Below, one piece after another: positions 1 through 64,000 of a DNA stretch of 64,000 nt. Under the pieces are notes generated by a model that was given only the letters and a program-made list of their open reading frames with translations, was not told the DNA's origin and searched no databases. The stretch covers positions 1-64,000 of the forward strand of contig NZ_MVDE01000024.1 in the NCBI RefSeq assembly GCF_002843385.1, given 5' to 3'. The DNA is from Labilibaculum manganireducens. GTDB lineage: Bacteria; Bacteroidota; Bacteroidia; Bacteroidales; Marinifilaceae. Position 1 is the stretch's first letter. Every line of letters starts with the position of its first letter. Made by a program: the position numbers and the translations under genes.

Positions 1-383
1 CAAAACTTTAGGTTTATTCTTTATCTTTGAATACTCCATGGGGTACACCTTATTATTGGTTTGTCGTAGAAACAATAATAAGTAAATATGTGTTATCTCA
101 TGGTTTTTTTAATCGATATAACCTCTAATGTATTGAAATATTTAAAGCATAAAATCAGGTTTGGCGACTAATGATACCGAAATATATTCCAATTCATTCC
201 TTTACTAAAACGGTTCCTCAGAACAAAAAACAGGCCATTATCATAAGGATTTTAGGACTATTAAAAAAAAATGATCTTTTTTCTCACCATTATTTCTTTC
301 CACTATCAAATTACGAACCAATACAATAAAGCTAACCAACCTCACTTCCTCTTGGGAAATATAGATATTTCTGCCATTTTCAG
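1..383. other. Intergenic stretch without a recognised gene
   Basis: This AT-rich segment at the window edge has no open reading frame that looks like a protein and no RNA gene I recognise. It leads into the promoter of the tRNA array. A gene ending just left of the window cannot be excluded. Confidence 0.5.
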
Positions 384-415
384 TTTGCGATTTCCATTTA
401 ATCACTCTATATTTG
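384..415 (+). promoter_or_regulatory. Bacteroidota-type promoter of the tRNA-Lys array
   Basis: TTTG at 384-387 and TATATTTG at 408-415 are separated by 20 bases. This matches the known Bacteroidota housekeeping consensus (TTTG, about 19-21 bases, TAnnTTTG). Transcription would start a few bases after 415, some 20-25 bases before the first tRNA. No other good promoter was seen inside the array, so it probably drives all six tRNAs. Confidence 0.75.
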
Positions 416-442
416 CATCGCTTTAAAAAACGAAGTTTATCT

Positions 443-515
443 GATTCCTTAGCTCAGCTGGTAGAGCACATCACTTTTAATGATGGGGTCCTGGGTTCGA
501 ACCCCAGAGGGATCA
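443..515 (+). tRNA. tRNA-Lys (UUU), copy 1
   Basis: A 73-base cloverleaf is visible. The acceptor GATTCCT pairs with AGGGATC (one T-G wobble), the D stem is GCTC/GAGC, the anticodon arm is CATCA-CTTTTAA-TGATG with anticodon TTT, and the T arm is CTGGG-TTCGAAC-CCCAG, followed by discriminator A. The 3' CCA is not encoded, so it must be added after processing. This is the first of six copies in one probable transcript. Confidence 0.97.
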
Positions 516-550
516 CAAAGACAACCAAAGTCTTCAAAAAAAATAAGGAG

Positions 551-623
551 GATTCCTTAGCTCAGCTGGTAGAGCACATCACTTTTAATGATGGGGTCCT
601 GGGTTCGAACCCCAGAGGGATCA
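551..623 (+). tRNA. tRNA-Lys (UUU), copy 2
   Basis: The sequence is identical to copy 1 over all 73 bases, with anticodon TTT and no encoded CCA. It begins 108 bases after copy 1. The spacer carries a small inverted repeat (AAGAC/GTCTT) and ends in AAGGAG next to the mature 5' end. Confidence 0.97.
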
Positions 624-659
624 CTAAAGACAACCAAAAGTCTTCAAAAAAATAAGGAG

Positions 660-732
660 GATTCCTTAGCTCAGCTGGTAGAGCACATCACTTTTAATGA
701 TGGGGTCCTGGGTTCGAACCCCAGAGGGATCA
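660..732 (+). tRNA. tRNA-Lys (UUU), copy 3
   Basis: This copy is identical in sequence to the other array copies. It starts 109 bases after copy 2, because the spacer has CCAAAAG where other spacers have CCAAAG. Confidence 0.97.
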
Positions 733-767
733 CTAAAGACAACCAAAGTCTTCAAAAAAATAAGGAG

Positions 768-840
768 GATTCCTTAGCTCAGCTGGTAGAGCACATCACT
801 TTTAATGATGGGGTCCTGGGTTCGAACCCCAGAGGGATCA
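768..840 (+). tRNA. tRNA-Lys (UUU), copy 4
   Basis: This copy is identical to the other array copies and starts 108 bases after copy 3. The 108/109 alternation of spacers continues through it. Confidence 0.97.
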
Positions 841-876
841 CTAAAGACAACCAAAAGTCTTCAAAAAAATAAGGAG

Positions 877-949
877 GATTCCTTAGCTCAGCTGGTAGAG
901 CACATCACTTTTAATGATGGGGTCCTGGGTTCGAACCCCAGAGGGATCA
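877..949 (+). tRNA. tRNA-Lys (UUU), copy 5
   Basis: This copy is identical to the other array copies and starts 109 bases after copy 4. The same spacer hairpin (AAGAC/GTCTT) stands on both sides. Confidence 0.97.
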
Positions 950-984
950 CTAAAGACAACCAAAGTCTTCAAAAAAATAAGGAG

Positions 985-1057
985 GATTCCTTAGCTCAGC
1001 TGGTAGAGCACATCACTTTTAATGATGGGGTCCTGGGTTCGAACCCCAGAGGGATCA
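985..1057 (+). tRNA. tRNA-Lys (UUU), copy 6
   Basis: This is the last copy of the array, identical to the others and 108 bases after copy 5. A strong terminator hairpin follows directly, so the operon contains tRNA-Lys only. Confidence 0.97.
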
Positions 1058-1060
1058 CAA

Positions 1061-1092
1061 AAAACCACCAAATTGCATTTGGTGGTTTTTTT
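1061..1092 (+). terminator. Rho-independent terminator of the tRNA-Lys operon
   Basis: ACCACCAAAT and ATTTGGTGGT form a perfect stem around the loop TGC, flanked by A and T runs, with seven T residues on the 3' side. Confidence 0.9.
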
Positions 1093-1339
1093 ATATCCAA
1101 AAAGAAAATGCTGCACTTGTGTCTTTTTACTATTCAAAATGTAGACCGTGCACAGCAGCAGGTAACAAAGCAAAAACATACAATTTCCCGGGCAATTGTT
1201 CCAAACAAAAAGACAAAAGGCAGATACTGCAGGCTAAGGTGTGCCAAACAAAAATGAAACCTTTGTATGCAATGTCCCTACCATACAACAACAAAAATTA
1301 CTCTTTGAAAGCACCCCTGAACCTGAGCAAGTTCATTGC
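1093..1339. other. Intergenic stretch, no convincing gene
   Basis: A 90-codon open frame (1119-1391) runs through here, but it overlaps the dyad operator before the Fic gene and has no recognisable domain or composition typical of a protein. I see only a 20-base segment at 1295-1314 that recurs at 2044-2063, where the similarity continues weakly. Confidence 0.4.
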
Positions 1340-1409
1340 AGCTCATTTTTTGGAGAAATACAGCTCAAATATTAGCGATTGTGAGCTTTAAAATGTAGAT
1401 TTATGAGCT
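1340..1409. promoter_or_regulatory. Symmetric array of four TGAGCT half-sites before the Fic gene
   Basis: AGCTCA starts at 1340 and 1362, and TGAGCT starts at 1382 and 1404. Each pair is spaced exactly 22 bases, and the whole array is symmetric about position 1374.5. A TAGATTTA near-match to the -7 element (1396-1403) lies within it, and the ATG of the Fic remnant is at 1422. The layout suggests an autoregulatory operator read by the winged-helix domain at the N-terminus of the Fic protein. The arrangement is seen directly; the regulator is inferred. Confidence 0.6.
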
Positions 1410-1421
1410 AAAATTATTGCA

Positions 1422-1835
1422 ATGATTGATTCAAGAGACCAGCAGATAATCTCCTATATTAAGAAAGTTGGAGCAAGTTCTTCAAAAGAGGTGCATGAGA
1501 ATGTGGATATTTCGGTAAGCTATGCAACACTGAAAAAGAATTTTGTCTAAATTAATAAATGAAAAATATTTATCAGCAATAGGACAAGGGAAAGGTACTA
1601 GATATTGGTGCTGATTTCCTATATTCAGCCGTTTATGGATGGAAACAAGAGAACTGCCCGAATTGTAAGTAATGCTATTTTAATAAATGAGAAATATTGT
1701 CCGTTATCTTTTAGAACTGTAGATTCTATTGACTATAAAAAAGCAATGTTGCTGTTCTATGAGCAGAATAATATTTCGAGTTTTAAAGAAATCTTTATTA
1801 ATCAGTTTGAGTTTGCTGTGAATACATACTTTTGA
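1422..1835 (+). pseudogene. Fic-domain protein remnant (frameshift plus internal deletion)
   Basis: An N-terminal winged-helix piece starts at 1422 (MIDSRDQQIISYIKKVG...). It hits a stop at 1548 because of an apparent extra A in the run of five As near 1532. In the shifted frame it continues as SKLINEKYLSAIGQGKG and TRYW to about 1608. A third frame then carries the Fic C-terminus with the signature QPFMDGNKRTAR and ends in FEFAVNTYF. The middle of a normal Fic protein, perhaps over 200 residues including the inhibitory helix region, is absent. Fic enzymes usually AMPylate proteins. The motif has Gln where many Fic proteins have the catalytic His; I recall related Bacteroidota proteins with QPF, so this may be family-specific. 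The gene cannot make a working enzyme as read. Confidence 0.8.
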
Positions 1836-2122
1836 AAGTAAAGACGTGCCACAGCCAAGCAGGTTACTACCAAGCTATTAGCCTGACAGAGAACTTCCCG
1901 AACTGGATTTATTAATAGACCAAACAGTTAAAAGACTGAATGCAACTCCCCTAAGCTATTTAGCGATGTTCGTAATTTAAAATTGGGCTTCACAAAATAC
2001 AAATAAGTAAATTTATCCGGATTGCTTACCAGTCACGCTGATGAAATTACTCTTTGAAAGCACGCAAGAACCTTAACAAAACATTGGCGGTCATAAAAAA
2101 CAACCGCATTATACCGAAATAA
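1836..2122. other. Intergenic stretch, possible gene debris
   Basis: No intact frame is present. The segment holds the second copy (2044-2063) of a 20-base sequence also found at 1295-1314. Beyond the exact match both copies share GAACCT and CAA at matching offsets, so they may be decayed copies of one ancestral sequence. Confidence 0.35.
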
Positions 2123-2683
2123 ATGATCAAAAAACAGACAAAGATTCCCGACCAATCAATTCTGAATGAAAACAAGACCATATTCCACTATATTGATAGT
2201 TTTCAAAGCGATTTTATGAGCCACGAATTGGATTATGACATAATTAGTATCGGAAAATTATTCTTCAACAGCAGTCCCAAATGGGCTGATAACTTAATGT
2301 CATTCAGAGATAAAATAGTAGGAATGTTTGGGTTAAAAACAGCTTCTCAGCTTACTGCCGAACAAAGGGACACAGATAGTTTTACGTTTGAGCCTGGTGA
2401 GCAACTCGATATCTTTAAACTTTATACCAGAACAGAAAATGAACTTATTATGGGTGAGGATGATAAACACCTAAGCTTTCGATTTTCATTATTGCTTGAG
2501 AATATAAATGATGGTACTATAAAACAGAGGATTACATTAACAACGGGAGTTGAATTTAAAAATTTATTTGGCCGGCTTTATTTTTTCCCAGTCAAGCCAT
2601 TTCATCAACTTATTGTAAAAAGAACGTTGAAAAAAATGATTCGGAAGATAGAAAAGGAAATTTGTAAACCCACAAGCTTATAA
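2123..2683 (+). CDS. DUF2867-family protein
   Basis: The 186-residue protein resembles the DUF2867 family of small soluble proteins with unknown function. Family-like features are YIDSFQ near the start, a stretch on a small group facing a hydrophobic core (FFNSSPKWADNLMSFRDKI), GLKTASQ, and a C-terminal FFPVKPFHQLIVKRTLKKM segment. No signal peptide or membrane segment is seen. It stands alone between the Fic remnant and the LacI gene on the other strand, in a patch of broken sequence, so it may be accessory. I can assign no biochemical role. Start chosen at the only early ATG. Confidence 0.7.
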   Translation: MIKKQTKIPDQSILNENKTIFHYIDSFQSDFMSHELDYDIISIGKLFFNSSPKWADNLMSFRDKIVGMFGLKTASQLTAEQRDTDSFTFEPGEQLDIFKLYTRTENELIMGEDDKHLSFRFSLLLENINDGTIKQRITLTTGVEFKNLFGRLYFFPVKPFHQLIVKRTLKKMIRKIEKEICKPTSL

Positions 2684-2758
2684 AGCATTTTTAATTGCAG
2701 GCAACTTTAATGAGGAAGACCAAAACCATAAAACCGCAGCACGCAACACGCAACACCT

Positions 2759-3793
2759 CTACTGACAATACATTACATTCTCTTTGTTGATAATATCCAA
2801 TGGCATGAATTGATGCAAAGGCACATCTGTTTTTAAAACAATGTTTTTGTACAAAGACTGCATGCCTAAATAGCCTTGCATTTTAGGCTTTTGATGAATC
2901 AGATAATCGATAGCTCCGCAATTTAGCAATCGTAAATTTGATTGCAGTAAATCGTAACCTACAACCCGTAACCGATTTGTTTCTTTGAACTGAATTAACT
3001 GCTCGGCCAGCTTATAGGTTTTTGAATTGGGAATAAAAAGATGAACCGGATTTTCATGTTTCAAGAGTACGTTCAAGAAATCATCGGCAGTAATCTGATC
3101 TTTTTCAAGGTTTACCTCATGAATATTCGCATGCTTAATCTCATTTTCGTCGAAATAGCTTCGAAAACCTTCTATTCTGTTTTTAATGATTTGCTCTTTA
3201 ATATCCGATTCGCTGAAGGTGGTGATGTAAATCTCGTAATCCGACAAATATTTATCGTGCAGCAGGCTAGCGCCCAAAACGCCGCTTCGGTACGAATCCT
3301 GACCAATAAAAGTGAGCTGTCCTGCATCAATAATGTTTGAATCAACAAACACATATGGTTTTCCTTTTTCCCTTAATTTGCACAGCAAATCGGTTTGCTG
3401 ATGAAATGCCGACGGAGCAATAATAAAACCATCTGCATCGGAATCCAATATCTGATTCAGCTGCATTGCCTGAGAACCATCGTTGGACACAAAACAATAA
3501 CCGGCTGTAAAACCCATTTGTGCAAATTCTGCACAGCCTTCTTCTATGCCCTCTTTAAGCATCAGCCAGTAGTTGTTTTCCTCAGGCAAAATTACCGAAA
3601 TCCGATAGGTCTTATTTAGCTTTAAATGACGCGCCATTACATTTGAGGAATAATTCCCTTCTTTAGCAATTTTGAGCACTTTATCGCGGGTTGCTTCTGC
3701 CACACGTCCCCTATTGTGCAAAACTCTATCGACTGTACCAATTGATACATCTGCTTTTCGGGCTATTTCCTTAATTGTAATTCGATTCACCAT
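2759..3793 (-). CDS. LacI-family transcriptional regulator
   Basis: The 344-residue protein starts with a LacI-type helix-turn-helix (ITIKEIARKADVSIGTVDRV, residues about 5-25) and the hinge region (MARHLKLNKTYRISVILP). A periplasmic-binding-protein-like effector domain follows from about residue 60 to the end. It is divergent from uxaB-uxaA with 183 bases between. That gap contains a perfect 18-base palindrome with the central CG typical of LacI operators, so the protein most likely represses the galacturonate genes and itself. The effector is probably a galacturonate pathway intermediate; this is inference from the neighbours. Regulators of this domain order with long effector domains are common in Bacteroidota. 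Confidence 0.85.
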   Translation of the reverse strand: MVNRITIKEIARKADVSIGTVDRVLHNRGRVAEATRDKVLKIAKEGNYSSNVMARHLKLNKTYRISVILPEENNYWLMLKEGIEEGCAEFAQMGFTAGYCFVSNDGSQAMQLNQILDSDADGFIIAPSAFHQQTDLLCKLREKGKPYVFVDSNIIDAGQLTFIGQDSYRSGVLGASLLHDKYLSDYEIYITTFSESDIKEQIIKNRIEGFRSYFDENEIKHANIHEVNLEKDQITADDFLNVLLKHENPVHLFIPNSKTYKLAEQLIQFKETNRLRVVGYDLLQSNLRLLNCGAIDYLIHQKPKMQGYLGMQSLYKNIVLKTDVPLHQFMPLDIINKENVMYCQ

Positions 3794-3818
3794 CTAAAAA
3801 AAACTTCTGTTTATTATG

Positions 3819-3853
3819 CAAATGTAAGCACAATATACTATATTTGTCGCAAA
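3819..3853 (-). promoter_or_regulatory. Candidate promoter of the LacI-family gene
   Basis: On the minus strand TACATTTG (3826-3819) fits the TAnnTTTG element, with TTTG (3853-3850) 23 bases upstream. The predicted start lies about 20 bases before the ATG at 3793. The spacing is at the long end of the usual range. Confidence 0.45.
3839..3846 (+). promoter_or_regulatory. Candidate -7 element of the uxaB-uxaA promoter
   Basis: TATATTTG fits TAnnTTTG and is the same octamer as in the tRNA promoter. No good upstream TTTG was found at the right distance. Transcription from here would run into both candidate operators before reaching uxaB at 3977. Confidence 0.4.
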
Positions 3854-3867
3854 GTGTTAACGTACAC
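3854..3867. promoter_or_regulatory. Possible second LacI-type operator (imperfect)
   Basis: GTGTTAACGTACAC is palindromic at 12 of 14 positions around a central CG. It overlaps the predicted transcription start from the element at 3839-3846. Its centre is about 59 bases from that of the perfect operator, so one repressor could bridge both. Confidence 0.35.
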
Positions 3868-3910
3868 GCAAAATATATCCTTTATTCGTAAAGGTTTTTT
3901 TACTAAAATA

Positions 3911-3928
3911 TGCGGTAACGTTACCGCA
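3911..3928. promoter_or_regulatory. LacI-type operator between lacI-like gene and uxaB
   Basis: TGCGGTAACGTTACCGCA is a perfect 18-base palindrome with the central AACGTT found in many LacI-family operators. It lies in the divergent gap, 48 bases before the uxaB start, which supports repression of uxaB-uxaA by the adjacent regulator. Confidence 0.8.
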
Positions 3929-3976
3929 AATAAATTGAATCGCAATTTCTTCACATTTATTTTAAAAAATTAAGTT

Positions 3977-5398
3977 ATGAGACAGTTAAATAGAGAAACA
4001 GTACCATCACAAGAATTACCAATTAAAATTCTTCAATTTGGAGAAGGAAACTTTTTACGTGCCTTTGTTGATTGGATGATTGACATCATGAACAAAGAAC
4101 ACAATTACAATTCGGGTGTGGCTATTGTTCAACCAATCGAATTTGGTATGACTGATCTTCTAAGAAAACAAGATAATCTATATCACCATATTTACCGCGG
4201 ACTAAAAGACGGAAAGGCAATCAGCGAAACCAGGCTAATCTCTTGCGTTCAAAAAGCAATCAACCCATTCGAACAAAAGAAAGAATACGATGATTTGGCG
4301 ATTCTGAATGAATTGGAATTGGTGATTTCGAACACAACCGAAGCTGGTATTGTTTTTAAAGCAGACGACTGTCCTAAAGAAGGCGAATTGGCTTCCACCT
4401 ATCCTGGAAAATTGACACAGTTGCTTTTGAGCCGATTCAATCATTTTAATGGAGATACTGCCAAAGGATTGAAATTTATTCCTGTTGAATTGATCGACAA
4501 AAATGGTGAGAAGCTTAAAAAAGCAATTTTAGACTATGCCAAATTATGGGATTTATCGGAAGAGTTTACTCAATGGGTTGACAAATCCAATTATTTTGCA
4601 AATACTTTAGTAGACCGTATTGTTCCAGGATATCCAAAAGACGAAATTGACGAAATTAAAAAATCAATCGGTTTTGATGACAATTTAGTGGTATCCTCTG
4701 AAATTTTCCACTTGTGGGTAATTGAAGGATGTGAAGAAATTCAAAAAGCTTTTCCTGCTGACAAATGTGGCTTGAATGTGATCTATACAAAAGATTTATC
4801 GCCTTACCGCACCCGAAAAGTTCGTATTCTGAATGGTGCTCACACATCAATGGTTCCGGTTGCTTTGCTAAACAGTATTGAAACAGTTCGCGAATCGGTT
4901 GAAAGCGATAATGTAGGTGAATTTGTCCGTCACATCATTTTCAATGAAATTGCACCAACTATAAATCTGCCAAAAGCAGAATTGGAATTGTATGCAACAG
5001 AGGTTTTGGAACGATTCATGAATCCATACATTCATCATGAGTTAAAATCTATCGCCCTAAACTCAATATCGAAATACAAAGTACGTGTATTGCCTTCATT
5101 ACTTGACTATTTGAACACAAACAACAAATTACCGGAAGGATTGGTGCTGGCATTTACCTACTTAATTAAGCTTTATCTATCTGAATCGTTTACCATTCAA
5201 GATAATGATGAAGTAATTGCCTTCTTCTCTGCTCTTTCAGTCACAACTGAAACTCCGGAAGCTATCATCCGTAAAGTATTGGGCGAAGTTTCATTCTGGG
5301 ATACTGATTTAAATCAAATTAACGGTTTAACAGAAATGATGACCAGTCAGTTTGAAAAATTGAATAAAGATGCAGCAATCAGCAACTTTAAATTTTAA
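3977..5398 (+). CDS. uxaB: Tagaturonate reductase (altronate oxidoreductase)
   Basis: The 473-residue protein belongs to the mannitol dehydrogenase-like family of polyol/uronate reductases. It would reduce tagaturonate (from galacturonate by UxaC) to altronate with NADH in the cytoplasm. The N-terminal ILQFGEGNFLRAFVDWMID segment is the family's nucleotide-binding start. KVRILNGAHTSMVPVALL around residue 282 contains the Lys and Asn of the active-site motif. Length matches E. coli UxaB. It is separated by 5 bases from uxaA, so the two are one operon, and it follows a LacI-type operator. No uxaC (isomerase), kdgK or kdgA lies in this window. Confidence 0.92.
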   Translation: MRQLNRETVPSQELPIKILQFGEGNFLRAFVDWMIDIMNKEHNYNSGVAIVQPIEFGMTDLLRKQDNLYHHIYRGLKDGKAISETRLISCVQKAINPFEQKKEYDDLAILNELELVISNTTEAGIVFKADDCPKEGELASTYPGKLTQLLLSRFNHFNGDTAKGLKFIPVELIDKNGEKLKKAILDYAKLWDLSEEFTQWVDKSNYFANTLVDRIVPGYPKDEIDEIKKSIGFDDNLVVSSEIFHLWVIEGCEEIQKAFPADKCGLNVIYTKDLSPYRTRKVRILNGAHTSMVPVALLNSIETVRESVESDNVGEFVRHIIFNEIAPTINLPKAELELYATEVLERFMNPYIHHELKSIALNSISKYKVRVLPSLLDYLNTNNKLPEGLVLAFTYLIKLYLSESFTIQDNDEVIAFFSALSVTTETPEAIIRKVLGEVSFWDTDLNQINGLTEMMTSQFEKLNKDAAISNFKF

Positions 5399-5403
5399 CA
5401 ATC

Positions 5404-7041
5404 ATGAATAAAGCAATCACGATAAACAGCAGCGACAATCTTGCCGTTGCTCTTACAAACCTTGCAAAAGGTGAAGTAATTTGTGTTAATGATATTAATA
5501 TCACTTTACAGGAAGATATTAAGGCGAAACATAAATTTTCAATTCATGATCTTGCTGTTGGCGATGAAATGTTTATGTACGGTTTGGTTGTAGGTACAGC
5601 CAGCAAAGCAATCAAAAGCGGCGAGGCAATTACCGTAAATAATACAGAACACAAGGCAACAGAATACGATCCAAATAAAACAAGCGAGTTTCATTGGACT
5701 GCACCAAATGTAGAGCGGTTCAAAGATAAAACTTTCATGGGTTATCACCGGGCTGACGGACAAGTTGGCACGGCCAATAACTGGTTGGTTCTGCCTTTGG
5801 TATTTTGCGAAAACAGAAATGTTTTAACCCTGAAAAAAGCTTTTGAAAAAGTTTTGGGTAAGAAAAAGACCAATCCATACGAAAATTTAGTTCAGGATAT
5901 GGCTGCCGGTTATCAATCCGGCGTTTCTTTCGAAGGATTGTCATTGGCTAAAGAAGAGGATGTTGATCAAAAACAGGTTTTCGATCAGATAAACATCAAA
6001 TTCATCACCCATGAAGGTGGCTGTGGTGGTACCCGTGAGGACAGCGATAGCTTGTGCAGATTACTGGCAGGTTATTTAAAAAATCCAAATGTGGCTGGAG
6101 CTACCGTATTGAGTTTGGGTTGTCAGAATGCGCAAATAAGCATTTTACAAGCTGCTATTAAAAACCTGGATCCGAACCTTGACAAACCGATCTTAATTTT
6201 TGATCAGCAAACAATTGGCAATGAAGCCGTAATGCTTGAAAAAGCCATTAAAGAAACCTTTAAAGGTTTGGTTGAAGCCAATAAAATTGAACGCAAACCA
6301 GCTCCTCTTTCAAAATTAACCATTGGGTTGGAATGCGGAGGATCTGATGGATTTTCTGGTATCTCGGCCAATCCTGCTTTGGGACGGGTTGCTGATTTAA
6401 TTACTGCCTTAGGCGGTAAGGCAATTCTATCGGAGTTTCCTGAATTGTGCGGCGTTGAACAAGAATTGATGAGCAGAACCGAAAATCCTGAGCACGCTGA
6501 AAAATTCATTACAATCATGCGTGATTATGCACAAGCAGCAATAAATGCAGGATCTGGTTTTGATATGAATCCTTCTCCCGGCAATATTAAAGACGGGCTG
6601 ATTACCGATGCAATGAAATCGGCTGGTGCTTCAAAAAAGGGAGGTTCCTCTCCTATTAATGATGTGCTGGACTATACCGAATACGTAAAACATGATGGTC
6701 TTAGTTTGCTGTGCACACCAGGTAACGATGTTGAATCGACAACCGGATTGGTTGGATCGGGTGCTAATGTAGTTTTGTTTACTACAGGTTTGGGAACGCC
6801 TACGGGTAATCCTGTTGCTCCTGTGCTAAAAGTTTCTTCGAATACTGAGCTATCGAAAAAAATGTCGGACATTATCGATATCAACGCTGGTGTTGTTATT
6901 GATGGTACTCAAACTTTAGACGAGTTGGGAGAAAGCATGTTGGAGCACATTATAAAAGTTGCCAGCGGAGAAATTGAATGCAAAGCGGATCAATTGAATC
7001 AGGAAGATTTTATTCCCTGGAAAAGAGGTGTGTCATTGTAG
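5404..7041 (+). CDS. uxaA: Altronate dehydratase
   Basis: The 545-residue protein has an N-terminal SAF domain (about residues 10-90) and the large altronate/galactarate dehydratase domain with THEGGCGGTRED, LGCQN, ECGGSDGFSGISANPALG and TGLGTPTGNPVAPV motifs. It would dehydrate altronate to 2-keto-3-deoxygluconate, using a metal ion held by conserved Cys and His residues. Length agrees with the single-chain form of the enzyme. It follows uxaB by 5 bases and is closed by a hairpin terminator, so uxaBA is a two-gene operon. The product would go to KDG kinase and aldolase encoded elsewhere. Confidence 0.93.
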   Translation: MNKAITINSSDNLAVALTNLAKGEVICVNDINITLQEDIKAKHKFSIHDLAVGDEMFMYGLVVGTASKAIKSGEAITVNNTEHKATEYDPNKTSEFHWTAPNVERFKDKTFMGYHRADGQVGTANNWLVLPLVFCENRNVLTLKKAFEKVLGKKKTNPYENLVQDMAAGYQSGVSFEGLSLAKEEDVDQKQVFDQINIKFITHEGGCGGTREDSDSLCRLLAGYLKNPNVAGATVLSLGCQNAQISILQAAIKNLDPNLDKPILIFDQQTIGNEAVMLEKAIKETFKGLVEANKIERKPAPLSKLTIGLECGGSDGFSGISANPALGRVADLITALGGKAILSEFPELCGVEQELMSRTENPEHAEKFITIMRDYAQAAINAGSGFDMNPSPGNIKDGLITDAMKSAGASKKGGSSPINDVLDYTEYVKHDGLSLLCTPGNDVESTTGLVGSGANVVLFTTGLGTPTGNPVAPVLKVSSNTELSKKMSDIIDINAGVVIDGTQTLDELGESMLEHIIKVASGEIECKADQLNQEDFIPWKRGVSL

Positions 7042-7108
7042 GATTTACCAGCTTAAATCGTTTATTATAAACCCGTAATACTCAATCGTAATAATTTTGC
7101 GATACCAC

Positions 7109-7150
7109 ACCCGATTGCCAATGCATTTTGCATGAACAATCGGGTTTTTT
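7109..7150 (+). terminator. Terminator of uxaB-uxaA
   Basis: ACCCGATTG at 7109-7117 pairs with CAATCGGGT at 7137-7145, with an inner pairing of ATGCA type in the loop, and a run of T follows. On the opposite strand no T run follows, so it serves the plus-strand operon. Confidence 0.85.
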
Positions 7151-7196
7151 CAATTACAACAACTAAACTGAATTTTATTTTTAAATTAAATTGCTG

Positions 7197-8411
7197 CTAT
7201 TTAAATGTTCGGGGCTTTACTGTTGCTTTGATGTTTTGAATATTTCCACTTACCAACTCAAATTCCTTTTTTACTTCTTCCTCAGTTAAAGTATTCTCTC
7301 CTTTAAATTCCAAACGTTCCCGTCCAACTCCATTAAAATAGGAGAAAATTTTACCGCTTTTTGTTTGAATTTTTAAATCGCCAACCGGCATTACAATTTC
7401 ATCGAACCATAAAAAAAGAGATTGGTTTTCATATTCCGCTTTAACTACTTTAATAGAAGAAGTATCTTCAGGATTCCATTTCTGACCGAATGTCCATTCC
7501 GGAGTTATTTTAGCTGCCGAGCTGGAATCAATATTGTTGGCGAACCATGAATAATTACCTTCTTTGCGATCACAATTGTAAAAATTGTATCTGTCACCAT
7601 ACAGGTAAGGTCTGTTTTTTTCCGGTTTATCCGGATAAGAAACGTGAAGAATAGATTTATCCCTCATTTCTGCAGGAAAATTGCAATTCAAAAAATAAAA
7701 CTGAGCATCATAATGATGCCGGGCTAAATAGAAGCTATCCACTCCCATAAATTCACAATGATTCAACACCATTTTTTGATTTTCATTTGTAGTTGCAGCA
7801 TGCCACACGGCTGCGGTATTCATCAACTCTTTAAAACTTGAATTGGAAATATAACACCATCCACGGGGACAAACAAAATCAACACCACCTTCAAAACTAC
7901 AGTTGTCGTGATAATACATTCCTTCCTTATAATTCCAAAGAGAAACCGTATCACCGCCATTGCTGGTTACATTGCAATTTGTTATAATCGTTCGTGTTCC
8001 TGTACCATAAATGGTAAACGCATGAGGCCCCAACTTGGGTTGAGTGTTTTTTATGGTGAGATTATCTAAAATAATATCATCAGCATGAATGTTGATAACC
8101 GCAGGGCCAATATAATCTCTGTTCTTTTGCCAATCTTCTCTTAGCTGAGCATATTGAATAATGGTACTGTCACGGCTTTCTCCGCGAATGGTCAGATAAT
8201 CCTGTTCTATTCTTATCTTCTCCTTGTACACACCATTCTTTACAAAAATCACCAAACGCTGATAATTGTAAAATGGCAAATGATCAATTGCCTCTGTCAG
8301 AGAGATGTAATCTCCTGTTCCGTCAGCAGCAACTACAATATCACCCTTATTGTCTGCAATAGCACAGTTTGTAAAAACTGTCAACAATGCAATGATCCAG
8401 ATATATTTCAT
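7197..8411 (-). CDS. Pectin methylesterase, carbohydrate esterase family 8
   Basis: The 404-residue protein has a signal peptide (MKYIWIIALLTVFTNCAIA; the Cys at 16 could make it a lipoprotein) and a right-handed beta-helix. It opens with the DGTGDYISLTEAIDHLP motif typical of CE8. The two catalytic Asp are visible as Asp154 (GGDTV) and Asp178 (GGVDF), and the Arg of the LGRxW position is Arg231 (YLARHH). It would remove methyl groups from homogalacturonan in the periplasm or at the cell surface. The normal GxVDFIFG is GGVDFVCPRG here, a divergent subgroup. A C-terminal extension after residue 310 is not assigned. It is the last gene of the leftward pectin locus, 69 bases after the esterase gene. 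Confidence 0.85.
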   Translation of the reverse strand: MKYIWIIALLTVFTNCAIADNKGDIVVAADGTGDYISLTEAIDHLPFYNYQRLVIFVKNGVYKEKIRIEQDYLTIRGESRDSTIIQYAQLREDWQKNRDYIGPAVINIHADDIILDNLTIKNTQPKLGPHAFTIYGTGTRTIITNCNVTSNGGDTVSLWNYKEGMYYHDNCSFEGGVDFVCPRGWCYISNSSFKELMNTAAVWHAATTNENQKMVLNHCEFMGVDSFYLARHHYDAQFYFLNCNFPAEMRDKSILHVSYPDKPEKNRPYLYGDRYNFYNCDRKEGNYSWFANNIDSSSAAKITPEWTFGQKWNPEDTSSIKVVKAEYENQSLFLWFDEIVMPVGDLKIQTKSGKIFSYFNGVGRERLEFKGENTLTEEEVKKEFELVSGNIQNIKATVKPRTFK

Positions 8412-8480
8412 TTATTCTATTTTAAATCATTTATAAATTTTGTCATTAGCTTCTAAGTACACCGAAAAACAGCGATCTTC

Positions 8481-9455
8481 TTATCCTTCAAAAACAGTGT
8501 TAAGAAAATTAAGAATGCAGTCATGTGCTTCTTCGAACCATGGATGAAAAAGCCAAAAGGGATGAGGTGTATTTTCAATTGTATGTACTTCGTGATACGT
8601 TTTATTCCTATCGAGGATATGAAACAAAGAATCTCTTCCGGCATGAAAACGTGGCAATGCACTGTTTATATACAATGTTGCGGGCATATTTTCATCCACG
8701 TAATTAATTGGAGATGCTTCCTCCCATAGTTTCGGATTTTCCTGGTAAGTAACTCCAAAAAACAGACTTGCAGCCGATGGCTTATTGGGATTAGTTATTT
8801 TTCGGCTTTCATTTGGGTCTGTATAGTCAACAACGCCATCTACATTCACCAAGGCCTGTACTCTTGACGAGTAGTTCGAATAAACCGATTCAGGATCATC
8901 AAACTTTGTTATTCCTGCTGTAGCAGCCATAAAACTTGCAAGTGTGGCTCCCGATGAGCAACCCAATACCGCTATTTTCGTTGTGTCTATGCCATATAAA
9001 TCACTATTGTGTTTTAAAAACCGAATGGCCTCCTTCAAGTCATAAACAGCAGCCGGGTATATAGCTTCAATTGACAAACGATACTCAACCGAGGCTGTTA
9101 CATAACCATCAGCAGCCAACTGCTGCGCCATTGGAACCAAATGCGATTTATTACCAGACCGCCAACCACCACCATGAATCATCATAACAACCGGTCGTTT
9201 CTGCCCGCAATCTCTGTTCGGAAGAAAAACATCCATGCGAAGCTTTCTGTTTGGTCTTATCCGGTAAACTTGATTCGGTAATGATAGAAACTCATTGGAA
9301 ACAATTTCTTTAACCGGTAAAGCTTCTGGAAAATCCTTCTTTATTTTTTTCCCTGCAGAATATACCGAAAACGAAGTGTCCTTAGGAAATTCATTTTGCC
9401 CCCAACCCATTATTGGGAGCAAAATCAGTAAAAAAAGAATTGTTTTGTATTTCAT
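8481..9455 (-). CDS. Secreted alpha/beta-hydrolase (probable acetylesterase)
   Basis: The protein has about 324 residues, a signal peptide (MKYKTILFLLILLPIMGWGQ) and a typical alpha/beta-hydrolase fold. The oxyanion motif HGGGWRSG, the nucleophile elbow GCSSG and a late His in TPHPFWLF form the expected catalytic set. The closest known group is the BD-FAE/lipase-like esterases found in pectin and xylan loci, many of which remove acetyl groups from polysaccharides; substrate is inferred from its neighbours. Met codons at 9467, 9458 and 9455 are possible starts; 9455 gives the best signal peptide. It lies between the GH95 and CE8 genes on the same strand. Confidence 0.8.
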   Translation of the reverse strand: MKYKTILFLLILLPIMGWGQNEFPKDTSFSVYSAGKKIKKDFPEALPVKEIVSNEFLSLPNQVYRIRPNRKLRMDVFLPNRDCGQKRPVVMMIHGGGWRSGNKSHLVPMAQQLAADGYVTASVEYRLSIEAIYPAAVYDLKEAIRFLKHNSDLYGIDTTKIAVLGCSSGATLASFMAATAGITKFDDPESVYSNYSSRVQALVNVDGVVDYTDPNESRKITNPNKPSAASLFFGVTYQENPKLWEEASPINYVDENMPATLYINSALPRFHAGRDSLFHILDRNKTYHEVHTIENTPHPFWLFHPWFEEAHDCILNFLNTVFEG

Positions 9456-9651
9456 CATTCCTGTCATTTTAATTTGTAAAACATATTAAACGTGGTTCTA
9501 TTTAAAAATAAAACAGCAGATATTTTATTTACGATAAGCAAAAACAAATCGCAACACCCTAACACATATGATTCAATTACAATCAGATAAATACAGGTTT
9601 CATCTTTAAATAGTCGTCACTTTTATATTGGTAAATTGTATTATAATGGCA

Positions 9652-12129
9652 TCATTTCGAGCTGATATTAATTATGTCTCCAACATTCATATTAATATCG
9701 TATTCATAAACTTTTCTAACAATTTGCTTTTGAATCGATTCACCTGAATGATTTTTTGTTTTTGGATTTGTTCTTGTTGAGAAGAAATGATTTGGATTGT
9801 CCCCTTGCGCTTCAATTAAATGCTTCCCCTGTAATGGGGTATAAGAACGAATACGGCAATTGCCGTTTATTGTAGATTCAATGACAGCATTTGTTAGCTG
9901 ACCATTTTTCCAATTCATACTTACAATAAAACCTCCACGGGATTTAAGGCCGGTTATTGCTCCTTTATCCCAAGTATCAGGTAAGGCCGGTAATAAATGA
10001 ATAGCACCGTCATGGCTTTGTAATAACATTTCTGAAATGCCTGAAGTACAACCAAAATTTCCATCTATCTGAAATGGAGGATGGGCATCAAATAAATTTG
10101 GATAGGTTCCTCCTTGTTGGCTTCCATCTTCCTGAATGGATGGACGTAATTGGTCAGCTATTAATTTTAAGGCATGATTACCATCAAGAAACCTTGCCCA
10201 GAGGTTCACTTTCCATCCCATAGACCATCCTGTAGATTCATCCCCGCGTGCAAGAAGCGAAGTTTTTGCCGCTGCCAATAACTCCGGTGTTTCAAAAGGT
10301 GATATTTGGTTGGATGGATAAAGCCCATATAAATGGGAAATGTGTCGGTGTCTATCATCCTGTTTGTCCCAATCGTGCATCCATTCCTGAAGTTGCCCCC
10401 ATTTGCCAATTTGCATGGGCGCTAACTTGTTAAATAATGAACGAAGACTGTCTGCATATTCATGATCGATATCAAGTATATCTGATGCCTCAATGACATT
10501 ATTGAATACATCGTAAACCAATTGATTGTCCATTGTTGTCCCCCCTGCAATGGTTGTACCGGAATGATGTGAATTTTCAGGCGATATGGAAGGACACACA
10601 ACCAGCCAATGATGTTCCGGTTCTTCAACCAATATATCTTTATAAAACAATGAAACACCTTTTAATACAGTGTATTTTTTCTTTAAAAAATCAACGTCAC
10701 CTGAATACATGTAGTGGTACCATAAGTGCTGACTTAACCACGCACCTCCCATTGGCCATAAACCATAATAACCTCCATCAACAACTCCTGAAATTCGCCA
10801 TATATCTGTATTATGGTGAATATTCCAACCTCTGGTACCATACATATAAGAAGACGATTGTTTACCTGTTTCTGAAATATCATCAATAAGATCAAACAAA
10901 GGTTCGTGCATTTCCGAAAGGTTTGTTGGTTCTGCAAGCCAGTAATTCATTTCCGTATTTATATTTACGGTATACTTACTATCCCAGGGCGGTTTTATTT
11001 TATTATTCCAAAGACCTTGCAGATTGGCAGCCTGTGTTCCGGGTTGCGAGCTTGAAATTAAAAGGTATCTACCAAATTGATAATATAAAGCTACTAATTG
11101 AGGATCGTTCCCCGTATTGAATTGTTCCAATCGAACGTCAGTTGGATTTTTAATAGAATCGGTAATCCCTACATTTATTTTAACCCTGTCGAAAAATTTC
11201 TTATACAAATTCGTATGGGCTTGTTTTAATTGGGCAAAATCTTTTGTAAATGCAGCATCTAAAATACTTTTCGCTTTTAATTCAGCATTTCCTGAAATAT
11301 CCTTGTAATTTTTAAAATTTGTCCCCACGGACAAATAGATAACCAGTTTATCTGCATTAGTTATAACTAAGGTACTATCAGTAGATTTTAGTTCTCCTCC
11401 TGTTATCTTTGGTTTTATGATGGAAGTAAATTTTACTTTTCCTTTTTTATTCTCATAATCGCTGCTTGTACCTTGCAGCCAAATAGCATTATTATTGCAT
11501 TTTATACTATATTTTTCATGAGGACTATTAACTGATAAAGTACACGAAACAGAGGATGGCTTATCAGCTGTTATTTCAACAGCAATAATATTATCTGCAA
11601 GAGATGAAATTACCTCGCGCCGATAAGTTACGCCCTTGGTCTTATATTCAACACTCGCAACAGCTTTTGAAATGTCTAAATCCCGATAATAATCAGTTAT
11701 ATCATGGTTGTCTGGAAATACTATTTGCAAATTTCCAACAGGCTGGTAACACATGCCGTAATTATTATCCTCCTTTGTTCTACGAGGCAGGTATTTGTCG
11801 GCTAGTTGTTGAGCTTCCTTATATTTTCCTTCAAAGATGAGTTGGCGAATTTCAGGTAAATAATCTTTAACCGCAGGTAAAATATTATTTCCCGGTTCTC
11901 CTGCCCAAACTGTTTCTTCATTAAACTGAATGGTTTCTTCAACAGTTCCACCATATACCATAGCACCTAACCTGCCATTACCAATGGGCAAAGCTTCCTC
12001 CCATATCTTTGCCGGCTTAATATACCATAGTTTTAATTTGCTTTCGGTGAAATTTTCATTATTAATTGAATTGGATGTACAACCTGTAATTGTCAGAATA
12101 CTGGCGAATAAAATTACTCTTAAAATCAT
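9652..12129 (-). CDS. Glycoside hydrolase family 95 (alpha-L-fucosidase/galactosidase type)
   Basis: The 825-residue protein starts with a lipoprotein signal ([17 protein letters not shown]) and the GH95 N-terminal domain ([38 protein letters not shown]). The catalytic (alpha/alpha)6 barrel follows with [20 protein letters not shown], the SPENSHH region expected to hold the general acid Glu, [18 protein letters not shown], and [20 protein letters not shown]95 enzymes cleave terminal alpha-L-fucose or alpha-L-galactose. In a pectin locus the target could be the fucose or L-galactose of rhamnogalacturonan side chains or xyloglucan. It lies 29 bases after kdgF. Length is normal. Confidence 0.92.
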
Positions 12130-12158
12130 ATATTTCTTGTTATTTTGTATGCAAAGTC

Positions 12159-12545
12159 CTACTTTTTATGCCTGCTGTCAACACCTAAATAAGATACTCC
12201 ACTACCCGATAGAAAATCTTCCCGAACCGGACTGAATACATCTATTAATACACCCGCTTCCAGACATACTGCTCCATGTAACATATTCGGCTCAATATAT
12301 ACGCCGTCACCTACGCCAATCACCTTTTTCTCACCACCAATAATAAACTCAAACTGACCACTTGCGCAACAGGTTGTTTGTGTGTGGAAATGCTGGTGAG
12401 GTGCACCAACAGCTCCTTTCTCAAATTTCACTTTCACCATCATAATTTGATTGTCATAGCCTAAAAACTGACGGGAAACACCAGCTCCTAAATCTTCCCA
12501 TTCTAATTCTTCTGTCAAAATAAACTTCTCACTATTACGTTTCAT
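12159..12545 (-). CDS. kdgF: KdgF-like cupin, unsaturated galacturonate ring-opening protein
   Basis: The 128-residue single-domain cupin carries HQHFHTQ (His50, His52, Gln56) and a later His90 (PNMLHG). These match the metal-binding set of KdgF, which converts 4,5-unsaturated galacturonate to the linear keto-uronate. [20 protein letters not shown] and a C-terminal [11 protein letters not shown] are also family-typical. Cytoplasmic, no signal peptide. It acts on monomers released by PL10 plus GH105. The start codon coincides with the end of an intercistronic repeat element present twice just upstream, and the 5' end of that element also reads ATGAAACGT like the gene start. It is co-oriented with GH95 29 bases downstream. 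Confidence 0.88.
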
Positions 12546-12633
12546 ATGTTTATAATTTTAAGTTTTTGTCATATGGAACTTACCATATAATCATCTCCCT
12601 GTGTGTAGAAAGCTTTATACATGGACGTTTCAT
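12543..12633 (-). repeat. Intercistronic element copy A (before kdgF)
   Basis: Read on the minus strand the unit begins ATGAAACGTCCATG, contains GATGATTATATGGTAAG and TTCCATATG, and ends in AATTATAAACATATG, where the last ATG is the kdgF start codon. An imperfect hairpin forms between TATGGAAC-CCAT and ATGG-GTTTCATA. It is shared with copies B and C. Confidence 0.75.
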
Positions 12634-12751
12634 ATGTTTATAATTTGTTTTTATTTGCCATATAGCCTGTCCCGAACTTGTTTCGGGAGAACTTACCATG
12701 AACAAATAATCATTCTTCTTCGGTCACAATTGCCTGTCATGGACGTTTCAT
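12631..12751 (-). repeat. Intercistronic element copy B with inserted palindrome
   Basis: This copy is tandem to copy A and has the same ends (ATGAAACGTCCATGACAGG to CATATG on the minus strand). It carries an extra stretch of about 25 bases at 12665-12689, including the palindrome TCCCGAACTTGTTTCGGGA, which splits the shared sequence CATATGGAACTTACC. No gene starts at its downstream end; copy A follows instead. Confidence 0.7.
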
Positions 12752-12803
12752 ACCTTATTTTTAAATTAATTTTATAGATGCTTTAGTTCAATAAAGACGA
12801 ATG

Positions 12804-14441
12804 TTAATTCATAGTAAACCTATCAATATCCACATAACCTGAATCGTTTACTTTATTCATGCGTTGAGCAAAGAAACCAATTTTACTACCAATCCATCTT
12901 CCGGTATTGGCTGTGAAAGGTAAACCAACCGACTTGTAATCCAATCCATTTTCGGAATATGAAAAATGACAAATTCCTCCCACCTCAACTTTAACTTTCA
13001 AAAACAAATCGGAAGATACAGACTGAAAATCACCTGTATAATTCTCCTCCGATCCTTTGCGTGCATTCAAACAAGTAATCTCATTCAAAACCAATTCTCC
13101 ATTTTTATTCTCTACAACTACTGAGGCATAATCCTGTCCCATTACTATCAATCCAAATCTCTCACCTTCATTCAAAAGTGATAATTTTACTTTTGCAACA
13201 GCCTCAAAAGAAACAGCCGGCCATTTCTGAAGAAACAATGAAGGTACATCCCATAAATTTACAGATCCTTCAGAAGACGACTGACAATACATTCTGAAAA
13301 CACCTTTTCCAGGAAAGCTTTTTCCCCAATCGAGACCAGGATTGGCATGCCATTGCCATAACAAAGAAGGTGCATCACCATTAAATTCATCATTCATACT
13401 TTCAGGAGAAATCATCTCTGTTTGTTTAACATCAGGCTTACGATAAGTAATAACAGGTTCTCCTGTTCCATCGCCGTCAGCATCATCACCAATCACAGGC
13501 CAATTGTCTTTCCAATTCATTGGCTGCAAATGCACAACACGTCCGTATGCTTCCTGATCCTGAAAATGAAGGAACCAATCTTCACCGTCAGCCAAACTAA
13601 CCCAAGCTCCCTGATGAGGTCCGTTAATTTCTGTTTTGCCTTGACTCATAACTATCTTTGACTCATAGGGCCCTGTAATGTTTTTAGAACGAAGCACCAA
13701 TTGCCAGCCTGTAGAAACTCCACCTGCGGGAGCAAAAATATAATAATATCCATTCTTTTTATAGAATTTAGGTCCCTCAACAGTACCATTTCCATCATGA
13801 CCATCGAAAACCAAAATGCCATCGTCCAACAATGCAGTTCCATCTGGTTTCATTCGGTTAACAGCTAAAATACTTTTAATACCTGCTCTTGAACCTGCGT
13901 AACCATGTACCAAATAAGCTTGTCCGTCTTCATCCCAAAACGGGCAGGAATCAATCCATCCTTTGGCTTCTTTAATTAAGAGTGGTTCGCTCCAAGGCCC
14001 CTCTGCCTTTTCAGATTTCAACATGAAAATTCCAAAATCGGGATCGCCGTAAAAAATATAAAATGTTCCATTGTGGTAACGCAAGGATGGAGCCCATATG
14101 CCATTACCATGTTGTATTTTATTATAATGAGCTTTGGGCATTACTTTGGGTGAGGCATAAGCTATCAGTTGCCAATTTACCAAATCACGGGAATGAAGAA
14201 CAGGCAATCCTGGTGCACATCCGAAACTAGAAGCTGTCATGAAAAAATCATCGCCCACTCTAATGGCATCAGGATCGGAGTAATCAGCCTGAATAATTGG
14301 ATTGGTATAGGTACCATCTCCATTATCAGCACTTTTGAGTGTTACTTGAACTCCCTTGTAATCAGGAGATATGGTTGACTCAGAACAAGCCGAAACCAAC
14401 AAATAAACAGCTGCAAGTACACAAATCAATTTACTTTTCAT
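12804..14441 (-). CDS. Glycoside hydrolase family 43 lipoprotein
   Basis: The 545-residue protein has a lipoprotein signal (MKSKLICVLAAVYLLVSAC). The five-bladed propeller starts YTNPIIQADYSDPDAIRVGDDFF, holding the catalytic base Asp. IDSCPFWDEDGQAYLVHG follows with the pKa-modulating Asp, and TVEGPKFYKKNGYYY with the general acid Glu. A C-terminal beta-sandwich of about 200 residues (from SPESMNDEF) is of the type found in GH43 beta-xylosidases and arabinofuranosidases. It would remove arabinose, xylose or galactose side units from pectin; substrate cannot be read from sequence. It sits between PL10 (136 bases upstream) and kdgF, with two copies of the intercistronic element after its stop. 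Confidence 0.9.
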   Translation of the reverse strand: MKSKLICVLAAVYLLVSACSESTISPDYKGVQVTLKSADNGDGTYTNPIIQADYSDPDAIRVGDDFFMTASSFGCAPGLPVLHSRDLVNWQLIAYASPKVMPKAHYNKIQHGNGIWAPSLRYHNGTFYIFYGDPDFGIFMLKSEKAEGPWSEPLLIKEAKGWIDSCPFWDEDGQAYLVHGYAGSRAGIKSILAVNRMKPDGTALLDDGILVFDGHDGNGTVEGPKFYKKNGYYYIFAPAGGVSTGWQLVLRSKNITGPYESKIVMSQGKTEINGPHQGAWVSLADGEDWFLHFQDQEAYGRVVHLQPMNWKDNWPVIGDDADGDGTGEPVITYRKPDVKQTEMISPESMNDEFNGDAPSLLWQWHANPGLDWGKSFPGKGVFRMYCQSSSEGSVNLWDVPSLFLQKWPAVSFEAVAKVKLSLLNEGERFGLIVMGQDYASVVVENKNGELVLNEITCLNARKGSEENYTGDFQSVSSDLFLKVKVEVGGICHFSYSENGLDYKSVGLPFTANTGRWIGSKIGFFAQRMNKVNDSGYVDIDRFTMN

Positions 14442-14577
14442 TTTTCAATACTTTTTTAGTTTCAATTTCTTTTATCTAATGTATATAAACCTTTCTCAGC
14501 GCTCCAAATCTGTTAAAATCATAGTTATCATAAGTACTGACAAAGCAATTTTTCCTGTCTATTGTTTATATACAGCT

Positions 14578-16170
14578 TTATTTTCGAGACTGATCAGATT
14601 TTAAGTAATTAATCAGAACATTCATATTCTGGATGTACTCTTTAGTCGAAATATACAATTTGTCAGAAGAATCAGGATAGGTAGACGTATCTGTTTCATC
14701 ACCCACACGTGTTGTTGAATACTCATCACTTTGATTTTGATCCTGACCGTCCCCAATGTAAGGATGGCTAATAAAAGCATGTTTCACCAACCACCTATTT
14801 TTCTGATCAAGGGAGGAAATAATATTTTTTACCTCAGCTTCCGAAGCAACGCCATTAAATACATTACGGTTTAGATCATAGAATCGTTGAGGTGTATCAT
14901 TTTCCATAAAACAAGCCTCCTTTAGAGGCGAATCTTTTGTCACTTTATCTATATCAAGCTCATTAAGACTTTTATATTCAGACTTGAGTTCATCAAGTTG
15001 AATACGACATTTACCGTAATAATGAGCCAATAACTTTTTATCATCATTATCAAGGTAGTACGTTCCAAATTTCACATTTGATCCTTTCCGATGCACATAT
15101 ATTGGCTTATTAGTTCCTACTTCTACAAAAGTTGGATGGGTTCTATAGGTTTCTATCTGATTTTCGGGAAGTCGTGTACTCTCCAACCAACGAATTGCAT
15201 CAGGAACACGGGAAATAAATTTTTTATCTCCCGTATATTGATAAAATTTCAGTAGAAGCATTGCATTTTTGCATGTTGTTGATGGCAAAAAAGCTGCCGG
15301 CTCATAAGTTCGGGCTCCTTCTGTTTCCATATTCAAATTAAGCTGCTGTCCCCAAGCTCCGCAAGCATCTTGAGAAATCAGATAAAAATCCATACCCCGT
15401 CGAATCGGTTCCAAAAACCGTTCTTCCCCCAAAGTCAGATAGCTTTGAATCAAAAAATGAACATTTTCCCAAATTACATCGTCGTTAAATGTGTAAAACG
15501 AACTATAATCAGGATGACCCTGTTTATTGAAGTCATATTTTAACGGATACCGTTGTGGCCATCCACCTGATGCATACTGACTTTTTAAGATAAAGTCAAT
15601 TGCTTTATCAAGAGCAGGTTTATAGACTGGATCCAATTTTGCAAGATAGATTCTCAATAAAAACCTTGCTGCATCAGATGTAATATCATCGTCAAAAGTA
15701 GAATTGCCGTAATAATGCTGGAATTCTTCAAGTCTCCACCCATTTTTACCAACAGTACTATACCATTTCTTTAAAGAGCGGTCTCCGGCAAAATCGATCA
15801 TATAATTCCAGCCACCTTCGTTACTTTGCCCCCAAATAATAGCTGTTGCAACTTGTTGGGCAGCTTGATAATAATATTCGTTTTTCGTGGTTCTATAAGC
15901 ATCTAAAAATAAGTGTCCAATGCTAATTGTTCCAGGATATTGAAGCCAAATCATGGTTTTATAAGCTTCCATCTCGCCCCATCGACGAGATAAATCGGGC
16001 AAATAATACCAAACATAGCCTCCATTTGTACTCACCTCTTCAACCATAAATTGAGTGGCTTTCAGCATCGTTTCACAAATTTGTTCCTTTGAAATTTCAG
16101 ATTGAGCTTTCAGCTTCGGAACGAAAGCTAAAAGTAAAAAAATTAACAGTTGAGTTTTAGTAGATTTCAT
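14578..16170 (-). CDS. pelA: Pectate lyase, polysaccharide lyase family 10
   Basis: The 530-residue protein has a signal peptide (ending LKAQS) and an (alpha/alpha) toroid-like fold with PL10 signatures: GGYVWYYLPDLSRRWGE, IWGQSNEGGWNYMIDFAGD, NSTFDDDITSDAARFLL, GGWPQRYPL, FNDDVIWENVHFL and the region around TYRTHPTFVEVG. It would cleave de-esterified homogalacturonan by beta-elimination with calcium, producing unsaturated oligogalacturonides for GH105 and KdgF. A C-terminal section from about residue 390 contains a second conserved segment (PQRFYDLNRNVFNGVASE). It follows the LamG-like gene by 26 bases and is exported to the periplasm or outside. Length is in the range of Bacteroidota PL10 enzymes. 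Confidence 0.88.
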   Translation of the reverse strand: MKSTKTQLLIFLLLAFVPKLKAQSEISKEQICETMLKATQFMVEEVSTNGGYVWYYLPDLSRRWGEMEAYKTMIWLQYPGTISIGHLFLDAYRTTKNEYYYQAAQQVATAIIWGQSNEGGWNYMIDFAGDRSLKKWYSTVGKNGWRLEEFQHYYGNSTFDDDITSDAARFLLRIYLAKLDPVYKPALDKAIDFILKSQYASGGWPQRYPLKYDFNKQGHPDYSSFYTFNDDVIWENVHFLIQSYLTLGEERFLEPIRRGMDFYLISQDACGAWGQQLNLNMETEGARTYEPAAFLPSTTCKNAMLLLKFYQYTGDKKFISRVPDAIRWLESTRLPENQIETYRTHPTFVEVGTNKPIYVHRKGSNVKFGTYYLDNDDKKLLAHYYGKCRIQLDELKSEYKSLNELDIDKVTKDSPLKEACFMENDTPQRFYDLNRNVFNGVASEAEVKNIISSLDQKNRWLVKHAFISHPYIGDGQDQNQSDEYSTTRVGDETDTSTYPDSSDKLYISTKEYIQNMNVLINYLKSDQSRK

Positions 16171-16196
16171 CGTATTTACATTTGTAGCAAGCTTAG

Positions 16197-16874
16197 CTAA
16201 TAAATCATAAAATCATCGGGGTTAAGTTGTTGTGGAACTATTCTAATTTTGTAAATCATTCCTTTAAACCAAGACCGTTTATTCAAACGAACACCAATTG
16301 AGCAGTTGCCAGTCTCGATTGGTTGATAAGAAAACGACTCGGACAATTCCTTTTTTCCATTGACAAAAGTTGTCAAGCTATTAGGCCTCACAACTAAAGC
16401 AACATGATACCATTGTCCAAGCTGATGAGTAAGTTGTTCGTTAATTAAGGCTTTTTTGTCATTTCCGGAAGCCGCAAAACCATCGAAATACCAGATATCC
16501 GTAACTGCACGGATTTCCAGCAACATTCTATTACCTAAGACCTCACCAATATGAAGAATCCGCTGTTCGAAAGAAGCATTTATATCCGGACAAAAAATCA
16601 TTTCTACGGTAAATTCCTTCATCGATTTAAGAGGCATTTCCTGTAAAATAAGAGCATCACTACTTCCATTAAAGGAAACAGCTTTTCCATAAGGAGAATC
16701 AACCAGTTTTGGCTGACCAAGTATCTTTATCTGTTTTGAGTTCTGTTGCAACAAATCAGCCACTAACCACTCTGTATGAAATTTTACTGTGGATTTTTTT
16801 TCTGAGTTTTGACCATTCCCAGAGAAGGGGAAATACATAAAAAACAAGACTAGCAATATTGGAGTAATCTTCAT
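16197..16874 (-). CDS. LamG/concanavalin-like lectin-fold secreted protein
   Basis: The 225-residue protein has a signal peptide (ending SGNGQ) and a single jelly-roll domain. GKAVSFNGSSDALIL, FTVEMIFCP, WYHVALVVRPNSLTTFVNGKKEL and IYKIRIVPQQLNPDDFM are typical of LamG_3 domains. No catalytic residues are evident. Such proteins often bind glycans or accompany glycosidases. It lies 26 bases before PL10 and downstream of SusD, so a carbohydrate-binding helper role is likely but inferred. Confidence 0.75.
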   Translation of the reverse strand: MKITPILLVLFFMYFPFSGNGQNSEKKSTVKFHTEWLVADLLQQNSKQIKILGQPKLVDSPYGKAVSFNGSSDALILQEMPLKSMKEFTVEMIFCPDINASFEQRILHIGEVLGNRMLLEIRAVTDIWYFDGFAASGNDKKALINEQLTHQLGQWYHVALVVRPNSLTTFVNGKKELSESFSYQPIETGNCSIGVRLNKRSWFKGMIYKIRIVPQQLNPDDFMIY

Positions 16875-17045
16875 TTGTCTGTTTTTTTATTGAACTCAAC
16901 AAAATTCATTGCAAATTCCTTTTAAAGGGAAGTAATAAATAGTGTTTATCCAATTTGAGAACTTATATTACAATCTCTATTTAAATAACAGAGATTAGCT
17001 TCGTACTTTGTTACCATTCACCTAAATTCAGAGATAAAAAGCAAA

Positions 17046-17075
17046 GATAATCCGTCAACGAATCGACGGATTATC
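17046..17075 (-). terminator. Hairpin after susD (terminator or attenuator)
   Basis: GATAATCCGTC and GACGGATTATC form a perfect 11-bp stem with an 8-base loop. On the minus strand a T-rich stretch (TTTGCTTTTTATC) follows. It lies 30 bases after the susD stop and before the enzyme genes, so it may end or weaken transcription after susCD and favour their higher level. Confidence 0.65.
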
Positions 17076-17104
17076 CTATTTCTTATTAAGAATTTAAAGC
17101 ATTC

Positions 17105-19234
17105 TTACTGATTAAATCCATAACCATTGCTTATTCCTGAATTCTCTAAAATCGTAGAATTCAATGGAACCATATAAACCGGAGGATTTCCTGCGCTATA
17201 GTCAGCATCACTATAACCTTTAAAAAGATCTGTTGAGTAATCTGCAGCATTAGCTACAATATCAGCCCCCCAGTTTGTTTGAACATATCCATCAGCCTCA
17301 AGAGCCAATGCTTCAGCGCTTCCAGGTGCGATATAATTGAACAATCCTTTGATAGCTACGTTAGTTTCTGGTCCATTAACAGTTTTGCCAATCTCAGTTG
17401 CAAGACTTTGCCAATCGTCATATTGTCCTCTCCAACCAGGGAATAATACAGGATCTGTTTCGTCTACACATTGCGTAGTCAAACGATAACCATGAGTTGC
17501 TTTTGCATCAACCATTTTAGTCCAAATATACATTGGCATTTGGTTGCCATTCTCAAATTGATAATATCCATTAGCCTCTAAACCACTAATAATAGTAGTC
17601 ATCAATTCTCTGTTATCTACTATTGCTTTAGGTAGTTTACCAGTACGAATAAGATCATAACGACGCATTCCTTCTCCGCCAAATTCTAATTTACGTTCTT
17701 CCAAAACAGCATTGTAAACGCTGCCAGCTTTTGCAATAAAACCGTTTAAATCGGCATCTGCAGGTGATGTAAATGCACGATTGTGTACTTTCTCTAATTC
17801 TGTTCTCGCAGGACCATCATTACCTAAAGCTGCCTCAACCTCAGCAAGCATCAAGATAACATCTGATACACGCATGTATGGGCAATTAATTCCAGATTTA
17901 CGTGATTTCGCAACATATGGACTAGTCATACGGTTCTCATCCCATTTATTATTAGCAATTCCACCGTGTGATTTCGAACCAGGAATCCAGTCAATCATTT
18001 TTTCAGTACCATCTCCTTTACTTGCTGTTACTGCTACAGTAACATCACGTCGCAAATCTTTAGGATCGAAAGAACCATAATAATAATGTGCCTGGAAACG
18101 TGACTGAGCATAACTTTTTCCAGGGAAAGCTTTTGAACTACCACCATCCGAAGGACGACCAAATGCATAAGGACGTTCTGAATAGTAACCATACTCTTCC
18201 GGAATCTCATAGATAGACTCTTTCGATAGTTGTTCGCCAGTCATCATCATCTGAAATACGTATTGGAATGGATTCCCAAATTCTTGTCCAGCTCCTCCGG
18301 CAGAACGTGGATCACTTGTAATTAAATAAGCAGAACCAGAATTTTCTACACATTTAGTCAGATATGTTTTAGCAATATTGAAATAATCCTGCCAGTTAGA
18401 ACGACGGGAATAAACTGCTCCATCCTTTTCAGTTCCCATAGTCTCAAATGAAATTACACTTCCATCCAATTTTTTGTAGAAATCACTTCCAAGATCAGTA
18501 CGACGGGTAGCATAACCTCCGGCATAAAGGCACATACGTCCGATTAATCCCTGTACATAAGTTCGGGTCATTACATCAGCATTGTTTCCTCCCTCACCAA
18601 CTCGGTACATATAAGGCTCTACCTTCATCAATTGGTTGATGTGATATTCATAAATTTCATCACGAGAAACAAGACCTTTTTTCTCTGTATCACTTACAGA
18701 AAGTACGTGAGGTACATCACCATAAAAGCGACACAATTCAAAATATGCAGTAGCTCTCAGTGCAACAGCTTGTCCGTATATATCCGACAATTCAGTCACT
18801 TCTCCACTACTCATCATTGCCTCAAAATCACTTGTTCCTTCAAACGCCTCAATCAAAGAGTTCGTTACTGACACAATCCCATAAAGAGCTGTCCAAGCTT
18901 TTTCACTATCCGTAAATGAAATGTCAAAACTTGAAGTTCCTCCTGGATAGAAATATTCAGGAACGTGACGTGTTTGTGATGAAAATGTTTCCGGATGATG
19001 TTCAACATCAGAACCGACAACTGCAAGATCGTAAAAAAGACCATTAGAGTGCACATATGCATTACCTCTCCATTTTTCGTATGCATTCAGTAAAGCTCCC
19101 TTTGCAGAAGTAGCTCCTGAAAATACAAATTCAGAATCTACAACCGAAGGAGAAGATGTATCTAAAAATTCTTCGCAGGAATTAAGCGATAAGGTGAATA
19201 CACCAATAATTGCTATAATTAATATTTTTTTCAT
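17105..19234 (-). CDS. susD: SusD/RagB-family outer membrane glycan-binding lipoprotein
   Basis: The protein of about 709 residues has a lipoprotein signal (MKKILIIAIIGVFTLSLNSC; acylated Cys20). SusD family landmarks follow: ALRATAYFELCRFYGDVPHV, YVQGLIGRMCLYAGGYA, ARTELEKVHNRAF, and RKLEFGGEGMRRYDLIRTGKL. It would form the lid of the SusCD transporter that binds pectic oligosaccharides at the surface. The open frame extends to 19288, but the Met at 19234 starts the signal peptide, 40 bases after the susC stop. It is longer than many SusD proteins (500-650), with insertions between residues about 330 and 480. Confidence 0.93.
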   Translation of the reverse strand: MKKILIIAIIGVFTLSLNSCEEFLDTSSPSVVDSEFVFSGATSAKGALLNAYEKWRGNAYVHSNGLFYDLAVVGSDVEHHPETFSSQTRHVPEYFYPGGTSSFDISFTDSEKAWTALYGIVSVTNSLIEAFEGTSDFEAMMSSGEVTELSDIYGQAVALRATAYFELCRFYGDVPHVLSVSDTEKKGLVSRDEIYEYHINQLMKVEPYMYRVGEGGNNADVMTRTYVQGLIGRMCLYAGGYATRRTDLGSDFYKKLDGSVISFETMGTEKDGAVYSRRSNWQDYFNIAKTYLTKCVENSGSAYLITSDPRSAGGAGQEFGNPFQYVFQMMMTGEQLSKESIYEIPEEYGYYSERPYAFGRPSDGGSSKAFPGKSYAQSRFQAHYYYGSFDPKDLRRDVTVAVTASKGDGTEKMIDWIPGSKSHGGIANNKWDENRMTSPYVAKSRKSGINCPYMRVSDVILMLAEVEAALGNDGPARTELEKVHNRAFTSPADADLNGFIAKAGSVYNAVLEERKLEFGGEGMRRYDLIRTGKLPKAIVDNRELMTTIISGLEANGYYQFENGNQMPMYIWTKMVDAKATHGYRLTTQCVDETDPVLFPGWRGQYDDWQSLATEIGKTVNGPETNVAIKGLFNYIAPGSAEALALEADGYVQTNWGADIVANAADYSTDLFKGYSDADYSAGNPPVYMVPLNSTILENSGISNGYGFNQ

Positions 19235-19274
19235 ACCTAATTTAATTATCAAATTAACAATAATATTCCTCATA

Positions 19275-22200
19275 TTAGAAAGTAACATTTACTCCTAAAG
19301 TGAAAGTTTTTGCACGGGGATATGCACCCCAGTCCATATTAGTTGTTGGGAATATTTTCAAACTGCTAAAAGCGCTGCCTGCACTCTTTGGAGTTGTATT
19401 CACCTCTGGATCTACTCCTGAATAACCTGTTATTGTAAATAAATTATTACCTGTGAAGTATACACGGATTCTTTCAATTCCTATTTTTTGAGAGGCCAAC
19501 TTTGGAACATTATATCCCAATGTTACTGTTTGTAAACGCAAATAAGATGCATCTTCAACAAATGTAGAATAGGTTACACCATTCTCATTGTAAGGTAGAG
19601 CATATTTAGCATTTGCATTTAATGCTTTTAATGCAGCAGGATCAGTTACAGCTGCCAAATCTCCAGAAGAATTAACGTCATAAACTTTATAAGCGTCTTT
19701 TACAAAGGCTAAACGGTTCGCACCAATACTAGCATCTTTATTTCCATAACTACTTACCAAAGCTGCGGCATTGTAGATTTTTCCACCCAAAACCCAGTTC
19801 ATATTAGCACCTAAATCAAAATTTTTATATCTTAAATTTAAGTTAATTGACCCTGTATGTTTTGGTGTTGCTTCTCCCAATTCTGTATAATCCTCAGCAT
19901 CAACAGTTCCACTTTTATCTACATCTTTCAATTTAACAGCACCTGGGAAAGCATTCTGACCATCGGCAACATTAAACGGATTTGGATAACTTCCTGTAAA
20001 ACCTGTATCAAAATCAGCAATTCCGTCTTTTAGTGTATAAATACCATTTGCATAGTTAAAATCATCAACCTTATAGAATCCTTCACTTACATAACCACGA
20101 ATCACTCCTACTGATTTGCCTTCAATAAGTGCATAATCATACGCAGGCTTAGTAGCTGACGAAGCCCAATTAGAAGCATATTGATATTGATCAGTGTTTT
20201 TAAGATTATCAATATTGTTTTTGTTATAGTTGTAGATAAGATTTACTCCAAAATCCCAATCATCAGAACGAATAATATCGACTCCAACAGAAAGCTCGAC
20301 CCCTTTATTTGAGGTTTGTCCAAAATTTTGGTATTGGTAAGAATATCCTGTTGTATTGTCAACTGGAACAGCCATTAATAAGTCTTTAGTTGTGTTCCAA
20401 TAAACTTCAGCAACCCCATAAATACGGTTGTTGAACATTCCATAGTCAATACCTAAGTTTCTGGAAACAGTTGTTTCCCATTTTAAGTCTGGATTAGGAT
20501 AAAGACCTGATGGCTTGTAATAAGATCCAATACTACCGTTAATAGGATAATGAATATCACTGCTGCTACCACTTTCCCATGTTTCTTTCCATAATGAAGA
20601 GCTGATATTATCGCTGCCCGAAGCACCATAAGATACTCTTAATTTAAGGTTATCTAACCAATCCCTTGTGCTTTCCAACATAGGCTCATCAGAGATACGC
20701 CATGCAGCAGCTACTGCCGGGAAATATCCCCATCGATTGTTTGAAGCAAATTTAGATGAACCGTCAGCACGAACTGTAGCTGTAAAAAGATATCTGTCTT
20801 TTAATGAGTAGTTTGCACGACCAAAGAAAGACAATGAATGTGAAGGAGTTCCAACAGTGTTTAGTGGAGTTAAAGTTTCACCTGTTTGAATTAAACCTGT
20901 TGTTGTCTTATAATCAAAATTTTCAGGATATCCCTTACCTTTAACTTCTAAAGTAGTAGATTTCGATTTTAAAATTTCATTACCCAACAAAAAAGACAAT
21001 TTATTTGATTCTCCTAAATTAAATTCATAATTCAGAGTTGTAACTGAACGAAAACTTTCCGCGCCTTTTCTTTTTATGGTTGCAGTTTTATATCCATTGG
21101 TCAATCCATCTTCGTAGTAATTACTTTCATCATTAACTCTGGTAAATCCTACCTCACTACGAGCTTTAAGTCCTTTTATGATCTCCCATGTTAATCCAGC
21201 AAATCCACGTAAGTTTTGTGATTTTGTAATATTTGTAATATCATTAATTAAACCAATAGGATTACTACTTTCATCGATGTTTGCATCACCATTACCAAAA
21301 CTGGAAGAAACATCGGTATAATCAACACCACCTAATGGATTGTCAATTGGACGAAACCAGTAAGCTGAAGAAATTAGAGACCCTCTACCATTGGTATTAC
21401 CTTCTTTTCCACTTAATTCTGATTCTGAATAACGAAGATCAAAATCTACTTTTAAATTTTCAGCTAATTCCTGATCAATTTTGAAAGAAGCATTTGAACG
21501 CTCATAACCTGAATTAATCTTGATACCTTCATCATTTAAATATCCAACAGAAGCAAATACTTTTGTTTTTTCAGTTCCACCAGACAAACTAATAGTATGA
21601 CTTTGAGTAAATGCAGTACGTAAGGCATCATCGGTGTAGTTATGAGCCTTTACATTAGCGTAATCAGCATAATGATTACCATTGGCACTTCCTAACCCGA
21701 AATATTCAGCTATTCCGCTTCCATAACTAGCACCGTAAGCAGTAGCATAAGCCCATGTATGATTCACATATTCCTGTGCAGATAAAGTTTCAAGTGATTT
21801 TGCTACACTTTTAACCTGTGTGTACCCGCTATAAGTTACTTGAAGCTTTCCTGCTTTACCTTTTTTTGTAGTAACCAGAATAACACCATTTGCTCCACGG
21901 GCACCATAAATTGCTGTTGAAGATGCATCCTTTAACACATCAATAGATTCAATTTGATCTGCAGGAATTTCAGAAATAGAACTTACTGGAAAACCATCAA
22001 CAACAAATAGAGGATCGTTGGATTGAGTAATAGAACCTCCTCCACGAATTTTGATAGATACGTCAGCACCAGGACGCCCATCCTGACTAACCACATTTAC
22101 CCCCAACAAACGACCTTGTAATGCCTGAGCAACATCTGGTACAGAGATAGCTGCTAAATCTTCACCTTTAACCGAAGCTACAGCCCCCGTAAGATCTTTC

Positions 22201-22565
22201 TTTTTAACAACCCCATAACCAATAGCCACAATTTCTTCCAATTGTGTAAATGCTTCCTGCATCACTACATTAATTTCAGATCTTCCAGATACTGGAATTT
22301 CTTGTGTCTCCATTCCGATAAAAGAAACTACAAGTACATCTGATTGAGCATTTGGTAATTCTATTGAATAAATTCCATCAATACCTGTAATTGTACCAAG
22401 GCTTTGGTTGCCTTTTACTGTAACAGTTACTCCTGGTAATGGAAAATTTGTTCCATCAGTAACCTTTCCTGTTACTTTTTGTCCATAGCTATCAAGACTG
22501 CAAAATAGCAGCACAAAAAAGCCCAGCATAAAAAGTTTGCTAATTTTATTCAGATTTTTCTTCAT
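19275..22565 (-). CDS. susC: SusC/RagA-family TonB-dependent outer membrane transporter
   Basis: The 1096-residue protein has a signal peptide and an N-terminal CarboxypepD_reg-like domain (KVTGKVTDGTNFPLPGVTV). The TonB box region, plug domain (GRPGADVSIKIRGGGSI, DPLFVVDGFPV, IESIDVLKDASSTAIYG, GANGVILVTTKKGK) and a C-terminal barrel ending YPRAKTFTLGVNVTF follow. It imports oligosaccharides across the outer membrane with energy from TonB, paired with SusD encoded 40 bases downstream. It is preceded by 278 non-coding bases, so it probably has its own promoter; TTAATTTG on the minus strand at 22671-22664 is a weak -7 candidate. Confidence 0.95.
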   Translation of the reverse strand: MKKNLNKISKLFMLGFFVLLFCSLDSYGQKVTGKVTDGTNFPLPGVTVTVKGNQSLGTITGIDGIYSIELPNAQSDVLVVSFIGMETQEIPVSGRSEINVVMQEAFTQLEEIVAIGYGVVKKKDLTGAVASVKGEDLAAISVPDVAQALQGRLLGVNVVSQDGRPGADVSIKIRGGGSITQSNDPLFVVDGFPVSSISEIPADQIESIDVLKDASSTAIYGARGANGVILVTTKKGKAGKLQVTYSGYTQVKSVAKSLETLSAQEYVNHTWAYATAYGASYGSGIAEYFGLGSANGNHYADYANVKAHNYTDDALRTAFTQSHTISLSGGTEKTKVFASVGYLNDEGIKINSGYERSNASFKIDQELAENLKVDFDLRYSESELSGKEGNTNGRGSLISSAYWFRPIDNPLGGVDYTDVSSSFGNGDANIDESSNPIGLINDITNITKSQNLRGFAGLTWEIIKGLKARSEVGFTRVNDESNYYEDGLTNGYKTATIKRKGAESFRSVTTLNYEFNLGESNKLSFLLGNEILKSKSTTLEVKGKGYPENFDYKTTTGLIQTGETLTPLNTVGTPSHSLSFFGRANYSLKDRYLFTATVRADGSSKFASNNRWGYFPAVAAAWRISDEPMLESTRDWLDNLKLRVSYGASGSDNISSSLWKETWESGSSSDIHYPINGSIGSYYKPSGLYPNPDLKWETTVSRNLGIDYGMFNNRIYGVAEVYWNTTKDLLMAVPVDNTTGYSYQYQNFGQTSNKGVELSVGVDIIRSDDWDFGVNLIYNYNKNNIDNLKNTDQYQYASNWASSATKPAYDYALIEGKSVGVIRGYVSEGFYKVDDFNYANGIYTLKDGIADFDTGFTGSYPNPFNVADGQNAFPGAVKLKDVDKSGTVDAEDYTELGEATPKHTGSINLNLRYKNFDLGANMNWVLGGKIYNAAALVSSYGNKDASIGANRLAFVKDAYKVYDVNSSGDLAAVTDPAALKALNANAKYALPYNENGVTYSTFVEDASYLRLQTVTLGYNVPKLASQKIGIERIRVYFTGNNLFTITGYSGVDPEVNTTPKSAGSAFSSLKIFPTTNMDWGAYPRAKTFTLGVNVTF

Positions 22566-22752
22566 TTAGATAAGTTTAGTAAAAAATTAGAATACACTTT
22601 AATATATTTGATTAAGATTAGAAATTTCATATTCACAGCATTTTTGAGCTATCAATTCCTACTCAAATTAAGTTTAATAAACATCAGAACATTTTTTGCA
22701 GGTTGCCTGCCACGCTCTTTATGTCAATCTCTAACGTTTGCGCCAACGGTCT

Positions 22753-22780
22753 AACGAACAGTTTAAGGTTCGTTTTTTTT
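22753..22780 (+). terminator. Terminator-like hairpin on the plus strand upstream of susC
   Basis: AACGAAC and GTTCGTT form a 7-bp stem followed by a run of eight T on the plus strand. Both flanking genes run on the minus strand, so it would end an antisense or short plus-strand transcript, or it may be part of a decayed repeat. The T run is on the wrong side to terminate the GH105 transcript. Confidence 0.4.
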
Positions 22781-22843
22781 CATAATACACATATACTCTT
22801 GTTTCCCAGTCTAAATATTGACATAGACAAGTGAAAATCACAG

Positions 22844-24031
22844 TTATTTATTCAGTTCAATTGCAGCCAAAATAAAAGGTGCAATTCCTTTAGGATCATT
22901 TACAACCCTCTTCTCTCTAATATAATATTCAAAAGAACCATCTCTGTATGGATTGCCACCCAAACCGCAACCTCCACAAATATCCTTCATCTTTATTCTT
23001 CCATTTTCATCCGTACTAATAAGGTTTTTAATAATAGAATCGAATACAGAATTGGCTATGTCCTGATATCCTTTATCAAGATATCCCTTGGATACCCCTT
23101 TGGCAAACGCGTAGCAAAACATTGCAGAACCAGAACCTTCCAGATAATTCCCCTCCCGGTTACCCTGATCAAGAACCTGATACCATAACCCACTATCTTT
23201 ATCGCGTACCTTCAGCAAGGCTTCACAACTATTTTGAAGAAGCGCAATAAGCTTATCCCGATCCTTGTGATTCTCAGGCAAATAATCTAAAACATCAACA
23301 ATAGCCATAACGTACCACCCCATAGATCTGCTCCAAAAATTAGGTGCACAGCCTGTTACTTTATTACTCCATCGCTGTTCACGACTTTCATCATAAGCGT
23401 GATATAACAAGCCAGTCTTTTCATCTAAAGTTTTTTCATAGATTAATTCAATCTGTAAGCATACCTCATCAAATAGTTCCGGAGTATTGAATTCCTTTGC
23501 ATATTGAGCTAAAAATGGAGAAGCCATATATATCCCATCCAACCACATTTGATTCGGATAGACTTTCTTATGCCAAAAGCCACCACTTTTGGTTTTTGGA
23601 TGATTTTGCATTTGCTCTACAAATGAGTAAAGTGCTTTGCGGTACTTTTCTTCACCAGTTCTTTTGTAAAGAGTAATAATATTCTTAGCTGGATTTATAC
23701 GGTCAATATTATACTCCTCTATTTTATAGCCTTTTACACCGCCATCTTCCTGGACAAAATAATTCACATAATCTTCCATATAACGGGAATATTTTGAATC
23801 AATGTCTCCTAAATGATCGATCGCCTGTCCTAAAAAAGCAATATCGTATTGCCATTTTACAGTTTTAGGATTTAAATAATGAATAAGGCTATCCGATTCC
23901 CTCATCACCTCATCGGCCATTTTTACTGACCATTTTTGCACCTCTTCCTTTTGATTATTTCCCGTTGCAGATGGCTTAGACTTACAACTGGCAAAAACCA
24001 ATAAGATGATTATAAATGAAATGTTTTTCAT
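22844..24031 (-). CDS. Unsaturated rhamnogalacturonyl hydrolase, GH105 family
   Basis: The protein of about 395 residues has a lipoprotein signal (MKNISFIIILLVFASC). The (alpha/alpha)6 barrel of the GH88/GH105 clan shows FWHKKVYPNQMWLDGIYMASPFLAQYA, GLLYHAYDESREQRWSNKVTGCAPNFWSRSMGWYVMAIVD and LDQGNREGNYLEGSGSAMFCYA. The Asp in YPNQMWLDG is the expected catalytic residue. It hydrolyses the unsaturated uronic acid from pectin-derived oligosaccharides after lyase action. The Met at 24031 (not the longer frame from 24073) gives the signal peptide and is the ATG at the end of intercistronic element copy C. GH28 lies upstream in the same direction. Confidence 0.9.
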   Translation of the reverse strand: MKNISFIIILLVFASCKSKPSATGNNQKEEVQKWSVKMADEVMRESDSLIHYLNPKTVKWQYDIAFLGQAIDHLGDIDSKYSRYMEDYVNYFVQEDGGVKGYKIEEYNIDRINPAKNIITLYKRTGEEKYRKALYSFVEQMQNHPKTKSGGFWHKKVYPNQMWLDGIYMASPFLAQYAKEFNTPELFDEVCLQIELIYEKTLDEKTGLLYHAYDESREQRWSNKVTGCAPNFWSRSMGWYVMAIVDVLDYLPENHKDRDKLIALLQNSCEALLKVRDKDSGLWYQVLDQGNREGNYLEGSGSAMFCYAFAKGVSKGYLDKGYQDIANSVFDSIIKNLISTDENGRIKMKDICGGCGLGGNPYRDGSFEYYIREKRVVNDPKGIAPFILAAIELNK

Positions 24032-24127
24032 ATGATTATAATTTGTTTTTATTTGCCATATGGAACTTACCATGCTGAAATAATCATCCCCCTGTGTGTC
24101 AAAATATCCCTGTCATGGACGTTTCAT
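24029..24127 (-). repeat. Intercistronic element copy C (between GH28 and GH105)
   Basis: This copy has the same ends and core as copies A and B: ATGAAACGTCCATGACAGG at its minus-strand 5' end, then GATGATTATT, CATGGTAAGTTCCATATGG, and AAATTATAATCATATG at its 3' end, where the last ATG starts the GH105 gene. It starts 7 bases after the GH28 stop and fills almost all of the gap. Confidence 0.75.
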
Positions 24128-24134
24128 AAGTGTT

Positions 24135-25733
24135 TTATTTTTTCACAGCAGTTTGCGTATTCTTTTCCATATCACTCTTAATGATATTCCCTTTTTCTGT
24201 CAAAAACGGCACATCACCTTCAACCAATAAATCTACACCTGAAAGAATATTATTTATTACAAATAGATTTGTTACCGACTGATTGCCTTCAATAAAAACA
24301 GGCAATTCTGTTGGTTGAAAACAATTATTAACCAATATATCAGAGCAATTATCCAACTTTATCACCGATGCATCGGCGGACAAACTATAAACGGTTAGAT
24401 CGCTGATCTGTATTTTTTCCGAATGATTAAATTCAATTGCATTTCCATTACTCACAGAAAGGCGAATATTTTTCATATCAATATTAGAAGCGTAATCACC
24501 TGTAACACCTGTTTTCGCATCTATCTGAATATCGTTAAAGCTTATTTGCTCAGCCGAACGTTCTTTCAATCCATAAATAGCAATGCCTTTATTAGCATTA
24601 GTCATTCTAATATTTGACAGATACACATTCCGAATAGCCGGAGTTCGGTCTGAAACCGGTTCCTCCGGTGTTTCATGATAATGCATATTAATCATCACAC
24701 CTTCTCTTAACATGTTGTGCATAATAACATTTGAAACCCGAACATCCTCAACAACACCACCTCTTCCTCTCATGGTTTTAATACGGATACCTCTGTCGGT
24801 TCCCTCAAACACGCAATTTGAAATAGCAACCCTACGCACGCTGCCAGACATTTCGCTGCCAATTACAACACCTCCATGCCCGTTAAGCATGGTACAATTT
24901 GAAATTGTAATATTTTCTGTTGGTCTGTTCGCATCACGGCCATCAGCATCACGGCCTGATTTAATTACGATACAGTCATCACCAACACTAATGTGGCTGT
25001 TACTGATTCTTACATTTCTGCATGATGAGGGATCAATTCCATCTGTATTAGGTGAGTCTCCCGGATTCAATATTGTAATTCCATCAATAGTAACATTTTC
25101 TGAAAAAACAGGCATCAAGGTCCAAAAGGGTGGATTTGTAAATGTTACCCCTTCTACCCTTACATTGGTACAATTATATGGCATAAATAAAGGTGGTCGC
25201 AAAAAACTCCCCATGCTTTGCAGATATTCATTCGTTTTAAGCATCTCTGCATTTTCCTTTTTAAATATTGCTTCCCATTTGGTATTGGTTTTCTCTCCTT
25301 CTCTTATGCGTGACCATAAATCCCACCATTTCTTACCATTGCCATCTATCAGGCCCCGTCCCTTAATTGTAACATTATTTGCATTATGAGAATAAATACA
25401 GGATTTAAAATTCCTCACCCGAACTCCTTCCCATCTTGAATCAATCATTGGAAGGTACGCATCAAAATCATCTGAAAATTTAAGAACAGCTCCCGATCCT
25501 ATATTAAGGGTTATATTACTTTTTAATTCTATTGGCCCGCTTAAATAAACTCCTGATGGAATATAAATCTCTCCACCTCCCTGTTCACTCAATTCTGCAA
25601 CAATTTTATTAATAATAGGCGAGCAGTTTACCAAACCCTTACTATCCGCACCTGCATCTTTTAAATCCACAACACTATTCTGCCCAAAAGTTAATTGAGA
25701 AACGAAAAGAAGAAAAACACAAAATAATTTCAT
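24135..25733 (-). CDS. Polygalacturonase, glycoside hydrolase family 28
   Basis: The protein of about 532 residues has a signal peptide (ending LTFGQ) and a beta-helix. All GH28 motifs are intact: NTDG (about 229-232), GDDC (251-254), GHG (285-287) and RIK (317-319). These hold the catalytic Asp pair, the His and the substrate-binding Arg/Lys. It hydrolyses alpha-1,4 galacturonan, or rhamnogalacturonan; exo or endo action cannot be read. The frame extends to 25787, but Met at 25733 starts the signal sequence. It is the first gene of the leftward locus, facing the hybrid regulator with 295 bases between that contain its likely operator. Confidence 0.93.
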   Translation of the reverse strand: MKLFCVFLLFVSQLTFGQNSVVDLKDAGADSKGLVNCSPIINKIVAELSEQGGGEIYIPSGVYLSGPIELKSNITLNIGSGAVLKFSDDFDAYLPMIDSRWEGVRVRNFKSCIYSHNANNVTIKGRGLIDGNGKKWWDLWSRIREGEKTNTKWEAIFKKENAEMLKTNEYLQSMGSFLRPPLFMPYNCTNVRVEGVTFTNPPFWTLMPVFSENVTIDGITILNPGDSPNTDGIDPSSCRNVRISNSHISVGDDCIVIKSGRDADGRDANRPTENITISNCTMLNGHGGVVIGSEMSGSVRRVAISNCVFEGTDRGIRIKTMRGRGGVVEDVRVSNVIMHNMLREGVMINMHYHETPEEPVSDRTPAIRNVYLSNIRMTNANKGIAIYGLKERSAEQISFNDIQIDAKTGVTGDYASNIDMKNIRLSVSNGNAIEFNHSEKIQISDLTVYSLSADASVIKLDNCSDILVNNCFQPTELPVFIEGNQSVTNLFVINNILSGVDLLVEGDVPFLTEKGNIIKSDMEKNTQTAVKK

Positions 25734-25900
25734 ACTTATTAATTTAATACTTACTAATTTCAAATACAATTTATAAACGACCTGCAATAGTCAGCTTTAA
25801 CTTTTTCCTCTCTATCAGAGCGACTAAACATTGGGCATTTACAACGTTTGCAAAATATGTTCTTTTATTTAAACTTATAGATTACATTTTATCTAAAATA

Positions 25901-25939
25901 CGGTGTCAAATCATCAGACCGCAACGGAGACAAATCATC
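25901..25939. promoter_or_regulatory. Direct-repeat operator candidate for the hybrid two-component regulator
   Basis: CGGTGTCAAATCATC (25901-25915) and CGGAGACAAATCATC (25925-25939) match at 13 of 15 positions with a 24-base period. AraC-type DNA-binding domains of hybrid regulators bind such direct repeats as dimers. The site lies between the divergent regulator and GH28 genes. I did not find the motif upstream of susC. Confidence 0.6.
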
Positions 25940-26019
25940 TACACACTCACTATCAATCTATTATGAAATTGAAATTATTGCCTAAATCTTAAAAAATGTA
26001 AAAAAACTCATTAAATTAT

Positions 26020-26027
26020 TATATTTG
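26020..26027 (+). promoter_or_regulatory. TAnnTTTG element directly before the hybrid regulator ATG
   Basis: TATATTTG ends one base before the ATG at 26029. If it is a real -7 element, transcription would start downstream of that ATG and translation would begin at the next Met (26047). No TTTG at the proper upstream distance was found, so this may be chance. Confidence 0.3.
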
Positions 26028-26028
26028 T

Positions 26029-29000
26029 ATGAATAAGAAAAAACATATGCATCAACTAAGAATACTGACAATTATAATCCTCTCTCTTTTGCAAAGTCTT
26101 TGTACTTTATCTCAAGATATTTATAGGTTTGAACATTTTAATTCAGAAAATGGACTTTCTCAAAATACTATATCCAGTTTACTATGCGACAGAAAAGGAT
26201 TTTTATGGATTGGAACAATGAATGGTTTAAATCGTTATGATGGTTATCGATTTAAAATTTACAAGAGCAAGAAAGGGGATAGTAATGTTTTTACAAACAA
26301 TAGGGTTATAGATCTATGGGAAGATTACCAAGGTTTTATCTGGATGAAAACCTATGATGGATACTATCATTACCTGAACCCGGAATTAGAATTATTTAAA
26401 ACCATACCTGAATACGTTGAAATTAAAAGTACCAAAAAATCTATGGCAACTTGTTTTTTACAGTATTCTCCTGAAGAAATTTGGGTAGGTACCACAAACG
26501 AAGGTGTCCTTTATTTAAAATACAATTCCAAATTAAATAATTACACTCAATCAAAACACAGCGATAAAGGAAGATACAGCATTACAAACAAAGAAGTTCG
26601 CTTCATTGTTTCGGGTAAGGATTCTTCAGTTTGGGTGGGCACAAAAAAGGGGGTTAATCTTCTTACAAAAAAGGATCTTAATGCCGGAATATTTAATTTT
26701 CAACATCTTTTTATCAATTATTCCTTTAATTCGGCTATCGAACTAAATGATGAGATTTGGCTTGGTACCGATAATCACGGCATAATCAAGTACAACAAAA
26801 ATGAATCATCGTTCAGATTTCTGGACATGTCCAACACCTCTGGCTTTGAGTCAAATCAAATTTCCAATCTATATCAATCAAAAGATGGAATAATCTTAGC
26901 GACTTTCGTAAATAAGGGTGTATTAGCATTTAACCCTGACTCTAATAAATGGACCAAACTAAAAATTCATGGCGATGAAATTTTGAATGTTTATTTTGAT
27001 AAAAAAGACAATGTCTGGATAACAGCAACAGAATTTGGAATTACCAAAATTGAACTAAGCACACTTAAGTCGAAATATTACGAACTGACAACTAAAAACC
27101 AGAGAGTTATAACAGATCTGGAGCGACATGTGTTTTATGAAGATCTGGATTCAAATTTATGGATTGGGCTGCACGGAGGAGCTTTAACATATTATAATAG
27201 TGAAAAAGACAAGTTTATTCACTATCAAAACAATCCTTCAAATCCCAATTCCATCTCGTCGAGTATTGTACACTGCATAACGGAAGATTTATCCGGGCAG
27301 ATGTGGCTTGGAACCGGTCAATACAAAGGTGGTCTTGAAAAAATAATTAAACGGGATCCTGCTTTCACACAAATTCTACCAATTCCTGAATTTAATCAAA
27401 TTACTGATAATGTTGTCCGTTCCATTTGTCAGGATAAAAACGGTTATATTTGGTTTGGTACCAAAGCTGGTGATTTGCATATCTACTCACCTAGTTTAAA
27501 AAAACTGAGCACAATTCAGTCCTTTCACCCAACAAAAAATGATCCTTATAAGGATAATATATATAGCATTTTTATCGACCATCAGAATTATTTATGGTTG
27601 GGAACTAAAGGAAAAGGTTTATTAATAAGCCAAACTCCAATTCCAAATAATCCGGCAGAGTATACTAAAATCAAGTTCAATTCATATCTGAATAATCCAA
27701 AGGATTCTACCTCATTAGCAGGCAATAATATTTATTCGATTTCTCAGGATCAAAGGGGAAATATATGGATTGGTACATTTGGAAATGGAATCTGCAAAAC
27801 CAATACCGATCATTCCAGGCCTTTAGTCTTCCAATCCTATTCAACAAGCAACAGTCAATTATCAAGCGATTTAGTAAGATGTATCTACAGTGATTCTGAT
27901 TCCAACCTTTGGGTCGCCACCTCATTTGGTTTGAATCTGGTAAAAGCCAATGACCTGAAACAAAACAATATCATCTTTCAAAACTTTTATTATTCTGCCG
28001 AGAAGCCAAACAGTATTAATTACAATGATGTAGTTGAGGTTTTTGAAGATTCTAAAAAACAAGTATGGTTTGGCACTTTTGGCGGAGGTGTTAATAAACT
28101 AAGCTTACCCATTGTTGATACAATTCAATTTTCATCCGTAACATCAGAGTCAGGACTCTCAAATGATGTGATATTTGGAATTAAAGAAGACAATTCAAAC
28201 CATTTGTGGTTTAGTTCTGAAAACGGATTAAGCCGCTACGACGAATCAAATAAAAGCATTCAAATCTATAATGAATCGAATGGACTGGCTTTCAATAATT
28301 TCGCAGAAAATACTTGTTATACGTTAGCCGATGGAAGAATTCTATTTGGCGGTTCAAACGGAATAGAAGTTGTTCGGCCCGGGTTAATAAAACCATCTAA
28401 ACAGACCAACTTTATCGAACTTACTAATTTTCAGCTGTTTAATAAAGATGTAATTGTTGGCGCACCAAAATCTCCATTAAAAAAGAATATCTCATATACG
28501 AACGATATAACATTACTAAGCAGTCAATCAAGTTTCAGTATTGAATATTCAGCTCTTAACCTATCCGATCCGAAAAAAAATCAATACGCCTATCTACTGG
28601 AGAATTTTGATACTGATTGGAATTATGTTGGCAATCAAACCAAAGCAACTTATACAAACCTCGCTCCCGGGGAATATAAGTTTAAGGTGAAAAGCACAAC
28701 CAGAACCGGTTTTTGGAATGAAAATGAGCGTGTATTAAGAATAATCATTTCACCGGCTTGGTGGCAAACCAAACTCGCATTTTTTGCTTATTTGTTATTC
28801 TCTATTGGTTTAATCATTTTCAGTAGATATATAATTAAACGAATGAATAAGTTTCGCAATGATTTAACCATTGAAAAAACTATTAATGAACTAAAACTAA
28901 GGTTCTTCACAAATATTTCACACGAAATACGAACTCCTCTCACACTAATTCTAGGACCTATTGAAGACCTGTTGCAGCAAGACAATCTGGATGCTGCTCC

Positions 29001-30456
29001 AACTAAAAAGCTGCGGATTATTCGTAAAAATGCAAAACGCATGTTGCAGCTTGTCAATCAATTACTAGACTTCAGAAAAGTTCAGAACAATAAAATGCAA
29101 TTAAAAATACAGGAAGTAGACCTGAACGAATTCACAAAAGACATTTTTGAAAGTTTCATCCCCTTAGCAAATCACAAACAAATTTTTTATTCATTTCAAA
29201 ATTCAAGCACACCAATTAACATTTGGGGAGACCGGTCAAAATTAGATTCAATAATTTACAATCTAATTTCAAATGCTATCAAATTTACACCAAAAGGGAA
29301 AAAAGTAATTGTTAGTGTGAAAATTAATTCATCCAAAAATAAAGCTGAAGTTTTTGTTACTGATGAAGGCCCTGGAATTCCGGAAAAGAACATCTCCGAA
29401 ATATTTAATCGATACACTATACTCAGCAACCACGATTTCGCGGGTACAGGAATAGGATTGTCATTAGCTCACGAACTGGCCGTTCTGCATCATGGAAGTA
29501 TTGAACTGTCATCTACAGTGGGAGAAGGCAGCGTTTTTTGTTTTTCGATGCCTTTGGATAAAGAAAAATTAATGCAGTCGCCTAACATACAGGCAATAAG
29601 CGACGAATCCCAGCAACCAATTTATCATCATGTAGAAATAGAAGATGATAATAATGTTACAGAAACCAGTGCTGATAATACAAATGATCAGGTGATACTT
29701 ATTGTTGAAGATAATGAAGAGATTTTGGCATATACCAAAGATTCTCTGTCTTCACTGTATTCATGTATTGTTGCAAATAACGGAAAAGAAGGGCTTCGAT
29801 TGGCACAAATTCATAATCCCGATGTTATTATTACGGATATCATGATGCCGGAAATGGATGGCATTGAGATGACACGACTGTTAAAAGAAAATTTTACTAC
29901 TTGTCACATACCAATTGTTATGATGACCGCAAAAGTAGATGTACAAGATAAAATTACTGGTTTTGAAACGGGAGCAGAAGCTTACATCACAAAACCGCTT
30001 CAAATGGCTTACTTAAAGGCTGTTCTAAAAACATTGATTACTCAAAGAAAATTGGTTATTTCAAAATACCGGGATAATAAAACCATTGATCCAAAAACAT
30101 TAAAGGTTAACTCAAAAGACGAAGACTTTTTGAAACAGTTAGTTACATACATAGAGACAAATTACGCAACAGAATTAAGTGTTGACAGTCTCTCTGGCTT
30201 TTGTTGTGTAAGCCGAACTGTATTTTACAATAAAATTAAAGGTTTAACAGGACTAAGTCCTCTGGAATTTATTAGGGAAATTAAACTGAAAATTGCCATG
30301 CAGTTTTTAGAAAAAGGCTTTTCGGTTTCCGAAGTTGCCCATAAAATAGGCTATACTGATGTAAAATATTTCTCGAAACAATTTAGCTCCCAATATGGTT
30401 ATCCGCCAAGTAAACTAAAGAAAATTAATAAATCCAAATCAGAAGGGACAGAATAA
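26029..30456 (+). CDS. Hybrid two-component system sensor/AraC-type regulator (HTCS)
   Basis: The 1475-residue one-protein signalling system has a signal sequence (to about residue 29) and a periplasmic sensor of two propellers built from Reg_prop repeats (GFLWIGTMNGLNRYDG, GFIWMKTYDGYYHY, DSSVWVGTKKGVNL and others). A Y_Y_Y domain (about 860-915), a membrane segment (about 920-940) and a histidine kinase with His965 in SHEIRTP follow. An ATPase domain (GTGIGLSLAHELA), a receiver domain with Asp1270 (ITDIMMPEMDG) and a C-terminal AraC helix-turn-helix (about 1365-1470) complete it. It would sense pectin oligosaccharides and activate the divergent locus. All key residues are present. The start could be Met7. 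Confidence 0.95.
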   Translation: MNKKKHMHQLRILTIIILSLLQSLCTLSQDIYRFEHFNSENGLSQNTISSLLCDRKGFLWIGTMNGLNRYDGYRFKIYKSKKGDSNVFTNNRVIDLWEDYQGFIWMKTYDGYYHYLNPELELFKTIPEYVEIKSTKKSMATCFLQYSPEEIWVGTTNEGVLYLKYNSKLNNYTQSKHSDKGRYSITNKEVRFIVSGKDSSVWVGTKKGVNLLTKKDLNAGIFNFQHLFINYSFNSAIELNDEIWLGTDNHGIIKYNKNESSFRFLDMSNTSGFESNQISNLYQSKDGIILATFVNKGVLAFNPDSNKWTKLKIHGDEILNVYFDKKDNVWITATEFGITKIELSTLKSKYYELTTKNQRVITDLERHVFYEDLDSNLWIGLHGGALTYYNSEKDKFIHYQNNPSNPNSISSSIVHCITEDLSGQMWLGTGQYKGGLEKIIKRDPAFTQILPIPEFNQITDNVVRSICQDKNGYIWFGTKAGDLHIYSPSLKKLSTIQSFHPTKNDPYKDNIYSIFIDHQNYLWLGTKGKGLLISQTPIPNNPAEYTKIKFNSYLNNPKDSTSLAGNNIYSISQDQRGNIWIGTFGNGICKTNTDHSRPLVFQSYSTSNSQLSSDLVRCIYSDSDSNLWVATSFGLNLVKANDLKQNNIIFQNFYYSAEKPNSINYNDVVEVFEDSKKQVWFGTFGGGVNKLSLPIVDTIQFSSVTSESGLSNDVIFGIKEDNSNHLWFSSENGLSRYDESNKSIQIYNESNGLAFNNFAENTCYTLADGRILFGGSNGIEVVRPGLIKPSKQTNFIELTNFQLFNKDVIVGAPKSPLKKNISYTNDITLLSSQSSFSIEYSALNLSDPKKNQYAYLLENFDTDWNYVGNQTKATYTNLAPGEYKFKVKSTTRTGFWNENERVLRIIISPAWWQTKLAFFAYLLFSIGLIIFSRYIIKRMNKFRNDLTIEKTINELKLRFFTNISHEIRTPLTLILGPIEDLLQQDNLDAAPTKKLRIIRKNAKRMLQLVNQLLDFRKVQNNKMQLKIQEVDLNEFTKDIFESFIPLANHKQIFYSFQNSSTPINIWGDRSKLDSIIYNLISNAIKFTPKGKKVIVSVKINSSKNKAEVFVTDEGPGIPEKNISEIFNRYTILSNHDFAGTGIGLSLAHELAVLHHGSIELSSTVGEGSVFCFSMPLDKEKLMQSPNIQAISDESQQPIYHHVEIEDDNNVTETSADNTNDQVILIVEDNEEILAYTKDSLSSLYSCIVANNGKEGLRLAQIHNPDVIITDIMMPEMDGIEMTRLLKENFTTCHIPIVMMTAKVDVQDKITGFETGAEAYITKPLQMAYLKAVLKTLITQRKLVISKYRDNKTIDPKTLKVNSKDEDFLKQLVTYIETNYATELSVDSLSGFCCVSRTVFYNKIKGLTGLSPLEFIREIKLKIAMQFLEKGFSVSEVAHKIGYTDVKYFSKQFSSQYGYPPSKLKKINKSKSEGTE

Positions 30457-30486
30457 TTCATAATTCAAAACAGAACTAAGATGGAT

Positions 30487-31854
30487 TTACTTAAAAAACT
30501 CGCCCAATTCTTTTTCCAATTGAAAGAAGGTTTGAGGTACAGCTGCAGTTTTTAAGGATGGATCGATTAGAAACATGCTGGGTGTAACGTAAATATTAAA
30601 CAGATTTGCAGTTGTACCGTTTAATCCATCGGTATCGCAGGCATTTATCCAAGGGTAATAGTTTTGCGAAACCATTTCGTTCCAAAAGCCAAGGTCACTA
30701 TCTAAGGATACGGCAACAACCTCTAAACCCAACTCATGATATTCAGGATACAAATCCTTAATGCGTTCCAGCATTTCTCTGCTGTGAACACAACTCCCCG
30801 ACCAAATTATCAGCAGCGTTAAATCACTGTTAACATCAGATAATGATTGTATTTTGCCATCAAGGCAATGATTTAATTCTACATCGGGAACCAACCAACC
30901 TGTGTTATTTGCATGCGAATTTTGCATTCGGTTTTGTATGATTTTATTCCCCATTACATATTCGCAGGTATTCAGAACCTTATATGCATCAACAATCAAA
31001 TGATATATTTCAGGAAGCTTTTGTTCCGGGTATCGGTTCATTAAATAGTTCGCCAGATATTTTTGTGAGCTTGGATCCAGTTCTGTTAGCCAAAACAGAT
31101 TACTTATCACATCATTTATCTTCGTATAATTTTCCGCTTTTATCAGATCTTCAATATAATTAGCTTTTAAGTATTTCCCTATTTTTTCATAATAGACAGG
31201 TGTAGCTTGCAATACTGAATCTGAAAAGGCAAAATAATCAAAAAAATGCTTTTGATAATAGTCATCGTAATTCTTCCCTTTTAATTTTAAATCCGGTTCC
31301 AACTGTTGTTTGGCCAGAGCCATGCGCGCCGGCCATGAATCAATATGAGATCTCCATAATTCTTTCAATAATATCTTCTTCTCTTTTTGCACCAGCTTAA
31401 ATTGAGCGTGCAATTCTTTATAGGAAGAATCTTTCTCATTTAAATTCACCAGAGTTTCCCTCAAAGTTCCAATTTTTTGATTCAATACATTAAATTCTGA
31501 GAGGTAATAATGGAACTGATTATTTTCATCCTTATCCGGAAAACGAAGCTCTCCAAGCACTGGCTTGCCATCCAGCGAAAAATGAAAGTCAGGATTTGAA
31601 ATCAGAAAATCAATATTTCCTAATTCACCGGCAAGTCTGTAAAAACCGTAATTACCTTCCCACGAAAAAGAAAGGATTCCATTATCACCTACTTTTGCCT
31701 GTCCCACTACAAATGAACCACCTTCATCGCCTCTCACCAGCAGAAATTGTTCCTGCTTACAATCGGGCATCTGCACAGTTAATTTAAGTTGTATTTGTCC
31801 AAATACAGTCTGCGAAATCAACAAAAATACAAATGCAAGAATTTTATTATTCAT
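30487..31854 (-). CDS. Secreted thioredoxin-like protein with CxxS site (DUF5106-like N-terminus)
   Basis: The protein of about 455 residues has a signal peptide (ending TVFGQ) and an N-terminal beta-rich domain. A long helical middle (about 110-330) and a C-terminal TlpA-like thioredoxin fold from about residue 330 follow. The usual WCxxC motif is WSGSCVHS, so only the first Cys is kept and the second is Ser. The cis-Pro loop (YVTPSMFLID) is intact. Such CxxS proteins can still form mixed disulfides but cannot complete a reduction alone. The frame extends to 31953; Met at 31854 or 31863 gives the signal peptide. It converges with the HTCS gene (30-base gap) and is probably unrelated to it. 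Confidence 0.75.
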   Translation of the reverse strand: MNNKILAFVFLLISQTVFGQIQLKLTVQMPDCKQEQFLLVRGDEGGSFVVGQAKVGDNGILSFSWEGNYGFYRLAGELGNIDFLISNPDFHFSLDGKPVLGELRFPDKDENNQFHYYLSEFNVLNQKIGTLRETLVNLNEKDSSYKELHAQFKLVQKEKKILLKELWRSHIDSWPARMALAKQQLEPDLKLKGKNYDDYYQKHFFDYFAFSDSVLQATPVYYEKIGKYLKANYIEDLIKAENYTKINDVISNLFWLTELDPSSQKYLANYLMNRYPEQKLPEIYHLIVDAYKVLNTCEYVMGNKIIQNRMQNSHANNTGWLVPDVELNHCLDGKIQSLSDVNSDLTLLIIWSGSCVHSREMLERIKDLYPEYHELGLEVVAVSLDSDLGFWNEMVSQNYYPWINACDTDGLNGTTANLFNIYVTPSMFLIDPSLKTAAVPQTFFQLEKELGEFFK

Positions 31855-32030
31855 GAATCTCATGCTCCTGTTTATATGATATAAGTACCAAAGTGTGTCG
31901 TAAAGGTACATATTCTTGTTATGGATAGCCAAACCCATCCATTTAATTAACAAATTTGATTAACCATTGAATTAAAATGAATTTTTCCCGTTCTAAAATT
32001 TTATTGTAAATTTAATATCCTAAATAAAAA

Positions 32031-32103
32031 GATTCCTTAGCTCAGCTGGTAGAGCACATCACTTTTAATGATGGGGTCCTGGGTTCGAGCCCCAGAGGGA
32101 TCA
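32031..32103 (+). tRNA. tRNA-Lys (UUU), seventh copy
   Basis: This copy is identical to the array copies at 443-1057 except for one base in the T loop (TTCGAGC instead of TTCGAAC, position 59). Anticodon TTT, no encoded CCA. It stands alone 31 kb from the array with its own terminator. TAAATTTA at 32007-32014 is a weak -7 candidate. Confidence 0.96.
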
Positions 32104-32109
32104 CAAATA

Positions 32110-32137
32110 AACCGTCAAATAAGTTTGATGGTTTTTC
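32110..32137 (+). terminator. Terminator of the single tRNA-Lys
   Basis: AACCGTCAAA pairs with TTTGATGGTT (one G-T) around a 4-base loop, followed by T residues. It resembles the array terminator in position but not in sequence. Confidence 0.75.
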
Positions 32138-32259
32138 TATTTTACAGCGATAAACAAAAGCCTGCTTTCTTTAAACATTTTGCTTATATTTAATGGAATA
32201 ATTTCAATATACATGCAACGCATGATTTCCGCATTCGTCATTAGAATAGAAATTGATTA

Positions 32260-32826
32260 ATGAGCTCATTGTACAAGAACATTCACCAGGACCTAATTGA
32301 GCTTTGCGGAAAAAATGACCCCAAAGCCCAATTCAAAATCTACAAGTTATACTACAAAGCAATGTATAACTCATCTTTACGGATAGTAAAGGATGTTGCG
32401 GAAGCTGAAGATATCATGCAGGAATCATTTCTTGCTGCATTCCGAAACATTAAAAAATACAAGGGAGAGGTTAGTTTTGGTGCATGGTTAAAAAGAATAG
32501 TGGTAAACCGTTCTTTGGATAGTTTAAAAAAGAAAAAAGTGGAATTATTTCCTATCGACAGTGAGCTGTATAAATTATCAGAGGAAGTAGATAACCATAA
32601 CATTGAATATTCAGAAGAACAAATTGCTATATTAAAAAAAGGAATAGACCTGCTGCCAACAGGCTATCGAATTATCCTGAACCTGTATTTAATTGAAGGC
32701 TACGATCATGAAGAAATAGGAAGTATTCTTAACATTACCTCCTCCACTTCCCGATCACAATTCCTAAGAGCAAAGAAAAAACTGATTCAGATAATTTCGG
32801 AAAAAGAAAACCAAAAAATGCTATGA
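32260..32826 (+). CDS. ECF-type RNA polymerase sigma factor
   Basis: The 188-residue protein has sigma region 2 (about residues 25-95: AEDIMQESFLAAFRNIKKYKG, GAWLKRIVVNRSLDSLKKKK) and region 4 (about 125-180: LPTGYRIILNLYLIEGYDHEEIGSIL and the following helix). This is the two-domain form of ECF sigma factors. The next gene (114 bases downstream) encodes a small protein with one membrane helix, a probable anti-sigma factor, and a third gene encodes an exported beta-solenoid protein, so the three likely form one stress or envelope response operon. Target promoters cannot be read here. Confidence 0.9.
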   Translation: MSSLYKNIHQDLIELCGKNDPKAQFKIYKLYYKAMYNSSLRIVKDVAEAEDIMQESFLAAFRNIKKYKGEVSFGAWLKRIVVNRSLDSLKKKKVELFPIDSELYKLSEEVDNHNIEYSEEQIAILKKGIDLLPTGYRIILNLYLIEGYDHEEIGSILNITSSTSRSQFLRAKKKLIQIISEKENQKML

Positions 32827-32940
32827 ACCCTTCTCTTACTTTTATAAACATTAATAGCTCTCAATTTTTGAGCTTAATTAATTGAAGAAGATAAAAATGA
32901 AAAGAAGGTTACATACTACAATCAATGAAAATTTGTAAGT

Positions 32941-33486
32941 ATGAAAGACTTAGAAAAAATTTTACGAGATCATAAAGATCAATTCGATGATTATGAACCA
33001 CAGGATGGTCATTTCGAAAATTTTCTTGAAAAACTAAACCATCAAAAGAAAAGAAATGCATTCGAAAGCATCCCAAACTTTTTAAAAGTGGCTGTAATAA
33101 TTACTTTTGTAATCTTTTCGGGACTGGTTGGATATCAGATTCGAAATATTCAGGGCGATCGTTTAGGCTTGGGAGCAGTATCACCTGAATACAAGGAAGT
33201 TGAAGCATTTTACACTGCAAACATCAACAATCAGCTAGGTATGCTTAAACAACTTGGCAGTTTTGATAAGAAACAGCACCAAAGCATACTGAGTGAAGAA
33301 TTAAAAGATATGGATGAACGATATTCACAGCTAAAAAAGGAACTTAAATTGCATCCCGATGACGATAGAATTATTCAGGCAATGATTGAATATTATCAGG
33401 TGAAGACGAGTATTTTAAATCGTATAATCGAACAATTATATCTGATTAAAAAACAAAACAGAAACAACCTGAATACAGCAGTATAA
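32941..33486 (+). CDS. Putative anti-sigma factor / small membrane protein
   Basis: The 181-residue protein has an acidic and charged cytoplasmic N-terminus (about 1-45) and one membrane helix (about 47-66, VAVIITFVIFSGLVGYQI). A C-terminal periplasmic helical region rich in charged residues (about 85-175) follows. The topology and place right after an ECF sigma gene suggest an anti-sigma factor, but no zinc-binding motif is visible. It resembles short Bacteroidota proteins of unknown function found in the same position. The following gene starts 50 bases later. Confidence 0.6.
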   Translation: MKDLEKILRDHKDQFDDYEPQDGHFENFLEKLNHQKKRNAFESIPNFLKVAVIITFVIFSGLVGYQIRNIQGDRLGLGAVSPEYKEVEAFYTANINNQLGMLKQLGSFDKKQHQSILSEELKDMDERYSQLKKELKLHPDDDRIIQAMIEYYQVKTSILNRIIEQLYLIKKQNRNNLNTAV

Positions 33487-33536
33487 TTAAGACAATATCA
33501 CAAAATACAAAAAAATACACCCTAAATAAAAAGACT

Positions 33537-34598
33537 ATGAAGACATTAAAATTCAAATTTTCCGCTCTCTTATTTGTTGTACTTCTTGCTTTTACAACAA
33601 ATGCCTTTGCATTAGATGACTTCGAGAAACAGATTAAAGAAGTATTCTCTGCTGCAGAAGGCACAGAATTCAGCATCAATAACAAATACGGCGATGTTAA
33701 CATTAAAAATTGGGATCGTGATTCCGTATCCATTAATGTTGTCATCACATTAGAAACCTCGAGTGAAGAAAAAGCCAAATTACTCTTTAAGAGTATCGAC
33801 ATAAAACTTAATAAAACGGGGAATGAAATAACCGCCGTAACCGAAATGTCGCATCAATTCAAAACAGGTAACAAATTCAGTATCGATTACGAAATATTTA
33901 TGCCTGCATATGTCAAGCTGGATATTTCAAATAAGTTTGGTAACATTTACATCAATACTTTGCGTGCGAAAGCAAATATTAATTTAAGCTACGGAAACCT
34001 TCAAGGCGAAAGTTTTCTTTATCCGGAAGATAAACCTGTTAGTACTATTAATCTGAGTTATGCTAAAGCAACAATAAATGAGTGCAACCGAACCAAATTA
34101 ACTCTTAAGTATTCGAAAATGAATATTGGTACAAGTAAGGCTTTGGTTGTGGTTAGCCGTTACTCAAAATTACATCTTGATAACAATGAAACCGTTCTTG
34201 CTGATAGTAAATACGATGCTTTCGATATTGTAAACACCAATACTTTTATAGTTACAATGGGACAATATTCCGATTTCAAAATTGAAAATGTAAATCGGGA
34301 TTTGGAATTGAATCTTCGTTACGGAAATTGTAAAATTGAAAATGTTTCTAAAGAATTTGAATCAATTAAAGTTGACAATCAATATGTTGCCAGCAAAATT
34401 GCGATTGAAGAAGGAGCAAACTACACACTGGACGCTGAAACAAAATATTGTGGCATAAGCTATCCTGAAGATGCTCAGGTGATTCAAAAAATTGTTAATA
34501 ACTCAGAAACTTCACTAAAAGTTGTTGTAGGAAAGTCTGCATCACCAAAAGGAAAAGTTATCATTAACAGCCAGTACGGCAATGTGAGTCTTAAATAG
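33537..34598 (+). CDS. Exported beta-solenoid protein (DUF4097-like, YGN repeats)
   Basis: The 353-residue protein has a signal peptide (ending NAFA). It then consists of short beta repeats marked by KYGDVNI, KFGNIYI, SYGNLQG, SYAKATI, KYSKMNI, RYSKLHL, KYDAFDI, QYSDFKI, RYGNCKI and QYGNVSL at about 20-25-residue spacing. This is a right-handed solenoid as in DUF4097/adhesin-like proteins. It is likely periplasmic or surface-exposed, with no catalytic motif. It is the last gene of the sigma/anti-sigma operon and ends with a strong terminator, so it is probably an output or sensor partner of that system. Confidence 0.75.
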   Translation: MKTLKFKFSALLFVVLLAFTTNAFALDDFEKQIKEVFSAAEGTEFSINNKYGDVNIKNWDRDSVSINVVITLETSSEEKAKLLFKSIDIKLNKTGNEITAVTEMSHQFKTGNKFSIDYEIFMPAYVKLDISNKFGNIYINTLRAKANINLSYGNLQGESFLYPEDKPVSTINLSYAKATINECNRTKLTLKYSKMNIGTSKALVVVSRYSKLHLDNNETVLADSKYDAFDIVNTNTFIVTMGQYSDFKIENVNRDLELNLRYGNCKIENVSKEFESIKVDNQYVASKIAIEEGANYTLDAETKYCGISYPEDAQVIQKIVNNSETSLKVVVGKSASPKGKVIINSQYGNVSLK

Positions 34599-34620
34599 TT
34601 AACCAACAAGTCATACATCG

Positions 34621-34653
34621 TCCCTCTTTGCCAGGCAAAGAGGGATTTTTTTA
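34621..34653 (+). terminator. Terminator after the solenoid gene
   Basis: TCCCTCTTTGCC and GGCAAAGAGGGA pair over 11-12 bp with a minimal loop, followed by seven T residues. It closes the sigma-factor operon. Confidence 0.92.
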
Positions 34654-34750
34654 TTAAAAGAACCTAAAACAGTAAAAAATATACCTGATTTTCACCCGAT
34701 ATAATTCATAATATTGTAATTTTAGCGTGTAAACAACTATAAACCCAAAA

Positions 34751-36523
34751 ATGACTGTTGCTGAGAGAGTAAGCGCTTTGCGTTCTTTATTGCATGAAAA
34801 AAATATTCATGCCTATATTATTACCAGTACCGATCCTCATATGAGTGAATACGTTCCAGACAGATGGACAACCCGTCAATGGTTATCTGGATTTACCGGC
34901 TCGGCAGGAACACTTATCATCACCCAGGAAAAAGCTGGACTTTGGACAGATTCCAGATATTTTCTGCAAGCGGAGACCCAATTAGCAGGAAGTGGAATTG
35001 AGCTTTTTAAAATGGGAACGGCAGGAACTCCTACTCAAAACGAATGGTTATCCGGCGAACTACCTATTAATCCGAATGTTGGATTTGACGGAACTTGTTT
35101 TTCTGTGGCACAAACCAGAGAATTAAAAAACAAATTAGGTGATTTGGGCATTAATATCATTGAAGAATTCGATCTGGTTAATGAAATCTGGGAAAGTCGT
35201 CCCAAATTGCCAAACCAATCAATTTTCGATCATGAAGTTTCCTACTCCGGCCAAACCAGATATAGTAAATTGCTGCAAATCCGCAAAAAAATGAAAGAAT
35301 GCGAATGCAATTTTCATTTTGTGGGCAGCTTGGATGACGTGGCTTGGATCTTCAATATCAGAGGAAATGATATAGATTACAATCCCCTTGCCTTGGCCTA
35401 TGCCGTAATAGGAATCGAATCGGCAACTCTTTATTTGGGCGAAGATCAAATCTCCAATGATTTGATTCAAAAATTAACCGAAGATGAGATTTACATTGCA
35501 GATTACGGTCAGATATTTAACGACTTGGATAAAATTCCGGGATCTGCAAGTGTTCTGCTTGATGTAAACCGAACCAATTTAAATGCATTTTACTCGATAA
35601 GTGCCAATATCGTTGAAAGAGAAAACCCTTCTCAACTGCTGAAAAGTATAAAAAATGACGTTGAAACAGACGGAATGAAAAATGCCATGAAGAAGGATGG
35701 AGTTGCTCTTACTCAATTCTACTATTGGCTCGAAGAAAATATTGGCAAAACTAAAATTACCGAATTTACGGTAATGGGTAAACTGAAAGAATTCAGATCT
35801 CTTCAGAAAAATTTTAAAGGAGAAAGCTTTGGAAGTATTGTTGGGTACAAAGATCACGGTGCTCATCCTCACTATTCTACCACACCCGAATCGGATGTGG
35901 AGATTAAAGCTGAAGGGCTGCTTCTTATTGATTCGGGCGGACAATATTTGGATGGTACTACAGACATAACCCGAACCATTCCGATGGGCGAGCTAAACGA
36001 AGAGGAAAAAACTGATTTCACTTTGGTTTTAAAAGGAATGATTCAATTGGCAATGGCTAAATTTCCGAAAGGAACGCGCGGCTGCAATCTGGATATTTTA
36101 GCTCGTCAGGCATTATGGAACAGAGGTAAAAATTACGGCCACGGAACCGGGCATGGTGTTGGATGTTTTATGAATGTTCACGAAGGCCCGCAAAGTATCC
36201 GACAGGAAATTAAAGATCAGGCCTTATTACCTGGAATGATAACTTCTGATGAACCAGGATTTTATCGCGAAGGATTCTACGGCATCAGACATGAAAATCT
36301 TATTCTATGCTGTCAGGAAGAAACCACTCAATTTGGTGAGTTTCTAAGCTTTGAAACGATCACTTTGTGCCATTTCGAAACGAAAGGAATTATCTACGAA
36401 CTTCTTACTCCGGAAGAAAGACAATGGTTGAATAATTATCATCAGAAAGTTTACGATATATTGTCTCCCGAACTGGATGAAAGTCATCAGAACTGGTTAA
36501 AAGAAAAAACCAAAGCGATATAA
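34751..36523 (+). CDS. pepP: Xaa-Pro aminopeptidase, peptidase family M24B
   Basis: The 590-residue protein has the three-domain form (two creatinase-like N-terminal domains, then the pita-bread catalytic domain from about residue 310), like eukaryotic aminopeptidase P1. The metal ligands are in place: Asp394 and Asp405 in DSGGQYLDGTTDITRT, the His of YGHGTGHGVG (464/468), Glu in SDEPGFY and Glu in GIRHENL. It removes N-terminal residues before proline in the cytoplasm with a dimetal centre. Single gene with a terminator after it. Confidence 0.93.
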   Translation: MTVAERVSALRSLLHEKNIHAYIITSTDPHMSEYVPDRWTTRQWLSGFTGSAGTLIITQEKAGLWTDSRYFLQAETQLAGSGIELFKMGTAGTPTQNEWLSGELPINPNVGFDGTCFSVAQTRELKNKLGDLGINIIEEFDLVNEIWESRPKLPNQSIFDHEVSYSGQTRYSKLLQIRKKMKECECNFHFVGSLDDVAWIFNIRGNDIDYNPLALAYAVIGIESATLYLGEDQISNDLIQKLTEDEIYIADYGQIFNDLDKIPGSASVLLDVNRTNLNAFYSISANIVERENPSQLLKSIKNDVETDGMKNAMKKDGVALTQFYYWLEENIGKTKITEFTVMGKLKEFRSLQKNFKGESFGSIVGYKDHGAHPHYSTTPESDVEIKAEGLLLIDSGGQYLDGTTDITRTIPMGELNEEEKTDFTLVLKGMIQLAMAKFPKGTRGCNLDILARQALWNRGKNYGHGTGHGVGCFMNVHEGPQSIRQEIKDQALLPGMITSDEPGFYREGFYGIRHENLILCCQEETTQFGEFLSFETITLCHFETKGIIYELLTPEERQWLNNYHQKVYDILSPELDESHQNWLKEKTKAI

Positions 36524-36530
36524 AATAAGG

Positions 36531-36555
36531 AACGCCTCAATTATGAGGCGTTTTT
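36531..36555. terminator. Bidirectional terminator between pepP and yjbQ
   Basis: AACGCCTCA and TGAGGCGTT form a perfect 9-bp stem around ATTA, with T residues on the plus-strand side and A residues preceding. It separates two converging genes. Confidence 0.75.
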
Positions 36556-36558
36556 CAT

Positions 36559-36969
36559 TTACGAATATATAGTAACAACCAACTTTCTTCTGCCACCTCT
36601 ATTTCTAAACTCGCAAAGATAAATCCCTTGCCAGGTTCCCATGTTTAACTGATGATTCGTGATTGGAATTGTAAGTTCCTGACCAATTAGCGAGGTTTTC
36701 ACATGTGCAGGCATATCGTCTGAGCCTTCCAAAGTATGAGTATAGAAAGATTGGTTTTCGGGCACAATTTTGTTCATGATCGATTCAAAATCATCACGGA
36801 CCGAAGGATCGGCATTTTCATTTATACTTAAGGCCACTGAGGTATGTTTCAGAAATAAATGAAGGATTCCTGTTTTTGGCAAATTGCTTAAGTGCCCGGC
36901 AATCTCAGAATCGATAAGGTGATACCCCCTGCCAAAAGCCGGTAAAGTGATTTCCAATTGTTGAATCAT
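36559..36969 (-). CDS. yjbQ: YjbQ/UPF0047 family protein
   Basis: The 136-residue protein of the UPF0047 family is a small trimeric beta protein described in some species as having thiamine phosphate synthase side activity. Conserved segments are GILHLFLKHTSVALSINENADPSVRDDFE, HTLEGSDDMPAHVKTSLIGQ and MGTWQGIYLCEFRNRGGRRKLVV. The conserved His of HTS and of HTLEGSDDMPAHVK are present. The open frame extends to 37065, but the Met at 36969 matches the family start. Single gene. Confidence 0.88.
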   Translation of the reverse strand: MIQQLEITLPAFGRGYHLIDSEIAGHLSNLPKTGILHLFLKHTSVALSINENADPSVRDDFESIMNKIVPENQSFYTHTLEGSDDMPAHVKTSLIGQELTIPITNHQLNMGTWQGIYLCEFRNRGGRRKLVVTIYS

Positions 36970-37169
36970 AGATTTGTTATTGTACCAAATTAATATCAAA
37001 ACCTTTAAACTATTCGTTTTTATAAAGATACTGCCGATATTAAATTGGCAACTGTAATTTAACACAAGATAGTGTATTCAGCACAATCCTCAAAAAAAGC
37101 AGATTCCTATAACCGGAGCTCTAAACGATCCAATTACAGGAACTGCCTAATAATTCTTATACTAAACAA

Positions 37170-37610
37170 CTAATGACGAATACGAACATTCACCTTAATA
37201 GGCTTCTGATCGAACACTTTTTTAACGCAGGCAATCATTTGTTTTTCAGACATATGATCTTCCGACTCGATTTTACGAATGCGGTCTTTAAGAACCGGCT
37301 CTTTGCTTATGTGTTTAGCAAGATGCACCTTAGTTTCGGCTGGACCAAACAGATAAATTTCTTCTGCGTCGGATAAATGATCGGTAATACTTTCAAAATA
37401 ATGTTTCAATTGATGACGTCTTTTATGTGTTATTTTGGTTGCAGGATTGATAAACTGATTGCCCATACGGGAATAAGCTTTTGTTTCTCCCTTGAAACGC
37501 AATCGGGATTCAATTTCTGATTCAATTTTATCAACTCTGGCTCCATTATCCTCAATGGTAATAATGTAGGCTTTTTCGGTATCTAACCAAACTCCAATGT
37601 TTTTTTTCAT
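37170..37610 (-). CDS. Hypothetical protein, eRF1-like/host-attachment-like small domain
   Basis: The 146-residue soluble protein starts with KKNIGVWLDTEKAYIITI and has a late EEIYLFGPAETKVHLAKHI segment. This pattern resembles bacterial eRF1-like domain proteins in which IxxFGPAEAKxxL is conserved. A charged central section (MGNQFINPATKITHKRRHQLKHYF) is basic and could touch RNA. No signal peptide. Function unknown. Only weak homology by eye; treat the domain name as a hint. Confidence 0.55.
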   Translation of the reverse strand: MKKNIGVWLDTEKAYIITIEDNGARVDKIESEIESRLRFKGETKAYSRMGNQFINPATKITHKRRHQLKHYFESITDHLSDAEEIYLFGPAETKVHLAKHISKEPVLKDRIRKIESEDHMSEKQMIACVKKVFDQKPIKVNVRIRH

Positions 37611-37960
37611 TTTCGTTTTCTTTTAATAAATAGAATTTAAACTAGTTTGAAACAGTTCGTAAAGGGCAGGTATAAGAGAAGTGTGATCTGAATTGATGGA
37701 ACAAGGTTCTTACCATATTATAAATATGAACTATCATATCACGTTTAGGATTAACAAGCGTATGTTCTTCTTATTTGATCTTATCTAAATTTACGAAATT
37801 TACAGTCTCTTGTCAAGATTAAAGATTAGTCACCACCACTATTCATACAATACCAAATCAACAACTTACACGTATACTACTCATTAATAATCTCATCAAA
37901 AACTACAATCAACAAATAAAAAATAAAGTTGAGATGAAACCAAACCTGCCAAAACAGGGA
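37611..37960. other. Intergenic stretch without a recognised gene
   Basis: AT-rich sequence between two leftward genes. Apart from short AT-rich runs I see no gene or RNA here. A 75-codon frame (37934-38161) crosses the terminator at 37965-38000 and the end of the next gene, so it is not credible. Confidence 0.5.
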
Positions 37961-37964
37961 GGCC

Positions 37965-38000
37965 TGAAAACAAAAACGGGATTCATTTCTGAATCCCGTT
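37965..38000 (-). terminator. Terminator of the phosphatase-like gene
   Basis: AACGGGATTC and GAATCCCGTT form a perfect 10-bp stem with a 6-base loop. On the minus strand a T-rich tract follows (TTTTTGTTTTC). Confidence 0.85.
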
Positions 38001-38077
38001 GTATATTTAAATCTGCGTTACGCTTTCTCTATTCAAAAAAACTACACTCTTATCACTTATCAATAAAATGTCCTATT

Positions 38078-38506
38078 CTATTCTACAATCTGAAAATTAT
38101 CCTGAACAAAACTAAAACAGATATCATCTACAGCATTGCAAACTGCATTATAGGCTTGTAATCTGACATTTTCCTCTCCTTCCACATTCGCTGGATCAGG
38201 CAGTTCAAACAACAAAACTTTAGGATTTCCATTGAGTACAGGAACTTTATTTTCAACTTCTTTATCGAAACACAACACAAAATCAAAAGTATTCTGATTA
38301 AGTTCATCAAGTGCTTTCGACTTATATTCAGGGATATCCATTATTGCTTCGGCCATTGCTTTTTGAGCCAATACCTGAATAGATCCTTTTTCAAGTCCTG
38401 CACTCCATACCTCTATATGTCTTTTACCATAATAGTTCAGCCACTTTTCAGCCATTTGCGAGCGGGCCACATTTTTATCGCTTAACACCAATACTTTCTT
38501 CACCAT
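38078..38506 (-). CDS. Low-molecular-weight phosphatase/arsenate reductase homolog lacking the catalytic Cys
   Basis: The 142-residue protein aligns to the LMW protein tyrosine phosphatase/ArsC fold: VLVLSDKNVARSQMAEKWLNYY at the P-loop, then AGLEKG and ELPDPANVEGEE with the general-acid Asp. The CX5R loop reads S9-DKNVA-R15, so the nucleophilic Cys is Ser. Of the two later Cys of ArsC, one may remain (VLCFDKE), while the CPVFPG position reads VPVLNG. It is therefore probably not a reductase or phosphatase but a binding protein. It is the second gene of a leftward pair with the M19 dipeptidase, 75 bases between, and is closed by a terminator. Confidence 0.78.
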   Translation of the reverse strand: MVKKVLVLSDKNVARSQMAEKWLNYYGKRHIEVWSAGLEKGSIQVLAQKAMAEAIMDIPEYKSKALDELNQNTFDFVLCFDKEVENKVPVLNGNPKVLLFELPDPANVEGEENVRLQAYNAVCNAVDDICFSFVQDNFQIVE

Positions 38507-38581
38507 TCAATTTTTTAATATTTTCATGACAAATTTAAAAATTTGTGCACAAATAGAATAAGCTGCATAACAGCAGGAAAT

Positions 38582-39814
38582 CTAATTCAATGCCATTTTA
38601 TTATTCCCGGCATATTCCTCTACCTCCTTAAAAACACGCATAAAGTTTCCACCCCAAATTTTAGCAATTTCTTCTTCGGAATAGTTTCTCCTCAACAGTT
38701 CTTTCGTAATATTCATCATTTGGCTCACATCGGCACAATCTTTTAGGCCTCCTCCACCATCAAAATCAGTGCCTATTCCTACATAATCAATTCCAATTAA
38801 ATTCACGATATGATCGATATGATTAACAGCATCAGCCACAGTAGGTTTATCCTTGGGATAATCAATTTGAATCTGACGCCATTCGTTCCAGATTTTATTT
38901 TCTTCCTCTATCGATCTTTTTCCTGAATTTTTATGCCTGACCCGTAGTTCCATCTCCTTTTTATAGCCGATAGTAGTAGTATCCGGAGCCTTAACGTAAT
39001 CATCCAAAATGCACATTTGTATTACACCACCATTTTTAGCCAAAGCCTTAAGCATCTTATCCGATAAGTTTCTTGGATTATCGCATACTGCTCTTGCGCA
39101 GGAATGTGATGCGATAACCGGAGTTTTAGAAAGTTTCAAAACATCAAAAAATGAACTGTCCGAAATGTGCGATACATCAATTATTATTCCCAAATCATTC
39201 ATTTTGGGAACCACTTGCTCTCCAAAAGCACTCAATCCGTTAAATTCAGCTCCATTTTTGTCGGTAGATGAATCACAAATATCATTATTGGATGTGTGGC
39301 ACAAAGTAATGTAGCGAACTCCTTTTTCAAAATACCTTTCTACTTCAGAAATTTCATTTCCCAAAGGAAAACCATTCTCCATTCCAATATAGATAGCTCT
39401 TTTTCCTTCCTTCTCTAATCGATAACCATCCTCAACACTCAATGCCACCTCAGCTATATTCTTATTTTTCTGACAAACAGAATAAACAGAATCTATCAAT
39501 TCATCTGCTTTGGCACGGGCAGCAAGTATATTCTCCGGAGTTCTTTCTCTTTGCAAAGTAAAAGCAGCAAAAAAGATTCCATCCAAACCACCTTCTTTCA
39601 TTCTCGGAAAATCAACACAACTTCCTCCATTTACATAAGGATGAGCAACCGCAATATCAAAATCTTTTTCCAACAACTGATACGGCGTATCCACATGGGT
39701 ATCAACAGTAAATGCATGATTGTGAATCCTGGTGGCTTTTTGATCCAGACTTTCGCAGGATGACAAAACTGTTATTAGGGTAATAAACAGACCTGTCCAA
39801 CAAATATTTTTCAT
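38582..39814 (-). CDS. Membrane dipeptidase (renal dipeptidase family, M19) lipoprotein
   Basis: The 410-residue protein has a lipoprotein signal (ending VLSSC). Peptidase M19 motifs are FTVDTHVDTP (metal His and Asp), IYIGMENGFPLG (bridging Glu), YITLCHTSNNDICDSS, IDVSHISDSSFFDVL, PVIASHSCARAVCDNPRNLSD (metal His) and VGIGTDFDGGGGL. It would hydrolyse dipeptides, including those with D-residues, in the periplasm or on the membrane surface. It is divergent from the TonB-dependent receptor gene with 184 bases between. Confidence 0.93.
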   Translation of the reverse strand: MKNICWTGLFITLITVLSSCESLDQKATRIHNHAFTVDTHVDTPYQLLEKDFDIAVAHPYVNGGSCVDFPRMKEGGLDGIFFAAFTLQRERTPENILAARAKADELIDSVYSVCQKNKNIAEVALSVEDGYRLEKEGKRAIYIGMENGFPLGNEISEVERYFEKGVRYITLCHTSNNDICDSSTDKNGAEFNGLSAFGEQVVPKMNDLGIIIDVSHISDSSFFDVLKLSKTPVIASHSCARAVCDNPRNLSDKMLKALAKNGGVIQMCILDDYVKAPDTTTIGYKKEMELRVRHKNSGKRSIEEENKIWNEWRQIQIDYPKDKPTVADAVNHIDHIVNLIGIDYVGIGTDFDGGGGLKDCADVSQMMNITKELLRRNYSEEEIAKIWGGNFMRVFKEVEEYAGNNKMALN

Positions 39815-39998
39815 ATTTTATTCAATTTTGGGTTAGATAATCTGTAAAGATAAACTCATAATCTACAAAAAAGTAGAATATTGATTTTTTTATATTTTAT
39901 GGAAACTATTCCTTTATTTAGAATTGCTTTGTATCTTGGTGTTTTAGTAATTCTCAATATTTTATCTGACATCAGAACTTAACAGGCTGTATACCATT

Positions 39999-42410
39999 AT
40001 GGTTCAATCAACATATCGATTAATTCTTTTACTTTGCTTATTGCTTCCCTTACAATTAAAAGCGCAGCAGAATGCTGTTATTAAAGGAAAAATTACTGAC
40101 AACAAGCGGAACGAAATTGCAGGCGCACATATTCAAATTGAACCGATTTCACTATTTACAATCAGCGATACAAATGGAAATTACTCCATTAAAGTCCCCT
40201 CAAATAGTACATTTACCTTAAAAATATCACACATTAGTTACCAAAACAGTGAGGTAAATTTCCAATTACAGCCTGGGGAAATAAAATTGTTCAATCCTAT
40301 ATTAATGGTAAAACAGGAACAGTTAAGAGAGGTTACTGTCGATTCAAAAAAAGCCATAACGGATAAAAACATTAGCATCAGCACCAAGCAACTGGAACAA
40401 CTTCCTGTAACAGGAAATGGTGCTGTAGAACAAATAATTAAAACCCTGCCCGGTGTAAGTTCCAATAACGAATTAAGCTCTCAGTATTCGGTTCGAGGGG
40501 GTAATTTCGATGAAAATCTTGTATACATTAACGAGGTAGAAATTTACCGTCCTAATTTGGTTCGGTCAGGTCAGCAGGAAGGATTGAGTGTTATTAATCC
40601 CGATTTAGTCTCATCCATTCAGTTTTCTTCCGGAGGATATGATGCAAAATACGGAGATAAGCTTTCTTCCGTTTTGGATGTAAAATACAAAACACCAAAT
40701 AAATTTGAAGCTTCTGCTGAAGCTAGTTTGCTGGGGAGTTCTTTTCACTTTGCCAACAGCAGTAAAAACAACAAGCTAACCTATTTAGCTGGTATCCGAT
40801 ACAAAACAAATGCATATCTGCTAAATTCTTTGGACACAAAAGGGGAATACAAACCAAATTATACAGATGTTCAGGCAATGGTAAATTATCGTTTTTCCTC
40901 ATCGTTCAGCATGCATCTGTGGGGAAGTTTAAGCCGGAACAATTACAATTTTAAGCCTGAAACCAGAAATACATCTTTTGGAACAATCAGTGAGGCACTA
41001 CAACTTAAAATCTATTTCGATGGCAAGGAGAAGGACAAATACGAAACTAATATTCAGGCACTCACATTAAAATTCCATCCGAACAGCAAGTCTTTGTACC
41101 GTGTTATAGCCAGCAGATATGAAACTACAGAAAAAGAAACTTTCGATATTATGGGACAATATTATCTCAGCGATTTATTTGTATCGCAAGGTGGAAGTTC
41201 ATCGGAAAGCTTAGAGAATCTGGGTGTAGGAACTTTTATCGATCACGCAAGAAATAAACTGAGTAAAAAAGTGAGCACAATTGATATAAAGGGTGATCAC
41301 AAAAAAAATAATTTGTTTATTCAATGGGGAATTGGCGGGAAACATGAAGAAGTTGATGATCAGATTAACGAATGGCAATATCAGGATTCAGCAGGTTATT
41401 CAATTCCCGTTTCAGATTCTGAAGTATCGCTTGCATACACGAAAAATGCAATTAATAAAATCAGCAGCAATCACATCACTTCATTTGCCCAAGGCACCTA
41501 TGTTTTTCAAAACAACAAAGGAGAGTTTCAGATAACCGGAGGGCTGAGATATCATTTTTGGGATTACAATACTAAAAGCTTCTGCTCTCCCCGGGCATCT
41601 GTCAACTACATTCCCAACTGGGAAAAGAAAGTTAAATTTCGTTTTGCCACCGGTTACTACCAGCAAACGCCGTCGTACCGCGAAATGCTGACTAACAATG
41701 GTCAGATTAGCACCAATGTGAATCTGCAAAAATCAATTCATTATGTTTTAGGTCAGGAATATTACTTTAAAGCTTGGAACCGCCCGTTCAAATTCTCAAG
41801 CGAATTGTACTATAAAGATCTTAAATCATTAACCCCTTATGACATTGAAAATGTTCGGATTCGATACTATGGTGACAAAAAATCGAAAGGTTATGCCACA
41901 GGTTTGGATGTAAGAATTAATGGTGAATTTGTTCCGGGAACTGAATCATGGGCGAGTTTATCAATAATGAAAACGGAAGAAGATATTATAGGTGATGAAC
42001 TTGGTTATTTACCCAGACCAACAGACGAACGGGTAAATTTCTCGATGTTTTTTCAAGATTATTTACCAAACAACCCATCCTATAAAATGCATTTAAGTCT
42101 ATTCTACGGAGGAAAACTACCAGTTTGGACTCCTAAAAAAGGAAAGAATGGTGAGAGTTTTAGAATGCCTAATTACAGAAGGATTGATTTGGGTTTTTCG
42201 AAAATATTGCTCGATGAGAATACCAAATACAAAACTGGTTTATTAAAATATTTTAAATCGATGTGGATAAGTCTGGAAGTTTTCAATGTTTTGGATATAA
42301 ATAATACAATATCCTATTTATGGATTAACGATGTATCGGGGAATCAATATGCAATTCCAAATTACCTTACATCAAGAAAAATTAACTTGAAGCTTACTGC
42401 TAAATTCTAG
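39999..42410 (+). CDS. TonB-dependent receptor with CarboxypepD_reg-like domain
   Basis: The 803-residue protein has a signal peptide (ending LQLKAQ). The carboxypeptidase-regulatory domain (about residues 27-105: IKGKITDNKRNEIAGAHI) and the plug domain (VEQIIKTLPGVSSNNELSSQYSVRGGNFDENLVYINEVEIYRP, SSGGYDAKYGDKLSSVLDV) precede a beta-barrel to the end (SRKINLKLTAKF). It lacks a SusD partner, so it is not a SusC-type glycan importer; metal chelates or peptides are possible substrates. The BatA-like gene follows by 56 bases, so they may be cotranscribed. Confidence 0.9.
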   Translation: MVQSTYRLILLLCLLLPLQLKAQQNAVIKGKITDNKRNEIAGAHIQIEPISLFTISDTNGNYSIKVPSNSTFTLKISHISYQNSEVNFQLQPGEIKLFNPILMVKQEQLREVTVDSKKAITDKNISISTKQLEQLPVTGNGAVEQIIKTLPGVSSNNELSSQYSVRGGNFDENLVYINEVEIYRPNLVRSGQQEGLSVINPDLVSSIQFSSGGYDAKYGDKLSSVLDVKYKTPNKFEASAEASLLGSSFHFANSSKNNKLTYLAGIRYKTNAYLLNSLDTKGEYKPNYTDVQAMVNYRFSSSFSMHLWGSLSRNNYNFKPETRNTSFGTISEALQLKIYFDGKEKDKYETNIQALTLKFHPNSKSLYRVIASRYETTEKETFDIMGQYYLSDLFVSQGGSSSESLENLGVGTFIDHARNKLSKKVSTIDIKGDHKKNNLFIQWGIGGKHEEVDDQINEWQYQDSAGYSIPVSDSEVSLAYTKNAINKISSNHITSFAQGTYVFQNNKGEFQITGGLRYHFWDYNTKSFCSPRASVNYIPNWEKKVKFRFATGYYQQTPSYREMLTNNGQISTNVNLQKSIHYVLGQEYYFKAWNRPFKFSSELYYKDLKSLTPYDIENVRIRYYGDKKSKGYATGLDVRINGEFVPGTESWASLSIMKTEEDIIGDELGYLPRPTDERVNFSMFFQDYLPNNPSYKMHLSLFYGGKLPVWTPKKGKNGESFRMPNYRRIDLGFSKILLDENTKYKTGLLKYFKSMWISLEVFNVLDINNTISYLWINDVSGNQYAIPNYLTSRKINLKLTAKF

Positions 42411-42466
42411 CCAATAGCTTATCATCAATCAGTAATTTAGTGTAACGATAAAAACAAAGCTTAAAT

Positions 42467-44518
42467 ATGTTTCATTTTTTACATCCAGAGGTTCTTTGGG
42501 CTCTATTAGCCCTTCTACTTCCTATTATTATACATCTTTTTAATTTCAAGAGATTTAAGAAAATATATTTCAGCAATTTAAAGTTTCTTAAAAACCTGAA
42601 TATTGAAAATAAGCGCCGGTCGAAAGTGAAAAAATGGTTACTTCTCCTGCTTAGACTTCTTGCCTTGGCCTGCATTATTATTGCCTTTTCACAACCTTAC
42701 ATCCCCAACGAAAACAATCAAAATAAGGGACTGCAGCAAAACGAATACTTTACGGTTTATATCGACAATTCATTTAGTATGAATGCCGAAACAGAAAGTG
42801 GCAATGCATTAGAGGCAGCAAAAAATAAAGCTATCGAATTAATTAACAGCTACCCCAACTATTCTAAAATTAGAATTTACAGTAATAATTTTTTCCCCTT
42901 CACTTCAAATTTAAACAAGCAACAAGCGATAGCCAGGGTTATGGACATAAACCCTTCGCCAATCCCCGTTTTACTTTCAGAACAAATTAAGAAGATACAA
43001 ATTAATAATGCCGGTAATAATTACCACCTCTACGTGTTCTCCGATTTTCAAAAAACGCAAAGCGATATTGAAAACATAAAAGTTGACAGTACAAATTCTA
43101 TCACCTTCCTACCTCTTTCGGTACAGCGATCAAATAATTTACTAATTGATTCCTGTTGGTTTGACAAGCCTTATCATCAAATAAAGCAAAGTCAGGAACT
43201 CTTTATCAGAGTTGTAAATACTTCGAATCAAAACTATCAAAAAATACCTGTTAAACTAAGTATCAACGACAGTACAAAATCGGTTTCCAGTTTTGATATT
43301 GATAAAAATTCAAAGAAAATTATCAGCCTGAAATATGTAAATCACAAATCAGGAATTTATCAGGGAATGGTTGAAATCAGTGACTTTCCTATCACCTACG
43401 ACAACAAATTCTATTTCTCTTATTCAATTAATGATAAGATTCAAATCGTATCTATAAATCAGAATGACCCCAACAAATATCTGAACAAATTATTTTCAGG
43501 CGCAGAAACATTTGAATTTAAAAACCATGACAAATCCAGTATTTTCAATGAAAATCTGGATAATTATCAACTGCTTATTTTGAATGAAATTCAAGAAATT
43601 GAAAGTGGTTTCAGCCAAACCATCAAAAATTACCTGTCTAACGGAGGACATGTCCTGTTTATTCCAAGCAGTGAGCCTGATCAGTCAGTAAATGCATTCC
43701 TTGATGAAATTTCGGCTCCTCAATTAATAGAAATTGATTCAAGCAAACAAAAGCTGTCAATTATTGAACTAAACTCTGAGCTTTACCAAAATGTATTCAA
43801 AGAAATTAAGACTGATGCCAGACTACCGGATATTTACAAGCATTACAAATTAGGTCAGTCAAAAAATAATTTAGCGGAGAATATTTGGCGGACTCAGGCC
43901 GGCGACAATCTATTACTAAAAATAAAATATGGAAACGGTTATTTCTATCAGCTTACCATGCAGTTAAACCCAGAATGGACCAATTTAATTACACATCCAA
44001 TTTTCGTACCTACAGTTATTAATTTAACCCGTAACAGTAGTAACAATCATTCTTTGTACTACACTTTGGGCAACAAAACGCCTGTCAGAATCAATTCATT
44101 TGAGCATAACTTATCCAACGAATCGTTTCATATCATCAACAAAAAGAATCAGACAGATATCATCCCCGATCAAGAAAATAACTTTGATAAAGGAACGCTT
44201 CTCTACACTCGTGAACAAATTACTCTGGCCGATAACTATTTGATATCCAGAAATGATTCAATAATATATTCCTGCTCTTTTAATTACTCAAGAACAGAAT
44301 CAGATCCTGAATATTTCACACCAGATGAACTAAAATCACAAATAAAGTCACAATTATTGCCCATTTCGCTTAATTTTCCCGAAAAAATGAAACTATCTGA
44401 CATTTATAACGAACAAAGTAATGGAAAGCAATATTGGAAACATTTTGTTCTGCTTTGTATTTTACTTATTGTTTCAGAAAGCTTGTTGCATCGAATAAAT
44501 TTAATACAACAATCATAA
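42467..44518 (+). CDS. BatA-like membrane protein with von Willebrand A-like domain
   Basis: The 683-residue protein begins with the BatA N-terminal region (FLHPEVLWALLALLLPIIIHLFNFKRFK, first membrane helix, then RRSKVKKWLLLLLRLLALACIIIAFSQPYI, second). A vWA-like domain follows, with the metal-site motif DNSFSM at about residue 103. A mainly beta region follows, and the chain ends with a third membrane helix (FVLLCILLIVSESLL, about residues 662-677). Such proteins lie in Bacteroidota envelope clusters. The exact role is unknown. The gene follows the TonB receptor by 56 bases. Confidence 0.85.
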   Translation: MFHFLHPEVLWALLALLLPIIIHLFNFKRFKKIYFSNLKFLKNLNIENKRRSKVKKWLLLLLRLLALACIIIAFSQPYIPNENNQNKGLQQNEYFTVYIDNSFSMNAETESGNALEAAKNKAIELINSYPNYSKIRIYSNNFFPFTSNLNKQQAIARVMDINPSPIPVLLSEQIKKIQINNAGNNYHLYVFSDFQKTQSDIENIKVDSTNSITFLPLSVQRSNNLLIDSCWFDKPYHQIKQSQELFIRVVNTSNQNYQKIPVKLSINDSTKSVSSFDIDKNSKKIISLKYVNHKSGIYQGMVEISDFPITYDNKFYFSYSINDKIQIVSINQNDPNKYLNKLFSGAETFEFKNHDKSSIFNENLDNYQLLILNEIQEIESGFSQTIKNYLSNGGHVLFIPSSEPDQSVNAFLDEISAPQLIEIDSSKQKLSIIELNSELYQNVFKEIKTDARLPDIYKHYKLGQSKNNLAENIWRTQAGDNLLLKIKYGNGYFYQLTMQLNPEWTNLITHPIFVPTVINLTRNSSNNHSLYYTLGNKTPVRINSFEHNLSNESFHIINKKNQTDIIPDQENNFDKGTLLYTREQITLADNYLISRNDSIIYSCSFNYSRTESDPEYFTPDELKSQIKSQLLPISLNFPEKMKLSDIYNEQSNGKQYWKHFVLLCILLIVSESLLHRINLIQQS

Positions 44519-44606
44519 CCTTACAGCATATCACATCGTAACAAACAACTACAAAACACAATACCAGTACAAACATTGACATAATTACTAAATTAATTTA
44601 ATCAGC

Positions 44607-46127
44607 ATGAAACTTGATACTTCTATACAAATTAGGCAACTAGAAAAAATTCATCGGATTGCAGGTATTGGCTATTGGATCTACACTTATAACTCAAATG
44701 AAATGTGGTGGTCAAACATCACCTATTCTATTTTAGGCTACGATACCTCAAACTTTACACCTAACAGACAAAATTTAATTAAACACATCCATCCTGAAGA
44801 TCTCGAGTTCTTTTTAGTCTCACTGCAGCAAATGGCAAAGCAAACAATAGAGATTGAATTTCGATTTTTTAAAAATGGAGAACTAAGACTTGGTAAAATA
44901 ACCGGAGAAGTATATAATGACAATCTGGAAGGCCTAATAGAAGAAGTTCTTTTCCAAGATATTACCGAAACTAAAATAAAAGAGTTTGAAATTGCAAAAG
45001 CCTGGAGCAAAGCTCTTGATGCCGAAAATCTAAAAAATTCTTTTTTGGCAAATATGAGCCATGAACTAAGAACACCTTTAAACTCGATTATTGGTTTTTC
45101 TGAACTATTGGAAACAAGCAATGAAAAGGACAACGTTAGTAAATTTGCAACCGCAATAAAAACATCAGGCTTACAACTGCTGCGCATTATTGAAGACCTA
45201 TTAAAAGTATCGATGCTTGAAAGTCGTGTATCAAAACCAATTAAGAGAAATTTTCATCTCAACCAAATGCTTTTGGACATAAAAGAGAACAGCCTAAACC
45301 TGCTGAAAGAAAACAACAAAGAACATATTGACCTAATTTTTAATTTTGATCTTGATTCCACAAACGATGTGATAAAGTCAGATCAGATTAAAATCAGAAG
45401 TATATTTAAAAACCTAATACACAACGCAATAAAGTTTACAGAAACAGGAAGCATTACATGTTCCTACAAAATAATAAAAGACACAATTCACTTTTCGGTT
45501 ACCGATACCGGAGTTGGTATTCCTTCCAAATATGAAAACCGCGTATTTAAAAGATTCAGACAAGTTGATGAATCAGGACAAAAATATTATGGCGGCACTG
45601 GTTTAGGCATGTATATTTCACGATTGGAACTGGAATTACTAGGCGGAAAGATTTGGTTTGTTTCTGAAAACAATTTAGGAACAACAATTAACTTTACAAT
45701 TCCAAACATCTTAACTTCTGACAACCAGCACGAAGAAGATCACTCTCTGGAGTCTTACAACTGGGAAAACTACACCGTTATTATTGCCGAAGATCAAACC
45801 ACCAATTTTAAAATACTTGAAGCTTATCTTCAAAGAACAAACATTAATATTCTATGGGCAAAAAACGGACAGGAAGTAATTAATTCGTGCCTGCAAAATC
45901 CTGAGATAAACATTGTATTAATGGATATTAACCTACCACAAATCAATGGATTAGAGGCCACTGCAATCATCAAAGAAAAAAGACCTAACCTAATTGTTAT
46001 TGCACAAACAGCCTACGCACTTATTGGGGACAAAGAAAAATCAATTCAAGCAGGCTGTTCCGACCACCTATCAAAACCGATTAAAAAAGGAGATTTACTG
46101 GAATCAATGGCAAAATTCCTCCCATAA
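44607..46127 (+). CDS. PAS-domain hybrid histidine kinase/response regulator
   Basis: The 506-residue soluble sensor has a PAS domain (about 10-125: GIGYWIYTYNSNEMWWSNITYSILGY). The dimerisation domain has His152 in NMSHELRTPLNSIIGFSELL, and the ATPase (NAIKFTETG, DTGVGIP, GGTGLGMYIS) and a C-terminal receiver domain (VIIAEDQTTNFKILEAYL, MDINLPQINGLEA with phospho-acceptor Asp, SKPIKK) follow. No membrane segment, so it senses an internal signal. No output regulator is encoded next to it; phosphate may pass to another protein. It follows the BatA-like gene by 88 bases. Confidence 0.9.
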   Translation: MKLDTSIQIRQLEKIHRIAGIGYWIYTYNSNEMWWSNITYSILGYDTSNFTPNRQNLIKHIHPEDLEFFLVSLQQMAKQTIEIEFRFFKNGELRLGKITGEVYNDNLEGLIEEVLFQDITETKIKEFEIAKAWSKALDAENLKNSFLANMSHELRTPLNSIIGFSELLETSNEKDNVSKFATAIKTSGLQLLRIIEDLLKVSMLESRVSKPIKRNFHLNQMLLDIKENSLNLLKENNKEHIDLIFNFDLDSTNDVIKSDQIKIRSIFKNLIHNAIKFTETGSITCSYKIIKDTIHFSVTDTGVGIPSKYENRVFKRFRQVDESGQKYYGGTGLGMYISRLELELLGGKIWFVSENNLGTTINFTIPNILTSDNQHEEDHSLESYNWENYTVIIAEDQTTNFKILEAYLQRTNINILWAKNGQEVINSCLQNPEINIVLMDINLPQINGLEATAIIKEKRPNLIVIAQTAYALIGDKEKSIQAGCSDHLSKPIKKGDLLESMAKFLP

Positions 46128-46353
46128 ATCAAACTAACTGTTTTCATTGGGAGAACAGCTCTAACTCCTAATCATAAAATCAGACACATTTTAATAAATG
46201 ACCTTATGATAAGAGTATTCTTTCAAATTAATTTTATTGGAGAGATTAAAAAACACCTCAAAAGTATTGGTTTATAAAAAAATAATTGCAAATTTGGCAT
46301 ACTGGATTGCGAGAACTCAATCCAAACAAACAAATCTTTTAAACATTGTAATT

Positions 46354-47586
46354 ATGACAAATGCAACAACATCCATGACTGCGAAAGATTACATGGAGAA
46401 GGAATCCAAATTTGGTGCTCACAACTATCATCCACTTCCAGTAGTTCTTGAACGTGGAGAAGGTGTTTATGTTTGGGATACTGACGGGAAAAGATATTTT
46501 GATTTTTTGTCTGCATATTCTGCCGTTAATCAAGGTCACTGTCATCCAAAGATTGTGAACGCTTTAATTGAACAAGCTCAAAAACTGACTCTTACCTCCC
46601 GCGCTTTTTACAGCAACAACTTAGGTAAATACGAAGAATTTGTAACTAAATATTTTGGATACGACAAGGTATTGCCAATGAATACCGGTGCCGAAGCCGA
46701 CGAAACTGCACTTAAATTAGTGCGCCGCTGGGGATATGATGTAAAAGGTATTCCTGACAACGAAGCAAAAATTATTGTATGCGACGGGAACTTCCACGGA
46801 CGTACAATTACTATAATTTCAATGTCGACCGATCCGGATTCATACAAAGGTTTTGGGCCTTTTACGCCGGGTTTTGTTGTAATTCCTTACAACGACATTG
46901 AAGCTCTTGAAAAAGAATTGAAAGATCCAAATGTATGTGCATTCCTTGTTGAACCAATTCAAGGCGAAGCCGGAGTTTACGTTCCTGAGGATGGTTTCTT
47001 GAAAAAAGCATCAGATCTTTGTAAAGCAAATAATGTACTATTTGTTGCCGATGAAGTTCAAACCGGTATTGCCAGAACAGGTAAATTATTAGCGGTTGAT
47101 CATGAAGGTGTTCGTCCTGATGTATTAATTCTTGGAAAAGCAATCTCAGGTGGTGTTGTGCCGGTATCTGCAGTATTAGCTGATGATGAAATCATGCTAT
47201 GCATCAAACCAGGTGAGCACGGTTCTACATTTGGTGGTAACCCAATCGCCTGCGAAGTAGCAATGGCGGCATTAACCGTTGTTAAAGAAGAAAAATTAGC
47301 TGAAAATGCTGAAGCAATGGGTAAAATATTCCGTGAAGAACTGCAAGCGGTTAAATCAGACATGATTGAACTTGTTCGTGGAAAAGGATTGCTTAACGCA
47401 ATAGTAATTAAGCCTAAAGATGGAAAAACCGCTTGGGATGTATGCATGCGCTTACGCGACAATGGTATGCTTGCAAAACCAACTCATGGTCATATTATCC
47501 GTTTTGCTCCTCCATTGACAATTAACGAAGAACAATTGAGAGAAGCTATTGATATCATTAAGAAAACAATGGCTGAATTCGAATAA
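46354..47586 (+). CDS. rocD: Ornithine aminotransferase
   Basis: The 410-residue class III PLP aminotransferase transfers the delta-amino group of ornithine to 2-oxoglutarate, giving glutamate semialdehyde. Seen are [72 protein letters not shown] and the PLP Lys262 in [20 protein letters not shown] completes the active site. The frame opens upstream at 46237, but the Met at 46354 matches the usual start, and the upstream residues are not conserved in type. It ends before a tandem repeat and a terminator. Confidence 0.93.
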
Positions 47587-47618
47587 GCAATTTGACCTAT
47601 TAGTTTTCTATGCATTAC

Positions 47619-47695
47619 TCCGATCACCGGACAAGCAGTAGTCCGATCACTGGACAAGCAGTAGTCCGATCACCGGACAAGTAGTGGTCCGATTG
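47619..47695. repeat. Three 23-bp tandem repeats with internal hairpin
   Basis: The 23-base units start at 47619, 47642 and 47665, with a partial fourth at 47688. Each begins TCCGATCACCGGA (one has T for C), an inverted TCCG/CGGA pair, followed by CAAGCAGTAG-type sequence. They lie between rocD and its terminator, so they are transcribed in the 3' end of the rocD mRNA. Confidence 0.85.
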
Positions 47696-47703
47696 TTAGA
47701 TTA

Positions 47704-47740
47704 AAAAAAGCGGGCTTTCCAAATTGGAAAGCCCGTTTCT
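47704..47740. terminator. Bidirectional terminator between rocD and the giant gene
   Basis: CGGGCTTTCC (47711-47720) and GGAAAGCCCG (47726-47735) form a perfect 10-bp stem. T-rich sequence flanks both sides when read outward (a run of seven T on the minus strand), so it serves both converging genes. Confidence 0.9.
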
Positions 47741-47743
47741 ATT

Positions 47744-50700
47744 TTATTGAATAATCAGTTTCGTTCGTACAACTTTATCAGGATACTGAATGGTTAAGAA
47801 ATAGATACCTCCCGTCAGATTTTTCAGATCGAAAGCTATTCTATTTGCACGAAGGCCATTCTCAATATTGCGGGCAGCAACCAATTTCCCCGCCTGATCG
47901 AATATTCTCAAAATTCCATCCTGATCAGAATTTGAAATCTCGATGAAAAATTCTCCCCGACTTGGATTTGGATAAACCACCACTCCGGTTTCTGCTATTA
48001 AATCCTCAATGCCAGTTGTAATGAACACCTGTTGCGATTTTTTACTATCAGGACATGCTTCGTTGGAGGCCGTTAGGCTCACCACGTATCCCGATCCATT
48101 TGCATTATCCAAAACAAAGGAATGGCTTGGCTCAAATTCACTGCTAATAATTCCATCACCAAAATCCCAAACTATATTTGTTGCATTAACACTTAAGTTT
48201 GTAAAATCAACCCGATTGTAATCAATATTGAATGTGAAATCGGCTAAAGGCGGCTCAATTGGACTCACACTTACAGAATTAGAGTATTGAGTTGTAAAAC
48301 CATCTTTCGAAACCATTGCTCTGTATCTGGCATTTTGTACCACTTCATCGGATATGAAAATTTCCGAATTTTCGCCGGCAACATCTTCGTAAATATCATT
48401 CAATTCATCGTACTTTTGCCACTGAATAAGGCCATCAAAACCAACAAGTGTGATACTTGAACTGGTACCATAACAAACCAATTCAGGATTTGCTTTGGCT
48501 TCGCCTGCTCTATTGACCTGCGGTTCCGGAATTGTAAACGACTGAGATAATTTAGGAATTATTCCTGTACCTTCAAACACCAAACGCGCTCCTTCCACCT
48601 CCCTTTCACTTGTTGCAGTTAGATCTGTATACTTAACCATACCATCAACAGCAATTTGAGTAAAAGTTCCCGCCAGTGACCAATCTCCATTGTCACCTTT
48701 TTTAACAGCTACAGGCGTTTCATTATCGGTAACACAATTATTTCGAAACTGATCCTGCAACTTAAGCTGTGGTTGTCTGAGCAACAGCTCTCCATTTTTG
48801 AGTGGCGCAGATGGCTCTTTCACAATTACCAGGTATTTCGATTTCCCGTGATGTATGGTTTGTTCAAACCGCACAGTGTCATAGTTACCCGAATAAATAT
48901 ACATCGAATCAACTCCTGATTTTTGAAGGATAGAAGTCACGGTTGGATCAAAAGTAATTTTCCCTGGTTCAGAGATATCGTAATTTCCCTCCAAACTTCT
49001 TATTCCGTATCGGATATCAAAAATCAGCGATCGCCATGTTTTGTTATCGGTAAATTCCACAAAGAAACTTCCATCAATAGTAGCATCAACAGCTCCCACA
49101 ATAGCCGGCGGTGGTGGAATTACAATATCAAAACTATCAGAAACAACATTCGGCAATGCATCGGAAGTAAACAGCAAACGCGCTCCTTCTACCCGATTTT
49201 CACTGGTTGCAGTCAAATTCAGATAAGTTACCAAACCTCCAACAGCAGTTATGGTTTTGGTTCCACCTAAATCCCACAAATCCACTACGTCTGTCTCCAA
49301 ACCATTGGAATATTTAGAAGCCAAAATTTGAGTTGCATTGTCTTTTTCACAATTGTTTTTATATTGATCCATCAACTGCAGTTTGGGTTGTCTGGCGAGA
49401 GTATCTCCATTATTCTCAGGACCAATAGGTTGATCCACAATTACCATCTCCGTGGATATTCCATGTCCAATTTCCTGTTCAATTATAGCGTTGGCATATC
49501 CATTGGCAATTACAATTAATGTGTCTGTTCTTGCAATCTGTAATATCGAATCCCTATCTGGATAGAAAGTAATACCTCCGGCTTCGATCAAGTAAGAAGT
49601 ATCAACTAAAGTTTCACCTGCAAATGATATGGCCGATATTGAATCTCTCCAACTGGCGTTGTCACTTGCTTGTATTGTGAATTCATTATCCACGGTCACA
49701 TTTACTGCTGCAGTCAGCTCAATAACCGGAACAGGAATTTTAAACAAAGCAGAAATCACCGTGTCTTTATCAAATGAGAACTGAAGGTAAGCTGAGTCGA
49801 TAGCAATTTCACTGGTTGCAGTTAAATCAGTAAAACTAACTACACCACTTACCGATTGAGCTTGAAGAGTTCCTGATAAAGTCCAGGCTTTCTGATCATA
49901 TTTAACCACATTTACTTGCGTAAGATTATCTGCAGTACAATTATTTAGGTATTGATCACTTAATTGTAATACAGGTTGCTGCGATAATAATTCACCATTA
50001 TTTGCAGGATCTGATGGCTGAGTTGTGATCAGCAAACTATCTGCTATACCGTGATTGATCTCCTGCTGAACTGTATCGTGAGCAAACCCACGGGATTGCA
50101 CAATAACCTGGAACGATCCGTTTTTTTGCAGAAACTCCGATTCAGAAGGAATCAACTCCAACGCTCCGGCCTGACCCGCATTATAACTCGCAGCACTCAA
50201 TACACTGTCGTTAACCGTCACTACATTAATACGGCTTCTCCAAACAGAATCCTCAGTAAAAGTAATTTTAAACGGATTATCAACAGTTGCACCAATAGCA
50301 GCACTTAGAACCGGAGAACTACTAACATCAGGAATATCAAAAGGTGCAGAAACAACTGCAGTTAAATCCGCAGCAATAAATTTCAATTCAGCACCACTTA
50401 CCGGAGCCGTGCTGTAGGCCGATAAATCAGTAAATGTAACAATTCCATTTGTTGCTGTTTGCTCAACAGTTCCAGCCAAATTCCAGTCTCCTGTATCATT
50501 CTTTTCAACAGCAATACTCTTTTGAATTTCTGAAGTGCATACATTGGCATACTGATCCAAAAACTGCAAAACAGGTTGCTGATCAAGAGCATCACCATTG
50601 GTTAATGGAGCTAAGGGTTGCTGGGTTATCTCCATACCTGCAACTGCTCCGTGCCCAACCTCCTGTTCCACGATTACATTCGTATAACCCAAAGAATGGA

Positions 50701-53700
50701 TAGCAATAGTGAATGTTCCTGCTTTTTGCAGCAATGCTTCCTGTGAAATATGAAAAGTAATTGATTCCGTATCTATCGTATAAGCCGAAGAAGGTAAGGT
50801 ATCTCCCTCGTAGGTGATGGTCGTAATGCTGTTTTTCCATGCATCATCAATGGCAAAAAAGTTTAATGTAAAATCGGCATCAACAGTTACAAGAAATGCA
50901 GGATTAATAGTAGGCGGATTTAACAGCTCTACAATATCGAAAGGATCTGAGTTCACTGAAGCCACTCCTGCACCGGAAAATTTCAGAAAAGCTCCGGGAA
51001 TTGCAGTCTCACTTGAAGCACTTAAATCGCTAAAAGTAAGCACACCTGATGAAACAGTTTGAGTTAAAGTTCCTCCTAATGTCCAAGCCTGTGCATCTCC
51101 ATTTTCGACAGAAATCTCAAATGTACTGTTGCCTGAACAACTATTGTTGTACTGATCCCGAAGTGAAACCCTTGGCTGTGTATCTAAATTACCACCATTC
51201 ACTAAGGGTGCTGTTGGCTGTCTGTCAATAAAAACAGTATCCGGAATACCATGTTTAATTTCCTGATTGACTGCTGTATTTTGATATCCTCTTGAATAAA
51301 CTAAAACTTCTTTCGTTCCAGTCACTTGCAATTCAGTACTTTTTGAAGGATCAAAAATTAGTTTCCCTGCTTGACTTTTGTCATAGACATCAGTTGCCAG
51401 CAAGTTTCCTCCGTAAGAAATTGAATCAATTTCTCCCTGCCAGGCGGCATTTTCCGAAAAAGTAACATCAAACAATGAATCAACAGTTGCAGTTGTTGAG
51501 GCAATAAGAGATGGAGCAATAAGAGGTGCTGGAATAATAAATGTCGCCGACTCCTGGCTTGTTAGTCCTGTGCCAGAAAAAGTGATTGTTGCATCAAATA
51601 CCAGATCCGTACTTCTGGCGGTTAAATCGGTAAAATCAACAATCCCATTAGTTACCATTAACGAAGTAGTTCCCTCTACTACCCAGCTTCCTCCTGTTGC
51701 ATTTGCATTAATTGTTTGTACACTGTTCGTAGTACAATCGTTTAAATATTGATCTTGTATTTTAATTCCTGGTTGAGTTTGCAGCAAACCGGCATTTCTC
51801 GCAGGTTGTTGTGGTTGAGTTGTTATTGCAATAGATTTTGCTGCACCATGTCCAATTGCCTGCAGAACAGAATCTTTCAGGAATGATGTAGAAGTAATAA
51901 AAATATATTCACTGGCTGCAGTCTGCAAAACAGCTGACTCAGCTGGTTTAAATGTTATTACTCCTGCTGTTGAAGTATTGTATGCTCCTGCCGGCAACAC
52001 TTGAGTTCCGTATCTAATTTCAGTAATCTGACTTCTCCAGGCCGCATTATCAGTAAAAGTAATGTCGAAATCTGAATCAACGGTAACAGCATCTGCAGCA
52101 GTTAATACCGGTGAAGCACTTAAATCAGGAATGTTAAAAGTGTTTGAATTTACGGTTGCTAATCCGGTTGTTGAAAAAGCAATAAAGGCTCCTGTAACAG
52201 CTGCATTACTTGATGCTGTCAGATCAGTAAAACTAACTGAACCATTGGTTACTTTTTTCACCAACGTTCCTCCTAAAGTCCAAACATTTGCATCCCCTTT
52301 TGCCACAGTTATTTCAATTGTATTTTCACTCGTACAATCATTCGCATACTGATCCCGAAGTGTTAACACTGGTTGATTCGCCAATAAAGCTCCATTTTCA
52401 ACCGGAGCTGATGGTTGAAGCACTACGACTATTTCATTGGCAACACCGTGTTTAATTTCTTGAGATACGCCGGCATTTTCATATCCTCCGGCATAAACTA
52501 TCATATCAGCTGTTCCCGAAATCTGTAAATCAGAATCTAATGCCGGATCGAAAATAATCTTCCCGGATTGAGTTTTATCATAAGCACTTGCTGCTATTAA
52601 ATTCCCATTGTACTTAATCGAATCAATGGCAAGCTGCCAAGTGGCATTTGCACCAAAACTTATTTCAAAAACTGCATCTACTGTTGCTGTTGAAGAAGCA
52701 AGCAGTGTTGGTGATGAATCCAAAGAGGGAATTGTAAATGCAGCAGATACAACATCGGTTAAAGCTCCTGATGAAAAAGTAATGCTGGCTGTAGTCAGTT
52801 CAACACTACTACCTGCAGTTAAATCTGTATAAGTAAATACTCCTGAACCGGCAGTTAATCCACTTGTTCCTCCCAACGTCCATGTTCCACCGCTGGTTGT
52901 TTCCGAAATAGTACTTGTATTATCCGTAGTACAAATATTTGCGTATTGATCCCGCAATTGAACTACTGGCTGGACAGTAAGCTGACCTCCATTGCCCGAA
53001 GGACCAACTGGCTGTGTAAACATGAAAAGCTCATCAGCAACCCCATGCCCAAGCATCTGACTTAAAGTATCATTAGCAAATCCACTGGAAATTACAATGA
53101 TTTCTTTTGTGCCTGCAGTTTGTAATATATTTGATTCAACAGGCTTAAAAATAATTCGGGTAGCATTCGTGGCATCATAGGCTGCTGCCGGAATAGAATT
53201 GCCATCAAATGTAATATCAGTTATACTTCCCCTCCATGTTGCATTATCTGTAAAAGTGATCTGAAATTCTCCATCAACCGTAGCATTATTTGCGGGAGAA
53301 AGAGCAGGTGAAGCATTTACAGGAATATCGAAAGTTGCCGAATTAACATCCGCAAAACTACCAGATGAAAAAGATAAATAGGCTCCAATAACCGGTGCAT
53401 CACTTGTAGCCGACAAATCTGTATATGTAAATGATCCTCCCGCTAAAGTATGATTGGGTGAGCCACCCAATGACCAGCTTCCCGCATCACCCTTCACAAC
53501 AGATATTGCTGTTGCATTATCCAAAGTGCATGGATTAAGATATTGATCCTGACTAATAACAACTGGTTGCTGTACCAATAAACCACCATTGCTTGTTGGT
53601 GCTGTTGGTTCAACATTCACTTTAATTGATGTAGGTACACCATGACCGATCGTTTGTGATAAAGCTGCATTTGAGAATCCCGCAGCAATAAAAACAAAAT

Positions 53701-56365
53701 CTTGTGTTCCTGCAGTTTGCAATGCAGTTGATAAGGACGGATCAAATATTATTTGTCCACTTGTTAGTTTATTGTAGGCCGAAGCATCAATCTCAACACC
53801 ATCATAGCTAATACTACTGATTTTACTTTGCCAACTGTTTTCATCCACAAAAGTTACCGTAAATGCACCATCAACGGTCACACCTGCAGCTGCTGATAAT
53901 ACAGGAGGTGAATTTAATCCCAGGTTGAATGTTGCCGAAGCTACTCCTGTTAAACCGGATGCTGTAAAAGAAATATAAGCTCCTGTAACTACAGCATCGC
54001 TGCCGGCAGATAAGTCGGTGTAATTTAATACTCCAGACGAAACAGTGCCCGTTGGAGTTCCACCCAAAGTCCAGTTAACTGGATCATTTTCACCAGCAGT
54101 AATGGAAACAGTGCTATTCGAAGTACAGATGTTATTGTATTGATCCTGAATAGCAACAACAGGCTGTGTTGTAAATAAGCTTCCATTCACACCGGACGGT
54201 ACAGGTTCTGTTTGTACAACAATTTTGGTTGCTGCACCATGTCCTATATTTTGAGTTACACTGGCGGGACTGTAAGTGTCAACAAAAATATCCAAGCTGG
54301 CAGATACAGCAGTTTGCAGTGAAACATCTGCCGAAGGTGTAAAAACAATTTTATTCGTTGTTGAATTTAAAGAATATGCACTTGCCGAAATGGTTGTTCC
54401 ATTAAATTGAATCGAATCAATACTTGATTCCCAGCTTGAGTCATCTGTATATGAAATTTCAAAAACATCATCAACAGTTGCTCCTGTTGCTGCTGTAAGT
54501 GTTGGAGGAGCATTCACTGGAATATCAAAAGAAGCAGAATTAAGCGTTGGTAAAATCCCTGATGAAAAAACCAAATATGCCCCACTAACAACCAAATTAC
54601 TACTTCCCGTAAGTCCGGAAAACGAAGCAGTTCCTCCTGCCGAAGTAACAGTAGTACCTATCCCTCCCAAAATCCAATCTCCGGAAGCATCAGCAACAGC
54701 AGTTACCTGTGTTGCACCATCACCCGTACAGTCATTACCATACTGATCCTGCAATTTAACCACAGGCTGTGTTCCCAATAAACCTCCATTGGAAGCCGGA
54801 GCTGTTGGTTGAGTAACCATTACAATATTGGCTGCAGCGCCGTGCTTAATTTCCAAAGATTCAACAGCATCTGCATATCCACTGGATACAATGGTCAGAT
54901 TCTTTGTTCCGGGAGTTTGCAAAAATCCTGACTGAGACGGCTTAATGGTGATCGCATCCGCACTTGTCTTATCATAGGCTCCAGCAGGAAGAACATCGGT
55001 GCCATATCGAATTTCACTGATGCCGGTTCTCCATGTTGCATCATCTGTAAAAGTAATATCAAAATCAGAATCAACAGTAGCATCTGTTGGCACTGAAAGT
55101 GCTGGATGAGCATTGACTGGAATATCAAATGGATCGGAGATCAGGGAAAATCCATCCAAAGAAAAAGTGATTGCAGCTCCGGTAACAGCAACAGCGCTGC
55201 TCCCTGTTAAACCAGAAAAAGTCACGACTCCCGATGATGCTGTTTGAGGCGTTGTTCCGCCCAATATCCAACTTGCCCCACTGGCGACAACTCCCACAGA
55301 ACTTGTTCCATCGCTTGTACATGCATTACTAAATTGATCCTGCAGGCTTACAGCAGGCTGTGTTCCCAAAACTCCGCCATTGGAAGCCGGAGCAGCCGGC
55401 TGAGTAGTTATAACAAACTTTGTTGCAACACCATGCTTCATCTCCAAAGATTCAACAGCATCTGCATATCCACTGGATACAATGGTCAGATTCTTTGTTC
55501 CTGAAACCTGCAAAAATCCTGACTGAGACGGCTTAATGGTGATCGCATCCGCACTTGTCTTATCATAGGCTCCAGCAGGAAGAACATCGGTGCCATATCG
55601 AATTTCACTGATGCCGGTTCGCCATGTTGCATCATCCGTAAAAGTAATGTTAAAATCAGAATCAACAGTAGCATCTGTTGGCACCGAAAGTGCTGGATGA
55701 GCATTTACAGGAATATCAAATGAATTGGAAACCAAGGAAAATCCATCCAACGAAAAAGTGATTGCAGCTCCGGTAACAGCAACAGCACTACTTCCTGTTA
55801 AACCAGAAAAAGTCACGACTCCCGATGATGCTGTTTGAGGCGTTGTTCCGCCCAAAATCCAACTTGCCCCACTGGCGACAACTCCCACGGAACTTGTTCC
55901 ATCGCTTGTACATGCATTACTAAATTGATCCTGCAGGCTTACAGCAGGCTGAGTTCCCAAAACTCCGCCATTGGAAGCCGGAGCAGCCGGCTGAGTAGTT
56001 ATGACAAATTTTGTGGCAGCGCCATGGCCTATCGTTTGTGAAAATACACCATCAAAGTAAGTTCCATCTGTTACAATAGTAATATTTAAGGTTGTGTCAT
56101 TTTGAAAATAAACACTTGCCGAAGGAGTAAAAACAATTTCTCCCGAAGTTGTACCTGCATCGTAAGCAGACAGATCAACAACATCATCTCCATATCGTAT
56201 TTCAGAAATAAGACTTTGCCATGTACCATCATCAGTAAATAACAAAGTGAAAGGATTATCAACCGTAACTCCCGATACTGAATTTAAGACTGGCGGTGCA
56301 GTTTGAGCTTGTACAATAATGACTGAGGTAACCCATAGGAATCCCAAGAGTAGATATTTTTTCAT
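47744..56365 (-). CDS. Giant 13-module secreted protein with type IX sorting domain
   Basis: The 2873-residue protein has a signal peptide (MKKYLLLGFLWVTSVIIVQAQ) and then 13 modules of about 200 residues. Each has (i) a domain of the Shr-like hemoglobin-interacting/DUF1533 type (TVDxxFxITFTDxxxWxxxI...Y...G..I.F.P...LQ) and (ii) an Ig/invasin-like beta domain with QPxxxLxDQYxNxC and WxLGG motifs. After about residue 2610 come an Ig-like region, a PKD domain (IVWDFGDGIISSEFEPSHSF, about 2730-2770) and a C-terminal type IX secretion sorting domain (VVVYPNPSRGEF to the end). It is likely a cell-surface or released adhesive protein. The domain (i) name refers to fold similarity only; heme binding is not shown. 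One Cys per module is conserved. Single gene. Confidence 0.85.
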   Translation of the reverse strand: MKKYLLLGFLWVTSVIIVQAQTAPPVLNSVSGVTVDNPFTLLFTDDGTWQSLISEIRYGDDVVDLSAYDAGTTSGEIVFTPSASVYFQNDTTLNITIVTDGTYFDGVFSQTIGHGAATKFVITTQPAAPASNGGVLGTQPAVSLQDQFSNACTSDGTSSVGVVASGASWILGGTTPQTASSGVVTFSGLTGSSAVAVTGAAITFSLDGFSLVSNSFDIPVNAHPALSVPTDATVDSDFNITFTDDATWRTGISEIRYGTDVLPAGAYDKTSADAITIKPSQSGFLQVSGTKNLTIVSSGYADAVESLEMKHGVATKFVITTQPAAPASNGGVLGTQPAVSLQDQFSNACTSDGTSSVGVVASGASWILGGTTPQTASSGVVTFSGLTGSSAVAVTGAAITFSLDGFSLISDPFDIPVNAHPALSVPTDATVDSDFDITFTDDATWRTGISEIRYGTDVLPAGAYDKTSADAITIKPSQSGFLQTPGTKNLTIVSSGYADAVESLEIKHGAAANIVMVTQPTAPASNGGLLGTQPVVKLQDQYGNDCTGDGATQVTAVADASGDWILGGIGTTVTSAGGTASFSGLTGSSNLVVSGAYLVFSSGILPTLNSASFDIPVNAPPTLTAATGATVDDVFEISYTDDSSWESSIDSIQFNGTTISASAYSLNSTTNKIVFTPSADVSLQTAVSASLDIFVDTYSPASVTQNIGHGAATKIVVQTEPVPSGVNGSLFTTQPVVAIQDQYNNICTSNSTVSITAGENDPVNWTLGGTPTGTVSSGVLNYTDLSAGSDAVVTGAYISFTASGLTGVASATFNLGLNSPPVLSAAAGVTVDGAFTVTFVDENSWQSKISSISYDGVEIDASAYNKLTSGQIIFDPSLSTALQTAGTQDFVFIAAGFSNAALSQTIGHGVPTSIKVNVEPTAPTSNGGLLVQQPVVISQDQYLNPCTLDNATAISVVKGDAGSWSLGGSPNHTLAGGSFTYTDLSATSDAPVIGAYLSFSSGSFADVNSATFDIPVNASPALSPANNATVDGEFQITFTDNATWRGSITDITFDGNSIPAAAYDATNATRIIFKPVESNILQTAGTKEIIVISSGFANDTLSQMLGHGVADELFMFTQPVGPSGNGGQLTVQPVVQLRDQYANICTTDNTSTISETTSGGTWTLGGTSGLTAGSGVFTYTDLTAGSSVELTTASITFSSGALTDVVSAAFTIPSLDSSPTLLASSTATVDAVFEISFGANATWQLAIDSIKYNGNLIAASAYDKTQSGKIIFDPALDSDLQISGTADMIVYAGGYENAGVSQEIKHGVANEIVVVLQPSAPVENGALLANQPVLTLRDQYANDCTSENTIEITVAKGDANVWTLGGTLVKKVTNGSVSFTDLTASSNAAVTGAFIAFSTTGLATVNSNTFNIPDLSASPVLTAADAVTVDSDFDITFTDNAAWRSQITEIRYGTQVLPAGAYNTSTAGVITFKPAESAVLQTAASEYIFITSTSFLKDSVLQAIGHGAAKSIAITTQPQQPARNAGLLQTQPGIKIQDQYLNDCTTNSVQTINANATGGSWVVEGTTSLMVTNGIVDFTDLTARSTDLVFDATITFSGTGLTSQESATFIIPAPLIAPSLIASTTATVDSLFDVTFSENAAWQGEIDSISYGGNLLATDVYDKSQAGKLIFDPSKSTELQVTGTKEVLVYSRGYQNTAVNQEIKHGIPDTVFIDRQPTAPLVNGGNLDTQPRVSLRDQYNNSCSGNSTFEISVENGDAQAWTLGGTLTQTVSSGVLTFSDLSASSETAIPGAFLKFSGAGVASVNSDPFDIVELLNPPTINPAFLVTVDADFTLNFFAIDDAWKNSITTITYEGDTLPSSAYTIDTESITFHISQEALLQKAGTFTIAIHSLGYTNVIVEQEVGHGAVAGMEITQQPLAPLTNGDALDQQPVLQFLDQYANVCTSEIQKSIAVEKNDTGDWNLAGTVEQTATNGIVTFTDLSAYSTAPVSGAELKFIAADLTAVVSAPFDIPDVSSSPVLSAAIGATVDNPFKITFTEDSVWRSRINVVTVNDSVLSAASYNAGQAGALELIPSESEFLQKNGSFQVIVQSRGFAHDTVQQEINHGIADSLLITTQPSDPANNGELLSQQPVLQLSDQYLNNCTADNLTQVNVVKYDQKAWTLSGTLQAQSVSGVVSFTDLTATSEIAIDSAYLQFSFDKDTVISALFKIPVPVIELTAAVNVTVDNEFTIQASDNASWRDSISAISFAGETLVDTSYLIEAGGITFYPDRDSILQIARTDTLIVIANGYANAIIEQEIGHGISTEMVIVDQPIGPENNGDTLARQPKLQLMDQYKNNCEKDNATQILASKYSNGLETDVVDLWDLGGTKTITAVGGLVTYLNLTATSENRVEGARLLFTSDALPNVVSDSFDIVIPPPPAIVGAVDATIDGSFFVEFTDNKTWRSLIFDIRYGIRSLEGNYDISEPGKITFDPTVTSILQKSGVDSMYIYSGNYDTVRFEQTIHHGKSKYLVIVKEPSAPLKNGELLLRQPQLKLQDQFRNNCVTDNETPVAVKKGDNGDWSLAGTFTQIAVDGMVKYTDLTATSEREVEGARLVFEGTGIIPKLSQSFTIPEPQVNRAGEAKANPELVCYGTSSSITLVGFDGLIQWQKYDELNDIYEDVAGENSEIFISDEVVQNARYRAMVSKDGFTTQYSNSVSVSPIEPPLADFTFNIDYNRVDFTNLSVNATNIVWDFGDGIISSEFEPSHSFVLDNANGSGYVVSLTASNEACPDSKKSQQVFITTGIEDLIAETGVVVYPNPSRGEFFIEISNSDQDGILRIFDQAGKLVAARNIENGLRANRIAFDLKNLTGGIYFLTIQYPDKVVRTKLIIQ
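54840..56021 (-). repeat. Recent 591-bp tandem duplication inside the giant gene
   Basis: 54840-55430 and 55431-56021 are nearly identical in DNA over most of their length (197 codons apart, the module length). The stretch around the hemoglobin-interacting-type domains of modules 2 and 3 and the Ig-like domains of modules 1 and 2 is shared. The differences seen are scattered single bases, so the copy is recent or kept alike by gene conversion. Confidence 0.85.
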
Positions 56366-56570
56366 AATTACAGGACTTTAGATAACTAACACATAGTTAG
56401 AACCAAAGTGCGTACCACAGCCCTCAACAAGCTCACATTCTGACTTATACGACAAATCTGAAAATTCTCACATACCTACGATATTGGATAAAAGCTCAAA
56501 CAAATAAAAAAAAGTCAGTAAATACACGACTTTTCTCCCTATTAAAAAAAGACATCCTATTGTGGATGAT

Positions 56571-56613
56571 TTATCCGTATTCGGATAAAAAAAACCGAAT
56601 CTAAGTGATTCGG
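56571..56613 (-). terminator. Terminator of the LysM gene with adjacent palindrome
   Basis: On the minus strand CCGAATC-ACTTA-GATTCGG (56613-56595) is followed by eight T. A second palindrome, TTATCCG-TATT-CGGATAA (56571-56588), lies immediately beyond. The first is a normal terminator for the gene ending at 56638. Confidence 0.85.
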
Positions 56614-56637
56614 CTCCCAATTTTAAATTTAATTACC

Positions 56638-58578
56638 CTATTCTGATACGTTAAAAGTATTTTGAAATTTAGGAATGGAATGTCTTATCTTAAAATCCCG
56701 CGAATAATTTACAAGATGAACACCCTGATTTTCGAGTCCTCCAAACGCATTTACTCTTTTAAAATGGTAATTTGATTGTAACAAATCCAATTTCAGTTCA
56801 TTCAAATGATCAGGAAAACTATGCCCATACCTACTTACAGCCTTGGAGAAATATCGACACAAATCAAATGCCCGAAAACTAAAATCATTCGGTTCACATT
56901 TAAATTTCTCTCTAAAATCTGAAACAAACAAATCAACTTTAGCCTCCTTATAATCAATATTGTATGGAGTTATTACACTTAGATTTAAATTGTAGAACAG
57001 CTCGGCATCCAAACTATTAAATCGCTGCCATACAGGAAAACCCATTAAGCGAATATCAAAGCGCTGACTTAAAACATTTAAATTGGAAATGATATTTTCA
57101 ACATATGGCTGTTTGGTAGAAGGCACCAAAATTACATTTTCGCATGTATCACTCAGCATACGTTCAATTCCAAAAAGTCCATATTCATCAAATGAAATCT
57201 TCTTATAAGTCATATCACCATTTTCCCAATACTTTCCTTTTTCAAACATATTCCGTTCTATGTCTGTAACCAACTGGAATTCATTTAAATGTTCATAACG
57301 ATCAGGATGAACAACGACTAAATTTCTAGTATCCAATTCGAAGCAAACAAAATCGGATATCTTCCCACAAATCGACTGGATAGAAGTATTCAATTGAATC
57401 ACGAACGGATTTGTTGTGAGCTCTGAATTCTTTGGCGAAAGAGGTGAAATAACAGGGATTCGTCTTTTTTGGGCAAAATCTGCCACAATCGAGAATGTAT
57501 TTTGATATACCGGTCCTATCATAAAATCCAGTTCAGTATACTGCAGTCCAGCTATAATTCGTTGAACTCGTTCAGGACTTTTTTCGGTATCAAAAACATG
57601 AAGATCTACCGATAAGCCCTCTTTTTGGAGAGAATCAACAGCCAAAAGAATACCTTGGTAGAAACGAATGAAATCATGGGATTTACTGTATAAAATCCGT
57701 GGATTTCTCTCCGTAATAATTTCAATAGTATCCTTATAGGAAATACTTCTGTTTATGGAATCATTCGCATCCAAATACAAAGGCAAAAACAATGCTATCC
57801 GTATTTTATTCTGACTTAGAGGTTTTAAATCAACTGTAGGAACAACAGTATCTACAACCTGATATTTTTTTGCGATTGTATCCTTTTGTTCTTCCTTCTC
57901 CACAAAATATTCCGGAGGAACCAAATACCTTGGAATCCGAACCCAATCGCCAATCTTTAAAGCCGTACTTTTCAGTTTTGGATTTAACTTTTTGAATTTT
58001 CGCAGATTCATAAAAAACTGACGAGATATAGAAGACTCCGTATCCCCCTGTTTTATCACATAATAGTAATAATTCTTATCGTGTTTAGGAACAGTATTAA
58101 GCTGTGGCTTTTTAACAATCTTAGGAATTTTAACAATTGTACCCAAACGTAAACTGTCCCCCATCTCTGGATTTGAGGCCTTTATTAAAGCCATCTCAAC
58201 AGCATATTTTTTATACAAAGAAAATAATGTGTCTCCCTTTTTTACTATGTGATAAAAGAATTTCTCATCTTCCTTTTTCACTAAAACAGGAGAAAGGACA
58301 GTTTCTGAATCTACAACCGGAATTCTTAAAACCTCACCAACATTAACTGTTGCTTCCGTTTTTCGATTCACCTGCAAAATAACAGCAAGGTCAACACCAT
58401 ATGCCCTACTAATAGAAAATAAGGTTTGCTTTTCTTTTACAAGATGTAAAAAACAGGTTTGACCACCTACAACAACCTTATTATTAGACAACTCAACATT
58501 TGCAGTTTGAGCTTTCGTAAAATTTACTGCTCCAATAAGGAGACATATCAGAAGGATACTTCGAAAAAAATAATGCAT
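56638..58578 (-). CDS. LysM-repeat lipoprotein-like protein with periplasmic-binding fold
   Basis: The 646-residue protein has a signal peptide (ending FTKAQ). Three LysM domains bind peptidoglycan (about 40-88: LVKEKQTLFSISRAYGVDLAVI; about 108-152: HIVKKGDTLFSLYKKYAVEM; about 168-215: YVIKQGDTESSISRQFF), and the rest (about 250-646) resembles the ligand-binding fold of amino-acid receptors (KIRIALFLPLYLDAND, DFMIGPVYQN, PVISPLSPKNSE). Known Bacteroidota proteins of this type have an unclear role, perhaps cell-wall anchored sensing or remodelling. It stands alone, with a terminator after it. Confidence 0.85.
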   Translation of the reverse strand: MHYFFRSILLICLLIGAVNFTKAQTANVELSNNKVVVGGQTCFLHLVKEKQTLFSISRAYGVDLAVILQVNRKTEATVNVGEVLRIPVVDSETVLSPVLVKKEDEKFFYHIVKKGDTLFSLYKKYAVEMALIKASNPEMGDSLRLGTIVKIPKIVKKPQLNTVPKHDKNYYYYVIKQGDTESSISRQFFMNLRKFKKLNPKLKSTALKIGDWVRIPRYLVPPEYFVEKEEQKDTIAKKYQVVDTVVPTVDLKPLSQNKIRIALFLPLYLDANDSINRSISYKDTIEIITERNPRILYSKSHDFIRFYQGILLAVDSLQKEGLSVDLHVFDTEKSPERVQRIIAGLQYTELDFMIGPVYQNTFSIVADFAQKRRIPVISPLSPKNSELTTNPFVIQLNTSIQSICGKISDFVCFELDTRNLVVVHPDRYEHLNEFQLVTDIERNMFEKGKYWENGDMTYKKISFDEYGLFGIERMLSDTCENVILVPSTKQPYVENIISNLNVLSQRFDIRLMGFPVWQRFNSLDAELFYNLNLSVITPYNIDYKEAKVDLFVSDFREKFKCEPNDFSFRAFDLCRYFSKAVSRYGHSFPDHLNELKLDLLQSNYHFKRVNAFGGLENQGVHLVNYSRDFKIRHSIPKFQNTFNVSE

Positions 58579-58760
58579 TAATTATCTGTATTTCAAACAT
58601 TTATAGTTCACTAACAATAGCTAACAAAAATACTAAAGTCCGCTTGGAAAACAAAATATCTACAATAATTGAACCGTAAAAAAGCAAAATCGAAATTCTT
58701 CTCCTGAATTTCGATTTTATCATACGTCAAAATAACAATTCCTCATTACTGTTTTTTGAA

Positions 58761-59216
58761 TCAATTCTCTACTAAAATATGTTCGTCATATTCTATTTCA
58801 AATTTCAATTTTTGTCGTGCCTCATCATTAGCCAAAGCCAAAAAAGCTTCTCTACACTCCGCATTAACCGCACTCTCCGCCATATTCAAGTAAAATTTAA
58901 ATTTTGCTTTTTCTTTTTTCATAGCAATAATCAGTGCGTCCTGATAGGTCAAATCATTTCTGGTGTGATCTACATCCTCAAGACTACCAGTAATTTTCAT
59001 ATCCTTAATTTCATCCAGGTTCAATTCCGGTTTCGCATCCTTCATCTTCTCCAGTCTAAGCATTCTGGCTGTTTTCTCTAAAGCAATATCCCAAAAAAGT
59101 CCCTTCACATGTTTCCTGTCCATTCGACTTGCAACCTCTGAGTAAAACTCAACTTCATCCATCTCCTTATCGATTGCATAATCAATAATTTCTTCAAATG
59201 TCCTAAAAATTTTCAT
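58761..59216 (-). CDS. Ferritin-like/rubrerythrin-like protein lacking His ligands
   Basis: The 151-residue all-helical protein has two symmetric halves typical of a ferritin-like four-helix bundle (AIDKEMDEVEFYSEVASRM, then IIAMKKEKAKFKFYLNMAE). In normal members each half also has EExxH, but here they read EKTARMLRLE and DEARQKLKFE, so the His ligands are missing. It probably does not hold a normal di-iron site. No signal peptide. Single gene. The fold call rests on the repeated ExxxxEFY pattern and is moderately sure. Confidence 0.65.
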   Translation of the reverse strand: MKIFRTFEEIIDYAIDKEMDEVEFYSEVASRMDRKHVKGLFWDIALEKTARMLRLEKMKDAKPELNLDEIKDMKITGSLEDVDHTRNDLTYQDALIIAMKKEKAKFKFYLNMAESAVNAECREAFLALANDEARQKLKFEIEYDEHILVEN

Positions 59217-59483
59217 CCTTTATTTTTTGTTAATTTATAATCTCATACGAATCAAAAACCAATTTTAAATTGGTGCGTTTTTTCTTTTCAGCTTGACTAT
59301 ATAAGTTACAAAATAGTAACAATCAATGCAAATGAATTTTTAAGCACAGACTTTGATTTTCCTCGTTGGATGTGTTAAAGACTTCACCATCCAAACATTT
59401 TTGCATTTCAGTTTTCATTTCATTCGTTTTTGAAATTCAAAAATAGAGAAGAACAGCCGATTATTTTTTCATCTATCTTAAAA

Positions 59484-60062
59484 TCATCCATTCGCCCGTA
59501 TGGTACTTAAATGTTGTTGGGTCATTCCCAAATAAGAGGCAATATATCCCAAATTTACCCGGCTAAATAAATCAGGATTTTCGTTGTAAAACTTTTCGTA
59601 GCGTGCTTTTGATGATAAGCTTAACCGGTCGATACGCAGGTTCTGCATTTTCAGCAATACTTCCTGATGAATGGTCCGGGACCAGTTTGCAATGTCGATG
59701 TTCGTTTTGTACAAATCATTTAAAGCGTCAATCGGCAGGCTAAATACGCACGAATCTTCCAGAAGCTCCACAAAATCGAATCCCGGGGTTCGGTGATACA
59801 TTGAATTTGAAGAAAAGGTAATATCACCTTCCCGGCTAAACCAATTGGTAATTTCTTTCCCGTCAACCAAAAAGTAAGTCCGCATACACCCTTGTTCAAT
59901 AAAGTATACAAAATTGTCTTTAACCCCTGCTTTGGTCAGCAAATGATGTTTAGGCAGATGTATTTCGGTTAATAAACCTGCCAGTGTTTCAATCGAATCA
60001 TCAGATACGGGATAATACCGTCTGATCCCTTTAATAATATTTTCAATTTTATTTAGTTCCAT
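59484..60062 (-). CDS. Crp/Fnr-family transcriptional regulator
   Basis: The 192-residue protein has a cyclic-nucleotide-binding-like beta-barrel (about 20-130: HHLLTKAGVKDNFVYFIEQGCMRTYFLVDGKEITNWFSREGDITFSS). A long dimerisation helix and a short C-terminal helix-turn-helix (YIASYLGMTQQHLSTIRANG) follow. It lacks the Cys set of Fnr. It is the type often found near redox or stress genes in Bacteroidota. It is 70 bases downstream of the second pectinesterase gene on the same strand. Whether it regulates that gene is unknown. Confidence 0.85.
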   Translation of the reverse strand: MELNKIENIIKGIRRYYPVSDDSIETLAGLLTEIHLPKHHLLTKAGVKDNFVYFIEQGCMRTYFLVDGKEITNWFSREGDITFSSNSMYHRTPGFDFVELLEDSCVFSLPIDALNDLYKTNIDIANWSRTIHQEVLLKMQNLRIDRLSLSSKARYEKFYNENPDLFSRVNLGYIASYLGMTQQHLSTIRANG

Positions 60063-60132
60063 TTATTTCATAAAAAAAGCATCGGACAATAGCCGGTTAT
60101 GCGCATTGTGCCCACCGATAATTTACATCTAA

Positions 60133-61677
60133 TTAATTGTTGGGATAAGGACTCCAGCCATCAAGAACAAAAAGCGGATTGGAATAGTTTTCAATCAATT
60201 CTTTATCAGTATCCAAACGTAACTGACACGAAAAATCAGCCCGCTGAGAAAGGTCAATTGGTTTTCCATCATCTATATTGGTGCTGTTATATTCCCAGTA
60301 ATGCATATTTTTTGTTTCTTCGCCAACTGTACCCCAGCCTTTAGGCAGAATGTTTTTAAGAGAACAGTTAATGAACACGCATTCGCTGTATGGATAACCA
60401 AAACCTTTATTAACTGGAGCCCTGGCCAATGTACTTCCATTAGGATTTGTACCGGTGAAACGGCAATTCAGAAATACATTCCCATGATTGGCTTTGGTAT
60501 TTCTTGTCCACATAAAAGGTCCGGGAGAATAAAAATCGCAATCTTTAAAAAATGCAGGCCCCCGTCCAAGTATCATATCACCGCCACCGTCAATCCTCAC
60601 ATCATCGAAGCAGGCCGAACCATTGGTTTGTAATGCATCTCCTGAGCCCACAATATGTACTCCTTTAACAAATATTTCACTTCCATTAATCAGTAATCCT
60701 TCCGCCTGTCCTTGCAGTAAAGTTTTAACTGTTAAATTTAACAACTGAATATTTGTACAGTTATCAATCGCAAAAGCGGCTCTTCTTGAAGGAAAAGTAC
60801 CCGGCCATTCATTGGTTTTTACATTCCAGGGATGGGGATTGAACACTTCATTGTTTGCATATTGAATTACTGTTTTTTCCTTGTCTTCACCTTTAATGAT
60901 GATATTCGATTTATTCCTGAAATAGATCAGCTCTTCATACAAACCGTTCCTGATGAAAATCTCAACGGTGTCTTTGTAATTATTGGGAATGTAATCAAGG
61001 GCTCCCTGCAAAGTAGCAAAGTCACCATTCCCTTTATTGTCCACTATAATTTTTTTAGACCTTAAGTCAGGAGGATTCTTACTGGTGCTGAACCGCCACA
61101 CATTTTTGTTATAAATCCCTTTAAAGCTTCCCTTAGCCGAAGAGACCACACTACTGTCAATTAAAACATAGTAGTCTTTATTGTACTCCAAAAGATTATG
61201 GTGCAAAGAAATAATGGCAGTGTTTTCATGAACAATTATGGGATAAAAATGAAAAGCATCAGTAAAACCGCCAATAATGGTCAACTGAAATGTATCTGCA
61301 GTTGGTAAGGCTGTTCCTGAAGGTGTGCCCGGTTTGGTATTGGCATTGGTAAACTTACCAGGCAAATATTGATAAGGGATGCTTGTATAAGTCGCTTCCG
61401 GGTTTTTGACAGATTTGGTCGGCCCTGCCGGAATACTCATATCAATTAGATCGACCAACGAATCGGTCTGACTTTCAAATACCCATATTTTACCCGTACT
61501 TCCAACAATAGGTTGGCTGGCAAATGTAATTTTAAGATGAGTATCCGGATGAATGTCTTTTTCTTGGTTTTCAGGATAAATTGTATAATTGCCGGATATT
61601 TCTGCTGATGTACAGGATGCCAACAAGGCAATGCCTGCACAGCACAAATAATTTTTTACTATTTTATGTTTCTCCAT
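60133..61677 (-). CDS. CE8 pectinesterase lipoprotein with N-terminal Ig-like domain
   Basis: The 514-residue lipoprotein (signal ending ALLASC) has an Ig-like domain (about 25-195) and a C-terminal CE8 beta-helix from about residue 210 (NGDFATLQGALDYIPNNYKDTVEIFIRNG). Catalytic Asp347 (GSGDALQTNG) and Asp367 (GGGDMILGRG) are present, and Arg419 (STLARAP) fills the LGRxW position. It removes methyl esters from pectin. It is far from the main locus (52 kb away), next to the Crp-type regulator and an MFS exporter. The two CE8 enzymes here differ in motif and domain order, so they are not recent copies. Confidence 0.88.
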   Translation of the reverse strand: MEKHKIVKNYLCCAGIALLASCTSAEISGNYTIYPENQEKDIHPDTHLKITFASQPIVGSTGKIWVFESQTDSLVDLIDMSIPAGPTKSVKNPEATYTSIPYQYLPGKFTNANTKPGTPSGTALPTADTFQLTIIGGFTDAFHFYPIIVHENTAIISLHHNLLEYNKDYYVLIDSSVVSSAKGSFKGIYNKNVWRFSTSKNPPDLRSKKIIVDNKGNGDFATLQGALDYIPNNYKDTVEIFIRNGLYEELIYFRNKSNIIIKGEDKEKTVIQYANNEVFNPHPWNVKTNEWPGTFPSRRAAFAIDNCTNIQLLNLTVKTLLQGQAEGLLINGSEIFVKGVHIVGSGDALQTNGSACFDDVRIDGGGDMILGRGPAFFKDCDFYSPGPFMWTRNTKANHGNVFLNCRFTGTNPNGSTLARAPVNKGFGYPYSECVFINCSLKNILPKGWGTVGEETKNMHYWEYNSTNIDDGKPIDLSQRADFSCQLRLDTDKELIENYSNPLFVLDGWSPYPNN

Positions 61678-61881
61678 TGTTAGTAAGTTTTATATTATTT
61701 GCTCTGCAACAAGTTCATAATAACACCCAATTACATTTTGTCCCCGAATCTACGAAACAATAATTACGTAACAAAAAAATAATCGGGATGAAACAAAAAT
61801 GCCAAAACGCTTACAGGTCTTCGACACTGTCAGGATGTGGCAAATCACCAAAAGAATATTTCTGTACTCATCCGCAATAAC

Positions 61882-63273
61882 TTAATTGCCCGTAGTTTTC
61901 CGTCTGCCTATCAGCGATGTGAAAATTCCGATCACACACAAAACTGTAAAGCTGATTACAATCACTCTCATGCTTAGTATGAATGAATCAAGATTGCCGG
62001 CATGAATTTTAGCATCGCCTAAAAACACATGTACCGAAAGAGCTGCAACAGCCATGCTGAACATCATACCGGTGGTTCGCATGGTAGCAACTGTTGCCGA
62101 TGCAAGTCCTAAAAAGCGTTTTTCTACCGAACTCATAACTGAATTTGTATTGGGTGATGAAAACAATCCAAATCCAAATCCTAAAATCAGTAAAGCAAAA
62201 ACAATATAGGCATAGGGCGTTTCCTTGCTGATAAAAGTGAGCAGCAACAGCCCTGCTGCACTTATTCCCATTCCTATTGATGCCAAAATCCGCGGGTCTT
62301 TTGTATCCGACAATTTCCCCGAGAAGGATGCAACTACAGCCATCACTACAGGTTGTGCAATTAAAACAAAACCAGCCTCTTTGGGCGATAAACCTTTCAC
62401 GTATTGCAGATACAAACTAAAAACGAATGTGATGGCAAAGGTGGCTGCATAGTTAATAAAAGCGGATAAATTGGAGAAGGCAAACAACTTGTTTTTGAAG
62501 AACAGCTGCATTTCGAAAACCGGGTTTTGGTGTTTTAACTCGTATCTGACAAAAATAAGCAAGCCGGTAATTCCCAATAAAGTGAATACAATTGCTTCCG
62601 TTTTTGGTAGATGCGAAAACCCATACATCAATCCCGAAACGGAAAACATATAAATCAAAGTCCCCATGTAGTCGAATTTCGCCTTGTCTGGAACTGCCCA
62701 TTCGGCCTTAATTTTTGTGAGTATTGCCATTATTATCAGCAAGACTGCTCCTGCATTAATAAAGAACAGGGAACGCCAACCTAAAGATTCTGTTAGAATG
62801 CCGCCCAAAACCGGAGCAATGGATAAGCCTACGTAAACGGCCATCACGTTTAATCCAATCATTTTACCTCTTTCGTGTGGTTCGAATGCCGATATTACAA
62901 TGGCCATGTTCGAGGCAAATATGCCTGCAGCGCCTATCCCCTGCAACAAACGCCCCATTAGTAATGTTTCGGAAGAAAAAGAAAAGGCGCAGAATAAAGT
63001 GGCCAAACCAAATAATACATTGCTGTACAGGAACATTTTTACACGTCCCCAATTGTCGCTTATTTTACCAAAAGGGACTAAAAATACCGACGAAGCCAGC
63101 AAAAAGGACATACTCACCCAACTTAAACCCACGGCCGACATTGATAATTCTTCCCCAATTCGGGGTAAAGCCACATTAACAGCAGCTCCCATTAGTGGAT
63201 TCAGAAAATTGGATGCCATGGTAACAGCCAGCAGAATCGTTTTATTCAAATTTGGATTTGTTTCTATCATCAT
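61882..63273 (-). CDS. MFS drug-efflux-type transporter (DHA2 family)
   Basis: The 463-residue membrane protein has about 14 predicted helices. The DHA2 signatures are seen: ALPRIGEELSMSAVGLSWVSMSFLLASSVFLVPFGKISDNWGR (helices 1-2 with the motif A loop) and GRLLQGIGAAGIFASNMAIV (motif C region). It exports drugs or other small molecules with protons. Substrate is not readable. It is co-oriented with the pectinesterase gene, 204 bases downstream of it, so joint transcription is not certain. The next gene is a symporter. Confidence 0.88.
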   Translation of the reverse strand: MMIETNPNLNKTILLAVTMASNFLNPLMGAAVNVALPRIGEELSMSAVGLSWVSMSFLLASSVFLVPFGKISDNWGRVKMFLYSNVLFGLATLFCAFSFSSETLLMGRLLQGIGAAGIFASNMAIVISAFEPHERGKMIGLNVMAVYVGLSIAPVLGGILTESLGWRSLFFINAGAVLLIIMAILTKIKAEWAVPDKAKFDYMGTLIYMFSVSGLMYGFSHLPKTEAIVFTLLGITGLLIFVRYELKHQNPVFEMQLFFKNKLFAFSNLSAFINYAATFAITFVFSLYLQYVKGLSPKEAGFVLIAQPVVMAVVASFSGKLSDTKDPRILASIGMGISAAGLLLLTFISKETPYAYIVFALLILGFGFGLFSSPNTNSVMSSVEKRFLGLASATVATMRTTGMMFSMAVAALSVHVFLGDAKIHAGNLDSFILSMRVIVISFTVLCVIGIFTSLIGRRKTTGN

Positions 63274-63520
63274 TCTCTTTCTTGTGTGTGCAGCAACCTA
63301 AATTTAGCTGTTTTTTGCGGAATCGGTACTTTTGTTTTTCTACCGTTTTTAGGAGGATAAAATAGTGCTTATTGAATTAAGTCATACCCTGACAAGTTGA
63401 TATTTTAAGCAGGATTTTGAAATTAAATGGGTATAAGTACTATATGGACTGCACCAAGTTTAAGATTGTTTTACATCTCAGCATACAAGCAAAATACTTC
63501 AGACTGTATTATCTTATCTT

Positions 63521-64000
63521 TTATCGCTTATGCAACGATTGGATACTTGTAAAAACAATTGCCGATAATGTAATCCCAAAGAAGTTGGCATCCAAACCAA
63601 AAGGCAATGTGGCTTCGGTTAAAATAAGAGTTAAAGTAGTTCCTCCTCCCAAAAGCATAGCATACATTGCGGCCTTTGCCGATGGCTTTTTCAAAAACAG
63701 AAACCCCAAAACAGGAACAAACAATCCGGAAACCATAAAGGCATACGAGTATAACATTAAATCGAGTACATTCTGCATTTTGGTAGCCAGAAAAATTGCC
63801 AATATCCCAATGACTAATGTTGCCAATTGCGAATAGCGGATACTCTTGGTGTTTTGTTTTGAAAGCCTTAATATATCTGTTGTAAAATTACCTGATGCCG
63901 CCATTAAACAACTATCGGCCGTTGACATGATTGCCGAAAAATAAGACGACATGAGCAGTCCCATCAAACCAACGGGGAAAATATGCGTTAAGAGTAAAGG
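63521..64000 (-). CDS. Sodium/solute symporter (SSS family), C-terminal part, cut by window end
   Basis: The last 160 residues of a symporter are visible; the gene begins beyond 64000. The C-terminal core FPVGLMGLLMSSYFSAIMSTADSCLMAAS matches the SSS family, followed by three to four membrane helices. By family, it would import a solute such as a sugar or uronic acid with sodium. The window truncates the gene, so substrate specificity cannot be judged. It may be part of a second pectin-linked group with the CE8 gene. Confidence 0.8.
   Translation of the reverse strand, partial: PLLLTHIFPVGLMGLLMSSYFSAIMSTADSCLMAASGNFTTDILRLSKQNTKSIRYSQLATLVIGILAIFLATKMQNVLDLMLYSYAFMVSGLFVPVLGFLFLKKPSAKAAMYAMLLGGGTTLTLILTEATLPFGLDANFFGITLSAIVFTSIQSLHKR

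Follow-up and report, generated by a model that had tools for sequence, protein, structure and literature searches.

MITEs are defined by terminal inverted repeats and by a target duplication of variable sequence. For IS200/IS605 elements, the position of cleavage is described as being set by a guide that lies just 5' of the foot of a hairpin, and the same source describes REPs as sharing this plan (PMC6006769). Where that source treats strand use, IS608-type elements are described as using the lagging template (PMC6006769). Against this background we analyzed a repeat from a pectin locus of Labilibaculum manganireducens, and we consider it rather likely that its units represent a short, non-autonomous, single-hairpin mobile element that targets the hexamer ATGAAA and is moved in trans, probably by an enzyme of the Y1-HUH type.

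The window, i.e., the whole stretch of 64,000 nucleotides that we analyzed (contig NZ_MVDE01000024.1, positions 1 to 64,000), carries this repeat three times. The original prediction of a three-copy element in front of gene starts describes a real feature: units 1 and 2 precede kdgF, and unit 3 precedes a GH105-like gene. All features given here lie on the minus strand. Unit 1 (12634..12751; 118 nt) is a long form with a nested hairpin and the first of a tandem pair located between a GH43-family gene and kdgF; the nested TCCCGAAACAAGTTCGGGA hairpin (12670..12688; 19 nt) is an optional part of the unit, and the internal guide TATATG (12659..12664) is complementary at five of its six bases to the terminal CATATG of unit 1. 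Unit 2 (12546..12633; 88 nt) is a short form that is missing from the relative G002, and its internal guide CATATG (12570..12575) is complementary to the unit-ending CATATG that contains the kdgF ATG. The two units are arranged head to tail ahead of this ATG (12545-12543), which opens the gene for a kdgF-like cupin protein (kdgF, 12159-12545); the ATGAAA target (12540..12545) is the kdgF start, and it is the native start in the empty relative G002. Unit 3 (24032..24127; 96 nt), again a short form and missing from both G006 and G002, is placed between a GH28-family gene and the GH105-like gene (22844-24031). Its internal guide, CATATG, is read from the sequence at 24057..24062, and its ATGAAA target (24026..24031) is the native start of the GH105-like gene, with the ATG at 24031-24029. 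Pfam matches at the locus are cupin for the kdgF-like and Glyco_hydro_88 for the GH105-like gene, with GH43, GH95 and GH28 around them; the Glyco_hydro_88 match of the gene behind unit 3 is consistent with GH105. As predicted, the ATG at the end of units 2 and 3 serves as the start codon for the gene that follows; unit 1 instead runs into unit 2. The length range of 88-118 nt in the window results mostly from the extra 19-nt hairpin of unit 1. Two tiny reading frames had also been proposed. The frame ATG AAA CGT CCA TGA is indeed found in units 1 and 3, but it runs on in unit 2 and in many other copies; only its first four codons are common to the copies, and upstream frames are not conserved beyond MKRP. 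An in-frame ATG at 24073, inside unit 3, adds 14 element codons to the GH105-like gene (frame 24073-22844), and gene callers may take it as the start of that gene.

The left end of the unit, the 14-mer ATGAAACGTCCATG, has three exact matches in the window, and allowing up to two mismatches also gives three; shuffled windows contain on average 0.63 such matches, and 3 of 100 shuffles reach three. It is the genome count (78 versus 0 for the reversed control), and not the window count, that shows the 14-mer not to be due to chance. These 78 exact copies are spread over the 5.3-Mb genome (35 forward, 43 reverse), so that the family is genome-wide and not tied to the pectin locus as had been supposed; with up to two mismatches, 154 matches are found in the genome and 51 in the control. 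The elements are mostly about 80-125 nt long and carry no gene. Guide and end were parsed in 73 of the 78 exact copies, with L016, L036, L041, L048 and L066 left out as truncated, odd or missed. The hexamer at the array ends, of which 57 were parsed, is ATGAAA in 53 cases, ATGAAT in three and ATGAAG in one; 43 arrays consist of a single unit and 14 of two, as counted by the ATGAAACGNCC start of upstream units. The nested, GC-rich TCCCGAAACAAGTTCGGGA hairpin occurs at 54 places in the genome, including 12670-12688 (up to one mismatch), and a hairpin of this kind is present in 38 of the 78 units. Units next to genes are mostly of the short form (31/45), and internal or gene-less units mostly of the long form (21/28; p 3e-4); an extra hairpin close to a start codon may be costly. 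The nested hairpin recalls CGTC-type REPs, and one repeat may thus ride inside another.

Comparison of three 20-kb stretches with those of two relatives (G002 and G006; about 88-97% identity) revealed the history of individual sites. Nine sites that hold a recognisable unit in L. manganireducens could be aligned. Five of them lack the unit in one or both relatives; the remaining four carry units in both relatives, and at three of these four the number of units differs. For one further site the homologous stretch was not found in the relatives. On the gene strand, the sequences of the empty alleles are CCTATT ATGAAACAATTC (both relatives), CTGCT ATGAAAATCATT (G002; G006 also has no unit there, yet it has lost the hexamer), GAAGAT ATGAAACGTAAT (kdgF, G002), AACACTT ATGAAAAACATT (GH105, both relatives) and AGTATT ATGAAATTTAA (both relatives). 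At each of the five sites the empty allele has a single ATGAAA (TTTCAT on the bottom strand), and in the filled allele ATGAAA flanks the insert on both sides. Insertion at the hexamer is precise. In front of kdgF there is no unit in G002, one in G006 and two in L. manganireducens. We read this as indicating that the gene start is older than the element, a polarity suggested by sequence comparison with two relatives and no outgroup. The unit, which had been envisaged as mobile or duplicated, has been gained precisely, with empty sites in close relatives, and gain between such relatives is fast.

At 43 of the 57 parsed array ends an ORF of at least 60 codons begins. Crude gene models place 32 of 350 background ATGAAA sites at gene starts, or 32 of 79 when those outside coding sequence are taken; relative to this noncoding background, array ends lie at gene starts with an odds ratio of 4.5 (p 6e-5). 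Copies that survive coincide with an ATGAAA gene start much more often than ATGAAA sites of the background do, and, as the enrichment is measured on surviving copies, selection against insertions inside genes contributes to it. At such gene starts the start codon is kept and the A/T-rich leader is new. At the other 14 array ends no ORF of 60 codons begins; at least three of them (L038, L051, L061) run into a diverged unit, and the gene-less ends L020 and L045 precede repeats that look, by eye, like terminators. Since some array ends meet diverged units or terminator-like repeats, the target seems to be a DNA word and not translation. The base in front of ATGAAA at single insertions is T in 66 of 76 cases with a CATATG-type guide, in 18 of 51 with other guides, and in 49 of 223 background sites. 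Over all guides, this base and the guide are complementary in 73 of 127 cases as compared with 54.6 by permutation, a value reached in none of 2000 permutations, in a count from which tandem neighbours were removed by a crude filter and to which related species contribute many rows. Elements of the CATCTG class show no preference for the complementary G in front of ATGAAA (5/39), which speaks against a simple rule.

The long hairpin that had been claimed for the unit is supported by covariation across species. Each unit is built in the order of a long covarying hairpin, an internal CATNTG guide and the unit end CANATG, often the start codon of the next gene. Apart from one constant mismatch, the guide TTCCATNTG is complementary to the terminal CANATGAAA, and the variable bases of the internal CATNTG covary with those of the terminal CANATG. 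The pairs of guide and end are CATATG/CATATG, CATCTG/CAGATG and CATGTG/CACATG, and more rarely CATCAG/CTGATG or CTGGTG, CATAAG/CTTATG and CATCCG/CGGATG. Because the search pattern required exact ends, their invariance is uninformative, and it is the variable positions that are informative. Our structure alignment of 47 units from many species, from which long forms were left out, comprises a 19-pair stem and a 6-pair guide helix. In it, 92.1% of the cells are paired versus 82.2% after shuffling, the covariation score is 0.248 versus 0.093, and double-change cells number 91 versus 25.7, none of 500 shuffles being as high in any of these measures; pairs changed on both sides number 12 versus 7.9, with 1 of 500 shuffles as high. 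The paired cells fall to 32-43% when the partner is shifted by one to three columns. There is one conserved hairpin per unit, the extra hairpin of long forms being optional. Read on the opposite strand, the order is TTTCAT, the element start, an A/T-rich arm, the guide CANATGGAA, a short spacer, the hairpin, ACG and TTTCAT.

We favor single-strand HUH transposition in trans because this opposite-strand order matches the plan of IS200/IS605 elements and REPs, in which cleavage site, guide, hairpin and cleavage site follow one another, here collapsed onto one hairpin. The element, whose precise insertion at ATGAAA leaves this hexamer at both ends and rebuilds the start signal behind it, would move as folded single-stranded DNA; tandem arrays would form when a new copy enters the ATGAAA that terminates a unit already in place. 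The most likely candidate enzyme, judged by the order of guide and hairpin, would be a trans-acting HUH (Y1) transposase. The element would probably be nearly harmless, because many genes of these bacteria start with the targeted ATGAAA.

The genome of L. manganireducens has five Y1 genes. The palindromes beside these genes differ in sequence from the element, and BLAST of the units against the five loci gave only short, chance-like matches. A covariance model run on 35 Y1 loci found nothing significant, its four matches having E values from 0.59 to 3.6; the best of these (L264; 18.5 bits, E 0.59) has the anatomy of a diverged unit and is located about 0.8 kb away from the Y1 gene. When 39 Y1 loci were scanned more loosely, one more diverged unit came up, in L285, about 0.35 kb beyond a Y1 gene. 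Both units belong to genomes other than that of L. manganireducens, and neither directly flanks the Y1 gene. A Y1 type with the motif DHCHC, absent among the five genes of L. manganireducens, occurs in G004, G006, G007, G017 and G016 (L261, L262, L264, L265 and L285). Diverged units lie within 1 kb of a DHCHC-type gene in L264 and L285 and at none of the other DHCHC loci looked at, so that their proximity is a lead and not an association. When 618 ORFs from the surroundings of copies were compared all against all, no recurrent transposase-like family emerged; the four families that recur, in six or seven loci each, are SusC-like and kinase-like by reading. A linked transposase was rejected, as no Y1 gene was tied to the element in the scans of Y1 loci or among the 618 ORFs. 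Three of the Y1 genes of L. manganireducens (L031, L033, L034) are of the YxxNQxxHH type and lie next to short palindromes of their own, GGTGCTCTGCACC, AACCACGAAGTGGTT and GCCTGAAAGGC; this class is described, in the source's account of it, as generally devoid of typical IS200 terminal structures (PMC6006769).

Among the genomes searched that have the element or match the model, 24 of 25 contain Y1_Tnp, or 23 of 24 when G012 and G435, which give identical places, are counted as the one genome they appear to be; all 16 of the good ones have it. It is also present in 11 of 19 relatives that have no exact 14-mer, taken from 25 such genomes, a comparison set that is not free of the element, as G016 belongs to it and carries the diverged unit L285. 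The association of Y1 with the element is weak, and it is confounded by relatedness and genome size. Y1 types differ between hosts, G424, for example, showing only a YVLMNP type and G440 only a YIKNQHEH type, and no Y1 was found in the 2.5-Mb bin G438. Copies in leading orientation account for 26 of 41 in G004, compared with 30 of 47 background ATGAAA starts, and the two proportions do not differ in this one genome, whose origin and terminus were taken from sampled GC skew.

The lack of a Y1 gene tied to the element among the loci examined also fits a mobile element moved by another enzyme, and ATGAAA at both ends would equally suit a recombination core or a target duplication of fixed sequence. 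We nevertheless judge it unlikely that an IS91-type Y2 enzyme, a tyrosine recombinase with an ATGAAA core, or an RNA-based route is responsible, for the order of guide and hairpin fits HUH elements, and the unit is too short for a group I or II ribozyme. An IS91-type Y2 enzyme was rejected, since a search of 18 genomes with the element failed to find Y2_Tnp in 10 of them.

Little weight, in our estimation, falls on the reading of the unit as a cis-regulatory RNA leader, whose guide would pair with the start codon until released by a signal or by translation of the tiny frame, and which would have spread by recombination or transposition and been kept for regulation. The covariation of guide and start codon speaks for such a leader. 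So do predicted folds: the terminal ATG of the isolated unit is mostly paired (unpaired probability 0.07), and in 45 of 47 sequences the guide pairs with the 3' and not with the 5' ATG. For 43 gene starts, the predicted accessibility of the start codon is 0.29 in the filled state versus 0.41 in a model with joined flanks (Wilcoxon p 0.013, lower in 30/43). The predominance of the short form next to genes, and of the long form elsewhere, can be counted on the same side. However, accessibility of the wider initiation window is unchanged over these gene starts (0.57 versus 0.55, p 0.53), and the two sites in the window disagree: the GH105 start is predicted to fall from 0.36 and 0.31 in the empty alleles to 0.03 when filled, while the kdgF start is at 0.61 with two units, 0.32 with one unit and 0.35 when empty (G002), the kdgF start with two units thus being more open than the empty one. 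Moreover, 14 of 57 array ends have no ORF of 60 codons behind them, at least three because a diverged unit follows; the downstream genes look functionally diverse, as judged by their first residues; upstream frames are unconserved past MKRP; and units are gained fast between close relatives.

Pairing of guide and end over at least five of six bases is kept in 42 of 45 units at genes (one of the three misses, L014, is a parsing error), in 15 of 16 internal units and in 10 of 12 gene-less ends. That pairing is similar with and without a gene agrees no less well with a function in mobility than with a regulatory one. Two further candidates were rejected: RNA-level selection at gene starts, as the pairing is not clearly better kept there than in gene-less or internal units, and a balanced switching of the guide between the 5' and 3' ATG, as folding favors the latter. 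Of the proposal that the unit is a leader setting translation or mRNA stability, what stands is a modest predicted drop in start accessibility; gene-less ends keep the pairing at a similar rate, and the sites in the window do not agree. The base at position -3 is C in nearly all parsed ends. In Flavobacterium johnsoniae, A at -3 favors initiation and secondary structure tunes it, according to the cited description (PMC6847099). Because pairing of the start is predicted and -3 is C rather than A, a mild dampening of translation by the element would be expected. On the transposition model that we prefer, pairing of the guide with the start codon in the mRNA would lower translation mildly, likely as a side effect.

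Ordinary local duplication, in which one leader was copied by recombination within the pectin locus without transposition, is highly improbable: tandem copies do vary by whole units among relatives, as unequal recombination would also give, but 78 dispersed copies, single units in 43 of 57 arrays, and clean empty sites with intact flanks at ATGAAA refute it for the dispersal of the element. It may contribute to the number of units in arrays.

Restriction to this one place would have told against the original prediction; the element is present in many species. All eight congeners tested contain the 14-mer, in 2 to 88 copies each, as do 2 of 15 other family members; of 16 genomes more distant within the order, four contain it once each, and these single matches may be due to chance. 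Counts of the 14-mer are lower bounds, because a diverged unit (L285) is present in G016, which has no exact 14-mer. With a longer pattern, GTDB species yielded at least 95 stretches; among the matches listed Labilibaculum is most frequent, and Marinifilum, Niastella, Terrimonas, Saprospiraceae, Paludibacter and Bacteroidales bins are also represented. The covariance model finds the element in 13 of 395 sampled Bacteroidota genomes, L. manganireducens included, a floor given that nine candidates were scored per genome under stricter filters. Weaker relatives keep the plan of ATGAAA, hairpin, guide and CANATGAA, and several have a fully paired lower stem, e.g., AACGCCC with GGGCGTT; the model match L239 is a diverged unit with the guide CATCCG and the end CGGATG. 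In Bacteroidales bins (L098:718-846, L178:65-193), another hairpin, CCTGTCTGACGAACAGGCAGG, is situated at about the same position of the unit, a position that may accept foreign hairpins repeatedly. Carriage by phages or plasmids was rejected, since no match was obtained in plasmids and phages (blastn) or in viral contigs (long exact pattern). A known RNA family was likewise rejected: Rfam gave no match above the gathering score in the loci searched (0 in 10 loci), and none at the units in window positions 11800-24600 at E values up to 5. No paper describing the element was found in the open-licence literature searched, an absence that is not proof.

Taken further, and as a tentative proposal that we consider possible though somewhat less than even, the units may belong to a phylum-wide Bacteroidota family of self-guided, start-codon-homing, gene-less, single-hairpin DNA that is directed to a common start-codon hexamer by an internal multi-base Watson-Crick guide, rebuilds the start codon and leader, and whose guide also pairs with the start of the mRNA. 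If this is true, mobile DNA would here target a functional signal, the start codon, and not a neutral site, and the host gene would stay usable. Many leaders of these genomes, and in-frame starts inside units such as the one at 24073, would then derive from a mobile element, although gene callers may annotate them as part of the gene or as its native leader.

How does this element compare with the systems described so far? Like MITEs, it is small, gene-less, mobile and found near genes; unlike them, it has no terminal inverted repeats and possesses direct ATGAAA ends of fixed sequence. With the CGTC REPs it shares CGTC in front of the hairpin, and that superfamily is described as occurring in Bacteroidetes among other phyla, with no dedicated transposase found in the cited work (PMC3733652). 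The stems of CGTC REPs are given as 8-9 bp with loops of mostly 4-5 nt, whereas the stem of the element has up to 19 pairs and a long loop; among CGTC REPs inverted (HH) dimers are also described as predominant, and REPs as located mostly downstream of genes, in contrast to the start-codon ends of the element (PMC3733652).

The element resembles REP/BIME-RAYT (TnpAREP) systems in being a short, dispersed, gene-less hairpin of many copies, of the kind that the cited accounts describe as thought to be mobilized in trans (PMC6006769, PMC8266576, PMC3733652), and most of its host genomes have Y1 genes. No REPtron, i.e., no RAYT gene flanked by the element, was found among the Y1 genes of L. manganireducens and part of those of the other hosts. 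It differs from REPs in that it has no GTAG or GTGG tag, ACGT preceding the stem on the gene strand and TTA on the other. With 80-125 nt it is longer than the 21-65 nt reported for REPs in these accounts, and it is fixed at ATGAAA in head-to-tail arrays, whereas the inverted pairs described for REPs set those apart (PMC6006769, PMC8266576, PMC3733652).

In anatomy, the likeness to IS200/IS605 elements would lie in a subterminal hairpin and in a guide, directly 5' of the hairpin foot, that may pair with the cleavage site, and further in insertion beside a short fixed target of which the empty site has one copy, as the cited source describes (PMC6006769). The element neither encodes nor adjoins tnpA (Y1) in the loci examined, and it has one hairpin for both ends where IS200/IS605 elements have separate left and right hairpins. 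Its target has 6 nt (ATGAAA/TTTCAT) as opposed to the tetranucleotide described there, and its guide has a covarying complementarity of at least six bases as opposed to the 4-nt guides of that description (PMC6006769). Because this complementarity is longer and clearer than that of the 4-nt guides of IS200/IS605 elements, the proposed role of the guide becomes a testable idea.
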